NCBI GenBank assembly: GCA_946699065.1
Contig: CAMPDV010000871.1
Coordinates: 62,001-126,000 of the forward strand
Length of the DNA: 64,000 nt
Direction of reading: 5' to 3'
Source of the DNA: Loxodes magnus
Lineage: Eukaryota > Ciliophora > Karyorelictea > Loxodida > Loxodidae
In this document: in pieces, positions 1 through 64,000 of the stretch
Layout: the number at the start of each line of letters is the position of its first letter
How positions within the stretch are numbered: position 1 is the first letter of the stretch
Notes under the pieces: generated by a model
Databases searched by the model: none
The model's input: the letters and a program-made list of their open reading frames with translations, nothing else
Told to the model about the DNA's origin: nothing
Position numbers and translations under genes: made by a program

Positions 1-1175
1 ATAAATAAATATTTAAATAATTTAAGTTAGCAATATTTATATCCAATAAAAATTTCATCTTAATGTCTTTTTATCACTTTTTTCAATTTTCAATTTCATT
101 TACCTTATAGATTTCTTTGTAAATTTCAATCTAAGAAAGAAACTAGATTAGATTTACAAAGAATTCAAATAAATGAGATATTAATAAATGAATAATAACT
201 AGAGAAGAAATTCTATCTGTTGTTTTTAAGTTTATTTTCAACTAAATTCTAAGAAAAAATTTAGTTTCATATAATAAAAAATATAAAGATCAAAATTTTT
301 TTATATAATATGATTCGTTCATCATTACTATAAATTTAAATTTTAAATTTTAAGAAATTTATTAAAATCTCAAATTTTTTATTTTACGAAAAAAATTTCT
401 TTCAATTTTAATTTTTCTTCCTTTTCTAACGTTATCAAATAATAGATAAATATATTATATATAATTACCAAAAATCTTATCCATATGTAATTTTTATAAT
501 CTAAGTGTTTTATCTTAAGTTTTACATTTATTAAATTTCTTTTAATTAAATTTTAATATATCATCTTAGTTTGGCTTATTCCTTGAAAAAAAACTTAGTT
601 TTCTGGTTAAAATTTTCTACCTTTTAGTTTCTCTTACTTTGTTAAAAATGAAACGATTATTTTAATCCTATTTTTTTATTTTCTAAATTAAAGTTAAACA
701 GTGATAATCTTATATGAGGATTGATATATAAATATTTAAAATTTTAATTGAAAACAGTAATTACAATGCTTAATTTTATCATCATATTTACATTTTCAGT
801 TCATATTTTTCAAATGAAATAAAAGCTTTAATTAAAAGAGCTAAGCCAAGCATATGTAGAATTTATTATTTTAATGAAAAAAGGATTTTTAATAAGAGCA
901 TTTAATCATATCATCCTTATAAATCTATAAGTAGATTGAAAATAGGATTATCTCAGAATGTTAATATATTATATCTTTATTATGAAAAAATTATTTGACT
1001 ATCATATTATCTCTATAGTTAATGTTTTAATGTTTATATATTTTTATATTTAAAAGTGGATGTAAGTATATTAAATATTATGATCTTAGGATTTTCAAAT
1101 TCTATTTTAATTTTAATATTTATCACGCTTTTTTGAACTTTTAATCTATTTTAACAAAGGAGAAATAATCTTTTA
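1..1175. other. AT-rich stretch, no gene seen
   Basis: I see nothing that can be supported as a gene in this stretch. It is dominated by short A and T runs with no sustained open frame showing coding character when TAA and TAG are read as Gln. Confidence 0.5.
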
Positions 1176-1179
1176 GTTT

Positions 1180-1703
1180 TTGGTCGCTTTTCAAATTATA
1201 ACATACTCCATCATATTTTGTGCAATCATTTTGAAAAACTCTTCTAAGTTAATTAATTTTTTGCTGATTTTTCTACAAAAGATATTCCTAATTGAAATGT
1301 TTTCTCTAAGCTTTCTTCATAAGATACTTACTTTCTTTACTTTTATATACTTTAGTACCTACTAAAATAAATTAAGTGGTATTTTTGCATTATTTTCTGC
1401 TAAGGTTTATTCATTTTAAACTCGTACAAATGATTTTTTCTTAGAAATATCACAAAGAAAGCATATTATTTATGTATTCCCAAAAAATATACTAAAGAAT
1501 TCCTAGAACGTCCTAACAAATTGGTACTTAAATTTGAGCTTCATATTATTTTAATCAATTTGCAATCTTTTAACCTTGAATTCGAAACTTGAAGACTGAG
1601 AACAAATTTTATTATAGTCTTTTACAGCGTAAACAAATAATAAATTTCATTTCCTGCTTAATTTTAAACTGTTAGCAATATTTTAATAAAAAAGTCATAG
1701 TCT
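1180..1703 (-). pseudogene. Rab-like small GTPase pseudogene, copy 1
   Basis: Read on the minus strand with TAA/TAG as Gln, this resembles a Rab/Ras-superfamily GTPase. It starts with a YDFFIKILLT-like beta-1 strand and later has ILVGTK-like (G4 region), VSYEESLEKTFQLGISF and EKSAK (the G5 position, normally ETSAK), in the order expected for the family. The frame changes several times and the P-loop is not intact, so it cannot make a working GTPase as it stands. The position occupied by TGA in copies 2, 4 and 6 is TTA (Leu) here. It is one of six related copies in the first 26 kb, separated by non-coding DNA. Confidence 0.6.
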
Positions 1704-1709
1704 AACTAC

Positions 1710-2480
1710 ATTTTTGATTATATATAAATAACTTTAAATCATTTAAAACTCTCACTCCTAAATTAGATTCAATGTACATTTTTAGAGTTTTAATATTAAT
1801 TTTTACAATATGCTAAATATGTTTGTTGTATCTTTCAAGCTATTTAAATAATTTCCTCTTAAAAAATTATAAAATTAATCTTAATTAAATATTTTAAACT
1901 AATTAATCTGGAATTACTTATCAACTAGTAATTTTATTTTAATTAGTTTAAAATTTATTGGATATATTAAATAACTAATTATTAAATCATTTTAGGTATA
2001 TAACTTTTAATTATATTTTTTCTAAAATTATTTAGAAGTATGAAATTGTATTATATCCCTTTCATTTTTTCTCTACTGTTAAACCTAAAACCCATCACTT
2101 TATACTCTATATAATACATTAATTTTGAAGCTATATCAAAATTTTATTTTTTTCTATAATATGCTGTTCTGAATATTATAAACTTATAGATCTATTTTAT
2201 TAATCCTCTTTAATGATATAATTTTTCTTATATTTTATTTTTTACTAACTAAGATTAAAGCAAAATATTTAATAATTTTTTACTCTTTAATATCTTTTAA
2301 ATGAGAAAAAATCTATGAAAATGATATTATAAATAGCATTTAGCATAGCTTATTTTCTTTAACTCATCAATTTAAATATTTTTTAGACTTAGTTTGCTTA
2401 TCCATAAATTTTCTCGTTTAATCTGATTAAGCAAATATAAAAAAATAAAAGGATAAAATTAAGTTTATAGTCTTAGAAAA
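1710..2480. other. AT-rich stretch, no gene seen
   Basis: Non-coding AT-rich DNA between a Rab-like pseudogene and a gag-like ORF. No RNA gene or repeat recognised. Confidence 0.45.
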
Positions 2481-2538
2481 AAGTTCCAGGGTTCACTTGT
2501 TTTTGTTTCTGCTCTTTCCTGAACTAAAGGACTGCGTA

Positions 2539-2553
2539 GGACTACATTAGTCC
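2539..2553 (-). promoter_or_regulatory. Stem-loop downstream of gag-like ORF 1
   Basis: On the minus strand this reads GGACT-AATGT-AGTCC, a perfect 5-bp stem with a 5-nt loop, followed by CTACGC. It lies past the first TGA of the gag-like ORF. Comparable stem-loops with loop RATGW follow other gag-like copies (14364-14383, 8096-8110, 29596-29613) and end the A and C repeats. The stem pairs differ while pairing is mostly kept, which suggests an RNA structure rather than a shared primary sequence. A role as a recognition site for reverse transcription is inference. Confidence 0.45.
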
Positions 2554-2674
2554 GCCATCCTTGTCTCTCCCTCATCCACTAATTATCGTTATAGTTTCTT
2601 CTTCCATTTTTATAAACCTCGTTGTTTCTTGAGTTGTAGAATTTCTTTCTGTATACTTATCCTGTTCTTGTTGG

Positions 2675-3298
2675 TCATATTCTGAAAAGTTAGTCTAATA
2701 TTTATTACTTGTTAATTTTCTCAATTTCTTGTTTCTTCCAGCATTTTTTCCAGCAATGATTTTTCTAGCATAAATAGCACCGAATCTTTTTGCGATAATA
2801 ATTGATCTTATTTATTTCTTATTATTAGAATTCCGATTCGATTTCCATTGGGATATTTGATTATTAATCTTATTAATCTTATAATTTTTAAATTATTACT
2901 TGTTATTATTCTTGTTTTTCTTAAAGTTGCTTTATTTGATATTCAATTTAAGAAAAATGAAATTGGAACATTTGAGGGACTTCGTTAAATTATTTATCAA
3001 TTTATTCCAATTTAATTACTATTTACGATTAGATTTTATCTAATGATTCATCTATGGATGGGAATTTTAGGTTTAATTATTCCATTAATTTTTCTAGTAA
3101 GTTTTCTAAATTTTCTATTTTTTATCTTTGCTTTTTCAAGTCATATTGGATATTTGATATCCTTTGCTGAACTGATTATGCAAAGGATTACTTAGATTAT
3201 TAATCTTTATCTTATTAAGGCTATTCTTCAATTAAATTAGGTTATTCTTATTTTTTCAAGTATTCGTTAATAGAGGTCTATTATTTCTTAGGTGCCAT
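2675..3298 (-). CDS. Gag-like (ORF1-type) zinc-knuckle protein, copy 1
   Basis: An uninterrupted 207-codon frame in the ciliate code, from ATG (MAPKKQQTS) to TGA. The N-terminal and middle parts are Gln/Lys/Glu/Leu-rich with heptad-like spacing (about residues 45-150, probable coiled coil). A PMEIE motif follows, then a CCHC knuckle of the form C-x2-C-x3-H-x4-C (RCYLCQKNHCWKKC). This order of coiled coil, short acidic motif and zinc knuckle is typical of nucleic-acid-binding Gag/ORF1 proteins of retroelements. In the same frame beyond the TGA the sequence continues with PT-x2-GQVYRKKF, which matches a C-terminal motif (RIY-x-T-x2-G-x-IYRRK) in the other copies. There TGA occupies the Tyr position of RIY, so the original protein was probably longer. 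The ATG is the first in frame, close behind a short AT-rich leader. Confidence 0.7.
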
Positions 3299-3309
3299 TT
3301 TATATAATA

Positions 3310-6300
3310 AAATAAATTTAAACCATGACTCCAGCATTTTATATTTAAGCTTTTTTACCATTAAATTTTTAAAAGTAGACTACTTCTACGTTCCAAAAGT
3401 TAAATATATATAAAAACCTTTTTTATTTATTATATCTAAAGATTTAGATAAACTATATAAAATTATTAAACTACCCTATTAAAATTGAACTTAGAGTGGT
3501 TTAATCTATAGTTACTATTTACTAACAAATATAATTTTATTAAAGATAAAAAAATAAGCTTTTCTAGTTACATATCAGAGAAATAAAATAGATAATAAAA
3601 AAATGTTGAGATTTAAAAATACTTTAACTAGAGTAATAGAAGACTTTAATTAAAATTTAAATATATAAATTTTAGAAAATTATAATTTTATATTATATAT
3701 ATAATATTGTTGTATTATTGTAAGATTAATATATACATTTTTAAGAATTTATCAATATTTAAATAAAACGTAGAAAATATAAAAGTTAAATGTTCTCTAT
3801 GTCTAGTAAAAATATTAAAATTTTCCAGCTTTAATAAATAAAATATATAGTTAAGTTTGGAAAATATTATTTCCAATTTAACTTTTCGAATGTGATTAGA
3901 AAGTATCCTTATTCGAATAATACAGATGGATATATTTTAGAAAAAAATAAAACATAAAGAAATGAAAATTATACTTAGCATATATTAATATTTAAAAATA
4001 TGCTATTACATAGTTAAATATAAACCTTTAAAAAACTAAATTATTAAGACAAATTTTATAAGCTCTTGCTTAAAAAAATCTAAATTAATTAAAAAAAAGC
4101 TTTCTATAAATTTTTTTAAAGTTTGCATAATTACTAAAAAAGCAAATTTAAGTTTTAGATTAAAAAAATCTAGAAAGACGCTGCGAAATCATAAAAATAT
4201 TAAAAGAAAAAATAAAACTTTATAAAATAAATAAAATAGTATAACAATAAAGCAATAAAAATAAATAAATCAAAGCTTAAGCGGGGATCTAGAATAGAAT
4301 ATATATTATCAATCAATAAAGCAGAAGTTTAAGATTCTAGAGTATATATTCTTATTAAGATAAAAACAGTAGATTTAAATACCTTAGGTAAAGAAAGAGT
4401 TTACAAGAAAAATTTGAATATAATATGATATATTAGAGTAAATATATAAAAATTGAGAGATAAAGATTATATGATATATTTTAGAAAGATAATATAACGA
4501 AAAAAAAAAAAGTTAAAATAACTGGTAAAAGAATTTTCGAAATTTTGCATTTCTATTTTCAGCATTCGATTTCAATAATTTAGTATTCAAGATTTATTTC
4601 TTCAAACATCATAATTGTACAATAAGGATTCTATTCCAAGTTTTATTAGAATAAAAAAAAGTTTTCTTTTAGTAGCTGAAAAATTGTGTGCTTTATTCAA
4701 ATATTCAAATAAATACATTTAAAAATTAAGCTAAATGAAATTCACACAATTTCCAATATTTATACTATTAAAGCAAAATTGATTAATATTATGTTATTTA
4801 ACTCTTACTAAATTCAACACAAAAACAAGTAAAAATGATGAATCCTTTACTAACTTCAAGATGTATTATTTAATTGATAAGTTTATAGAATAATTACTTA
4901 AGTCTGCAACTATAATTTTACAGTAAAGCAACAGTTTCTTTAGATTTTAAGCATATATAATAGTTATGTAAGTATATTTAATATAAATTATGTAATAAAA
5001 GTTTTAACTTAGAATTATATAAAATTAATAAAATATAAAATAACTAAAAAAATTAAAAAATCACTAAAGATTAATATCATAACACAATTAGAAAAATCTT
5101 TAAGATATTTATTAATTTATTGTTTTCAAAAGTGTAGCAAAGAGTTAGATGCTGTCAAAAATAAAAAAAATGAAAGTTCATATTCGCAAAGGCTTTATAT
5201 AGAAAGAATGAATTTTATTTGAAAAATGTTATACGAGTAAATGCTATAATTCATCGACAAATTAGCAAAAAAATATCAAAATAAATTGAGATTATTTTAG
5301 TGAAAAGCGTACTAACTAAGAAATTAGGAAATATTATTTTTAATTATTTATTATTTATGGGTTTAATTATAAAAAAAGAATTTGGAAAAATATGAAAAAC
5401 TCTATTGATCTATAATTATAATTCTGAAGCTAATATATTAAACTAAGAGCATTTTTATATTAAATTTTCAAATATTTATTTTTTTTAGCTTTTATATTTT
5501 TAAGGAATTAAGAGTTATCTTCAATATCCAGAAAATTAAAAAAGACACTGTTAAAATTATTATATCATTAGAATAAATTATAAAATAATAATACTTTATC
5601 ATATACATCCAGTTCATATAACTTATTAGCAGCTAAATACAAAATTAGTAATTGCATAAAAAAAATCAATCATGTTATTAAAAGCTACTAATAAATTTTA
5701 AAGCAGGTAATAAAGATTTTACTTATTTAGACAGCTAATTATTTATCTATTATTAAATATAAATCTTTGCTTGATTTAGACACAAAAATAAATCCTAAAT
5801 AACTTAACAAAAAGTAATTAATTTAATATTTAAATAATTGTGTTGCTTGGTATTTGCATTTTTTATTTCTTCTAATATATATTAATTGTTTTATCAAAAT
5901 TATTGTCATTATATTTAAATAATCATCGTATTTACGTTTAGTAGTAATTAAAGTTAGCATACCTCATAGATAAAAGTTAGCTACAATATAAACTTTAAAT
6001 TAATATGCTGTGATAACTAACCAAATAAAGAGAAAAGGCAAGAAATCCACCACTATATAGAATGATTAGTCAGAATTGGTTGAAAAAAAGGGAAAATAAT
6101 GTAGATTAAATATAGTTTGATAACAATTCGATAATATTTTAATTTTTATTGCATAGTCTTCTTATTTTATGATACCATTTGAGCAATCATTACTTACTAG
6201 CTAAATTTATTTTAGTACCAATGTTAAAATATTGAAAGTAAATAACAATTCCAGCTATCTATAATACTATTTTATCTCAGAAAAAAAATTAAAAATTGAA

Positions 6301-6655
6301 ATTTGAAACTAAAATTATAGAAATATTTAATTTTAATATTTAACAAGTAATCTATCTTACATAAAAGAGATAAATAAGTTTAAAAAAGTTTTAAAAGTAA
6401 ATAAAAAAGTAAAGTATGGTTTTTTATTTAAATTATACAAATATTTATTAAATTCAAGTTCTTAAGTTATTTATTACTAAGTGGATATTCATATAATAAT
6501 CTTCAAAAGCAAAATGAATATATCATAGTTAAACTTATACATTTATAGAGATTTATCCATAAAAAAATGAAATATATAATCATAAACACTATCTTGCTAA
6601 TAAAAAATTGCTATTAAATGTTTTTTTAATTCTTATTTAAAGTATTTACGACTTA
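3310..6655. other. AT-rich stretch, no gene seen
   Basis: About 3.3 kb of very AT-rich DNA between a gag-like ORF and the tRNA pair. I could not support any coding region, RNA gene or repeat family in it. Confidence 0.4.
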
Positions 6656-6664
6656 ATAAATATG

Positions 6665-6737
6665 GCAGACATGGTCTAGTGGCTATGACGACTGCTTTAC
6701 ACGCAGTAGGTCGTGGGTTCGATCCCCGCTGTCTGTA
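6665..6737 (+). tRNA. tRNA-Val (anticodon UAC)
   Basis: A complete 73-nt cloverleaf. The acceptor stem GCAGACA pairs with TGTCTGT (one G-U pair), the D stem is GTC/GAC, the anticodon stem ACTGC/GCAGT encloses loop TTTACAC, and the T arm is GTGGG-TTCGATC-CCCGC, with discriminator A. Loop positions 34-36 are TAC, the anticodon for the valine codon GTA. TGGTCTAGTGG serves as internal A box and GGTTCGATCCC as B box. A T run (TTTT) four bases after the gene is a likely RNA polymerase III terminator. No intron and no encoded CCA, as expected for a eukaryotic nuclear tRNA. An identical copy lies 85 bases away in the opposite direction. Confidence 0.95.
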
Positions 6738-6822
6738 TGCTTTTATAAAACTTAATTATTAGCTATAAATTAAAAATTTTCTAATATATTTTCTATAATT
6801 AATTTATTAAATTAAAAAAATA

Positions 6823-6895
6823 TACAGACAGCGGGGATCGAACCCACGACCTACTGCGTGTAAAGCAGTCGTCATAGCCACTAGACCATGTCTGC
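6823..6895 (-). tRNA. tRNA-Val (anticodon UAC), inverted copy
   Basis: The exact reverse complement of the tRNA-Val at 6665-6737 over all 73 nucleotides, with the same acceptor pairing, loop TTTACAC and anticodon TAC. Its 3' flank (plus coordinates below 6823) gives a T run suitable as a polymerase III terminator. The two genes point at each other with an 85-bp AT-rich spacer, so together they form a large inverted repeat that can fold as a hairpin in DNA. The flanks resemble each other only over a few AT-rich bases upstream. Confidence 0.95.
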
Positions 6896-6899
6896 CTTA

Positions 6900-8070
6900 T
6901 TTATTTACTCTTCAATCGATTATAAATCGAATAAAATTTAGCTTCCAATATTTATATATTATTATATATAAAACTACCATATTATATATTCTTATTAACA
7001 TTTTATTAAATTAACCTAATTAAGAAATCTACATTTAGATTAAAAGATAGAAAAATTCTAGAAACCAAGATTTCTCTTCTTCATATTAGTAATTTTATTT
7101 CTTACTTTGTATCTTAGTGAAAATAAGGAATTAATTTCCTTTATTATTAATAGATTCACTTAAATAACATTAAAATTAGTTTGAGAATATTTAAATATTT
7201 TGAGCTTTTCATTATTTTTAGTTCAAATTGCTTTAAGCTTTTTTAATCATTTTACACTTTTTAACTCAAATTTTTACTCTCTCTCTAAATAAGTTAATTT
7301 AAATATCGACAGAAAGTTTCACTTTACTATATTTTTATCATCTAAATTTAAGATTTATTTTTTAAACAGTATCTTAATCTGTTTAAAGTAGTTAATTAAA
7401 ATCACGTCCACCATTATTATTCGAAAAAGGATATTTTTCACCTAAAAGCTTGGCTTTCTTAAATTGAGTATATATGTTTCATAAGATGAGTAGTTATTAT
7501 ATATGAGGAATTACCTTACTTTAGGAACATAAATAGCAAATGTTTTTACCTTTTCAGTTAATATTACTCAAGTAATACTCATTAATTTGATATCTTTTTG
7601 TATATTTTCAAACTCTTTTATAAAATTTTATGTTTAGAATAGTTGAAAGTTATAAACGCCAAAGGTTAAGATTTTTTAATTATTTAAATCGCATTTAAAG
7701 AGCTAAATCGGCACTTTTATTTAGTTTTATATTACAGAATTTTTACCTAAAAATGTTAGAAATTTATCTGTTATTTATTTAAGTTCACTTTTAATGAGAT
7801 AAGAAGAAATACTATAACATTTTCAAGAGTACTTAAAAGAAGAAGTGTATTGAATTTGGACATAAAACTTCAAAGCTATTAAGCAAACTATATTTTTTAA
7901 TTTAATTTAATTTAATTTAATTTAATTTATTTAAGTTCACTTAACGTTATAATAAAAGACTCCTGACACTATATATAAGATATTTTTAATTAAAATTAGT
8001 TCTAGAATTTCTTTAAAGTTACATTTAGAATTAATAATAATAATAATATACTTAATTAAAGTGTTTGTGG
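6900..8070. other. AT-rich stretch with a short TTTAA microsatellite
   Basis: No gene supported. The only distinct structure is a run of about seven TTTAA units around 7893-7929. Confidence 0.45.
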
Positions 8071-8074
8071 TTTT

Positions 8075-8110
8075 GAGGTATTTCAACCTCATTTCCACTG
8101 ACATCCAGTG
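8075..8110 (-). promoter_or_regulatory. Two stem-loops at the end of gag-like ORF 2
   Basis: Plus coordinates 8096-8110 read CACTG-ACATC-CAGTG, a perfect 5-bp stem; on the minus strand the loop is GATGT, fitting the RATGW loop of the other gag tails. Immediately further along, 8075-8090 reads GAGGT-ATTTCA-ACCTC, a second hairpin. A near-identical second hairpin occurs at 57713-57728 and a partial one at 31272-31284, so it is a shared tail element. Its function is unknown; a transcript 3'-end structure is inference. Confidence 0.45.
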
Positions 8111-8865
8111 ATCGCTCCTGTATGCTTAAAATAAAAGTTCGGGTCATCCAGTTTTTTCGGAGTTCTGGAACTCGAATGGAAAATTCTTCTTCTGTAAATT
8201 CTTCCTTCTATCGTCACGTAAATTCTTGTTAATTCTCTTCAGGTTTCTTCGCTGTTTCTCTTCATCTTTTCCTTGTATATCTTGCAACTCTTGAATCTAT
8301 GGAATCTTGATTAGCACAGGTAACATCTCTTGAGAATCCTTCTAATATTGGTTGGTTCTTTTTACTTATCGTCTTCTACTTCCATTTTTATTTCTTAGAT
8401 TAGAGGCTCTATTCTTTTTTGTCCAAGTTGCTATACTTCTAATTCTTATTTGACTAATCTTTCTTCAGTATTTTAACTTTTTTCTAATAATTTTTTGTTT
8501 TCTTATCTTAATATTTTTACTTCTTCTTACAGAATACGCACAGATTTCAAAAGACTTTCAATTAATAATTATTCTTCATTTGCCTGTATTTGCATCGTTT
8601 TTGGATTCTCTTATTTCCTATAGTTACTTGGTCTAGGTTTAGGAAGAAAGTCAATATTTTATTATTAGTTTTATTCTATTTATGCTTATTTAAGTTCTTA
8701 TTTTATTTAAGATTGTCTTTAATTTTCAACTATTAGAGGTTATTAAGTTTAAGAAGATTATTATTTTATTAAAGAGGACGTGATGGATGAAGAATTAGAA
8801 GTCTCTGGTTTTTGCTCCTTTATCTATGGAGCCTACAAAAAACCCTTCTTGAGACCTTCTGCCAT
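8089..8865 (-). CDS. Gag-like zinc-knuckle protein, copy 2 (one in-frame TGA)
   Basis: Frame from ATG (MAEGLKKG) with TAA/TAG as Gln. The first 208 codons end at a TGA at 8239-8241. The sequence contains a Gln-rich region, a strong Leu/Glu/Lys coiled-coil stretch (about residues 100-165), a MEVEDD motif, and a canonical CCHC zinc knuckle RCYLCQSRFHRFKSCK (C-x2-C-x4-H-x4-C) near residue 190. After the TGA the same frame stays open for 49 codons and contains RIYVTIEGRIYRRRIF, the C-terminal motif shared with copies 1, 3 and 5, before a second TGA. This is the best preserved member of the family in the window. It is likely a retroelement ORF1 product that binds nucleic acid. The first TGA is either a recent nonsense change or is read through. 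Confidence 0.7.
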
Positions 8866-8869
8866 TTTT

Positions 8870-9035
8870 TTATATACATTTAGAATTAATTTACAAAGTT
8901 TTAGTTATGAATAGTAAATCTATTTTATTATATTATAATCCTACAAATAAGATAAATTTTCTCTTTTATTTACTCAATTTAAGTTGCCTGTTATTTATTA
9001 TTTTAGATGTTTATTTTTCATGTAAGACTTTACTA
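8870..9035. other. AT-rich stretch, no gene seen
   Basis: Short AT-rich interval upstream of the gag-like ORF; nothing recognisable. Confidence 0.4.
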
Positions 9036-9039
9036 TTTG

Positions 9040-9222
9040 TCAACGAATAAGATTTTCATAATTAGGATCTAAATCAGATAGTAGAAATTTCTTAAAATCA
9101 ATATATTTTAAATTAGAATAAATTTCATATTTCACTTCACCAATTTCAAATTTTCCAAATATACGATATTCTTTTTTATCTGAATAAGCTCTTAAAAAAA
9201 TTGTAAAAAAGGAGTTAATCAA
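9040..9222 (-). CDS. Short hypothetical ORF
   Basis: A 60-codon frame ending at TGA with amino-acid-like composition (FEIGEVKYEIYSNLKY) and no internal TAA or TAG. It has no in-frame ATG at its beginning (it opens with TTG after a TAA), so it may be an exon or a fragment of a larger gene. No family recognised, and no neighbour gives a functional hint. Confidence 0.25.
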   Translation of the reverse strand: MINSFFTIFLRAYSDKKEYRIFGKFEIGEVKYEIYSNLKYIDFKKFLLSDLDPNYENLIR

Positions 9223-9711
9223 TTAAATGTTTTTCTTCACTTTACAACAATAATTGTTTATTATATTTATATAAAATTAGATATATAAACTAAAATATAA
9301 GTATCATAAAGAATTACATTAAATATGCTTATTATTTATACTAAATTCCTTAATATTAAATAATAAATCCAAATTATAGAATATGATTAACTAAAATTAT
9401 TATATAGAAATAAGTTAAATTTATTTAAAGTGCCTATTTTAATGAAAATACTTATTATGAAATAAACAGCATTAGTCTAATAAAATTATAATTATGAGAA
9501 TAATAAATAATTACCATATCCACTATTTTAAATCTTTTATTTACATATAAAAATAAGACTGTTTATAAATAAAATATAAACAACTAGTTTTAGAATTTAT
9601 TAGGTTAATTTTTTATATATAACATCGGAAAATTAATTTAGAAGTAGGTATTTAAAAATAATTTAATTATTCTAAATTTTTTGATAAGTAAGAACAAAGT
9701 AAAAAATGAAA

Positions 9712-10243
9712 TATGATTTCTATGTTTATTGAAAGAGACATCAATAAATCACATTCCCTTTCTTTAGGTAATAATTTCAAGATTAAAAGATTATTAATGG
9801 ACAAAAATTAAATTAAACAGCAAATTTTAGTACCAAATCACTCAGGACATTTTAGTAATCTTTTAAGTATATTTTATAGAAATACACAAATAATCTGCTT
9901 AATTTATGATTTTTCCAATTTCTAATTTTTTCTTTATACTTAATAAGAATAAAAATAATAAAAACTTAGGTAAAATCTACTATTTAGCTAATTTTAGTAG
10001 GTATAAAATAGATAAAATATAAGAAAGATAAGTATCGTATGAAGAAGGATTAGAGAAAGCATTTCAATGAGGAATGTCTTTCATAGAAACGTCAATAAAG
10101 AAAAGAATTAATTTAGAAGAGCTTTTCGAGTTGGTAGTATAAAGTGCTATGGAATAAGGGGCATAAATTAAAAATTATCAAGTATTAAAGAGTTATTTTT
10201 CTTACATCAAACTAGATTATTAATTTAAGAAAACATAATAAAC
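9712..10243 (+). pseudogene. Rab-like small GTPase pseudogene, copy 2
   Basis: The only plus-strand member of the Rab-like set. It carries MFIERDINKSHSLSLG (switch I region), FYRNTQIICLIYDFSN (core strand and G3-G4 spacing), then in another frame VSYEEGLEKAFQ-TGA-GMSFIETS, where FIETS corresponds to the G5 SAK/TSA motif. The Trp of LQIWD, usual in Rabs, is replaced by Leu (TTA). There is no P-loop and the frame shifts at least once. Copy 4 is the closest relative: both share the tail KLDYQFKKTQ. Confidence 0.55.
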
Positions 10244-10249
10244 TCTTTA

Positions 10250-12360
10250 TTTTAAGAAAAATATAAAAATAATATAATAATATAAGATATATTTAAATAT
10301 ATCTTAAAAATATTAAATAATTTGATATAAATAGAATATTTATATAATTAAAACTCTAATAACCTTTAAATAAATAAAAGCATTTGTAAAAATGGTTTGG
10401 TTACAACATATTTAAATTATATTTGCTTATATATAATGATTTTATGCTTGATATAATCCAATTAAATTTTTCTATTATTAAAGATAAAAATACTATTTAC
10501 TTTAGTTCTAGATTCTTTTTACATTTTTTAAGTATAAAATAATCCTAACTTAAAATGTATATATTATGTTTAATTCAAGTATACCAAGAATCAAATAATC
10601 TTAAATTAGGTTGAATTTAAATCTCTCTATCTAGTAGAATTGGAACAGAATAAATATTTAACTATAAACTTAAAGAAACAAAGTTAGTATTTAAATTATT
10701 AAAATTTAATAGGATTAAATTTATTTACAGAAGTAGTAACTTGTTCTAGAAATTAAGCTTATTTTTCCTAGTAGCAGACTAATTTTAAATGAAATATATT
10801 ATATAAAGAAATCACTTATTTACCATAGAATTGAAGGTAAAAGTATTTAGTCACTGAATCATATGAAATTTCTTTTACTACTAAAATGGTAATATTTTGA
10901 TATAATATTTGATAAATATATTAAAGTTAATAAAGTAATGTTTTATTTTAAATTATTTTATTAGTATATGAGATTTTAATTAAATGTCTTTGAATAATAA
11001 TTAAATGTTTAAACTTGAAATTCCAATAGAGGTTTATAAGAATGTAATATAAAGTCTATAAATATCTAAACTTTAATATTAAATACGTATTAAAGAAAGG
11101 AAATAATAGTATTTAAGAATTAATATAATTATAAATTAAGAGTAAAGTCTTAAAATAACATTATTAGAGAATTGCTAGCTTTTCAGAAAGCTGCTTATAA
11201 TACATATTATATCCTAACTTATATAGATGAAGAAAATTTAAGTCTCAAGTAGCTAAAAAATTTATGTTATATGTCGTAAATAAATAATTAAACTAGAACA
11301 TATTAAAAAAATTATAAATCTAGAATAATAATAAATAACAATCTTAGCTTTAATCTTTCAATTTGCCAAGGATTTATAATTTTAATAAAGTTATTTAGTG
11401 ACATTATCATATCAAATTTTTTAAATATAAAGGTATTAGTTACATTTTGAAAACATCATCACTATAAACCAAATTAAAGATAAAATAGATTAAATTTATT
11501 ATTTAAACTACGAAACATTTAAAAAATTTTCAATCTTAAAAAAATTTAACAAATAAGATTAATAAATCTCATAAATCACTTTTTTGCTTATTCATACTTA
11601 CTAAATAATTCCTAACATTTTAAATTTATTTTTAATATTAATTCACACTATATATAAATATAAATATTTAATCTTTAAATATAAATAATTATGATTAAAT
11701 TATATAATGTTGGTATAAATTTTACTATTTTGCTTAATTTTTGATTAAATAAAATGCAAAAGATAAATAAAATTTAAATTTAAATTTATTTAAAATATTT
11801 TTTATGTATTTATCAAATATTCTGAATATCTTAATTAAAAAATATATAAAATATATTACTGAAGTTAAATAAATAAAAACTTATTCTAATAATATCTTAT
11901 AAATATTATACTTCTAATTATAATATTTTCAACTTCATAGGATTAAGAATTTATATAAAAAAATAGCAACAATATCATAAAATAAAATTCTTTATTGATG
12001 CTAAATTAAATGAAGAAAAACTGATAATTAAAAAATATATTTCAAAAGCATCAGATAAATTAAAAGTATCATGCTGAATTAATTAAAAATAGAATAAAAC
12101 GAAGATAATATTAAAATCGTATGGAAAAAAGATTAATATTATAAACCAAATAAATATAAATATAAAAAAGGAAATTATCAAAATAGTAAACTATCATACT
12201 AATCTATTTCTAAATTGATAATAAGAAAAATCCAAAAATAATTTTTCACGTTTACTTAAAATATGCCTATGATTTAATGATATTAGAATCTTTTTAATTA
12301 TTAGTATAAAACTAAATATATTTTTATATAAATTTATTGCTTCAATTTTTAATCATTCTG
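10250..12360. other. AT-rich stretch, no gene seen
   Basis: About 2.1 kb of very AT-rich DNA between two Rab-like pseudogenes. No coding frame, RNA or repeat family could be supported. Confidence 0.4.
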
Positions 12361-12366
12361 CTTTGA

Positions 12367-12933
12367 AAGAATATTTTTTTAAATCACCAAGATAACTTTA
12401 TAGCTCTTCATCTTTTTTAAGACTATGACTTATTTCTAATGTCATCAAAGCTTAATAATCAAGCTTTTCTTTCACATTAATTCCTAATTTTTAAGTGGTT
12501 TCAATGAAGTTAATTCCTAACTAAAAGGCTAACTCAATTCCTTCTTCGTAAGAAACTTTTTTTTTTAATCAAATCTATTTTAGATCCAAATAATCAGAAC
12601 TAAGCATTTGAATTTGTATGTGGTTTTATATATTAAAACTCAAACTTAACATTTTAAAAGGATTTTATATCAGTAACATCATAAATAAAAATAAATACCT
12701 AAGTATTTTGTAAAGATGTTTAAGAATAGAATTAAGCCGATCTAAGCCTCTGGGTACTAAAATTTAAATTTAAAGCTATTTTTACTAAATCAATAGGTTA
12801 TGGAAATTTTAATAATTTGTTTTATTCAAACTCTTTCAATCCAAGAATTTTTTTCATTCAATCCATATAGAAACAAGTTTTTCCTGTTTACTAATAGCCA
12901 CGTATTAAGTATTTAAATACGAAATCAAAGTCC
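12367..12933 (-). pseudogene. Rab-like small GTPase pseudogene, copy 3 (P-loop kept)
   Basis: Minus-strand reading in the ciliate code begins DFDFVFKYLIRGYQQTGKTC. This contains a complete P-loop GYQQTGKT (G-x4-G-K-T), followed by FIFIYDVTDIKSFQNVKFEF, GSKIDL (G4, normally NKxD) and VSYEEGIELAFQLGINFIETT (G5). The LQIWDTAG switch II segment is degraded (Trp replaced by Ser) and the frame breaks near the G4 motif in an A-rich run. TGA codons occur after CFYMD and before LFGSKIDL. It resembles Rab more than Ras by its YDVT-x4-SF segment, but it is too broken to assign a subfamily. Confidence 0.65.
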
Positions 12934-12939
12934 TATAGC

Positions 12940-13860
12940 ATCTTACTTATATAAAAAAGATTGACAATTTAATTTAAAGTTTAAATAAAGATGGTAAAAG
13001 TTGAATAGATGAATTGATATTTTATATTTTAGAAAATTAAAAAATATTAATATTGATAAAATAAGTTATAATAAGGATATATAAATATTTTAAATAGCTT
13101 AATTATATAATTAAAAAAAGCTTTATCTGTTTAATCTTTTATTTATAAAAAAGGTTATTTGCTATATATACTTTTATTTATATTAAATTATTATATATAA
13201 ATTAATTTCATATTAAATAATTTACTAAATAAATGTCTTATTTATTGTAAAATTTGAATAGGAAAATTACTTAATTAAAAAAAATATTTATGAGAAAAGA
13301 ATGGGAATGTAATTTAAAGAAAAAAGAATAATTTAGAAAAAAAATTAGAATATTATATCTTAATAAAATTATAATTATAAGAATTATATATGATAATTTT
13401 ATTAATAAAATAATAATTATAAATCAATATTTTTTTATTGGAGTTTAAAATCTTTTAAGGTAACTTTATAAACTAAACTAACTAATAATAATTAAAATAG
13501 TATTTTATTTCTAAGTAATAAAATAAATATAAAATTAAAATTTTCTAATTTTAAATTAAATTAAAATTAATTCTCTTTAAGTCATTAAAGAATTATAAAT
13601 CAATTATTTAAGATAGAAATAAAAATAAATTAGAATATTTTATACTTTTATATTTTAATTAAAGGTAATATATAACTCTAATTAAAAAAAACTCATAACA
13701 TCAAAATACCATAAATTATACACTGATAAATTAATTTTTAAATATTAAAACTTATAGTTAAATTATTGAAAGATCTAAGTTAAAAATAAAAATCTAAATT
13801 AAACATTTAAATGTTTCAAAATTTAAGTATAATTTTTTTCTAAATAGATTATAAATAAAA
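12940..13860. other. AT-rich stretch, no gene seen
   Basis: Low-complexity AT-rich DNA; nothing supported. Confidence 0.4.
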
Positions 13861-13865
13861 ATAAA

Positions 13866-13955
13866 AACATAACTAAAAATATAACTATAAAATATAACTA
13901 TGAAATATAACTATGAAATATAACTATAGAATATAACTATAAAATAAAACTATAT
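13866..13955 (+). repeat. Tandem repeat, about 13-bp unit
   Basis: Roughly seven imperfect copies of AAATATAACTATG follow one another, ending in a TA-rich run. It lies in non-coding DNA between a Rab-like pseudogene and a gag-like ORF. No function is suggested by the context. Confidence 0.7.
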
Positions 13956-14363
13956 ATATAATTTTTTAAAATTTAAATAATGCATTTTTGCTTTAAATTA
14001 AAAAATTATGTGTTATTTATATTAAAAAAAATTGAACTTTAAAATAAAATAATTAAAACTGTGTTATTTATTTAATAACTTTACGAGTTATCTTTAGAAC
14101 TAAGATATATCTTTTGCTTTAATTTAATTTTTTATTTCAATTTTTTTTATAAATTAGTTGAATTTATAGCCCCGTTTTCAAATAAAAAAAGTTAAATAAT
14201 TATAATAATTTAAAATTATTAGATTAAAAATCTTGCTCTTATTTTAATAAAAAAGTTAAAGTTAAAAAGCTTTGTTAAAGCCTTAGTAATCAGCCATTTG
14301 ACCTATTCTATCAGCTTGTCTCCATTAGTTTGTCTTGAATTTCTACTAGGCTTAGTTAGGCGG

Positions 14364-14383
14364 TGTAGCACTTCATTAGCGCA
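14364..14383 (-). promoter_or_regulatory. Stem-loop downstream of gag-like ORF 3
   Basis: On the minus strand GCGCT-AATGA-AGTGC forms a 5-bp stem (one G-U) with loop AATGA, followed by CTACACCGC. This is very close to the 3' terminal hairpin of repeat family A (GCGCC-AATGA-GGTGC then CTACACGC). The C-G closing pair of one is a T-A pair in the other, a compensatory change. Confidence 0.5.
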
Positions 14384-15109
14384 CTATCCTTTAATATTCT
14401 GAATAGTTTTCATCTTGCATGAAGCGTTCCTAATTATTTCTCCAAGGATTAAGATTTGAATTAAAGAATTTTCTTCTATAAATGTTTCCACTTTATGTTG
14501 GATATATCCTAAATAGTTTTCTAAAAGTATCTTATTTATTCTTTCTTTAAATTTCGCTTAGTTAGTAGCAGTATTTTCATTGGTGTTATTTATTGCACAC
14601 GTAGCATTTTATTCTTCTTTTAACCTATTATTCCTGTAACACTTATTTAATTTAAATTTACTACTTATTTTAAATAAACGTTTACTGTTTATTTTAATTT
14701 GAGGCTTCATTTTCTATTTCCATAGGATCTGATTAATTCTGTTAAATCGAAAATGGCGTAACCTGAATTTATTATTAAATTTAAAGAATTCTTTGTTCCA
14801 TTTTGTCTTCTATTTCTTATGATGATTAATATTGTTTCTTAAGTAAAGACGTTATTAATTTTTCTAATTTTTCTACTTTATCAGTGAGGTATCTATTTTT
14901 AAACATAAACTCTTTTAATGACTTAGATAATATTTCTATTTGAGTTTGTGTGGAAGTTTTTTTAGTTCTGGATTTCCAAGTGGTTAATGTTCGTCATATT
15001 AATCATATTTCTCACTTTCACTCATTGTAATTATTTCGCTTTTTTATTTTTTAGAGAATTTTCCTGTTTAAATATTTTGTTCAAAGTTCTGCTATTTCTT
15101 AGAAGCCAT
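14378..15109 (-). pseudogene. Gag-like zinc-knuckle protein, copy 3, frameshifted
   Basis: It begins MASKKQQNFEQN at an ATG like copies 1 and 4 (MA-x-KKQQ). After about 60 codons the frame shifts within an A run. The next frame carries a coiled-coil stretch (SKSLKEFMFKNRYLTDKVEK), SDPMEIENE, a zinc knuckle KCYVCNKQHQ-TGA-KYC (C-x2-C-x3-H-x4-C) and RIYPTQSGNIYRRKFF, the shared C-terminal motif. TGA stands where copy 1 has Trp (HCWKKC). The original frame also happens to stay open for long, so the minus strand shows overlapping open frames. The conserved motifs decide which is the coding one. Confidence 0.65.
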
Positions 15110-15114
15110 TTTAT

Positions 15115-16395
15115 ATCATAATATCATATTATAAATTATTTAGAAATAATTTAAATATTTCTGTAAATTTATAATCGAACTACATAATAGATATTATAAA
15201 CTAAGTATAATAAATTAAAAATTTATTTAACTTTATTTATAAAAATTAATTAAAAATTATATTTGTACTTTTATACTTATCAAGTTATTTTTAGACTTAT
15301 ATGCTAGTATTTAATTAAAAGAAAGATTCATTGAAAAGAAGTATTTCAATACTAAGACATATATTTTTAATTTTAATAGTAATTTATATTTATATCTTTT
15401 TTATTTTAAGATAAAAATCTATTTATTTTTTTAAAGTTATATAAATAATACTTTATAAATTAAGTTTACTTTTTAATTTACTATAACAAAAAAATCACAA
15501 TTAATAGAATAAAAAAATAATTTAGTTTTAGTTTACAAAAATAAACATAATCAGAATTAAAAAAAACAAGTTTACATCAAATATTTATGAATTAATTTTA
15601 AAATTTAAATAATATAAAAAGTAAATTTAATCATTACAATTGCTATCAGTTAGAAGTTATATCAAAAATAAAGTTTAAATTATTAATCTAATTATATAAT
15701 AAAATCTTTATATATAATATTTTTATATAATATTAAAATTATTAAATACTATAATTATTATAAAATTAGTTTATACTTAAAAAAGTAAACTATTATACTA
15801 TTAATATTTAAAGTAACTTTATAAATAAAATCATTTAATAAAAGAAGAAATAATGCTACATTTTTCTATGTTCTTTTATGGTAATCAGAAAGAATTTTAT
15901 ATAAACATTATTTTATATTTTAAAATTACGATTAATTTAATAAACCATAGAAAATAAAGTCTTAATTCACAGAAAATTATAATTATTTTATAATAGTACA
16001 TGCTTTAATATATAAGAAAATTAAATTAAATTAAATTAAATTAAATTAGAAAACCTGAAAATAAAATTGTTAAATACAATTTAAAGTAGGTTTAAGAACT
16101 ATTAAATTAAGTAAATATTCAAAATAAAAATTTATAAATGACTTAATAAATGCTATTATTTTATATAACTTAAAATTTAAAGCTTAAAAGAGTTTAAAAT
16201 ATAATAAAGAATAATAAATCTTATTTTATCTAATTAAATATAATAATTTCGATTAAATTAATTTAGTATATTAAGAGAAGAAGATTTTAATTAGTAAAAG
16301 ATATAAGTTTAATAAAATCTTTAGCCCTAATATATTTTTTTCAAATAAATTTTTTTGTTATTTATTATTTAATTATTTTTAATTAATATGATATA
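15115..16395. other. AT-rich stretch with a short TTAAA microsatellite
   Basis: No gene supported. A run of about six TTAAA units is present around 16018-16048. Confidence 0.4.
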
Positions 16396-16403
16396 TAGAA
16401 AAA

Positions 16404-17100
16404 ATGGAAAACTTCTTGCAATAGTTCTCTTCTTAAAAGGATTCATCTTAGTCAAAATATGATTAATAGAGAGTACTTTAAGAATTTTAAGTTATGCAAT
16501 TAGAAAATTTTAAACTCATAAGAACAGTATAAGAACTAGAAAGAAAAATAGAATATCTGATGATTAACTCATAAGAGAAAAAAATTAAAAATAAACAGTC
16601 AGGAAATATCAGAATACAAAAATTAGAAGAAAAATTCAACCAATTTGCAGATTAACTGAAATCATATTCTTATAAAAAATATAAGTGAATGATCCGATGG
16701 ATGTTGAGCAACAGTCCACAACAACTTTCATTCCATATCGGAAAATAATAAGATGCTGGTACTGCAAGCGACCAGGGCACAATTTAAAAAGCTACTTCCA
16801 ATTTTAATAAAAATAAAAGAAAATAATAAAAAACTAATGGGAAAATATTTTCGGATCTATTGTAACTTAGAAGGTAAACTGTATAGAAAAAAAAAACTAT
16901 AATTAAAGAGTGAAACTCCTTATATCTAATAAGCGGTTAACGAATTCAATAAAAAGTGACTGGGATTCGACCTATCGGAAAAGATTAGAAATAACAACCT
17001 AAAAATAACCAAGAATCATAATAGAAAAAATCCAAGCAGATTTGAAGTTGATACTTATATCTAACTTTAAACTTAAAAGTGGTTAGCCTAAAAATGTCAG
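16404..17100 (+). pseudogene. Gag-like zinc-knuckle protein, copy 5, frameshifted
   Basis: The ATG opens MENFLQQFSSQKDSS with about 95 codons of coiled-coil-like sequence (LENFKLIRTVQELERKIEYL, KLEEKFNQFADQL). The frame then shifts after KKYK. In the second frame NDPMDVEQQ is followed by a knuckle RCWYCKRPGHNLKSY, i.e. C-x2-C-x4-H-x4-Y: the last zinc ligand Cys is Tyr (TAC for TGC). A third frame holds RIYCNLEGKLYRKKKL, the shared C-terminal motif. It is a diverged member of the same family on the opposite strand from copies 1-3, broken by two frameshifts and a lost ligand. Confidence 0.6.
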
Positions 17101-17104
17101 ACCC

Positions 17105-18100
17105 ACTATAATCAATTATTTATTTATTTATATATATATATTATAATATAAAACAGTTTTTTTCTTAAATAAAAAAATATTAAATTTGTTAGCTATGGAT
17201 TAAAGTTTGATATATAATATTAAATATTTTATTTAAAAATTTTGATAATCAAGTAAAATTTTAGACTATATATGGTTCTTAATTATTAATCTAATATTAA
17301 ACATAATTAATAATATTATATATTTTCTATGTTTAATATTTGGTATACTTACAAAAATATTTTTAAATCAGAAATTTTTATATATGTCGCAATCATAATT
17401 TATTTATTTTTTTAATTTATTTTGAGTAAAATAAAAAAAGAAAGAAACTCAATATTAAAGTTATCTATTTTATGTGATGTCAAAAATTTTAAATTACTTC
17501 ATTAATTTTTTGAAAGCTTTTAAGTTAATTTATAATAATACAAAATTTTACAATTATATATTTTGCTAATTAAGTATATATTTAATTAAATTTTTTTTCT
17601 AATTAATATATTTACAATTAAAAAATTATAAATTAATTTAAATAAACTAATTTATATTTATAATAGAGAAAAAATATAAAAAGCATAAAAAATTATTATT
17701 ATTATGATTAATTTTTAATTAGTTTAAAAAAATAAGACAAATGAATCATTCAGAAATATAAAAGATATTAAAGCTTATAAAAATAAAAATAATCTAAATT
17801 ATTGATGAAAGATTAAATATATTTATTAACTTATATTAAAGTCTTTTATTTAGGTATTTATATTTTTATTTAAAAAGTATAAAAATAAAATTATATAATT
17901 AATATTTTATAAAATAAAGAGTATATTTATATCATACTTTCTATAATATTTTATTTTTCTTTAATATTTTACTGCTAATTTAAAAGTAAAGCTATATTTA
18001 TGAATCTCTTTCATCTATTGTAAGAGTTTCCAATATTCTAATTTAAAATTATTGAATCATACTGCTAGAAAAGAATCTATTATTTACTAAATTAAAATTG
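17105..18100. other. AT-rich stretch, no gene seen
   Basis: Very AT-rich interval with many short palindromic AT tracts; nothing supported. Confidence 0.4.
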
Positions 18101-18106
18101 CTTGAT

Positions 18107-18382
18107 CTATTCTGATTGGAAGCTCATCACCTTGCTCACCTTAACTCCTAATATAAATCTTTAAGTACTAACAATTACTGGTGGCATGTGCGGAGATAAG
18201 CAGTTGATATTTGGTTATCTGTAGGTAGGGAGCTCCATCGCTATGGATTAATTGTTGTCAAGACCCTACCGATGGTAAACCGGATAATTCGATTTGACTT
18301 TGAATTAGGATGCTTTATTCTTGATAGCACCTGTATCTAGGTGTAGACGAAGTATTACTCCTGAAGCTGTCAAATTTAAATT
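18107..18382 (+). repeat. SINE-like repeat family D, copy 1
   Basis: A GC-richer island of about 275 bp in AT-rich DNA, from TCTATTCTGATTGGAAGCT to CTCCTGAAGCTGTCAAA. It matches 37478-37742 along its whole length with substitutions and small indels. It contains AGGGAGCTCCATCGCTATGG, a module also present in family B (39598-39618). No ORF of its own. Small size, abrupt boundaries and dispersion suggest a non-autonomous retroposon or a structured RNA gene family. No tRNA-type A/B boxes were identified. Confidence 0.6.
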
Positions 18383-18389
18383 ATAAAAG

Positions 18390-18735
18390 AATTAATTACA
18401 TAAATGTATTTTATGAATAATAAAATTAAATAAATTTGGTAAATTTTATAATCTTATAATCTTAATATCTTATATAATGTATAAAATTTTAAATGACTCA
18501 AAAGCTTCAACTAAATTATACAAGAACGGTTCAACTTTATAATCAGGTTTAAATCATATATAAAAGTTGCATTCTTTGAAAAAAATATTAATATGTTATA
18601 AATTATTAATTTTACCTTAATCCCTATGTTAAGTAATACTTTCATATCATTTATTAGTATTTTAAACATAGGTTAAAAAATGCTTTATATATTTATAATA
18701 TTTTTTATAATTTGCCTGAAATAAATAATTTATTA
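18390..18735. other. AT-rich spacer
   Basis: Non-coding interval between the family D repeat and a Rab-like pseudogene; nothing supported. Confidence 0.4.
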
Positions 18736-18737
18736 TG

Positions 18738-19318
18738 TTTTCTTAAACTAGTAGTCTAGTTTAACATAAGAAAAATAACTTTTTAGTTCTTGCTCGTTTT
18801 TTAGTTTATGTACTTTCTCCAGAGTCATTTATGCTACAAATTCGAAAAGTTCTTCTACATTAATTCTTGTCTACGCTGACGTTTCTATGAAAGGTATTCC
18901 TCACTAAAAAGCTTACTCTAATCCTTCTTCAAAAGATACTTATCTTTCTTATCTTTTATCTAATTTAGTTCCTACTAAAATGAGTTAAGTAGTAGATCTT
19001 GCCTAATATTTTATAATCTCATATTCTTTTTAAATGTGAAGAAAAGATTGCAAATTAGATACATCATAAAGTAAGCATATTACTTATGAATTTCTATAAA
19101 AGACATTTATAACATTCTTATAGCGTTCTGAATATTTTTATACTCAAATTTATAATTTCATTCTATTTTTGTCAATTAGCAATCTTTTTTCCTTTAATTC
19201 TTTACCAAAAGAATAGGAAAATGATTTATTAAATTTTCTTTCAATAAACATAGTAAGTAAACTTCATCTTCCTATTTCTTAGCCTGTCAGCAAAATTTCA
19301 AATAAAAAGTCATAATCC
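18738..19318 (-). pseudogene. Rab-like small GTPase pseudogene, copy 4
   Basis: The longest single-frame Rab-like copy. It reads from YDLLFEILLTGQEIGR to KLDYQFKKTQ with no frameshift that I can see, but has three TGA codons. The order of motifs is right: a P-loop region (GQEIGR-TGA-SLL, lacking GKS), LQI-TGA (the W of LQIWDTAGQE), SERYKNVINVFYR, ICLLYDVSNLQSF, LILVGTKLDK (G4, usually GNKxD), EEGLEQAFQ-TGA-GIPFIETSA (G5). It is likely a membrane-traffic type GTPase by similarity, but the missing lysine of the P-loop argues that it is non-functional. It has no C-terminal Cys-Cys prenylation signal that I can see. Confidence 0.7.
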
Positions 19319-19324
19319 AACTAT

Positions 19325-20935
19325 ATTTTTATTTATAAAAAGTGTAAAAATATTTATATCTATCTATTTATAAATTTAATAATGCTATATTTTAATATTT
19401 AAATAATCATTTAAACTAATTTTACCTTCTATCCTTATAAATAAACTTTATATTATAAGTATAAGATTTACTTTATCCTATTAATTACTTATTTATTATC
19501 TTTGTTTAATATCATTTATTTGCTAATATATGTATGTTAATTAACTATTGTAATAAACACTCAGAAAATCTTAATTAATATCTGATATAATAATTCTAGC
19601 TAATATAATTATATAATATTATGTTTATTGAGATGCTTTATTTGCATAAAGTTATAGAATTTAAGATAATAAATAAACATAAATTTAATTATTATTGCTA
19701 TTATATATTAGTTAAGTAAATTAGTTTCGTATAAAGTCAAGATAAATTCTGCTAATCTAAAAAATATTTAATAGAAACTCTTTCCTAAGAAAATTGTGTG
19801 AAGTTTATTCAGACTGTAAAGTAAGTCATATAGTTGTAAAATTAGTCCTAAGATAGTAAAATATGAAATTTGTTCAAAAAAAATCTCACAACTTTGTTGA
19901 AATGTTAGGAACTCATTAAATATTCTATCTTTAAATAATTAATTGAGATTAAATTTTATATCGAAATTTTATTCTTCTATTGTTTCATAAATAATTAAAA
20001 ATCTAAGAATATTCTTGTAAAGCATTTATTTTTCATATTTTTATTAATATAATTTCTAAAATTTTAATATTATCTGCATTTTTTTATTAAAATTTAATTT
20101 AATGATTTATAATTATTATAAAAGTTAATTATTTTATATTAAAATGTTTTATATTTATTCATAATATATTTCTTAAAATTAAATTTTATTTAATTATTTT
20201 ACTTTCTTAAATAATATTATCCATTTTATTATATTTATATTTTGGTGATTTTAATTAAATAAATATTTTATTCAAGTCTTATTTTTGCTTCTATTTTTAT
20301 TTGCCTATTCAGTATGATTCATTTTTAATAGTTAAAATTCATACTAAGAAATTAAATTTTATAGTAACTATATTAAAATTTTAATTAAATTATATTGAAT
20401 AAGTTTTGATAATATAAATTAATTTTAATTTTATTAATTTATTTTTTTATTATTATTTTAATTTTTAAATCCATTATTTATATAATTTTCTGAGAAAAGA
20501 AAATATATTATTGATTAATCCTTATTTAAAAATAAAACTTAATTTTTTAAATCTTAAATTGATTTTTTAAATCTTTTTAATACTCTAGATCAATATGCAA
20601 ATTTGAGTAACTATCTTTACAAATATAGTAAATTTTTAATCTAATTTATAAGCAGAATTTTAATTAAAATATTAATTTTTCTAAATTTTTCTAAGTTTTA
20701 ATTTTTGTTTTTATATAATGAAAGAAAAATACTCAGAATTTCACGAAACTATTTTATCTAGTTTTTCTGATTTTCAATAATTTAAAGCTAAATTTTAATA
20801 AAATAATAAAAGATTAATTTTTCTAAATTATTAACTTTAATTAAGTATTTCAATATTATTTATATATATGTTTTATTTTATTCATTCCAATCTAAAAAAA
20901 ATTTTATTAAAAATTAGTTTTTTTAAGAATAACTC
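19325..20935. other. AT-rich stretch, no gene seen
   Basis: Non-coding AT-rich DNA between two Rab-like copies. Confidence 0.4.
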
Positions 20936-20944
20936 TCAGTTGAA

Positions 20945-21508
20945 AGGATTAAGATGCCTCAAATATTCTTCTTTACTCTATAATCCATAAATAAATTCTA
21001 ATTTCATTATAGCTGATTATTAGAAAATTTCTACTACATTTATACCTTATTCTGAAGAAATTTCAAAGAAAGGTATTCTTAACTAAATTGCTAATTCAAA
21101 TCCTTCTTCAAAAGATATTTTTCTTTCCTTTTTTAAATCTATTTTAGTTCCTATTAAGATAAATTAAGTCTCTAAAATGATTTATTTTTTTTGCATAGAA
21201 ATATTCATCCTTTATTCTCTCAAAGGAGTCATAGTTTGTAACATCATAAATCAAAAATACTACTGAATTTTATCTATAACAAGATGGTATTATAAATCGG
21301 TATCGTTCAGATCCTTTAGGAAATCAAATTAATAATTTAAATTTATTTTACTCAATTTTAATTTTATGTGTTTTAAAATCTCCTCCTATTTAATGTCAAT
21401 AATTAGTTAAACATTTATTTTCAGTTAATCTCCCAACTATGCATCATTTTCCTGTTTATCAATAACCAACTAATAAATATTTAAATAGAAAATCATAATC
21501 ATTATCAT
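20945..21508 (-). pseudogene. Rab-like small GTPase pseudogene, copy 5
   Basis: It begins DYDFLFKYLLVGY-TGA-QTGK-TGA-CIVGRLTENK, a recognisable P-loop (GY-x-QTGK) with TGA at two positions. IGGDFKTHKIKIE (switch I), LLI-TGA-FPKGSERYRF (LQIWDTAGSERYR), VFLIYDVTNYDSFERIK and, in another frame, ISFEEGFELAIQLRIPFFEISSE follow. The Trp of LQIW is TGA as in copy 4. One frameshift lies after YDSFERIK and four or five TGA codons occur. By sequence it is the copy closest to a standard Rab. Confidence 0.7.
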
Positions 21509-21514
21509 TATCCA

Positions 21515-22925
21515 TTCTTATTATTAACTTTTACTAGTTTAATTTTAACTTTAATATACTAATAAAATAAATAGAATAATTTTATTTTAGTTTATATGAA
21601 CTAAAACCATATTTAATTTCATTTACGCAATAAAACATTAAAAATATCTAAATTATTTAAAATTTGTAAATAAGATATTTATTAAACACCTTTAGTTTTA
21701 AATATTAGATTCCTTCAGGTTAAAGTTTTATTAATAGTTTTTAACATATAATATCTTTTTTAATAATTTGTTGTTAATTTTTGTTTGATTGTAGTACACA
21801 GTGAAATAAATAAAGAGTTAGTTATCTTTATATATTATTCTAACTAATAATAATATTTTATAAATATTTAAATAATTTAATAAATATATTTAGCTTATTA
21901 AACTATATAAATTTATTATAGTCTATTATTTAGTTTAGATATTTAAATTATTTATTTTCTTATTTTTAGAAAATTAAATTAATTATTATAATTACTATAA
22001 TTTAAAATATTTTAATATTATTGTGAGAAACTATTAACTGAAAGACTAGAACATAGATTGGTTATGATATTTAACTTAAATAATTTATTATATTATTTAA
22101 TTAATCTTTTTATAAAACATTTGCACTTTTATATAGATTAAAATAACTTTACGTAAAAGTTACAAGTAGTTTGCTTTTATTTAATTTAGAAAATAAACTA
22201 TTTATGAGTGAGATAATAAAAGGAATATTTGAAAAAGAAAAGTGGAAAGAATAATAAATATCTTTAAACTTAATAAATAACTATTTATTTTAAATTTTAT
22301 ATAAAATTTATTAAATGCTTTAAAGATAAAATAAATCAATTTAATTCAAGAAAATACAGAGAAAATAAATAGAAACTATTTAAAATATATAAAAATATAA
22401 AAATTAAAGAAATTATAAAATTATTTATTAAAATATTAAATAGAGTTAAATACTGAATGCAATCTACTTAAAATCTTGTTTAAAAATTAAATTATAATTG
22501 TAAAATATGTTGTAAAATAGATAATTTTACGATATTTAAAATATTATAGAAAAGTAACTCAAAGCTAGAAATTAAGTGAGCTAAATACTATTAAAAATCA
22601 TGAAACCTATATAGAAAAAAAAAATTCGAAAAGTTTAAAAGTTAGTAAAAAATTAATTAGTTTTTAAAAATTATTAAAAATGAAATAAGGAAATTCATTA
22701 AGATTTAGACAATTCTAAAGCAAAATTTTATTTAGAATAAATAGAACAAAAGAATAACTTATAGAGTATGTCTAATTTGGTTTAAATGAAGATTGTTTAA
22801 TTAGGTTAATTAAAGAAAAATTTATAAAATTTTTTTATAAATATGTTATGTTTCTTCAAGAGTAAATATATAAAATATAAATGTTGGAGTTTATTTGATT
22901 TATTATAGAATGATGAATAAATAAA
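21515..22925. other. AT-rich stretch, no gene seen
   Basis: No coding frame or RNA supported. Confidence 0.4.
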
Positions 22926-22928
22926 TAG

Positions 22929-22945
22929 GCAGACATGGTCCATAT
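22929..22945 (+). pseudogene. 5' fragment of the tRNA-Val gene
   Basis: ATAGGCAGACATGGTC repeats the first bases of the tRNA-Val at 6665, with a similar AAATAAATA lead. Similarity stops before the D loop. It is too short to be a gene. It may be a remnant of a third or fourth inserted copy, or chance extended by AT-rich flanks. Confidence 0.4.
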
Positions 22946-22949
22946 TAAA

Positions 22950-24940
22950 GGTAGATATACCACTAATATAAAGTAAAAATTACATTTTAATTGTCTAAAT
23001 TATTATTTTTTTACAAGTTATTTATATATTAAGATATCTTATAAAAAATTAATTAATTTATAATAAACTTAATTAAATTTTTAAAATAAATACTTAATAT
23101 TTCTAATATTTTTCTATCTAACAATGACTAATATATTTAAGAAGATAAAAAATTAAATTTTAAATAAGAGTTATATTAAATAACTTTATAAAATTTATTT
23201 TAATTAATAAAAGGAATTACAGTTATTATGTAACTTTTATTTAAGCTGTATATAAATTATTTATTCCAAATGTATTGATAAAGTTTATTATTTGTTAATT
23301 TATTTTTATAATTCAATTGGTTAAAAATTTAATTGCTTTGAGTTCACTAAATATTGAAATAAAATCACATAGAAATTTATAAAATTCTTCTTAAAAAAGA
23401 AAATAAATATTTATTCTTCAAGATACGTAATAAATAGATAAGTAAATAACTTAATTATATTTATATTATCTAATTATGTGTCTTTTGTCTTGTCTTGTCT
23501 TGTCTTTTCTTTTTAATTTTATCTTTGATATAATGACATATGGTAATTTTTTCATTCTTGGTTTCTCATTTTAAACTAATTTTTTTTAATAATCTCATTT
23601 AAGATTTTTTTATTTTTTGTAGTCAATATATCATAAGCAATTACTCATATTTACATTTTTCAAACAAAAATTTAAAATATGGTATTAACCTTAAAAAATA
23701 TGAAGCATAATTTTTAACTATTTAAAATTAATTAATTTTATCTGAAGTTTCTGTAAACTTATTTCTTTCTTTTACTGTTTTAACTAAAGCTTATAAAATA
23801 AGATACTTATTAGATAACTTCCTCTAAAATTTTGAATGCTATTAATATTCTTTATTAATATATTTAAATTAAATAAAATTAATTTAGCTTTGAGCATATA
23901 ATATTTTTTATTTTTATTACTAAATTATTCTAAATATTAATAAAGTTTATCGAAATTTATAATAAGATAAAATAGATAACATGCCCAATTAAAGTTTTCA
24001 TACTAGTCTCTTAACTTTAGTAAACTTTTCCTTAATAAATATTGTAGTTTAATCTAATAATTAGTTATTTATTTATTTATTTACTATTTCATTTATTTCT
24101 TTAAACTTTTATATAAATATTCAATAACTTTCCCTTATAAATAACTTAGTTTTACTAATTTTTTTGATTTACGTAATTTTGAAATACATATCTAGATAAT
24201 ATTCCATAAATAAAAAAAAGTTTAAAATAGAAATAATTTTATGGTTATTTGACTAAAATTTTAGTCAATAGTGAATTATTAAATAATCATTAGACAAAAT
24301 AAACTATAACATATTCAAAAGATATAATCAAATTTTAGTAATTAGTTTATAAATCAAGAACAATTAGATTAAATTTATTTAATCCTAATATGTTTTATAC
24401 TCTAATGTATTAATTCATATAAAGTTCTTCTATTTTGAATTTATTCTACTTTAGTAAAATTTTTTATTACTATATTCTTTCAATTTCTTTTTTAACTTAT
24501 AAAGCTTTTTCTTATACCTTCTTTGCATATTTTAATAATAAAATTTGATTTAATCAAATTTACACTTATTTAATATTTTAAAGTTCATATATTATTCTAG
24601 TTAATTTTAATTAATATTAGGCAAAGATAAATTAAATGAAAGACTTTAATGTATAAAATTAGATTTTAGATTTTAAAGATAAGTATTACATATTATATTT
24701 CAGAAAATTGTTAATTTTGAATATTATCCATTATTATAAATATTAATAATAGATATAAATACCAGCAAGCAAATTATGTAATTTTGTGTATAAGCTTTGA
24801 AATATATGATTAATATCTTTATTATTTTTTGTAATTAAATGCATTTATTTTATTTTACATGAAAAGTAGTTATAAAAATTATATAGTAGATTATCTTTAA
24901 TCTTGCTTGAAAGAGTAAATTCTTTTACTGCAAAAAACGA
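22950..24940. other. AT-rich stretch with a short TTGTC microsatellite
   Basis: Nothing coding seen. Around 23482-23512 there is a short run of TTGTC units (TGTCTTGTCTTGTCTTGTC). Confidence 0.4.
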
Positions 24941-24948
24941 AACTATTT

Positions 24949-25470
24949 AGTTCTTCATCATTTTTAAATCCATATAAAGTCTTCAGAAAATATTCAGAAG
25001 CTATTTCAAAAAGTTCATTCACATTTATTCCTGTTTTAGCTGATGTTTCTATAAAAGGAATACCTCACTCCATTGCTTATTCTAAGCCTTCTTCAAATGA
25101 TACTTATCTTTCTTTCTTTTTATTTATCTAATTTAGTACCAACTAAAATAAAAGTGGATAAAGGTTTGTAATTTTATTGTGCTCTTTTAAATTAATATTT
25201 AACTTCGTAAAAAGATTACTAGCTTGATATATCATAAATTAAGCAAATTACTTATTAGTGCTAATATAGTTTATTTTGAGCATTTCCAAATCTTTCTGTT
25301 CCTTTAGTAAGTTAAATTAACTCTTTATTCTGTTCTAACCTATTTAAATGTAATGGCATCTAAAATCTACTTACTTAATATTTTAGTCTTAATCGAATTT
25401 TCTTTCAGTCAATCTTTAAAGTAAGCTAGCTTTGCCTGATCCATTTCAACTTGATAATAGAACTCTGAAC
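24949..25470 (-). pseudogene. Rab-like small GTPase pseudogene, copy 6
   Basis: It begins VLLSS-TGA-NGSGKASLLQRLTERKF, an almost complete P-loop region (SGKA in place of GK-S/T). Then TKGTERFGNAQ, VICLIYDISSQQSFYEVKY, FILVGTKLDK and, after one frameshift, VSFEEGLEQAME-TGA-GIPFIETSAKTGINVNELFE. The last segment is the best preserved G5 region in the window (ETSAK complete). TGA stands between E and G as in copies 2 and 4, a place where Rap/Ras-type GTPases often have Trp (EWG). Broken by frameshifts; still clearly a Rab/Ras superfamily sequence. Confidence 0.65.
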
Positions 25471-25555
25471 ATAAAATAATATTAAAATTACATATTTATA
25501 CTAATTTTATTTAAACTTATAAAAATGGAAAAAATAAAGAAGTTTAAATAAAATA

Positions 25556-25627
25556 TACAAACAACGAAATCGAGCACACAACCTACTGAGTATAAAGTAC
25601 TCATCATAGTCACTCGATTATATCTGC
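25556..25627 (-). pseudogene. Decayed tRNA-Val copy
   Basis: The 72-nt minus-strand sequence aligns end to end with the tRNA-Val at 6665-6737 but carries many substitutions. The acceptor begins GCAGATA, the D arm is ATC...GAT, the anticodon loop is TTTATAC and the T loop is GCTCGATTT. Stem pairing is weakened (anticodon stem AGTAC/TCAGT, T arm TGTGT/TTCGT) and the anticodon has changed to TAT. It has the same AT-rich 3' flank type. A relic of a duplicated tRNA gene. Confidence 0.7.
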
Positions 25628-25639
25628 TTGGATAAATAT

Positions 25640-26045
25640 TCTAGCATTAACATTTATTATAAGCATTATTTCCCTAAATATTTTGTATTTATTCAGCTTT
25701 TTGTCTATCTAGAGTAAAATATACAAAAAAATTTCTAAATAAAAATGAAGTAAGAATTTCAATAAAAATTAAATAAAAATAAAAAATATATTTAAATAAA
25801 ATAAGTATAGACAATAAATTAATTAAAAAGGTATAAAATAAAGTTAAAAAAGAAGATTATTAGTATAAAAATATATTTCTAAAGATAAAAATGAGCTTTT
25901 TAAACTCATTATATAATAAATAATTGTTTTCGAAAACTAAAATTTTACTATATTTTACTTTGAAATAAGCATCTCTTAAATAAGCTTACTTCACAAAGAT
26001 TAAATAAATATATCTAAAAGGAAGAATAAATATTAATTAATTTCA
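25640..26045. other. AT-rich spacer
   Basis: Nothing supported between the tRNA relic and the first family B repeat. Confidence 0.4.
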
Positions 26046-26049
26046 ACTA

Positions 26050-26322
26050 AAAAAGTTTTTGGACCGGAAACTCCTTTCCGATTGCACGACCCGACGCTCT
26101 CTTTTTATAGAATAACGGGGATATCCTGTTGTGCTCCAGGCAGCTCCATCGCTATGAGCAACCAGGCTACCAAGAGCGGATAATCTCAAAGACAGTGTTC
26201 CCTTCAGAAAATGACTCTGACCAGGGACTTTCTCAGCGACAGGAAAGGAACTTGTTCCTAGCCATAAAACCAGAAAGTGTTGACACGAAGGTCATTCTCA
26301 GCTCCCACCATCTTTTCAATTA
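26050..26322 (+). repeat. SINE-like repeat family B, copy 1
   Basis: A GC-richer 270-bp block with sharp edges. It begins after TTTCAACTAAAAAAG with GGACCGGAAACTCC, runs through ACGGGGATATCCTG, CTCCATCGCTATGAGCAACC and GACAGGAAAGGAAC, and ends CTCCCACCATCTTTT. Full-length copies lie at 39501-39797 and 53287-53580 and a diverged one at 39023-39324, all in the same orientation. GGGATATCC is a short palindrome and several arms (CCGGAAACTCCTTTCCG) can pair. A 74-codon open frame on this strand is incidental: it is not kept in the other copies. The type of element is unknown; the insertion site at 53287 supports mobility. Confidence 0.7.
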
Positions 26323-26329
26323 TAGGAAG

Positions 26330-27010
26330 AATAAATATATGAAGTTAAATTAAAATAGTAGATAAAAATTATTTAAATGTTCTAGATTTATTTTAAAACT
26401 AATGTTAAAAAGCTTTATTAAATATATAAACATTTATTATTAAGGTAGATTAAAAAAACATAAATATAAAGCAATTTATATATAGAACATTAAGTAAAAA
26501 ATTTAAGGATTAATTAAATTAAAATTGAAATAAATATTAAATTAAACAAAATAATAATAGTTAAATACAAAAAATTAGGCAATCGGTCTTTTATAGTGAA
26601 AATAAATAGATTGATCATAATCATTTTCTCATTACAATTTTTTACAAATATAATAAATTTAACTTGAAGATAATAATTAAGTAATTTCAATCTAGAATTG
26701 ATGAAAAATTTTTCAACTTCAGTTTTTTATCCCTAGGTATCTTCTGAATAGGTTTTTTTACTTTGCTTTCTATCCATTATTTAGTAACTAAAATATATAC
26801 TGAGGGCATCCTCAAGGAACTTTTCTCAACTCAAGAAGCTAACAGCATTCTAAGTAGGCTAGGAATTAGTAAAGGGTACTAAAAATCTTTCCACTAAATA
26901 GAGATTCTCACTTCTTAAAAGTTGACTAAAAATAAGGCTAATAACATTTTTTATTAGGAAACCTATGACTTCACTATGGAATAGTAGATAATCATTTAAT
27001 ATCTTATTAT
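26330..27010. other. Mostly non-coding; possible decayed ORF on minus strand
   Basis: On the minus strand, around 26590-26920, frames such as NLYLVERFLVPFTNS and MDRKQSKKTYSEDTQ are open in the ciliate code, but no family is recognisable. I would not annotate a gene here. Confidence 0.3.
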
Positions 27011-27014
27011 ATAA

Positions 27015-27423
27015 AATGGTTTTCGGTCGCAGTTAGGAGAACTAGTAGGTAATCTGGTGCAGTTTATACTGCATTGCGAGTAATCTTGTACTAGATACCA
27101 GCACAGGAAAGAGGGTGACAAACTCGGAAGAGACAAGTCTAACTTTCCGAAGGGTTCTCGCTAGCAGTATGAAAGTTTGACTGGCAGACCTTTTAATTAA
27201 TGACTTAATAACTAATTCTTATTTGGACCTTATTCAAGAAGACTGAAGCATTTGACTCAAGATTTTAGAATAATTTTTAATAAGAAGATTCCCCATTTGG
27301 GGAAGCTGACATGACTCATCGGACCTCTAAAATTTTAACAAGAAATAAGAGAACATTTTCTTAATATTAAATATTAATATTGAAAGAGCTGCGCGCCAAT
27401 GAGGTGCTACACGCACTATAATC
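27015..27423 (+). repeat. SINE-like repeat family A, copy 1
   Basis: A repeat of about 405 bp. The head is CGGTCGCAGTTAGGAGAAC then CTGGTGCAGTTTATACTGC (a near-perfect hairpin, GCAGT-GTAT-ACTGC in other copies). The middle has GGGTTCTCGCTAGCAGTATG and CCCCATTTGGGGAAGCTGAC. The tail GAGCTGCGCGCCAATGAGG ends with GTGCTACACGC. The tail forms GCGCC-AATGA-GGTGC. Other copies: 33398-33800 (minus), 36805-37195, 49898-50286, a truncated one at 57206-57458 (minus) and a decayed head at 27446-27645. No ORF, no A/B box seen. Confidence 0.75.
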
Positions 27424-27445
27424 ATTTTTATTTATTATATAATGA

Positions 27446-27645
27446 ACATGGAAGATGTGCCCTAATTGGCAGAGTATGTAATCTGATTTATTATAGTCTG
27501 CATTACAAGTATTCTTGTAATAGATACCACATACATAAATAAAGATGTGTCCTTTGTGTGATAAGCCTTAATTGTTTGAGGGTTCTCCTCTATCAGTAAG
27601 AGAAACTGATTAGAGACATTATAAAAATTTGGAGCACTGGGCACT
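27446..27645 (+). repeat. SINE-like repeat family A, decayed 5' part
   Basis: Directly after copy 1 and in the same direction. It aligns with the family A head and middle (GTAATCTG, GTCTGCATTACAAGTATTC, GATACCAC, GAGGGTTCTC) but with many changes, and lacks the tail. It may be an older insertion into which, or beside which, copy 1 landed. Confidence 0.5.
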
Positions 27646-27659
27646 GAAAGACCAGGTCT

Positions 27660-27980
27660 AAGAGTTTTCCTGTTTTCACATGTCGCTAAAATTGGTAAAC
27701 AGATAAAAAGTATTTAAAGACATGAATGAGACTAATAAAATTTGTATATAGAAGAATTTAAACAGCTGTGACATTTTGCGCAAGATTTTGATTTTCTCAA
27801 TTCTTTTCTAACTCCAGCCTTCGGAAATAACTTCAAGGATTGAGAAAGGAGGTAATTATCTTTTATTTTAAAAGAAGAGATAAGAAGAATATGATCCAGA
27901 GAACGATAACGAAATTAAGACAAAGTGGATCAAGAATTTCTAGAACATAAGTAGCAGTGAACCAAAAAATGGTAACTTTT
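27660..27980 (+). other. Possible ORF fragment
   Basis: The frame around 27835-27970 reads SEITSRIEKGGNYLLFQKKR and EEYDPENDNEIKTKWIKNFQ in the ciliate code, with balanced composition. No start, no domain and no match to the gag-like set was found. It may be the remains of another element ORF. Confidence 0.3.
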
Positions 27981-28802
27981 AATATATTCATTATTCATTA
28001 ATTTATAGTAGTGTTGAAACTCCAAGAAAAAGCTAAAAATTTGAATAAAAATAAAAACATTTACGAGGATAAACTACAAAAGCAAAAAAATAGTAGCGAG
28101 ACTCTTTACTTTGCTAAATTTAGGTTTCCTTTTTTAAATTTATAATGTTATTAATAATTTAAATTGATATATATAAAATACAATTTAATATTAATAATCA
28201 TTTTTAACCTTCTAATAAATATAGAAATTAATATATAGAAGTTAAAAAGGACCGAACGTATTTTTGTCTAAAAGTTAAAATGTAGAAAATGCTTCGTTTT
28301 TTTCATTTTTTTCAAATTTTGCAAAATATCAATTTAATTAGCAGTGTAAATGTATATAATTACAAATAATAGTTTTTATATATAAAAGAAAAATGGCATT
28401 TAAGAAATAGTAATCTCTTGGCTCATTCGTTTGAAAATAAGAACAATAATCTAATTTAACAAAATAAAAGCTTCAATAAGCTTAAGAGTATAATTTAAGG
28501 AAGCTTATGCATAATCCGCACAATAATGACTAACAAATAAATAATAAGAATTAAAATAACAAAGATAAAGGATAGAAAAACTTTAAAAAGTCTAGAAAAT
28601 CTGATTGAATAACTAGATCTATAATTTCCATCCATAGAAGAAACTCTTAATAAGATCTAATCATAAATAGTAATTAAAATGAAAGATATTGGTAATTGAT
28701 TTAATGAAGTTCATCAAATGTTTTAATTCAAATTTTCTAAATTTTAACAAAAATAAAAGAATTGTAAGAAAAGCAAGAATAGTAAAAAGCAGTAATTTAA
28801 AC

Positions 28803-28816
28803 AACATTAGATTGGT
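28803..28816 (+). repeat. Target site duplication, left copy
   Basis: AACATTAGATTGGT, repeated exactly at 29277-29290 on the other side of the family E insertion. Removing the insertion and one copy rejoins the gag-like copy 4. Confidence 0.85.
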
Positions 28817-29276
28817 TTTAAATTAAATGTAAATTAAGTGTTAAGGAAGGGATTGTTATCTTAAAAGATGCCTACCTGATGTGTGTTAAGTGCACATCAT
28901 CACTAATCACTTCTTCTCACGTATGTCTTTTTGGGCTTTCCTATCGTCTCGCCTGTACCCATTTCTCGGCTTTATAGGCGAATATCGCCATCCAGTCCGT
29001 CTTCAACTGGCAGAAACCGCCGATCTGCCTAGGTAGCTCCTAAGAGGTGGAGAGATCACTCCAAGGCGGCACCTCGGTCTGAGTTAGTAGGAGGTGTAAT
29101 TGAGTCCCTTAGTTGGGAAGTCCAAGGATGAATGCACCACAGAGTGCCCAAGTTGTTGAGGGAAGGTATTTAAGCCTTTCTGTGACTTATTTCTCAGCAC
29201 GGGGGATTGCATCTTCATTGCAAGTCCCTTTAAACCTGCTGAAGGTCCCATTTCCACCCTCTTTAACTTCAATTAT
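28817..29276 (+). mobile_element. SINE-like element family E
   Basis: A GC-rich 460-bp insertion in a gag-like pseudogene, bounded by an exact 14-bp target duplication. The 5' part is AT-rich; the body contains GTGTGTTAAGTGCACATC, GGCAGAAACCGCCGATCTGCC, AGAGGTGGAGAGATCACTCC and GCCTTTCTGTGAC. The end, GAAGGTCCCATTTCCACCC then TCTTTAACTTCAATTATA, resembles the end of family B (GAAGGTCATTCTCAGC then TCCCACCATCTTTTCAATTATA). No ORF with coding character: short standard-code frames on both strands are shadows. The duplication length fits target-primed retroposition. Only one copy is seen in the window. Confidence 0.75.
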
Positions 29277-29290
29277 AACATTAGATTGGT
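29277..29290 (+). repeat. Target site duplication, right copy
   Basis: AACATTAGATTGGT, identical to 28803-28816. Confidence 0.85.
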
Positions 29291-29984
29291 ATTAAAGTAT
29301 TCCAGTTAAAATAGAATCTGAATATCAATAATGAGATAAAATAAGATAAATTTATATCATAGATAAATCCGTTGCTATATATGTTAGAAGAATCACTGCT
29401 AAAAAAAATGTTGAAAGAAAACAGAAATATAAAGAAATAATAAGAAATAAAAATTAGAAGAACTTTTCTGCGTTTGATCAGCAAAGACAGGATAAATATT
29501 CAGTAAAAATTAAATAATTCAAGAATCCTCGAATATAATAACAACTGGAGAAGAAACCAGAAGGAAAAAAGGATTTTTGGGGAGACAAGGATAGCGGACT
29601 AATGAAATCCTACGACATCTTTTATTTTAGGAGAGAGCAAGAATAAAGAGAAGTTAACTGTGAAGCTCTTCTCTAAGACTATAGACTTAATTTAATCTTT
29701 TTATTTTTATTAAGATTATAGTAATTTCATCTTTAATAAGTTTAATGTTGCTTATAATTTATATAAAACAGAACAAAACTATTCATCCTTCAATCTTTTT
29801 TTATCTTAGATCATTTTCTGCATTTTCTTTTTTATATCACACTTAATTTTTACATCAAGAAATATTCTTATTTTCTTGGATTTTTTATTTTTCAATACTT
29901 TCTGAATTTCCATTTGGTTTAATTTATGAGGCATTTCAAAAATCCACCCTTGCGCTAACTGTAATTTTTTGCTTAATGAGAATC

Positions 29985-30370
29985 CATTGTTTTAGCCAAA
30001 AAGATTATAGATGAAACTCATTGATAATAGGAAAAAAATAAATTAGAGCAAGTAAAAGTCTAATACATCCGAATAATTTAAAAGTTACTTAAGAAGAAGT
30101 TTTACTGCTGTAGGAGTGAAAGAATTTGTATTGGCAGTGCTTATTATTCTAAAAAAGACAAAAGCTTTATTGTGAAGAGAGAAACAAATTTGAAAAGAAA
30201 AATTTATTTTTTATAAAATGTTTTGTTCTCCCCAGAGAAATATATTTAAGAAGAAAAAATATATGATTCTTAAATAGAACAAAAGAAAATATCAAAATGG
30301 AGAGTAGGGCGTCCCGACTACGACTAAATGTCAATTGTTCACAAAAGGTTGAAGAGGTTTAGAATTGTGT
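29985..30370 (+). pseudogene. Degenerate zinc-knuckle ORF related to 44330-44750
   Basis: The frame at 30090-30180 reads KKKFYCCRSERICIGSAYYSKK and matches KKVYFCCRNESNCIKNVYYFRK at 44490-44560, together with flanking sequence (ATGTTTTGTTCTCCCC against ATGTTCTACTCTCCCC). The Cys-rich core looks like a knuckle that has lost ligands. Both copies are followed about 0.5 kb later by similar sequence and the TTAAACTCAA tandem repeats, so a block of more than 1 kb is directly repeated. Confidence 0.4.
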
Positions 30371-30779
30371 AAATTCAAAACTTTTATTAATCATTATAAA
30401 ATTAAAAAGCTTAAATCATAAATATTAAGAAAATTTAAGATATTTAGCGAATTATTACAGTAAAAAATTAATAAATTTAAAAGTTAAATAATAAATCTAT
30501 TGCTATTCAATCAAAAATAAATGATAAAGAAAAAGATTTACAACCAATATAAAATTTGAAAAAGCATTAAACTGATTATAAATATGTATTATATTAAGAT
30601 AATTATTTTAATTATTTAATTTTTATATTCTAAAAATGTTTATAACATTATAAGAACATTAAATTTTTATTATGCTAAAATAAAAACAACCAAAAAACTT
30701 TTATCTGAAAAATAATTTTTAATATCAAAAATATAACAAAAAGCAAACATTTTTTAGTTTAGTTAAGCTAAATAACTAA

Positions 30780-31010
30780 TTTAAAAAATAAAACTAAATT
30801 AAACTTGATTAAACTTAATTAAACTTAATAAAATAAATAAAAAAATTTCATTCAAAAATGTAATTATCAAAATTAAATTAAACTCATATAAACAAAGATA
30901 AGCATAAATAAACAAATTTCATTCAAAAATGTACTTATCAAATTTAAATTAAACTCATATAAACAAAGATAAGCACAAATAAACGTAATTAAACTCAATT
31001 GAAGTAGAAT
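30780..31010 (+). repeat. Degenerate tandem repeat, about 10-bp unit, tract 1
   Basis: Imperfect units related to TTAAACTCAA / TTAAACTTAA are interspersed with a longer unit containing AAATTTCATTCAAAA that occurs twice. The same mixture is found at 40480-40690, 45125-45400 and 46315-46390, and in reverse at 47150-47225 and 54975-55125. Two tracts lie just outside the arms of the long inverted repeat. Confidence 0.65.
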
Positions 31011-31271
31011 GATTTTTTAAATTATTTAATAAATTTATGTTAAAATAATTACACAGGATCATTTTTATGATAAACAAAGATTAAAGAATTTTATAAAATA
31101 GATTGAAAAAAAATCAACAAAAATAATAGATAGTTATTTAGGTATTTGGATTAAATTTTAAGTTTATTTAGATATACTGTACTTTTTTAAACAATAATTA
31201 AAATTATTTACTTATATTATACAAAAATTGAAATTATGAATAAGATAATTTGAAATAAAAAATTATTTTTT

Positions 31272-31284
31272 GGGTATTTCATCC
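31272..31284 (-). promoter_or_regulatory. Shared gag-tail hairpin, partial
   Basis: On the minus strand GGATGAAATACCC, close to GAGGATGAAATACCTC at 57713-57728 and GAGGTTGAAATACCTC at 8075-8090 (minus). It lies about 110 bases past the end of the zinc-knuckle ORF. Confidence 0.35.
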
Positions 31285-31394
31285 TTTTATCTATTAATTT
31301 TTTCCTGCCAATAAAAGATAGATTTGCTTGTACTATAACTAGGAGAATATACCATCAAAATCAAGAGGATTAGGAATTTTATGAAATAGATTTC

Positions 31395-31978
31395 TCATTA
31401 AAATTTATGGTTCTTAATTCTGTCTTGACAGCATTCTATTATTAAATCTCCTCTAAGACGAACTATGCATCTTTTTGCATTAATTTATTTGTCTTATTTC
31501 CTGCTACTCTTGCTTATTGAATCTACCCTTTATTACTTCTTCCTTCTTAGAAATTCCGAATAGTTACTATAAAAGTGCCCAGTTGAACTACATATGTTGC
31601 ACTTCTTTTTCTGGGTCTTTTAGGTTGGGGAGTTTATTTCAAATTTTCTTAGTGAGAATTTTCCAAAATAAGGTCTATTTCAACTGAAAAAGCTTAAGGA
31701 AGAGGCTTCTATTTTAGCTTTTGTTGTCTTTTCATACATCATATCCTGTTTTTGCTCTGTTCGGAAATAACTAACTCTTGACAACTCTATCTTTAGAGTG
31801 GCAATCTCATCTCGAAGTTTATGGATCTCTCGTTTAAGTGAAAACTCTGCTTTATGGGATTTTGCAAAATTCTTAAATTTGCTTGCTCTTATTGTTTTTT
31901 ATTTTAATCTTATGAACCATTTCTGCTAACTCTATACTACTATTGTTGACTAGTTTTCTGGCGCTCATTGCTTTACTA
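31395..31978 (-). pseudogene. Gag-like zinc-knuckle protein, copy 7, frameshifted
   Basis: It begins MSARKLVNNSSIELAEMVHK. One frameshift leads into SLKREIHKLRDEIATLKIEL, a clear coiled coil. Further on, in a third frame, KKCNICSSTGHFYSNY is a zinc knuckle C-x2-C-x4-H-x4-Y in which the last Cys has become Tyr (as in copy 5). RCIVRLRGDLIIECC may correspond to the shared C-terminal motif. It is unusually rich in sense-codon variety and poor in TAA/TAG compared with copy 1. It lies back to back with the reverse transcriptase fragment at 32045, which is on the other strand. Confidence 0.55.
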
Positions 31979-32044
31979 AGTAGTATTGAGAAATATATGA
32001 TAAAGTAATAATCTAAAGATTATATAAATACATATATGATCGAA

Positions 32045-32775
32045 ATATTTTGCATCCAGCTTAACTTGGATTTATTCGCAAACACTCTAAAACCTAAAAA
32101 ATTTGAAGTATTTAATAGATTATTGATCTGTATTGTAAATTGCCACATAAAAAATAACTAATAACCAGTCTAATTGACGTTGGGAGAATATTCGATACTA
32201 TAGCAATGAAGATGCTTTTTGATCATTTGAGAAAACTGAGATTGTCCTTAAATTTAATTCTTGTTTTAAACTAATTTTATGGTAATATTGATGCTAAGTT
32301 TATAGCAGATGGTTGTCTTACAATTTAAAATAAAAATAATAATGGAGTTCTTCAAGGAAGTAGTTATAATAATGTGCTTGCTATTTGATATTATAACATA
32401 GTTATAAGATACCTAGAAGAAAGCTAAAAAGATTATAAATTTACTATTTGTTTAAAAATCTTTTGTAGTACGTTGGTTTGAGGATGACTTAATAGAACTT
32501 TCAATTTAATAAGGAATGTTTAAAAATTAGAATAAGACACAGTTTAAATTTTCTCTTAATCAAAGCTTAGCACAAAAGTTTTAAAATGTGAAGTATTTAA
32601 TTTCCAAAAAAGGAACATATAAATGAAATAAACTTAAACATTAATGGATAGCCAATTAACTAAAAAAAATTACTTACCTAGAGTATTAGTTAGGGGAAAG
32701 AGAAAATTATAAACTCCACTGTGTAGCAAAATTATCTGATTTCAGTATAGCAATCTCTAAAATTATTACAATATT
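32045..32775 (+). pseudogene. Reverse transcriptase fragment, left arm
   Basis: Ciliate-code reading gives KFEVFNRLLICIVN then LIDVGRIFDTIAMKMLFDHL (RT motif with the first catalytic Asp, LID-x3-xFDTI). NQFYGNIDAKFIADG and NNGVLQGSSYNNVLAI (the GVLQGS motif of non-LTR type RTs) follow. After a +1 frameshift comes WFEDDL, corresponding to the F/Y-x-DD active site. VRGKRKLQTPLCSKII follows. The order and spacing fit the palm and fingers of a non-LTR retrotransposon RT. No endonuclease domain was found and several frames are broken. The right arm (52385-54080) carries the inverted homologue. Confidence 0.75.
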
Positions 32776-32787
32776 ATATATTATATA

Positions 32788-33105
32788 AATAGGGAGGAAC
32801 AATCCTCTAACTGAGATTAAATTAAATTTTAGAACAGAAGATACCCTATATGAGAAGAACCGAACAAGAGGATTGGAAGGAGCCAAGATAAGATAAGATT
32901 AAAGAGGCACCAAGTAGCGTTAGTGATAAAAGATACTATGTACTAAAGTATTTTGGAGCATTTTGCTCACAGCCCTATAAAAAACAAGACTCACAAGGAA
33001 TTCCAGCACTGTGAAAGACTTCAGCAAATAATTTTTTTAACTTTAAAAATCTTTAAAAAGAAATGCGCGCCATTGAGATGCTACACTCTCTATAATATTA
33101 TTTCT
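32788..33105 (+). repeat. SINE-like repeat family C, copy 1
   Basis: Starts AAATAGGGAGGAACAATCC and ends with tail ATGCGCGCCATTGAGATGC then TACACTCTC, a variant of the family A tail. Four more copies lie at 50574-50874, 51144-51449, 51588-51893 and 57832-58144, all in the opposite orientation. About 310 bp, GC-richer than the flanks, no ORF. It sits directly after the RT fragment, as does copy 2 in the right arm, so this insertion is older than the inverted duplication. Confidence 0.7.
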
Positions 33106-33109
33106 ATAT

Positions 33110-33395
33110 TTTAAATAAGTTTTTTTCTTTATTATACTTTAGTTTTAAGATTTTATTAATAATTTTAATTTCTTTTTAAAATTAAAGTATAAATATCTCG
33201 ATTCATTTTAAGCCTAAAATTATATATTTTTTTACATTTTTAATGAGGTATTTAAAACGGAAATTTTGTTTTGTCAACAAATCAAAATAAAAATTAACTA
33301 AAAAGTAGTTTAATAGCTAAATTAGCAGATTTAATAAGAGTAAAAAATGAATTAAAAATTGTCCAGGAGCTTATAAATAAATTAAATAAATTAAT
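33110..33395. repeat. AT-rich spacer conserved in both arms
   Basis: Non-coding, but it matches the reverse complement of 50290-50570 (e.g. AAACCTAAAATTATATAT, TTAATAGCTAAATTAG). Part of it also matches 45840-46110 in direct orientation. It is therefore part of a repeated block rather than unique spacer. Confidence 0.5.
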
Positions 33396-33397
33396 TT

Positions 33398-33800
33398 AAT
33401 TATAGAGTGTGTAGCACCTCGTTGGCGCAACTCTTTCAACATTAATATTAATATTTTAAAAAAATGTTCTCATGCTTCTTGTAAAAATTCTTCTAGTTTA
33501 ATGAGTCTCGTCAGCTTATCCAAATGGGGAATCTACTGATTAAAATCTATCTTGATTTTTGAACCAAACGCTCCAGTTTTTTTGAGTAAATACCAAATAA
33601 GAATTAGTAGTTAAATAATTAGTAGGCCCATCAGCCAAACTTTCATACTGCTAGAGAGAACCCTTGGAGTAAGTTAGGTTTGTCTCAACTGAATTATCCA
33701 CCCTTCCCCGTAGGGGCATCTAGCGTGAGATTACTCGCGATGCAGCATACACTGCACCAGATTACCTACTAGTTCTCCTGACCACGGCCGTAATTCATTT
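33398..33800 (-). repeat. SINE-like repeat family A, copy 2
   Basis: A full-length minus-strand copy: tail at 33401-33445 (GTAGCACCTCGTTGGCGC) and head at 33740-33795 (GGTAATCTGGTGCAG on the minus strand). It occupies the same place beside the coiled-coil gene as copy 4 (49898-50286) does in the other arm, so the two are products of one insertion followed by inverted duplication. Confidence 0.75.
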
Positions 33801-33841
33801 TTTGTATTTAATAAAATTAAGGAAGTGAAAAATTTAGATTG

Positions 33842-36262
33842 TAAGAATAATAATATGCAGTTTGAAAATTACAATTAGAAACTATTCAAAATTTGAATGA
33901 ATAATACAGCACTAAGTAGAGCAAAGCAAATATTTACAAAAAAAAAACCGAATCATGATAAAAGTTAAGCAGCTATAAGTTGAAAATAATGACTTACCTA
34001 TTTAGAGGAGTTATAAAATTGAAATATTTAGGTTAAGAGAAAGTTCATAGAACAGGAAGAATAAATAGAAAGACTATAGTAATAAATTCAATAAAATGAA
34101 ATTGAACTAAGAAATTTTTAGCTATAACTAAGAATTACATATGTATACAATCAGGTTATATAATAATAAAAAAAGAAGCTTAAAGAGAAGAAAGAAGTTA
34201 AAATTAAAAGATTAATAGTTTAGTAATTCATTGTAGGAATATAATTAGGAACTATTTAACAAACAAATAGATAAAGTAAATTATTTGAATACATCTTTTA
34301 AAGATAAAATTAATAGATGTAGCAAATGATTTAATTACTTGAAGAAGAAAGATTAAAAGCAGAGAGCCATATTGAAGATTAAAAGAATTAGATATAATAA
34401 ATAAAAGATAAAATAAAAACATTTAATCTTCATCTAGAAAATTAAACCAACTTGAAACTGCCAAAAGATAATTAAAAATGCTAAAAGCAAACTTAGATAC
34501 AGCAGCAAGAATAGAATCAAATATTATTAAAAGAACTTAATAATAAAATAGAATATGAGATTTAAAACCTAAAATTAAAAGAAGAAATCCTTATTTAAAA
34601 CTAACTCAAGGAAAAATAAGAACTATAGAATTAAATTTAATAACTTACATAATAAAACTAACTACTATAAAATAGTTAAGAAAAAAATAATGCTTTATGG
34701 GGATAAAGCTGTTTGTAAATCGAAGATAAACTAAAACTTATTTAAGAACTATAAAATAACACTTAAGAAACATAGAATCCTAACTTAAATTATAAAAGTT
34801 TAGTAGAATTGTTAAAATAAGAATTGAAACTTGTATTAAACAAATTTTAAAAATTGAAGGTGAAAATAAAGTAGGGATATGATAATTAACTAAAGATTAG
34901 GAAAGTAGAGCAGAAAATATTTTAAGCTAAATAAAACATTAAGAAGAAAATTAAAATCAAAAGAGCTATGAAAGGTAAAGAAAGTATAGATAAAGAAATT
35001 ATAAATTTATAGAATTGAAGCAAGGAAAACATTTTAAAATAGAAACTTTATAAAACTTATAAAAATATCTTTAGAGAGAATCAGACTAAAGCAACAATTT
35101 GCAAAAAATTATGAATAAGAGATATAATAACTTAAAAATAAAATAAACTTATTTAGTAGCTAATAGAAAGAGATTAAGGTTATTTAAAAATAAAAAGGAA
35201 AAAAGATTTTATAACTAAGTGATTAGATTCAGCAAAATGATTAGAACCTGAGAATATTAAAAGAGGTTATCTCTAAATTAGAATAATTTAAAATTTAAAG
35301 TAAAAGCAAAGAAAATCTTGTTTTTAGTAGATCAAAGAAGGAAATGATTTTGATAACTAGATTCAAATCCTTGAATAATATAATAAACCCCTTCAAAATA
35401 TTGATTTAAGAAATAGTGACTTAGAGCAGTAAAATCTAAAATAAAAAAATAAACTTAAGATCTTAAAAATTTAAACTAAAGAAATCTATAATATGATCTT
35501 AAAGTTACACATTACGAATAAAAATAAAAAATTGGAATAAGAATTGCATTTTTTAAATGAGCATATTTTATAACTGAAAACTTAAAGCAAAAAATTATAA
35601 AAAATAACTTAAGAGAAAGAGAGCGAAAAACAATCTCTTATTGTATAAATAAAAAGTTAGGAAGAAGGAATCAAGATTTTAAAACTCTAATTATAAAATA
35701 AAACTACACAAGAAAATTAAATAGAAGAGTTATAGAATTAAAGTGTTGATAATATAAAGTAAATACAAACTTTATAAAACTAAATAAAAGAATTACAATC
35801 TAACTAGAAGAAAAATTGAAGATAACCAGAGAACAAGAAAATTAAATTTTATAAAGTTCCTATAGCTTCAATTATTCTTATATATAAATTTAAGCATTAA
35901 ACGAAGCAAAAGAAGAATACAAGTAATATTTTTAATTACTAAATAAGAACTAGGAAAGCAATTTAAAATAGCTGAAAGATAAAATAAATCCAAAAGTTAA
36001 TTATTTAGAAAAAGAAATATTTGATAATAAAGATAAACTATAATTATAGTAAAAAGAAATTGAATCATCTAGACAAGAAATTAATACATTAATATCAGAA
36101 ATTGAAAGCAGAAAGGAAGAAATTCATAATTTGATTTAACAATCTGATTAATTAAAAAGTGATTTAAGTAAGAAACTATGGAGAAATACATTAGTTCTGA
36201 TAGATAAAGATAACAGAAAAGTGTTCTTAAATTTTTATTTTATACAAGTCAGAGCATTATGA
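33842..36262 (+). pseudogene. Long coiled-coil protein gene, left arm copy
   Basis: Ciliate-code frames give long stretches rich in Gln, Lys, Glu, Leu and Asn with heptad character. Examples are EEERLKAESHIEDQKNQIQQ, LEQELHFLNEHILQLKTQS and KEIESSRQEINTLISEIESR. Many Gln are TAA/TAG. At least three small frameshifts (near 34980, 35240, 35830) and a few TGA codons interrupt it; the longest clean segment is about 35340-35820. No globular domain was recognised, so it may be a structural or SMC/myosin-like coiled-coil protein, or simply an element-borne ORF. It lies on the inner side of family A copy 2 and its partner is 47454-49880 on the minus strand. The last 90 codons differ between the two copies. 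Confidence 0.6.
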
Positions 36263-36269
36263 TATAATT

Positions 36270-36800
36270 TATTTAAGTTAAATTTAACTAAATTTTCAAA
36301 GATTGTCTTCATCTGTATATTTATGCTTAATTTTGACTATTTAAATCATTAAAAAATCTAAAATTTGTTTTTTTATTTTTATTTTAAAAATCATAAATTA
36401 TTCATTCTTTTTTTATTAATTTAAGCTTAAATATATGAGATTTAAGATTTATTTAAAAAAATACAAGAACTAAAATAATTATCTTTCATCTGTCAAATTC
36501 AATATTAATATATTTTATATAAAGTTCAATTAATTTTACTTAATATTATACGAATTCATCTTGAATAATAGTTTTATTAATAAATATCTGATCTAATATC
36601 CATTATTCTTCCTCTTCAATTAATTTAATATCACTTCTCAATTTTCTTTTAGTTAATTTTTTAATTTTTTGTAGAGAAGTAATTGTAAATAGTTATTTTA
36701 TTTATTACATTCATATAAAACTTAATTTTTAAGTAATTAAAATTAAATCTAGTATGACTTTAAATCATTAATTATTTTCAGATTTATTTATTAAATGAAA
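36270..36800. other. AT-rich spacer
   Basis: Nothing supported between the coiled-coil gene and a family A repeat. Confidence 0.4.
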
Positions 36801-36804
36801 AATA

Positions 36805-37195
36805 AGGATGTCGGTTGCTGTCAGTAGAACTAGTAGGCAATTGGTGCAGTGTATAATGCATTGCGAGTAATTTCGAACTAGCCACCATGTGGAAGGATGA
36901 ATAAGCTCGGAAGAGATAGATTAACTTGCCCGAGGCTCTCGCAAACAATATGAAAGTTTGCCTGTGTGCTTACTAATGACTTAATTACTAATTCTTTTTT
37001 TAATTTTGTTCAAAAAGACTAAAGCATTTGGTTCAAGATTCAATAATAATGTTTATAAATTGATTCCCCATTTGGAGAAACTAACATGATTCATTAGACA
37101 GCTTGAATGACAACATAAAGTATGAAAATACTTTTTTAATATTAACATTAATGTTGAAAGAGCTGCGTGCTAACGAGATGCTATGTCTTTGTAAT
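36805..37195 (+). repeat. SINE-like repeat family A, copy 3
   Basis: Full-length plus-strand copy from GGATGTCGGTTGCTGTCAG to the tail GAGCTGCGTGCTAACGAG then ATGCTATG. The tail hairpin is weakened (ATGCTATG for GTGCTACG). Not part of the inverted repeat arms. Confidence 0.7.
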
Positions 37196-37199
37196 CTCT

Positions 37200-37470
37200 T
37201 TTATTTATTAAATTAAAATTTTAAGCATTTTTTATTTAATATAAGTATCTAAGCTCTATTTAGAATAGTATTTTGATTAAAGAATTTAAATATTTTAAAC
37301 TATTAAATTATTTATTTAAAATAAATCCATAATTATAGATCTAATCTATTGCACTGCTTTACTTCTTCATTCTTAATTTTCCTTTTTAATAAATAGTTTA
37401 TTCTTCCTAATAAAAAACTTTATATGCTGAATTTTTTAATTACTTACTGTTTATTATTTATTTATTAAAC
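37200..37470. other. AT-rich spacer
   Basis: Nothing supported. Confidence 0.4.
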
Positions 37471-37477
37471 TAAAATT

Positions 37478-37742
37478 TTAATCTATTCTGGTTGGAAGCT
37501 AAACACCTTGCTCAGTCATAGCTTCTAATATACGGTTTTAAAATACTAAAGAATACCGGCGGCAGTTACGGTGATAGGCAGTTGGCATTTGAATATCTAT
37601 TTCTATTGATTGCTTAAAGTCAAGCCCCTTCCGATGGTAAACTGCATAATTTAAATTGACTTTGATACATGATGTTACATTCATGCTTTTGACCTGTATC
37701 TCTATGTAACAAAGCAACATTCCTGAAGTTGCCAAAATTAAA
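37478..37742 (+). repeat. SINE-like repeat family D, copy 2
   Basis: Matches 18107-18382 from TCTATTCTGGTTGGAAGCT through GCGGCAGTTACGGTGATAGG and CCGATGGTAAACTG to CCTGAAGTTGCCAAA. The AGGGAGCTCCATCGCTATGG module of copy 1 is deleted here. No ORF of its own (an open standard-code frame on the minus strand is incidental). Confidence 0.6.
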
Positions 37743-37749
37743 CTAATAT

Positions 37750-38110
37750 TTTCTGCTAATAAAATAGTTATTAGCTTAATTTTATAATTTATTAGATTTA
37801 CTTAATTATTTTATCTTTATTATAAATCTTATTTTATAATTTTTCCTTATTAAGTGAACTTAAAGTGATTTCCATTTAATTAAATTATCTATTTTACTAT
37901 ATTATATAGCATTTTCTAATTATATTTACTATATTATATATAATTTTCAAATAGAAAATTATAATAAAATAAGACTTTATAAGATTAAGCAATAAATAAA
38001 AAGATTCTTATTATTAATTTTCATTTACATTTATTACTTATTTTTTTATTAATTGAATATCTATTTAAAACTTAAAGAGCTATTAATTATAAAAAATTTA
38101 AAATTTATTT
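37750..38110. other. AT-rich spacer, partly repeated
   Basis: No gene. A segment near 37960-38030 (AATAAGACTTTATAA and neighbours) recurs near 46060-46110. Confidence 0.35.
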
Positions 38111-38114
38111 ATTT

Positions 38115-38812
38115 TTTCTAGATTGCTTAGCAGATGATTACACATCTGCCGCTTAAAGTAAGTTTGTAAGTCTGATCTTCTCTCCATTTACTTTGGTCCC
38201 AAATGTCTTCCGCCTCCAAGTTCTGTTAACATCAGTCTTATTGTTTCTTGATTTCCTTGAATATTTCTCCTTACATATTGCAATATAGTTTACTTATTCT
38301 TGCCTATATTTCTTCCAATATTCTTTTTGAAGTTTTATAATTTTTAACATTAATTGTATATTTGTCCTTCCTTAAGACAATAGTAGCAGTTTTTCTACTT
38401 ATTTGGAATTTTTTATTTTTGGATTTGTTTTATTTAACTTTGCTATATTTCAATCTTGATATTAAGCAACGGTTAACTTAATAATTCTTATTTTTAGCTC
38501 TTAAATTCAGATTTGATTTTTTAATTCTGCTTCTAAATTTCTTCTAACTATAATTTGTCTGGTTGAGTTATTCTCATTGATAGTTCCATAAGTCGTCAAA
38601 TTCCCTTTCCTAGTTTACCATTCTCAAATCCAAAGTATCTTTGAGTTTATTGTTTATCAATTCCGCTCTTCTTTTTGAATTTCTTTTGCTCTTCCTGAAG
38701 GTTTAGTACAACTTTGAAGAGATAATCGATTCTTATTTGACCAGAAGTATTAAAATGCATAACCTCCCGATTCAAAACAGACTTCACTTACTTCCTCCAA
38801 AGTTGATATCAT
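38115..38812 (-). pseudogene. Gag-like zinc-knuckle protein, copy 6, frameshifted
   Basis: One frame reads MISTLEEVSEVCFESGGYAF and SNKNRLSLQSCTKPSGRAKE; a second frame reads LINNKLKDTLDLRMVNQERE. The third has LQLEEIQKQNQKIKSEFKSQ (coiled coil) and NCYYCLKEGQIYNQC, a knuckle C-x2-C-x4-Q-x4-C with the His ligand changed to Gln (CAA). NYIAICKEKYSRKS may be the shared C-terminal motif. With two frameshifts and a lost zinc ligand it is a dead copy. The Cys/Gly-containing N-terminus is unlike the other copies, so the 5' part could belong to a different gene. Confidence 0.5.
38130..38149 (-). promoter_or_regulatory. Stem-loop at end of gag-like ORF 6
   Basis: GCAGATG-ATTACA-CATCTGC: a perfect 7-bp stem with a 6-nt loop, in the same position relative to the gag-like reading frame as the other tail hairpins. 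Confidence 0.45.
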
Positions 38813-39022
38813 TTAAGCGTGAACTTTTTCTACTCCTCGTAGAGATCCGATATATTTTTTATAAATTTAATTATTAGTAAATATTTTTCTAATGATAAAG
38901 GTTATCTTTTATTTAGTAAAGTATGATGCTAATTTATAAAAAATAATTAATTAATTACATATTTACATTTAAAAAGCATTAATATATAGAATATAATTAA
39001 TTAACTAATTATAAACTTAAAA

Positions 39023-39324
39023 ACTTTCTCTTTCCAGGGACTGGAAAATCCTTTCATGCTGAAAAACCAAGGGACTCTCATGATGCACATAGCGCTGATA
39101 TCCTTTTGCTTAATCTATATACTTGGACTTGCGAGTTCAATAACTTTGGGCCGACAGGCTTCGAGCTGCTAGCAAGAGTGGATAGCCAAAAGATTTTGTT
39201 CCCTTGCTAAGATTGACTCTAATCAGGAATCTTTTAGTAACAGGATAGGAATTTGATCTTATCAATATAGCTATAAGAATTTATCAGAGAATTAGACTCA
39301 GCTCCTTCCATCTTTTCAATATAT
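39023..39324 (+). repeat. SINE-like repeat family B, copy 2 (diverged)
   Basis: Recognisable by GATATCC, GGCTTCGAGCTGCTAGCAAG, GTTCCCTTGC, CAGGATAGGAA and CAGCTCCTTCCATCTTTTC in the order of family B, with many substitutions. It lies 180 bp before copy 3 in the same direction. Confidence 0.6.
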
Positions 39325-39500
39325 ATAAAACCTAATAAAATTCTAATTTATTATTTAGCATGATTTCGTTAAAAAAGCAATTTAAGAAGATAATCTAAGA
39401 ATAAAAATTATTTAATAAAGAAAAAATTAAATTTTTCCATTGAGATTTAACTTTTCGAGCAATATTTGAAAAGAAATGAATTAATTAATTAATTTTAAAC

Positions 39501-39797
39501 TAAAAGAGTTTTGGACTGCAACTTCTTGCAGTTTAACGACCCCAACACTCCCTTCATGAGATAACGGGGATATCCTGTTGCTTTCGAAAAGTAGCTGCCA
39601 GGGAGCTCCATCGCTATGGGCAACCAGGCTTCAAGCTCCTACCAGGAGTGGATAAACAAGAGTAAGGCGTTCCCTTGCAAAGGTTGACTTTGACCAGGGA
39701 CTTTCTCAGCGACAGGAAAGGAACTTGTTCCTAGCCATAAAGCCAGAAAGTATGATTCAGAAGGTCAATCTCAGTTCCCACCATCTTTTTAATTATA
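39501..39797 (+). repeat. SINE-like repeat family B, copy 3
   Basis: A full-length copy: TTTTGGACTGCAACTTC, ACGGGGATATCCTGTTG, AGGGAGCTCCATCGCTATGG, CAACCAGGCTTCAAGC, GGGACTTTCTCAGCGACAGG and CCCACCATCTTTTTAATTAT. It is the most complete representative, and includes the module shared with family D. Confidence 0.75.
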
Positions 39798-39799
39798 AA

Positions 39800-40475
39800 A
39801 GAAATTAATTAAATGGAAGTTTCTATAATTAAAAAAAATAATGATGCTATAATTGTTACTTATTTTAGAAAATAAAAAATATTAATAAAGTAGCAAATAA
39901 TTATGTAGAATAATTAAAGTTTTGAAATAAGTTACATTAAATCTTTCGAATATAAGTTAATTTAATTAAAAAAATAAAAAAACATAAAATCTAAAAGATT
40001 AAGAAAATTTAAGAAGTTCAAAAGGATTATTATAGTTAACATAAACAAATAAAATAAAAAAAAAACTATATTACTATTCAATTAAAAGTAAAAGATCAAG
40101 AAAAAAATTAAAAGTAAAATAATTCCTAAAAATATTAAACTTTTTGATTATATTAATCATTTTATAAAAATAAATATTATATTAAAATAATTTTCTCCAG
40201 ACTTTAAATATTTTTATTGAATCTTCAAATAACATTATAAGAATGCTAAATTTTTATTCTTGTTAAAAGATAAATTTTAAAAGATATGTATTTTTAAATT
40301 AATTAAATATAGATAATCACTAGATAATAAAATGACTAAAAATAAAAGTGTAAATAAAACTTAAAAAATTAAATTTGCTAAAAATTTTAATTTTAAAAAT
40401 GATGTTTAATTCAAAAAATATTGAGCATACTATAAAAAAAATGTTAATAAAAATAAATAAAAATATTTTAAACTA
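39800..40475. other. AT-rich, part of a repeated block
   Basis: No gene. 39960-40140 resembles 30410-30560 and 44800-44960 (e.g. CTATATTACTATTCAATTAAAA), so it belongs to the directly repeated block that ends in the TTAAACTCAA tracts. Confidence 0.4.
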
Positions 40476-40479
40476 AGTT

Positions 40480-40690
40480 TAATTAAATAAAACGTAATTA
40501 AACTCAATTAATCTAAGTTAAACTTAGTTAAACTAAGATAAACTTAATTAAACTTAATTAAATTAATAAAAAAATTCTGATTAAAATAGACTAATAAAAA
40601 TTAAAATAAACTCAAATAAACTCAAATAAACTCAATTAAGTTCAATTAAACTAAATCAAACTAAGTTAAATTAAATTATATAACTAAACT
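40480..40690 (+). repeat. Degenerate tandem repeat, about 10-bp unit, tract 2
   Basis: Units related to TTAAACTCAA / TTAAACTTAG with some pure runs (AAACTCAAATAAACTC). Same family as 30780-31010. Confidence 0.65.
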
Positions 40691-40699
40691 AAACTTAAA

Positions 40700-42055
40700 T
40701 ATTTTTATTATAGCATTAAGATCTTAATTTTAGAAATAAATTTTTAATTTTAGTAAAGGGAACATTCCAAACACTCGAAAGAATACTAAGTTAAATAGAT
40801 AATAATTATTATATAAGTTTTTAGTTTATAACTAAAAGAAAAGATATTTGCACTAAAAATTTAAGAAATAACATTGATTATTCCATCCAATTAACTGATA
40901 AATTTTAGATTAAATTAGATAAAATAATGTTTATTAAAGTAATGGTTTTTTAAAAGGTTAAAATAGAATAGTATTTTATAGTAAATGTTATGAAACTATT
41001 TTTGAATTATAGTTTTTAATAAATTATAAACTAGTATTTTTGTTATCGTAAAGATGTTTAATATTTAAAGTTCTTATTTTTTGAGATATAGTTTATTCCT
41101 TTTATATATCTAAAGGGAAAATGATTTAATTAAATAAAATTAATTTGAAGATAAGAAGCAAGAATTTAAAAATCTAGAGTAAACAGTTTTAGTATAAATA
41201 TAATAAATTAAAAAATGTAGAAAAGAATAAATAGCATAAATATAAATAAGTAGCTTAATTTAAATTATATTTTTATATATTTTATAATACTGCTTATAAT
41301 AATTTGCTAATTCATTTTAAATTACAACATTTATTTATTCTTCTATTTAGTTCAGAAATTAATATCAATTATGTCCTTAGATTAAAACACAACTATTAAT
41401 AATCAAGATAATATCTTTATTTTAAGTAAAAAATATTATTAACGAATAAAAGATAAAGCTAATATTATAACTATAAATAAATTAAATTATTAAACATTAT
41501 TAATTAGAAATTTAAATATTCAGTAAATATATACAAATAATTCCTTCTTTATAGACACTTTTTCTTTACTTTAATTTAATTAATATACTATTTATTTTAT
41601 TTATACAATTATCATTCTATGTAAATTCTACTGCCAAAGGTTCCTTTTAAGTTTATTTTTTCACCCATTTTTTTATTAATTTTACTATTTTGTTATTGTT
41701 ATTTTTAAATTATATAGAAATTATAAATAATTAGAATCTAAGAAAGATATGATAATAAAGCGAAATATTTTTTTTTAATTTTCTTAAACATTTTGATTTG
41801 AGAAATATTTTATAAGCATGTATATAATTTAAGCCACTCATATTTTAAAATGAAACTTTAAAGCTAAATTTGAAAAAAGAGATTTAAGTTTCACTGAACA
41901 TAAATCTTAAAATAAGCAAAGAGAATTCATATTAAAAGATATTTAATAATGAATAACTTTTTATTTACTTTTAGTTTATTACAATTAGATAGTTTTAAAA
42001 CACTGACAATTTAATTATTTTATCAAAATTAAAAATATATACAAAAGTTTTAATA
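40700..42055. other. AT-rich stretch, no gene seen
   Basis: No coding frame supported; it follows the tandem repeat. Confidence 0.4.
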
Positions 42056-42060
42056 AATGA

Positions 42061-43272
42061 AAAGAATAAAATTTTTACTTTAATCTATTAAAGTATAATA
42101 TACCTAAGTACAAAGCTATTTTGAAAAAGAATAAAATAATCTAATTAAATTAAATCTATAGATTGGTGATTAATCAATCATTTAAACAAATAAAACACTT
42201 ATTTAGAAGTACTTCTGAATTAAAAAAGAAACTTGAACATCCATAGTAAGGAAACTACTTTTGGATATTTAACTGCTTTGAGAAAAGCTATATTATCATC
42301 GCTAAGGTGTAAAAATGTGACTCCTTGACATTTCGAAACTTTGTCTAACTTTTCACTTTTCCATAAAATAAATAGGGAGTAGAGCTAGTCCCCTTAAGTA
42401 CTTAACATGAAATCACTGCTTCAAGGAACAAAACCGATGCAAGTATACGATTAATTTCAAGGAAATCATTCTAAGCATAAAGATCCTCATTTAATGAGTC
42501 GTGCAATATAAATCTGATTAAAATGCCCTTTAACACATTATGGCTTTTAGATTATTAATTTTTTTGCATAATAAGAAGAGAAAGTATAAATCATCCTTAA
42601 TCAACTATAGGTGAGTTTTTCTAAAAAAATTGGAAAGAAGGATATCAGTATTTTGATGACTTTAAAATTATGGCTGCATTCTTTAATATTTATTTGGATA
42701 ATTCAGAACACAAATGCAGTTTAAAATAATTTATTAAATATATGCTAATGCAAATTTAGCATAAATTCTATACATCTGCAACTTAAATATTTTATAGAAT
42801 GCCAACTACTAAAATAAGAACTAATAATTTCAAAATCTATATTAATTTCCAGGAATTAACTATGCTAGATTAAACAAATCATATAGAAGAGAAATTATAA
42901 GTATATATTAGCTCAGAACCCAATCTTTCAATTACCAAAAAGATCTTTAAGACTATCATTACCCTGAAGATAACCCTTTTTGCATCTGTGAAAATTAAGA
43001 TATTTTTGACCATAATAATGGAATGTAATTACTATTCAGATATAAAGGGAATAGCAATAGTATAAGATTAGGATTTTGAAATAAAGTATTAGATTCTCTA
43101 TTATCAAGTTTATGTAAATAAATTTCCTTGTAGTCAAGCAGTAAAGATAGATTTACAAATAAAATATTTTACTGATCTATTTGATTCAAGAATGGATTTA
43201 TTTAAAATAGAAAAAAACGAATAATCTGAAAATGCTTAGATATGCAAAGTTAACGTTGAGGAAATGAAATGA
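42061..43272 (+). CDS. Long unidentified ORF (about 400 codons) ending at a double TGA
   Basis: A single frame with no TGA for 403 codons in the ciliate code. It has mixed, protein-like composition including Trp (YFWIFNCF, NTLWLLDYQF, FFQKNWKEGYQYFDD), unlike its AT-rich surroundings. It ends KVNVEEMK-TGA-TGA. The first in-frame ATG is only at 42523, so the true start may lie upstream in another exon or the 5' end may be missing. The same frame stays open after the double TGA (to about 43526: KKFLTNKDIQKSFQ, SKIKEKLARNISINRDYQLL), hinting at an originally longer protein. I recognise no family. Its place between two gag-like ORFs, inside the inverted-repeat interval, suggests an element-borne gene. 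Confidence 0.5.
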
Positions 43273-43588
43273 TGAAAATTTTTAAATTTAAAGAAGAAAT
43301 TTCTGACAAATAAAGATATCCAAAAATCTTTCCAGTTAAAATTTAAATATTCTAAAAATATGGGGAAAAGGAAAGAATATAGAAAGATTTTATTATTCTC
43401 AAAAAGTAAGAATAGGCGGTTTCCTATAATTTCTAAAATAAAGGAAAAATTGGCAAGAAACATTTCCATAAATCGAGATTACTAACTATTAATAGAAGTC
43501 ATAGAAATAGGCCTAAAATATTTTACAGTAGGAAGTTTCTGATTTTATCATTGAATAAAAAATAAATGTTGATTAATTGATTAAAATA

Positions 43589-43789
43589 ATGTTGAATTTC
43601 CAAAAGTTAGTCAAGAAGCTAAAATTAGATAATAAAACGCTTATGGAAAAACAAGAAATATAAAATAAATTGAATCAAGATTTATGTCTTTGGAGTAATA
43701 ATTAAATGCCTTTGAAGTATATCGCAAAATTAATGCAATAAATCTTACTGCTATCAAAGAAGCAGACAACACTTGCAAAAAGAATATGA
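43589..43789 (+). CDS. Short hypothetical ORF after the long ORF
   Basis: ATG to TGA, 66 codons in the ciliate code (MLNFQKLVKKLKLDNKTLME...). The frame is also open upstream of the ATG into the tail of the long ORF, shifted by one base. It may therefore be the frameshifted C-terminal end of that protein rather than a separate gene. Lys/Leu-rich, possibly helical. Confidence 0.3.
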
Positions 43790-43859
43790 ATGAATGAATT
43801 ATAGTGATTCCAACTATCAATAAGGTTCATCACTGAAGTTTAAAGTTGTGTTAAGTATA

Positions 43860-44309
43860 ATTCCATTTCCAAGCTGCTTCTTGGTCTTCTTCTTAAAGTA
43901 TATATCTTCCATTACTCTTTTAACCCTTCTTAATACAAGGTATCTTGTTTCAGTCGAGTTTGTTTCAATCATATTCAAATTTCTTCTTTGCTAAGCAAAT
44001 GCGATGTCCTTCAAGATTTCATTCCCTGAGTACATCTTTTTCTGTATATTAAGCCTACTGGAGTACAGTATAGTTTGGTTATGAATCTCCATAGGTTAAA
44101 GCTTTCAAGTTTTTATTTTTATTAGAATTTTTAGCATTATCTTTAAATATGACCATATTTCCTGCAATATTAGCATTACTTTCTATCTTTATTATCGGTA
44201 TTTTTGCTGGTTGTAGATTTGGTTTCACATAAATGGGATCGTTTGCTGTTGTATTTTTTAGAAATAAGCTTTCAGTCAATTCTGCTAGTTGATTGAATTT
44301 GGTTTCCAT
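43860..44309 (-). pseudogene. Gag-like ORF, copy 8, without a recognisable knuckle
   Basis: It begins METKFNQLAELTESLFLKN and contains NDPIYVKPN, comparable to NDPMDVEQQ and SDPMEIENE of copies 5 and 3. It runs 96 codons in the ciliate code to a TGA at 44019. Beyond this, in another frame, RYLVLRRVKRVMEDIYFKKK resembles the shared C-terminal motif (RIY...G-x-IYRRK). The expected CCHC segment between them is not recognisable. Upstream the frame is open for several codons before the ATG. A decayed member of the family. Confidence 0.45.
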
Positions 44310-44329
44310 TCGTTCTTTTCTCAGATTGA

Positions 44330-44760
44330 CTGGTATAATAAAGAAAAAAAATAGAAAAAATTCATAAATAATATTTAATAAAATTGACCAAAAAGATTAA
44401 AGAAGAAACTTAATGATAATAAGAGAAAAATAGAAGAGGAGCAAAATAAGTTAAAAATATATCCAAAAAGAATAAAAGTCACTTAAAAAAAGTGTATTTC
44501 TGTTGTAGGAATGAAAGTAATTGTATTAAAAATGTTTATTATTTTAGAAAGGAAGTAGATGTATTAAGAAGGAAGATAAATATTAGGAAAATAAAACACA
44601 TAATATTTTGAAAAATGTTCTACTCTCCCCAAGGATTATCTGTAAGAAGAAAAAAAACATATAATCGTGAATAGAGCAGAGAAGAAGATTAAATTAAGAG
44701 AAGGATGTTTCAACTTTGGAGAATAACCGATTATTTGGAAGTGAGTAAAAAAACCTGGAA
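44330..44760 (+). pseudogene. Degenerate zinc-knuckle ORF related to 29985-30370
   Basis: The frame includes KKVYFCCRNESNCIKNVYYF, a Cys-rich core like a damaged knuckle, and aligns with the copy at 29985-30370 over some 300 bp. It is followed, as there, by a repeated AT-rich block and the TTAAACTCAA tracts. Confidence 0.4.
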
Positions 44761-44764
44761 ATGA

Positions 44765-45120
44765 GTAAAACTCTTACATTTATAATATAATTGGCAAGTT
44801 AAAAATATAAAATTAAAATAATCAGAAAAATGTAAGATATTTAAAAGGATTATTATAGTTAATATTCCTAAATTTAATAGCAAACCAACTATATTACTAT
44901 TCAATTAAAAATAAAGATAAAAAAGCGAAAAATGAAATATTTACAACCAATGCAAATTATGTTAATTATATAATAAATATGCATAAGACTAAATAATGCT
45001 TTTTATTTTTTATTTTTATATATTGAGCTTTTATTACATTATAGGAACATTAATTTATACTCTTGCTAAAATAATTTTTGATACTAAAAAAATGAACTAT
45101 AATATGAATAAAAATTTATT
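44765..45120. repeat. AT-rich part of a directly repeated block
   Basis: Resembles 30410-30700 and 39960-40250; non-coding. Confidence 0.4.
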
Positions 45121-45124
45121 TATA

Positions 45125-45400
45125 AAGTTAAGTTAAATAAAATAAATAAAATTAAACTAAATAAAATTAAAATAAACTCAATTAAACATAAATAAGTTAA
45201 AAAAACGCAATTAAGCTCACTTAAACTAAGTTAAACTCAATAAAATAAATAAAAAAATTTCATTCAAAATATACTTATCAAAATTAAATTAAACTCAGAT
45301 AAATAAATAAAAAATTTCATTCAAAATAGACTAATTAAATTTAAATTAAACTATTAAACAATGATAAACACAAATAAACGTAATTAAACTCAATTAAATA
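45125..45400 (+). repeat. Degenerate tandem repeat, about 10-bp unit, tract 3
   Basis: TTAAACTCAA-like units with two copies of the longer AATTTCATTCAAAAT unit, closely matching tract 1 at 30780-31010 in order. Confidence 0.65.
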
Positions 45401-45409
45401 ATTAGAAGG

Positions 45410-46310
45410 ATTTAATATATTATTTAATAAATTCACATTAAAATATTTAGCAATATTTAAGTAATAATCGATGCAATTTATTTAAATTTTAAAATCGAAC
45501 TTTGCTCAAATATTTTAAATTGAAAAAGATAAAAGAAATTTAAAAGACAGAATAAAGATTGATTATGAAATTTTAGTTTTAGAAAATTTATATAAACTTT
45601 TTTATAAAAGTTTGATATTTTTTATATGTGACTTAATTTTTTTTATTTACTGTTGAAATGTAAAAAAATGAACATAATATATAGATTCAAACCTTTAGTT
45701 TTTTATTCAAACCTAATACAGAACTGAAATTAATTGAAAATAGTAAAAATAAAATAATTTTTAATTGCTTTATCAGATACATTAACAATTATTACTTACA
45801 TATTTTTTATATTTTTTAATTTATTTTATATAATTATTTATTTATTTTTGTTTATTATTCTTTAGTTAGAAGATCTTATATAATTTTAATTTATTTATAA
45901 AACTAAAAATTTAAATAATCATATTTCGTTTAAAACCTAAAATTATATATATTCTTTACACTTTTAATGAGGCGTTAAATAAGAAGATTTTCTATTTGAA
46001 ACGTTTGCGGATTTAATTTTTTATTGCTATTAAAATAGTATATAAAGATTAATAAAATAAGACTTTATAAAATTAAGAAGCAAAACAAAAGAATTTGGTT
46101 ATTAATAAGCATTTTAATTAATTAATTATATATTCATAAACTAATCTTCTATTTTAAATTTTAAACTCTGGTAATTTTTATAAAATTAAATAAATTAAAT
46201 TTCCAAAAATTTGTATCTGAAGAATATTTATTTTAATTAAAAAACACTAAGTAAAACTTTATATAATAAATTTGCTAATAAAAATATATACAAATATTTT
46301 AAAATAAATT
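45410..46310. other. AT-rich stretch, partly repeated
   Basis: No gene. 45840-46110 matches 33110-33330 (AACCTAAAATTATATAT and TTTAATGAGGCGTT). Confidence 0.4.
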
Positions 46311-46314
46311 TAGC

Positions 46315-46390
46315 TAAATAAAACTTAATTAAAATCAATTAAACCCAACTAAATTCAGCTAAACTCAATTAAACTCAATAAAATAAATTA
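46315..46390 (+). repeat. Degenerate tandem repeat, tract 4
   Basis: About seven units of AATTAAACTCA type. Confidence 0.55.
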
Positions 46391-46394
46391 ATAA

Positions 46395-47145
46395 AAATAT
46401 TTTAAAACTAATAATTTAACTAAAGCATCATATCTAATTTTAGATATCAAGCTTTTAATCTTAATAAAGGCTAAATTTAAAACCTCTAAATAATATAAAC
46501 TATGTAAATGATTATTATTTTATAAAATTTTGAATTATAACTATAAAAACATATTTAAATAAAGAATTTAAGAAAGAAGATATATTCTTTTAACTAATTA
46601 ACTTATAAATTTTAAAATTAAAATAATTTATTTTCATTAATTTAGATTTTATAATAATTAAAAAGTATAAAAATAGAATAGTATTATTTAACAATGTTAT
46701 GAAAGATATTTAAATAGAATTTTATAAGATACTAATTTAATATGACTTACAGTATCTATATTCTATTAGAGTTTGAGCAGAATTATATTTTTAGAATCTC
46801 TTTTTTCAATTTGTGTTTTGGATTTTAAATAATAAAACTTTCAAGTTAGTAAAATCTTTTATACGTTTTAAATCTTTAAATTTCATATTTATCATTTAAA
46901 GAGTAGTAATGATATATGGTTTAAGTGCTTCAGTTATCATTGAAGCTTACTCCATTAATATTACTGATTATCGATTAACTGTTTTTCTTAACTAATATTC
47001 TGTCTTTGCAAAAATTTTTTTTCCAAAATATTCGAGCCAAGTTCGATTTTTAAATTAAAGCCAATTGTTTCTTTACTTAAATATTGTTTAATACTTTAAC
47101 TCTAATTTAATATAAAATCCTTCTATTTTGAGTTTATTTGTGTTT
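46395..47145. other. AT-rich stretch, no gene seen
   Basis: Nothing supported. Confidence 0.4.
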
Positions 47146-47149
47146 ATCT

Positions 47150-47225
47150 TTGTTTAAATGAGTTTAATTTAAACTGAAAAGTCTATTTTGAATGAAATAT
47201 TTTATTTATTTTATTGAGTTTAATT
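47150..47225 (-). repeat. Degenerate tandem repeat, tract 5, reverse orientation
   Basis: Reverse complement of the tract 1 pattern, including the longer unit (TCTATTTTGAATGAAAT). It lies at the inner edge of the right arm of the inverted repeat. Confidence 0.5.
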
Positions 47226-47453
47226 TTAATTTGATAATAACTTTTTATTTAATTGTTTTTAATTTATTTTTGAGAGTTCATTTTCTTTTATTTTAATTTT
47301 AAATTTTAAACTTCTTCTTCCACATAATTTTTAGACATTACTAATTTAATTCTATTTATTTTTTAGCTTTTATTTTTTAAGCTTTTCAATTATTTCTATT
47401 TTAAGCATGCTTTTTTTATTTAGCTTTTTATTTTTTTTAATTTTCTAAAATAA

Positions 47454-49880
47454 TCATTTTGTTAGTTAATATAAATTATGTTCTTAAGGATATATAAATT
47501 ACTTTTTAATTTTTTCAGATTTCTAGCTTTGATTTTTGTCTTATTCATTTTTGCTTTAAATCTCAAATGACATTTTTTTAATTTCTTTTCTAAATGTTTC
47601 TGCTTTTTTTTATATGATTTTAGTTTATACTTATATTTCATTTTATCTGATTGATTTTTAGAGTAAATTTAGCTTGAAACAATTTTTAATTACTTTCCTA
47701 TTTCTAACTTAGTTATCAAAATTGTTATTTTTATTCTTCTTTTGCTTCGTTTAAGGTTTAAATTTTATTAAAAAGAATTCAAATTCTGGCAACCCTATAA
47801 AGATTAATTTTCTTTTTCTCTATCTATATTCAATTTTTTTTCATTTATCCCTTTAATATTTTTTAGTTTTATAAAATTTATATTTGCTTTATATTTTCAA
47901 CACTTTAATTCTACAACTCTTCTATTTCTTTTTCTTATGTAGTTTTACTTTGTAATTAGAGTTCTATAGTCTTTATTCATTCTTTCTAATTTGTACAGAA
48001 GATGTTTTTCGCTCTTTTTTTCTTAAGTTATTTTTTATTTTTTTCAATGCTTTAAGTTTTCAGTTATAAAATATGATCATTTCTAAAGCTAAATTCTTAT
48101 ACAGTTTTATTTTTATTTGTAATATTATACTTTGATGTTCACTTTACTGGAGTTTGTTTTAAATTTCTTTAGTTTAGGCTTTAAAAGCTTAATTTTAAAG
48201 TCTTAATTTTATGTTTCTAAATTTTATATTTTTATCTTTATTTTTAATTTTACTGTTCTAAGTCACTATTCTTAATTCAACATTTTGGAGGAGTTTTTTT
48301 TATTACTCAAGCATTTGAATCTAGTTTTAAAAATCATTTCTTTTTTTGATCTACAAGGAAACAAGATTTTCTTTACTTTTACTTTAAATTTTAAATTTTT
48401 ATTCTAATTTAGAGATAACCTCTTTTAATATTCTCAGGTTCTAATCATTTTTTTGTATCAACTAACTTAGTTATAAAACCTATTTTTCTTTTTATTGAAA
48501 ATAATCTTAAATTCTTCCTTTTAGCTATTAAACAAGCTAAATTTATCTTTAAGTTACTATATCTCTTATTCATATTCTTTTACTTTTTGTTTTTAATCTG
48601 ATTCACTCTATAGATTTTTTATTTAGTTTTATAAAGTTTCTATTTTAAATTATTTTTCTTTTTTTAGTTCCATAAATTTATTATTTCTTTTTCCATACTT
48701 TATTTACCTTTTAGTTAACTCCTTTGATTTAAAGTTCTTCTTATTAATATTTTATTTAATTTAAAATATTTTCTACTCTACTTTCATAATCTTTATTTAA
48801 TTATCATATCCCTACTTTATTTTCACCTTCAGTTTTTAAAATTTGTTTAATACAAATTCCAATTTCTTATTTTAGTAATTATATTTATTTTTTAAAGTTT
48901 AAGTTAGGATTCTATGTTTCTTAAGTGTTATTTTATAGTTCTTAAATAAGTTTTAGTTTATCTTCGATTTACAAACAGCTTTATCCCCATAAAGCATTAT
49001 TTTTTTCTTAACTATTTTATAGTAGTTAGTTTTATTATGTAAGTTATTAAATTTAATTCTATAGTTCTTATTTTTCCTTGAGTTAGTTTTAAATAAGGAT
49101 TTCTTCTTTTAATTTTAGGTTTTAAATCTCATATTCTATTTTATTATTAAGTTCTTTTAATAATATTTGATTCTATTCTTGCTGCTGTATCTAAGTTTGC
49201 TTTTAGCATTTTTAATTATCTTTTGGCAGTTTCAAGTTGGTTTAATTTTCTAGATGAAGATTAAATGTTTTTATTTTATCTTTTATTTATTATATCTAAT
49301 TCTTTTAATCTTCAATATGGCTCTCTGCTTTTAATCTTTCTTCTTCAAGTAATTAAATCATTTGCTACATCTATTAATTTTATCTTTAAGAGATGTATTC
49401 AAATAATTTACTTTATCTATTTGTTTGTTAAATAGTTCCTAATTATATTCCTACAATGAATTACTAAACTATTAATCTTTTAATTTTAACTTCTTTCTTC
49501 TCTTTAAGCTTCTTTTTTATTTTTATAAAGCTTAATTATATACATAAATTTATTCTTCGTTATAGCTGAGCATTTCTGAATTTTGACTTTACCCCACTGA
49601 ATTTATTACTACATACTTTCTTTATATACTTTTTGTTCGTTAGATCTTTCTCTTAACCTCGATATTTAATTTCATGCCTTCTCTAATTAGATAAATAAGT
49701 CATTATTATAATTTTGTAGCTGCTTAACTTTCTATAATGATTGGCTTTTTTCTTCTTGCAAATATATATTTTGCTCTACTAACTGCTGTATTTATTTATT
49801 CAAATTTTTAATAGTTTCTAATTGTAATTTTCAAACTGCATATTATTCCTCTTACAGTCTAAATTTCATCTTCCTTTAAT
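47454..49880 (-). pseudogene. Long coiled-coil protein gene, right arm copy
   Basis: The minus-strand homologue of 33842-36262; for example the segment at 48950-49010 is the near-exact reverse complement of 34680-34745. The N-terminal part is better preserved here (KLQLETIKNLNKQIQQLVEQ, YLQEEKSQSLQKVKQLQ). Both copies carry the same TGA after EEQYAV or EQQYAV, so this stop predates the duplication. The C-terminus differs from the left copy (FRKEIKKMSFEIQSKNEQDK then TGA at 47454). Coiled coil throughout, no globular domain recognised. Confidence 0.6.
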
Positions 49881-49897
49881 TTTATTATATATAAAAA

Positions 49898-50286
49898 ATG
49901 GATGGCAGCTATGGTTAGGAGAACCTAACCTGGTGCAGTGTATATTACATTGTTAGTAATCTCTCACTAAATGCTACCACGGGGAAGGGTGGACAAGCTT
50001 GGATGAAGCAAACCCAAATTTCCCGAGGGTTCTCACTATCAGTATGAAAGTTTGGCTGAAGGACTATTAATGACTTAACTACTAATTCTTATTTTGATCT
50101 TACACTAGAAGACTGGAGCATTTAGTTCAAGATTCAAGAATAATCTTTGCTGACCAGATTCCTCATTTGGAGAAGCTGACGTGACTCATTGGACGGCTAG
50201 AATGACATCATGAAGTATGAGAACAATTTTTTTAAATATTAATATTGAAAAAGCAAGCACCAACGAGGTGCTACGCTCTCTATAAT
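49898..50286 (+). repeat. SINE-like repeat family A, copy 4
   Basis: A full-length plus-strand copy from ATGGATGGCAGCTATGG to tail AAGCAAGCACCAACGAGGTG then CTACGC. It corresponds in position to copy 2 in the left arm. Confidence 0.75.
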
Positions 50287-50289
50287 TAA

Positions 50290-50570
50290 TTAATTAATTT
50301 ATAAGTTCTTAGACAATTATTTTTCTCACTTTTTACTCTTATTAAATCTACTAATTTAGCTATTAAAATACTTCTTAGTTAATTTTATTATATTTATCTA
50401 TAAAATAAATTTTCCTTTTTAAATGCCTCATTATAAGTGTAAAAATATATATAATTTTAGGTTTAAAATGTTATATGATTATTTAAACTTTTAGCTTTAT
50501 AAAGAAATTGGAATTATAAATAAGATCTTCAAACTAAAGAATAATAAAGATAAAAAGTTATATAATAAAT
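50290..50570. repeat. AT-rich spacer conserved in both arms
   Basis: Reverse complement of 33110-33395; non-coding. Confidence 0.5.
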
Positions 50571-50573
50571 AAG

Positions 50574-50874
50574 ATTATTGAACGCGTAGTACCTCAATGG
50601 TGCGCTGCTCTTTAATAAACATTTTTGAAGTTAAACAAATTCTTTGCTGAAGCCTTCCACAGTGTTAGCATTCCCTTGTGAGTCTTGTCATCTATAGGGC
50701 CGTAATCGAAATGCTTCCTTAGAGACCATAATATCTGGCATCTTTCGTCAATAGATTACTTGATGCCTCTTCAGTCTTGATTTCTCTTGGCTCCTACGAA
50801 GATTTTGCTCCATTGGATACTTCCTGGTACCAGATTTAGTTCACCTTAGTTAGAGGATTGTTCCTCCCTATTTA
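50574..50874 (-). repeat. SINE-like repeat family C, copy 2
   Basis: Minus orientation. The plus strand starts with the tail complement (GCGTAGTACCTCAATGGTGC) and ends at TTAGAGGATTGTTCCTCCC. It contains ACTTCCTGGTACCAG and TGAGTCTTGTCATC. Counterpart of copy 1 in the left arm. Confidence 0.7.
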
Positions 50875-51143
50875 AAATATTTATTATAACAAAGGAAAAA
50901 AATAAAAAAAGTAATGAATTATAATTGTTACTGTGTCTGATATAGCAATTATAAATTATTTGATTTTCTCAACTTTTTTTAAGTTATTTCAGTATTACAT
51001 TTGATTTGAATAAAAAAATTAGAGTTTTGAATTTATATCTAATGATCATTTTTTTCTCATATCAACAACAAATTAAAAATAAATTTCTTAATCTATATAA
51101 AATATCTACTTTTTCTTAGAAAATTATAAATAAATAAACTCAA

Positions 51144-51449
51144 CTATAGAGCGCGTAGCACTCTTGATGGTGTACAACTCTTTAATTTAATTTAAAGTTA
51201 ATAAAATTGCTCATTGGAAGTTTTCTTCAATCCTTCACTCCTTTGGAAATTCTGTCTTCTAATAGGGCATGGTCGAAGTGATGCACCAAGAAATCTAATC
51301 GTCTGGCATCTTTAACAACCGTTACTCAATGCTTCCAGTTCTTTCGTTTTGGCTTCTGCCAAGATTCTTGCTCAGTTTGTCGCTCCTAAAGAACTTCCTG
51401 GTACTTGAGTTAAATTAATCTCAGTTGGAGAATTACTCCTCTATATTTA
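51144..51449 (-). repeat. SINE-like repeat family C, copy 3
   Basis: Plus strand from TAGAGCGCGTAGCACTC to GTTGGAGAATTACTCC. It is absent from the left arm, so it inserted after the inverted duplication or was lost there. Confidence 0.7.
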
Positions 51450-51587
51450 GAATGATATAATAAGATTTATAAATTAAAAAATTTCAAACAGAGACTATAT
51501 TAATTATCTGTAAAATAATGTTCTTCTTTTTAAATTCAAATATTCTAGTTAAATTCGACTTTTAATAATAAAAAAATACTGATGTTA

Positions 51588-51893
51588 TTGAGCCTTTAGC
51601 AACAAGATGGTGCACAGCTCTTTGATTAAATTTTCTAAAAGTTTAAAAAAGTACTACATTCAGTCTTCTCTGTGTTAGCATCCTTTGAAATTTCATGTCT
51701 TTAGTAGAGCCATTGTGAGAGTGCTTACCTAAGAGACCTTAGTATCTGGCATCATTCAACATATCATTACTTGATGCCTCGGTCTTTTCTCGCTTGGTTC
51801 TTGTCAAGATTCTTGCTCCGTTTTTCATACCGGGTACTTCCTGGTAACAGAGTTTCTATCAATCACTTTGGAAGTATGCTCTTTCCTATTTAA
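51588..51893 (-). repeat. SINE-like repeat family C, copy 4
   Basis: Plus strand from the tail region (AACAAGATGGTGCACAGC) through ATCTGGCATCATTC and TGGTTCTTGTCAAGATTC to CTTTCCTATTTAAA. The tail is more diverged than in the other copies. Absent from the left arm. Confidence 0.65.
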
Positions 51894-52384
51894 AATCAAT
51901 TATATTAATAACAAAGATTTCAATATTTTGAATATTGGAACATAATTTCCTTGTAACGTTGAATGTAATACTTAATTTATGCTTAAATAAAGTTATTATT
52001 TTCATTAAACTTCATTAAGCTTCTTGTTTAAATTAATCTTGGAATTTTATTTAAATATGCTATTCTTAAATTTCTTATTTCAATTTTAGTAATTTATTAA
52101 TCTTTCATTTTTAACTTAAGCATTTCTAATCTTCTCTTCAATAACTCCTTATGAAAGATTTCGACTAATTTATCTATTTTAGGAAATTAAGTTCTTGAGA
52201 AGTTCTAATTGATATAAGTCTAATCATATAAAATTAGTTTCTTCTAATATTTTTCCAAAAGTATTTAATGGTTAAATAAATCCCTAAAATAAATCTATAG
52301 TAAAAACAATTAAAAAAATATGCAAATTAGTCAAAATCTTAGTTATATATACAAATTGTACTTAATTAGATATCAAAGTGATGT

Positions 52385-54080
52385 TAACTGAGTTCGTATT
52401 ATAAATTATAAGAGTAAGTTCTCAGTTATTAGATGGAAATAGTCTCCTGAGTAATACGCTTATTCAATTTCGTGTATTATACTTAAGGAAATACATATTA
52501 TTTATTTTATACTTGATCTATTATTCTTTTTGCAGTAGGCATAAGTATATTCCTTAGGAGACATTCTTAGAAGAACTTACTTTAGATTTTATTAGTAAGA
52601 TGCTTATTAAACTCTTGAAAAGTACAAGTTTTAAACATAAAGTTGAGCACTTAGATACTTTTACTTAAATATCTCTAATATGGTAAATTATGTTAAGAGT
52701 ATTTTGACAATAAAAAGGCAATATCTGAGTCTGGATTCTCTTAACTGATTTCGTGCAACTTAAAATAAAAGCACATGAACTTCATTGTTTCTAGGTGGAC
52801 AAATAAAAGTCAATTAAAATCAATAAAATAAGACTCATTAAAAGTAGATTAAGAAGCTAAAGGCCATTCTTGAAATTAGTCTTTAATTTTTAGTTATTTT
52901 ATTATTCATTTCTTTATATCCTGATAAAATAGCCCAAGGTGTAATATCACCAACATACTCTGCTTATGTAAAATAAAAATTCTACAAAATTTTTAAATAA
53001 TGTGGATAAATAGCTCAATACTTAGAAATTATTGAATAGTTAAAATATTGCTTTCTCAAATCAGAGAATTTTGCTGAACAGCGGAGTTTATAGTTTTCTC
53101 CTAACTAATACTCCAGGTAAGAATACTTCTTTTAAGTTAAATGGTTATCCATTAATGTTTAAGTTTGTTTCATTTCTACTTTCCTATTTTATGGAAATTA
53201 ATTACTTCAAATTTTAAAACGTTTATGGTAAGCTTTATTTAAGAGAAAACTGAAGCTGTGGCTTTTTAATTAATTAATTTCAAATAAAAGAGTTTTTGGA
53301 ACTGGAAACTTATTTCCAGTTAGACGATCAAATGCTCTCTTTTTGAGGAATAAAGGGGATATCCTGTTGTGTTCTAAACACAGCTGTTAGGGAGTTCCAT
53401 TGCTATAAGCAGCTAGGCTTCAAGCCCCTACCAAGAGTGGATAATCTCAAAGAAAATTACCTTCAGAGAATTACTCTGACTAGGAACTTTCTCAGCGACG
53501 GGAAAGGAACTTGTTCCTAACCATAAAACCAGAAAATTTAGTCAAGGAGGTAATCTCAGCTCCCACCATCTTTTTAATTATCCTTAAACTGTGGTTTATA
53601 GTAGTTTTAAGCACTCTTAATGAAATTGAAAGTTTTATTAAATCATCCTAAAATTCACGCACTACTAAATTTTTAAAACAGATAGTAAATCTTTATTATT
53701 GTTAGCTTTCTTCTAGGTATCTTATAACTATATTATAATATCAATTAACAAGCACAAAACCAATAACTACTTTCTTGTAGAACTCCATTATTAATTTTAA
53801 TTGATATTGTAAGACAACCATCTATAATAAACTTAGCGTCAATATTGTCATAAAATGATTCTAAAACAAGAATTAAGTTTAAGGATTATCTCCGTCTTTG
53901 CAAATAATAAAAAGCATTTTCCTTGATATAGTATGGAATATTTTCCCAACATCAATTAGAATGGTTATTAGTTATTTTTGATGTGACCATCTACGATGCA
54001 GATCAATAATCTATTAAATACTTCAAATTTGTTAGGCTATAGAATGTTTACGAATAAATCCAAGTTAAGCTAGATGCAAA
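52385..54080 (-). pseudogene. Reverse transcriptase fragment, right arm
   Basis: The minus-strand homologue of 32045-32775, interrupted by a family B repeat at 53287-53580. It keeps LIDVGKIFHTISRKMLF, the region of GVLQGS (NNGVLQESS-like) and FQDDLIKLS, i.e. the x-DD active site in frame with its neighbours. A further 0.6 kb of coding-like sequence beyond the RT core is absent from the left arm (RYLSKSIQVLNFMFKTCTFQ, ECLLRNILMPTAKRIIDQVQ). Typical of a non-LTR retrotransposon. Frameshifts and TGA codons make it non-functional. LAI-TGA-YYNIVI (left) and LVN-TGA-YYNIVI (right) share a TGA that predates the duplication. Confidence 0.7.
53287..53580 (+). repeat. SINE-like repeat family B, copy 4, inside the RT remnant
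   Basis: Full-length copy (GGAACTGGAAACTTATTTCC to GCTCCCACCATCTTTTT). The left-arm RT lacks it and has a single CACAGTTTAAATT there. Here that site appears on both sides in diverged form (AGCTGTGGCTTT before, AAACTGTGGTTT after), which fits a target duplication. The left arm thus serves as the empty site. Confidence 0.75.
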
Positions 54081-54089
54081 ATATTTCGA

Positions 54090-54970
54090 TCATATATGTA
54101 TTTATATAATCTTTAGGTTATTACTTTATCATATATTTTTATAAACTATTTAGAAAAGCAATACAGCTATGCTATGCACTCTTACTTGTCTATTTAAAAA
54201 TAGGGAGAATATTTACTTCCTTCATTGCTTTTGGTTATTAAAGATCTTAACATATTATTTATAAAGCTAGCAATCATTTAATGCAAATCTTCACCGTATA
54301 TTTGATTAGTTCCGCTTTGATATTATCATTTCTAGATGGTTTATTGTTTGCTATTTATTGATTATTTTTTAAAGTTCTAAGTCTGTAAAAGGAGGCACAC
54401 TTTAAAAATTATTTTCATGCAAAAAGCTAAGGTTCATAAAAGAAACTTTTATCAAAAGATGGAATTACAGAATTCATAATGGAAAGAAATAATATAATAA
54501 TGAGTAAAATAATAAAAGGAAGCTCAGACATTTATTCTTAAAAGAGAAAGAAGATAATTAACTAAAATAGAAAAATGAGGAACTAATCAGAAGAGAAAAG
54601 CAGAAAGAAATCTATCAAAAGTTTTGAAAGCAATAAGAATCTTATTGTAAATAATAATAGATTTAGAAATAACTTAAACTGTAATAATCTATAAAATAGA
54701 ATCACTCTTATCTATTACTATCATTTGTGATTTAAACTGGATTTATAGCTAGATTGAATTGTCAAAAGCTTAAATAAACAAGAGTTGATTAGTTAAAAGA
54801 TTAAATCTTCTTTCTTTAATTTTTAATTTAGATATCTTTCTTATAGTTATAAAAAGCATTATATAATAATCATTACATGTCTTAGTATTCTTTCAAGTGT
54901 TTGAAATATTTCCATTACTATATTTAAAAATTTACATCTAAATTACGACATTAATGCTATAATAAAACTA
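54090..54970. other. Unassigned, partly coding-like
   Basis: Beyond the right end of the inverted repeat. Short frames with mixed composition occur around 54140-54660 but no motif was found. No counterpart of the zinc-knuckle ORF at 31395 is seen here. Confidence 0.3.
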
Positions 54971-54974
54971 TTTA

Positions 54975-55125
54975 GTTTATTTATAATTTAATTTAGTTTA
55001 ATTTAATTTATTTTAGTCTATTTAATCAGAATTTTTTTTATTAATTTTATTAAGTTTAATTAAGTTCTATTAAGTTTAACTTAGTTTAACTAAGTTTAGC
55101 AAGTTTTATTTAACTAAAATTAGTT
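54975..55125 (-). repeat. Degenerate tandem repeat, tract 6, reverse orientation
   Basis: TTTAATTAAGTTCTATTAAG-like units, the reverse complement of tracts 1-4. Lies outside the right arm of the inverted repeat, mirroring tract 1 outside the left arm. Confidence 0.6.
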
Positions 55126-55129
55126 AAGA

Positions 55130-57200
55130 ATATTTTTTATTATGAAATTTTTTATAGTAGTATACTTAATATTTTTTGTATTAATAATTATTATTCAGAT
55201 ATAATTATTTAGAAATTTATATTTTTTATTTATATTTATATTTATATTTTTAGTCATTTTATCATCTAACCATAAGTTTGATTTAATTATTTAAAAAATT
55301 AATATCTTTTTATTTTATCCTTTTAGTAAGATTTAAGATTTATAGAAAATAGTAATTAAATAATAAAAACTTCAAATATAATTAGACTATATAAAATAAT
55401 ATTTATTTAATTATACATTTTATTATTATAGTTGATAAATTTGAACACTTATAAACGTATTTTTCTTTATTTAATGAATACTATTTTATGGAAATTACTT
55501 TATACTTATATAATTGTTTCTAGCTTCAAAAATATTTATTTTGCTTTTTTTAATTAATTTTTAGAAAAACTATTTCATATTTATTCCTATTGTAGAATAA
55601 AGTTCTTAAAAAGTAATTCTCACTTATATTTTATGAAAACCATTTTCCTAATAAATTTTAAATATCCAAAAATTTATCAAATTAAGTTCCAATTTTATGA
55701 ATTAAGATACATATAATACTATTTTCTTATATATTTTCTCTTTAAACATTGTAAAATATCGCTAAACTAGATAAAACATAAAATTAAAAAAATATTAGCT
55801 TAAATATTCTTTTAATAGAAAATAATGAAATATTTAACTTTATATTACTATTTATACTTAAAATTAATAATTTTATATAATATTAATATATTTAAATTTA
55901 ATAAGTTTATACTTAAAAATCAATTATTTATATATGTTTTAAGCATATTTTTTTAAATATTAGTTTAGTATATTTCTTACTATGAAATGCTTACAAGTAA
56001 TATAATTTAAAAATAAAAACCATAATCGTTTCTATTTTAAATTTTTTTCTAAATATGCAATCGAAGTAATTAATATGATATATAAGGAGTAAAATTTAGA
56101 ACGTTTTACTTCAAAAGTAATTGCAAAAAATAAGATAAATTAAAAAAGAGTTCATGAGCATTGGAAATAATTTATTTAAAATTTACTTTTTTATAATTAT
56201 TTTATCTTAAATTAAAGAATTTTAAAAGTATGTTTAATAAAATAGTTTAGTAATAATTATTTAAGATAAGCATACTAAATTAAATAAAAGATAAAACTAA
56301 AAATTTTGAAAAAGTTTGACATTTTAATAAAAATAATCCAAAAATAACTATTAAATTTACCTTAGTTATAATAAATTAAAAATAAAGGGTTTTTATTTTT
56401 TTATTATACACTTTTTATTTGTATTCAGAGAGTTAAGTAAATATAAATGAAGCTTATATAAAATTTTTAAATTAATTTAAGCATAAATTAAGATATAAGT
56501 TCTTAATTATTTTTACTTAAAGAAAAGTTTTATAAAGAGTTAATCATAGATAGCATTATAAACTCATAAATTTGAAATTTATATATATTATTTTAATTTT
56601 TAGTACAAATAAACGACTAAATTCAATTTAATTACCAAAGAAATGAATAAACATTGAAAAATTAGCATCTAAAAAATTAAACCTAAATCATAAAAGAGTT
56701 AGTTAAAAATATAATTTTTAATTTTTAAGTTAATTTTTTAATTTTTTTTCGTTTAAATAAATTTAAAATAAAAAATATTATTGAACATTTTTTTTATAGT
56801 TTGAAATTACATTAGAGAATAATAATTTAATAAAATAGCCCTATTTAAAAAATAGATTTTATTAAGAAATTTCAAAATCGTTTTATTCTTATAACACTTA
56901 TAATGAATAAACAAAATAAAAAAGTTTTATAAAATATTCACTTAAATTAATTATTTATAGATACTATAATAAAATTTAGGCTTATTATAATAATAAAATA
57001 ATGTAATAAAAGTTACTTTATATTTACTTCAAATATTATTTATTCAAAATTAAAAATTAAAATAAGTTAAATTGTCAATTATTAGTAATAATATTGTGCT
57101 ATTTGTAATTCGCCAAACAATTAAAATAAATTATTTTTCTCTTTTTTATTTATATTTCTATTTCATTTTTATATATAATATTTGATTTAGTTATTTTTCA
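55130..57200. other. AT-rich stretch, no gene seen
   Basis: About 2 kb of very AT-rich DNA; nothing supported. Confidence 0.4.
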
Positions 57201-57205
57201 TATTC

Positions 57206-57458
57206 TAAAATCTTGAGTCAAATGCTTCAGTTTTCTTGAATATGGTCCAAATAAGAATTAGTTATTAAGTCGGTATTAGAAGGCCCGTCAGTCAAACTTT
57301 CATACTGCTAGAGAGAACCCTCGGAATAAGTTAGGCATGTCTCAACGGAGCTAGTCCATCCTTCCCCGTGGTAACATCTAGTGCTAGATTCATCGCAATA
57401 CAATATACACTGCACCAGATTACCTAATAAATTTACTGACGCGGCCGACATCCATTTT
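57206..57458 (-). repeat. SINE-like repeat family A, copy 5, lacking its 3' part
   Basis: On the minus strand it runs from GGATGTCGGCCGCGTCAG through GGTAATCTGGTGCAG to AGCATTTGACTCAAG and stops there. The last about 150 bp, including the tail hairpin, are missing. Confidence 0.7.
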
Positions 57459-57482
57459 ATAATAATATAATATAATAATACT

Positions 57483-57757
57483 GAAGCTAGTAGAAATATA
57501 TGGAGAACAAAAAAGAAGATATAATAACTACTAAAACTATCCAGAGAAAGATTAGATCGTTACAAATTTAGGGAAATTTACAAGAAAAAAGATATCAAGA
57601 AACTAGGCGAAAGAGAAATTCAAGGATAGCATGCATAGCAAGGAGAAGAGTTGTAAAGATTTTCAAATTTTTATATTTAGCCTCTAGAGTAATCTAGAAG
57701 GTAAGTAGGAAAGAGGATGAAATACCTCCAAGAACGTTAAAAATTTAATTTTTGTAT
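57483..57757 (+). other. ORF fragment next to the shared tail hairpin
   Basis: The frame reads EASRNIWRTKKKIQQLLKLS, RERLDRYKFREIYKKKDIKK and LGEREIQGQHAQQGEELQRF in the ciliate code. It is Lys/Arg/Glu-rich, without a start codon. It contains the hairpin GAGGATGAAATACCTC (57713-57728) that also follows gag-like copies 2 and 7, so it is probably the 3' end of a related element. Confidence 0.4.
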
Positions 57758-57831
57758 TTTTTGTATTTTTTATAATTTAATTCAATTTTAGTTAATAAGA
57801 TAAATAAATAACAAATAACAAATAAATAAAA

Positions 57832-58144
57832 TTAGAGAGCGCGTAGCCCCTTAATGGTGAACAGATCTTAATAGATATTTTAAAAGTCCTAAAAGATTCT
57901 ATTTGAAGTTTTCCACATTGCTAATATCTTTTGTGAGTCTCGTCTTCAATAGAGGCGTAATCGAAATGCTCCATAAGAGACCCTAGTATCTGGTATCTTT
58001 TATTAATAATGTTAAGTTATGCCTCTTTAGTCTTCGTCTTCTCTCTTGGTAACTACCAAGATTTTTGTTCGGTTCTTCGCCCATGTTCTTCCTGGTACTA
58101 GATCTTAAGTCAATGTTAGTTGGAGAATCACTCCTCCCTATTTA
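57832..58144 (-). repeat. SINE-like repeat family C, copy 5
   Basis: Plus strand from GAGAGCGCGTAGCCCC to GTTGGAGAATCACTCCTCCC. Contains TGAGTCTCGTCTTC and CTTCCTGGTACTAG as in the other copies. Confidence 0.7.
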
Positions 58145-58229
58145 TTTATATAATAAATGTAATAATATTAAATGAGTTAAATACCTCAGTTAATAAAGCA
58201 TTACGAATAGAAAGTTTAATTTAAAAAAA

Positions 58230-58880
58230 AGTGTTCGCCTTCGCTTTTTTGGGTCTTCTCTGTCATGAATCTTGATGGATTTTGATTCTTATTTTTTTCT
58301 TTCAATCAAATCTTAATTATCTTTTATTCAGTTTATTAACTGCTTTTAAATATAGGAATCTACTTTATTGGCTTGTATTTTTCTAAATAGAAAAATTATT
58401 ATGTACAATATATTTTAAATGATTCTTGCCTTTATTTATTTATTATTATATTTATTTTTACTTAAATTGGTAGTAGTTCAGTATTTTATGTAGATGCTTG
58501 GGATGTTGGATAACGTTACTCTTTGATAGAGAATATATTTTTAATAAGTTGTTGTTCTATTCCATTTGGCATTGAGAATTTAGGCCTGTTCTGGCTTACA
58601 ATTTCTAGAATTTTAAATTTCACTTAAAATTTATAATTTTCTTTAAAATTCTTCTTTAAATTTGTTAACAGAACAAGTTTAGAACAAATCCTATCTAAAT
58701 TTGACTGTATGGATTTTACATATTCCATAGTACTAATCAAATCTTAATTTGTTAAGAAAAGTTCACTAGAAGCCTATGTTAATTTATTACCCTCCATCTA
58801 AAGAAGGAAAAGATAATTGACAACATCTTACTAAGATTTATTATTATTGAAGAAGTTTATTTGTTAGAAGGTATTTTATA
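58230..58880 (-). pseudogene. Possible gag-like remnant
   Basis: On the minus strand a frame reads RPKFSMPNGIEQQLIKN (compare PMEIE), then Gln-rich sequence and IYCTQQFFYLEKYK, which may be a knuckle that has lost most ligands. Other frames are open too. Placed here mainly by resemblance in layout to copies 1-3; weakly supported. Confidence 0.3.
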
Positions 58881-58999
58881 ATGTTAATATCTAATAATAA
58901 TATAAAGGTTATTAATATAAATAATAATTTAAATTTATAATATAGTATAATTTTAAATAAACCAATAAATATTAAAAAGCTTTATAATTACCAATTAAG

Positions 59000-61900
59000 A
59001 TGAACTAAGTTTGTCCTATTTGCTAAAATCAGTATAGCAATATTTATGTTCCTCTTAAGTTGGAGTGCGATCATGTATTTTGCTCTATTTGTATAGCTAT
59101 ACTTAAGAATTCAGGTTAAGGAGCTTATTCTTGTTAAGTTTGTAGAACAAAAATTAGGAAAGAAATTGGTTAATTACAACCTTAGCTATAACTAATCTTA
59201 GGTGAAAATGCTTACTGTTCTATTCACAACAAATCCTATGATCTTTTTTGTACTTCTCATTAATAAAAAATTTGTAGCAATTGCTTATTATAAAATCACA
59301 GAAACTGTAATGATATTCTAACTATTGAAGAGTTTAATAACTTATAAAACTAATATAAAGAATAAAAGGTATAGGAGTTATGATAAAATCACTATATCTT
59401 AAATAAGTAACTATATATTTTGGAAAATAATAAAAATTAAATCAAAAAGGAGATTGAAAATGCTAGAACTATCTTTTAAGAAGCTTAGTAGTTTTTAATA
59501 AATACCATATCTAGTAAATTTAAGCAGATATTGCAAATATAAGAAGATAAATACTTAAAAGCTAATAACTAAATTGCTGCTTATAAGAAATAAATATTAG
59601 GAATTATTTCTGAAATGGAATAACTTAGTAATATTAATAATATTTAAATAGAACAAATTGATTAAAAAGTATAAAATATTTAAAACTAAATATAAAACTG
59701 CTGCAATATAGAAAGTAGCATTTCTTAATTACACTTATAGTAGGTATAAAAATAATAAATATTATAAGATATAATGGAAAGTCTTATTTAAAATGAACTT
59801 ATATTTGATATAAACTTATTTTAGAATAAATTATAAGCAAGTTAAAATGAGAATTAGGTAATTGGCTAATAGAATAATAATTTAGAAAACTTATAAGAAT
59901 CAAAGAAAATAAAAATACAATCATATACTAATTTTTCAATTAAAGCAGATATATCAGATTCTATCTTAGAAATTAAAAAGAAAATATGAGATAAAAAAGG
60001 AATATTGGCTGAAAACTAAATATTAGTTTTAGATGGTAAATAATAAGATGATTAAACTATGATATAAGAATTTAATAATATAGAAGAACTAACACTTAAT
60101 TTAGAAGTTTAATATAAAGTAATACAAGTATTCATATAAAGTTATAACACTAAATTGTTACTAAATGCTTAATACTCTGATACTATTAGTAAAGTAAAGG
60201 AATTAATATAAGATTTAAATGGCATTTCACATGAATTTTAAAATTTAACTTACCAAGGAAAATAGTTAGAAGATAACAAAACTTTATCTCACTACAATAT
60301 CTAATAACTATCTACAATTCATTTGTAGGTAACCTTTTTAACTACTAACATTAAAATAAAATGATTTTTAGAGGTAGAAAGATGAATGGAAGTAGAAGTA
60401 AATTTATTTAATACTATATAAGAGATAAAAGAGATCATAAAAGAAAGATTAGGTATCTAAACTAAATTCTAAATATTAATAATAAAAGGATAGTAACTAG
60501 AAGATTAACAGACTTTATATTATTACAAGCTTAATGAGTATAAGATAGATGATATAATTCTAGAACTTTAGTTTACTGATAATATGCAAATCATCATATC
60601 AGATAATAAAAATTAATAAATAGTTCTAAAGGTAAATCAAACAAACAGTTCATAGGATATTATAAGATATATAAAAAATGAGTGATAAATAAATAATGAA
60701 ATAAGTTTAGATTTTTAGATGTAATAAATATAGTAAATAAATAATCAATAAAATGAAGAAGAATAAGATGATATATATTTCAGTTTGAGTGTAATAGAAA
60801 CGTAAATAGAAGTGTATTAAAAATATACCTCACCATATTTAATAAAAATTGGGATATCTGATAAAATAGAGAGAGTGAAAAGATTAATATATTAGATGAA
60901 AGGAGATGAAATAAGTGAATAAAGGTTATTTATATAAGAGATGTAGTTGGAGAATGAAAAGACACTATAAGATTATGAAATAAGAAATGATTAAAGAATA
61001 GAGTTGAAGATAAAAGAAGAAAAATTAGAATTTTAAATAAAGTAATTAAGTGGAAAGTAAATGAGTTTGTGAGTAGATAAGGATTAGGAGATAACAAGTA
61101 TAAAAGAAGAAATAGAAAGAATTTAAAAAGTAGAAAGAGATAAGATAAAATTGATTTTATAATACAAGAAGGACCTGAAAGACGAGTATAAGTTAAGCGA
61201 TTATGGAATAAAAAGAGATAAAATTATATATTTTTTAAATGATTTAAAAGGCGGAATGTAAATATTCGTAAAAACTTTAACAGGTAAAACTATTACACTT
61301 GATGTTGAACCTTCTAACACTATAGAAAGAATAAAAGAAAAAATGTAAGATAAAGAAGGAATTCCTCCATGATAATAAAGACTTATTTTTGCAGGTTAAT
61401 AATTAGAAGATGGTCATACTTTATCTGATTATAATATATAAAAGGAATCAACTTTAAATTTAGTATTACTATTATACTTTGGCTATTAAATATTCGTAAG
61501 AACTTTAACAGGTAAAACTATTACACTTGATGTTGAACCTTCTAACACTATAGAAAGAATAAAAGAAAAAATATAAGATAAAGAAGGAATTCCTCCAGAT
61601 TAATAAATACTTATTTATGCAGGTTAATAATTAGAAGATGATCGTACTTCAGAGTATTATAATATAGGACAAGAAACAACTTTAAATTTAGTATTACTAT
61701 TACTATTATACTGTGGCTATTAAATATTTGTAAAAACTTTAACTGGTAAAACAATTACACTTGATGTTGAACCTTCTGATACGATAGAAAATGTAAAAGC
61801 AAAAATATAAGATAAAGAAGGAATTCCTCCAGATTAATAAAGACTTATTTTTGCAGGTTAATAATTAGAAGATGGTCGCACTTTATCTTATTATAATATA

Positions 61901-62850
61901 TAAAAGGATTCTGAAATTAAACTAGATAATGAAATTTAGTTGCTTGTAACTCTTTCATTTAATAAATCTATAAAAGTTAGTATTGGCTAGACAGAAACAG
62001 TTCTTAATTTAAAAGAATAAATTAATCAAAAAGAATAGCTTTAAATTTAACAATAGAGATTATTTTATAATGGAAATGAACTTAAAAATTAAAATACTAT
62101 CTATCATTATAATATACAAAATAACTAAACACTTGATTTAATGCTTTCAATGTATGTTTTAATTAAAACTTTCAATGGAGAAAGCTTTATTTTATAAATC
62201 TCTTTAGAAGATACTATTTATTAAGTTAAAAACAAGATTTATGATTAATAATAATATCCTATAGAATAATAAATTCTACTCTTCCAAGATAAATTACTAG
62301 AAGATTAACTAACTTTATAACATTATAATATAAGCAATAAAGATACTCTACACTTATTTACTTAATAAAGACTTATCTAATTAATGGTTTAAACTTGTTC
62401 TGGTTAAATAATACTATTAAATGTTTAAGCTACAGATACTATTGAATAAATAAAGAATTATATATAAAAGAAATTAAAGGTAAATTAAGATGAATAAAGA
62501 TTAGTTTAGGATGGAATCATTTTAAATAATAGTAAAACTGTATAAGAATATTAAAATATAGAGAGGGAAATTATTTTCTTAGAAGAAATAGGTTAAAATG
62601 GAATGATAGTAACAATAATAAATTAAAATGGATAAAGTTTTAATATAGAAATAAAACCTTATAATGCAATAAAATAGCTGAAGAAGAAGATTAGTAAATA
62701 AGAAGGATTTAGAGTAGAAGACTAAATTCTTTTACGGAAAGAAGTGTAATTGGAAGACGAAAAGTTTATAAGTGATTACTATATTGAAAGCTATGAGCTA
62801 ATTGATTTGTAGTTAAAAAGCTTAGAGATATAGTAATAAATTTAAAATTT
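59000..62850 (+). CDS. RING/B-box/coiled-coil protein fused to about thirteen ubiquitin-like domains, with seven in-frame TGAs
   Basis: One frame runs from ATG 59000 to about 62850 with no frameshift, reading TAA/TAG as Gln. Residues 5-48 form a RING finger (CPIC, then CDHVFCSIC, then CQVC; C3HC4), typical of E3 ubiquitin ligases. Residues 73-103 look like a B-box (C-x2-H-x7-C-x2-H-x4-C-x2-C-x4-H). About 170 residues of Gln-rich coiled coil follow: a TRIM-like order. From about 59906 roughly thirteen ubiquitin-like domains follow; domains 7-9 are close to ubiquitin, the rest diverged but keep the K-x2-I and G-x2-L-x-D/N spacing. Except for KGG before domain 7, the C-terminal LRGG is lost, so the domains could not be cut into monomers. 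TGA occurs at 59381, 59987, 60362, 60383, 60683, 61070 and 61370. No in-frame TGG was seen, and no in-frame TGA follows the last domain up to the window end. Either a dead gene decayed only by stops, or TGA is decoded. Confidence 0.75.
61256..61951 (+). repeat. Three tandem near-canonical ubiquitin repeats
   Basis: Units begin at 61256 ([12 protein letters not shown]), 61487 ([11 protein letters not shown]) and 61721 ([11 protein letters not shown]), 231-234 bp apart. The DNA is nearly identical over the first half of units 1 and 2, so they arose by recent duplication or conversion. The joints are LLLYFGY and LLLLLYCGY in place of LRLRGG. Unit 1 has TGA for Asp39 (IPP-TGA-QQRL). Unit 3 keeps [20 protein letters not shown] and then diverges after NIQKDS. 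Gln31, Gln40 and Gln41 and the Gln at position 48 (Lys48 in canonical ubiquitin, so no K48 linkage site) are TAA. Confidence 0.85.
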
Positions 62851-62854
62851 TTAA

Positions 62855-64000
62855 ATTTAAATAAATAAATAAATATTAATAAAAAATTTAAGCTATCTAA
62901 TTTAATTATTCAAAATTTTTATATATATATCTTTTATTTTTATTGTTACCGTAAATTGTTAGCTTAATTTTGGTTTTAATTAAATATCTAGTAAATAAAA
63001 AAGAATTTATAACATATTTTTAATATTAAACAAAATGCTTATTTAAAGCAATTAATTTTTAAAAATTAAAAGCTTATATCTTTTAATATTAGATAAGCAT
63101 TAAATCTAAGAGAAGCAATATAAAGTAAGATATTATTCAATATTTCTCATTTAAAAATAATTACATAGATTTAGAGAATTGGCCTTAGTTTAAAAATTAA
63201 TAAAAAAGAAAATAAGCACAAAAAAATAATTGATAAATAATGTAACTTTATTTAAAGTATGCTTATTTATTATAAAAGTCTAAAATAAAAATAACTAAAG
63301 TTTATTTATTGAAATTTAAAAAGTAAAGGAAATTATTAACGTAGCCAGTGGAAAACATTACAATATTGTAATTATAGATTATAGGGATTTTGTATTTAAT
63401 ATAAGCTTTAAACAAATAGACTAATAGGAATTCTTTAATCTTAGAAAGTAACATTTCTTAATTACACTTATAAAATCTCTAAAAATATATAAAAGTTAAA
63501 GTAAAATAATAATTAGAATTAACTTATAATTTGATTTTAAGCAAATTAATATAGAAAAAAAGTAAAAATAAAAAAGATACAGCTTAATAATTTAGAAAAA
63601 TAAAGTAACTTAATAAAAATTATATATAATTGATTCAACTAACTATTAACATATCTAGATTGATTAAATCATGCTTAACTTATTTTCTGGCATCCTTAAG
63701 TCAGGTTTTTTACATTTCATAGACCTTTTATCCAGCAAAATTTTATAAAGCTTTTAAATTTAATGGTCGATTTAAGTTCAATAAGTATAAAAATAAATTT
63801 CTAACACTTCTAAAACTCTTTTTATCCTTATAAACTTATTTTATTCCCTATTTTAGTTTTTAGAGTATTTCATAGAAACATTTTTCATCAATTTGTAATT
63901 ATGCATAAAAGATGCTTAAACATCTAGATATATTTTTCATAACTCAGAAGATATAAAGATCTAAATTCCATTAATATTTTAGATGATTTAAATTTTTCAA
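62855..64000. other. AT-rich downstream flank
   Basis: No gene recognised. The frame of the RING-ubiquitin ORF happens to stay free of TGA to the end of the window, but codon content becomes AT-rich and non-coding-like soon after a cluster TAG TAA TAA at about 62832-62840. Confidence 0.4.

Follow-up and report, generated by a model that had tools for sequence, protein, structure and literature searches.

A TRIM-type ligase frame in the ciliate Loxodes magnus that continues into a chain of ubiquitin-like units with mostly eroded joints

In the window, the 64,000-nucleotide stretch of Loxodes magnus DNA analyzed here, one forward-strand frame very probably encodes a TRIM-type E3 ligase fused to an array of 13 ubiquitin-like units, one of them degenerate (unit 4). 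Our best explanation is that the locus gives rise to a single protein of some 1,275 residues, read in the karyorelict code, in which a fixed and mostly uncuttable ubiquitin-like chain would take the place of the substrate domain and act as a scaffold or chain mimic. We give this overall reading, which is drawn from sequence, an even chance, and we put forward the scaffold or chain-mimic role, taken by itself, somewhat more tentatively. Zinc finger scores below cut-off in paralogs, a missing TGA stop, regions that evolve nearly neutrally and an altered hydrophobic patch all count against it. The first-pass annotation of the locus had proposed that an E3-type protein carries its own ubiquitin-like chain, most of which cannot be cut. 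That proposal stands as a gene model: divergent paralogs have the same fusion, two of them with a TGA near the end, and the joints are eroded. The annotation overlooked the seven TGA codons in the frame, as well as the fact that the gene has a family of copies and lacks a TGA stop near its end.

We looked into how the frame is read. It contains TGA at aa 128, 330, 455, 462, 562, 691 and 791 and is open only under translation table 27, the karyorelict code, in which TAA and TAG encode Gln and TGA encodes Trp and also serves as the stop (described in section 9 of PMC11441545). Under table 6 (TAA/TAG as Gln, TGA as stop), the locus would be a broken pseudogene, a reading ruled out by the use of TGA for Trp in this genome. 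We conclude that table 27 is in use because TGA occurs in one actin gene of the same genome both as the terminal stop and at two Trp sites that we take to be invariant landmarks, and because the Trp codon at aa 455, TGG in paralog L045, reads TGA in paralogs L041 and L042 as well as in the window copy. The RING, B-box, coiled coil and array share one frame, as had been claimed, but that frame is not uninterrupted when only TAA and TAG are reassigned to Gln. Met1 is kept in all five RING loci aligned, and the coding constraint on the window copy stops at about aa 1275. Five stretches spanning the other coding-like segments of the window gave no Pfam match above cut-off.

Table 1. Features of the locus, in positions of the window
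Feature	Positions	Strand	Basis
TRIM-ubiquitin-like-chain open frame (code 27)	59000..62830	+	translation; 1281 codons if taken to 62842
RING finger, C3HC4, aa 5-48	59012..59143	+	Pfam; eight ligands intact in 19/19 subfamily copies checked
B-box zinc finger, aa 73-103	59216..59308	+	Pfam; eight ligands intact in 19/19 subfamily copies checked
Coiled-coil region, aa 112-285	59333..59854	+	heptad periodicity; TRIM72 alignment
Ubiquitin-like unit 1, aa 303-369	59906..60106	+	profile; reciprocal best match of unit 1 in L041, L042, L045
Ubiquitin-like unit 2, aa 377-443	60128..60328	+	profile; paralog match
Ubiquitin-like unit 3, aa 457-520	60368..60559	+	profile; paralog match
Degenerate ubiquitin-like unit 4, aa 530-598	60587..60793	+	positional match to unit 4 of L041, L045; missed by profile
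Ubiquitin-like unit 5	60806..61009	+	profile
Ubiquitin-like unit 6	61031..61237	+	profile
Only Gly-Gly joint, LKGG ahead of MQIF	61250..61255	+	translation; LKGG in 12/14 subfamily copies listed
Ubiquitin-like unit 7, 85% identical to ubiquitin over positions 1-72	61262..61465	+	profile
Ubiquitin-like unit 8, 74% identical to ubiquitin	61490..61693	+	profile
Ubiquitin-like unit 9, 85% identical to ubiquitin	61724..61927	+	profile
Ubiquitin-like unit 10	61940..62143	+	profile
Ubiquitin-like unit 11	62156..62359	+	profile
Ubiquitin-like unit 12	62381..62584	+	profile
Ubiquitin-like unit 13, last	62609..62812	+	profile
TAG TAA TAA cluster at the end of coding constraint; possible termination region, no TGA (putative role)	62831..62839	+

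A Pfam search of the translation, which had been proposed as a check, placed both zinc fingers above cut-off in the window copy (zf-RING_UBOX, 30.4 bits against 25.2; zf-B_box, 24.6 bits against 24.1) and recovered ubiquitin in 12 stretches (589 bits). In the paralogs, zf-RING_UBOX was above cut-off in L041 and below it in L042 and L045, and zf-B_box was below it in L042, L045 and L041 (16.7, 22.1 and 17.7 bits, respectively). Despite these scores, the eight B-box ligands were invariant across five loci, and the zinc ligand positions of the three paralogs were conserved with the sole exception of RING position 25, where L045 has Asp for His. The coiled-coil call is based on heptad periodicity and a TRIM72 alignment rather than on a dedicated predictor: periodicity over aa 112 to 285 was 0.86, compared to 0.35 (sd 0.11) in shuffled sequences, a value attained by 0 of 200 shuffles (0, 0, 3 and 2 of 200 for four paralogs), and phmmer aligned TRIM72 over aa 4 to 239. 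The window copy thus has the TRIM/RBCC order of an N-terminal C3HC4 RING, a B-box and a coiled coil, and the earlier identification of these domains was borne out.

The earlier count of about 13 ubiquitin-like domains also held: Pfam and a custom ubiquitin profile each called 12, and the degenerate unit was added by comparison with paralogs. The predicted structure of unit 4 (13 alignment rows) had a pLDDT of 67.3, with the first beta-beta-alpha part at about 80 and the remainder below 60; units 7 to 9, predicted from a single sequence, modeled poorly (pLDDT 46.8). Unit starts are 72 to 80 residues apart, and identity to ubiquitin ranges from 18 to 85%, with 10 of the 13 units at 18 to 49%. 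The hydrophobic patch bound by ubiquitin-binding domains is mostly altered outside units 7 to 9 and partly altered within them. An NCBIfam match to Rad23 (230 bits) was dropped as a name, as it covers the Ubl alone.

Near-total loss of Gly-Gly had been reported for the joints, and we found it missing from 11 of the 12. To extend the comparison, we took the 45 distinct units more than 60% identical to ubiquitin from 17 sequences (the window copy, L041, L042, L045 and 13 further copies); Gly-Gly was kept in 4 of them, and positions 72 to 76 were kept in 61 of 225 cells, compared to about 80% at positions 3 to 70. In the units most like ubiquitin, the joints are therefore eroded more than the unit bodies. 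These counts bear on whether the locus instead joins a RING protein to a precursor of the polyubiquitin type, which deubiquitinases would cut at the remaining Gly-Gly joints. The surviving joint could be cuttable; LKGG stands ahead of unit 7 in 12 of the 14 subfamily copies listed, and two RGG joints are present in L041 and two Gly-Gly joints in L021. However, of the two paralogs in which a TGA stop lies close to the end, L042 retains one Gly-Gly joint and L045 none, and unit 6, which precedes the surviving joint, is just 28% identical to ubiquitin. Polyubiquitin genes resemble the array in their head-to-tail ubiquitin-fold units and in a core copy number that differs between copies, but they have near-identical units with Gly-Gly at each joint, and the window copy has neither. 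We consider a precursor improbable.

Next, we asked whether the fusion recurs in the genome. The block of units 1 to 3 scored above 120 bits at 24 places, and at all 24 a RING match lay about 860 to 1,020 nt upstream on the same strand. As the pairs were matched by eye and both searches scored only the best candidates, the RING and the same first units are paired at at least 24 places, of which 20 belong to an amplified subfamily and four are divergent. Units 1 to 4 of the window copy are the reciprocal best matches, in order, of units 1 to 4 in L041, L042 and L045, where the order and frame of the RING part and the array are unchanged. The region does hold several long TGA-delimited segments, as would separate RING and ubiquitin genes that share a frame by coincidence, but given the conserved order and frame and the pairing at every place, we regard such a coincidence as highly implausible. 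In this family the tail is a chain of some ten to fifteen ubiquitin-like modules, with a ubiquitin-like core of two to six units, so that a natural series of core lengths is on offer. A viral origin was rejected, as a search for viral contigs gave seven pattern matches and zero confirmed relatives. The same genome also has this RING type fused to a deubiquitinase, at L043.

We then compared the 3' ends. The limit of the window copy near 62850 is an AT-rich flank and not a TGA stop, and there is no TGA in frame 0 from unit 13 to the window end. L042 and L045 have a TGA three and four codons past the last unit called by the profile, whereas nearly all subfamily copies and L041 lack one within normal 3' UTR length of their last unit. 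One exception is L039, which may have a proper stop (in-frame TGA 63 nt past the last unit); in L021 and L022 a TGA lies 173 nt past it in another frame, and in L041 the nearest lies 194 nt past it, also in another frame. A short 3' intron reaching a TGA was rejected: at normal UTR length there is none for splicing to reach in 13 of 16 subfamily rows (the misregistered row of L028 set aside), where all three frames are free of TGA over the 250 nt past the last unit. The TGA-less copies are a concrete case for termination where the sole stop is also a sense codon.

The missing stop is one argument for regarding the subfamily copies, the window copy included, as young nonfunctional duplicates, with the working genes limited to single paralogs such as L042 and L045. 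In the alignment used for dN/dS, N/S and the 3' ends (all without L027, L032, L033 and L040), dN/dS against L041 was 0.20 to 0.52 by region, and among subfamily members it was 0.71 to 1.82 in the central units, which look to be under relaxed constraint. For recent changes (N/S test, also without L039 and L041 and retaining the identical-looking pairs L021/L022 and L034/L035), amino acid changes were not depleted in the RING (35/47), coiled coil (43/57) or units 1 to 4 (69/98), each near neutral expectation, and this too favors nonfunctional duplicates. In contrast, amino acid changes fell below expectation in units 5 and 6 and units 10 to 13 (1 and 2 of 1,000 simulations that low), although a noncoding control was likewise low (34 of 1,000). 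Among 16 copies aligned over 3.8 kb (L022, L033 and L035 set aside), 14 hold the frame to the last unit and L027 and L032 have lost it; in 13 the net indels come in multiples of three, and a 14th leaves the frame solely at its extreme 3' end, unlike the flank, where many indel lengths are not such multiples. Furthermore, the 16 zinc ligands are unchanged in each of the 19 copies checked, whereas a comparison of 18 copies shows variation at 29 of the first 103 positions (L027 and L039 set aside; chance 0.003 on those 103 positions, used in place of 2.4e-4, a value inflated by a one-codon deletion in L037/L038). The kept frame and ligands argue against nonfunctional duplicates, which we find rather unlikely.

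In the reading that we prefer, the chain of 13 modules replaces the substrate-binding tail usual in a TRIM-type ligase. The coiled coil would form a dimer, the RING would recruit a ubiquitin-loaded E2, and the chain, mostly not cuttable into free ubiquitin, would be a constitutive scaffold whose ubiquitin-like surfaces are offered to partners that bind ubiquitin (substrate adaptors, E2s, the proteasome or deubiquitinases). We propose that the ligase would bear a permanent imitation of a linear chain because these surfaces are displayed on a mostly uncuttable array. If made as read, the protein would be a natural test of a fixed, nonremovable ubiquitin-like chain on a ligase, which is otherwise studied through engineered linear chains. 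Alternatively, the tail might regulate its own ligase, with units folding back on the RING or E2 in the manner of the parkin Ubl and tuning autoinhibition or autoubiquitination. The first units lie directly after the coiled coil, and it is in them that the window copy matches three paralogs in order; the core, by contrast, varies in length. However, contact between a unit and the RING is hypothetical only, parkin needs just one Ubl, and the number of units seems excessive; we find self-regulation rather unlikely. Parkin and HOIL-1L/RBCK1 are of the RBR rather than the TRIM type and have a single Ubl each. As E3 ligases that contain a ubiquitin-like domain of their own (PMC3503706), they offer a precedent for self-regulation.

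More broadly, ligases in a ciliate lineage may have come to bear a permanent polyubiquitin-like chain that cannot be cut, so that a single polypeptide is both writer and mark. The subfamily that was amplified recently would vary the core and lose cleavability through changes that differ between copies, like a diversifying sensor or scaffold family, and writer-mark and writer-eraser (L043) fusions would coexist. We hold this wider scenario as speculative and somewhat doubtful.

TRIM/RBCC ligases such as TRIM72 and TRIM21 share the RING, one B-box and the coiled coil in that order, but the C-terminal domain of the Loxodes protein is a chain of ubiquitin-like units. We know of no TRIM class with such a C terminus; if made as read, the protein would extend the family by a further class of C-terminal domain, found in a ciliate lineage that branched early. 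ISG15 and FAT10 have tandem ubiquitin-like domains that stay joined, as in the Loxodes array, but they have two domains only and are conjugated modifiers outside any E3. The earlier remark that a described protein with this architecture was not known agreed with our literature search of open-licence PMC papers, which listed none (for broad queries, among the top-ranked matches). The available sections of the TRIM classification paper (PMC3503706) name no ubiquitin-like-chain class, and the words ciliate, protist, Tetrahymena and Paramecium are absent from it. In the algae Bigelowiella and Guillardia, ubiquitin domains are likewise fused to a zinc RING finger within a single frame, but the tables of PMC6332867 give these fusions 1 to 2 ubiquitin domains and 145 to 273 residues and list no B-box or coiled coil.

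Read with TAA and TAG as Gln alone, the window locus contains seven in-frame TGA codons (aa 128, 330, 455, 462, 562, 691 and 791); read with TGA as Trp in addition, it runs for 1,281 codons without a break. The uninterrupted RING-to-ubiquitin frame of the first-pass annotation therefore failed in the code assumed there and held in the second. The genome paper for Loxodes magnus, whose published macronuclear assembly is 706 Mbp, assigns UAA and UAG to Gln and UGA to Trp, with a UGA close to the poly-A tail as the sole stop (PMC11441545). The assembly searched here (G000; 705.73 Mb, 7,843 contigs) holds the window at positions 62001 to 126000 of contig C871. As a test of the code, the actin-like gene L053 carries TGA at the Trp sites of the actin motifs GIVTxW and xxWxGGSILASL, and a further TGA immediately after HRKCF, where actins normally end. 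Two more TGA codons lie at a less conserved site of L053, and near-identical actin genes occur by the dozen (C266, C437, C524, C707, C711 and C1162), ten full-length ones on C266 alone.

We aligned the TGA positions over 18 rows: the window copy, 16 further copies of its amplified subfamily, and the divergent paralog L041. TGA occupied aa 330 and aa 455 in all 18 rows, aa 462 in 17 of 18, aa 562 in 17 of 17, and aa 691 in 14 of 18; at aa 128 and aa 791 it was present in only 7 and 1 of 18, respectively. Codon 455 is likewise TGA in L042, a more distant paralog, and TGG in L045. The TGA codons of the window frame are thus Trp codons rather than breaks.

Above-cut-off Pfam matches in the window protein comprised one RING, one B-box and ubiquitin at 12 stretches, and our own profile found 12 ubiquitin-like units plus a degenerate 13th that corresponds to unit 4 of the paralogs, in agreement with the RING, B-box and roughly 13 units first described. 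The proposed coiled coil was likewise borne out by strong heptad periodicity C-terminal to the B-box and by the match to TRIM72, which together with RNF4 (RING) is among the nearest solved relatives, by sequence, of the N-terminal 300 residues. Ubiquitin stretches numbered 10, 12 and 9 in L041, L042 and L045; the RING was above cut-off in L041, not in L042 or L045, and the B-box was under it in all three. Zinc-ligand positions were invariant across five aligned RING loci, except for Asp at RING position 25 in L045. As the annotation had anticipated, the matches listed from the open PMC literature included no TRIM with a ubiquitin-like chain; the nearest among them were small ubiquitin-RING fusions of two algae (PMC6332867). 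The words ubiquitin, ligase and tripartite are absent from the main text of the Loxodes genome paper (PMC11441545).

Locations of the features described
Feature	Location	Strand
Window copy	window 59000-62842	
Degenerate 13th unit	aa 530-598	
TRIM72 match	aa 4-239	
3' flank of window copy	window 62813-63230	
Inverted repeat	window 34169-34853 and 48834-49518	
Coding-like segment	window 34047-35798	+
Coding-like segment	window 48366-49505	-
L039, subfamily copy	G000:C52:121578-128578	
L040, divergent paralog	G000:C285:196350-203350	
L043, RING-deubiquitinase locus	G000:C111:372836-379836	
L043 frame	about 2001-6540 of the locus	+

The loss of Gly-Gly at nearly all joints was confirmed, with 1 of 12 retaining it in the window copy (LKGG, preceding unit 7); L041, L042, L045 and the copy L021 retain 2, 1, 0 and 2, respectively. 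In the 45 distinct units that are >60% identical to ubiquitin between positions 3 and 70, positions 72 to 76 were retained in 61 of 225 cells, versus about 80% at positions 3 to 70, and both glycines in 4 units; some body positions were poorly retained too (E16, 0.02; K63, 0.22; N25 and A28, 0.36). Since joint sequences vary among copies (LYFGY, RTRGV, LSKSS, RPRSV and LYGSC), there were probably several separate losses of cleavability, unless it is simply not required.

The block of units 1 to 3 matched at least 24 genome places above 120 bits among the 150 of 449 candidates scored, the next-best match there being 79 bits. The amplified subfamily accounts for 20 of them (10 on C52, 5 on C697, 4 on C871 and 1 on C7059), and some near-identical copies may be assembly duplicates; the other four are L041 (C52), L040 (C285), L042 (C33) and L045 (C188). 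All 24 have a RING match about 860 to 1,020 nt upstream on the same strand (paired by eye). L039 appears to be a chimera of two paralogs, judging by a RING far more diverged than its ubiquitin-like units (RING 55% and units 1 to 3 79% identical to the window copy; dN of 0.29 to 0.33 for RING and coiled coil versus 0.06 for the N-terminal units). Window units 1 to 4 are reciprocal best matches of units 1 to 4 in L041, L042 (unit 4 positioned by hand, with no profile call) and L045; between paralogs, such matching is complete for L041-L045, covers units 1 to 3 for L042-L045 and unit 3 alone for L041-L042. Beyond unit 4, one-to-one alignment fails in places. L040, a divergent TRIM with about ten ubiquitin-like units distributed over several frames, either contains short introns or has decayed.

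Nearly all subfamily genes, as seen in their 3' flanks, have no nearby TGA stop. No TGA follows unit 13 in the window frame up to the window end, and 13 of 16 usable subfamily rows have none in any frame for at least 250 nt past the last unit; L041 has none in any frame within 190 nt. L039 is an exception (in-frame TGA at 63 nt), and TGA follows the profile's last unit by three codons in L042 and four in L045. The genome paper gives a mean 3' untranslated region of 53 bp and a depletion of UAA, like UGA, just upstream of true stops (PMC11441545). The latter leaves room for termination at UAA or UAG near the tail, which is speculation; the window copy has TAG TAA TAA where coding constraint ends. 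The plain alternative is that copies with a missing stop are silent or decaying.

On constraint, dN/dS against L041 was 0.20 for RING/B-box and 0.43, 0.50, 0.52 and 0.47 in the successive regions that follow; 3' of the protein it was 1.62. Over 3.8 kb, the net indel was a multiple of three in 13 of 16 aligned subfamily copies; L039 shifts frame at its extreme end only, L027 and L032 have lost the frame, and indels of other lengths abound in the 3' flank. None of the 19 subfamily copies examined has lost any of the 16 zinc ligands, with 29 of the first 103 residues being variable among 18 of those copies (chance of ligand invariance, 0.003). Among recent copies, the N/S ratio relative to expectation showed no deficit of amino acid changes in RING (0.92), coiled coil (0.99) or units 1 to 4 (0.84) and a deficit in units 5 and 6 (0.41), 7 to 9 (0.73) and 10 to 13 (0.58); the test is weak, because its noncoding control was low as well (0.65; 34 of 1000).

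With RING and coiled coil present, a dimeric E3 is predicted. The array lacks a C-terminal Gly-Gly and should therefore escape conjugation, and it would be mostly uncuttable. Its likeliest role is to offer ubiquitin-binding partners a permanent scaffold or an imitation of a chain; units 7 to 9 retain Leu8 and Ile44, with Val70 retained in two of three, His68 changed and Gln at the K48 position, so that they could perhaps be bound yet not extended via K48. The main rival, by analogy with parkin, is that the array would regulate its own ligase.

Related RINGs also occur apart from the chain, at L046 and L043; L046 has no ubiquitin-like unit that we could find. L043 joins a related RING in one frame to a USP deubiquitinase (PF00443, 187 bits; GNTCW and GGHYW motifs present) and a very long coiled-coil-like tail stretch; its RING is slightly below Pfam cut-offs and its B-box uncalled. 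By its sequence, L043 thus combines a ligase-type RING and a deubiquitinase within one protein.

Elsewhere in the window, an inverted repeat (685 nt, 96% complementary) lies mostly within two coding-like segments that have no Pfam family above cut-off. The ubiquitin-like query also matches large head-to-tail arrays on C537, C1577, C32, C930, C2553 and C6377, apparently tandem polyubiquitin genes, with repeats of about 1,055 to 1,061 nt and frames of mostly 211 to 215 codons; on C6377 the repeats are shorter, at about 833 nt, with frames of about 149 codons.
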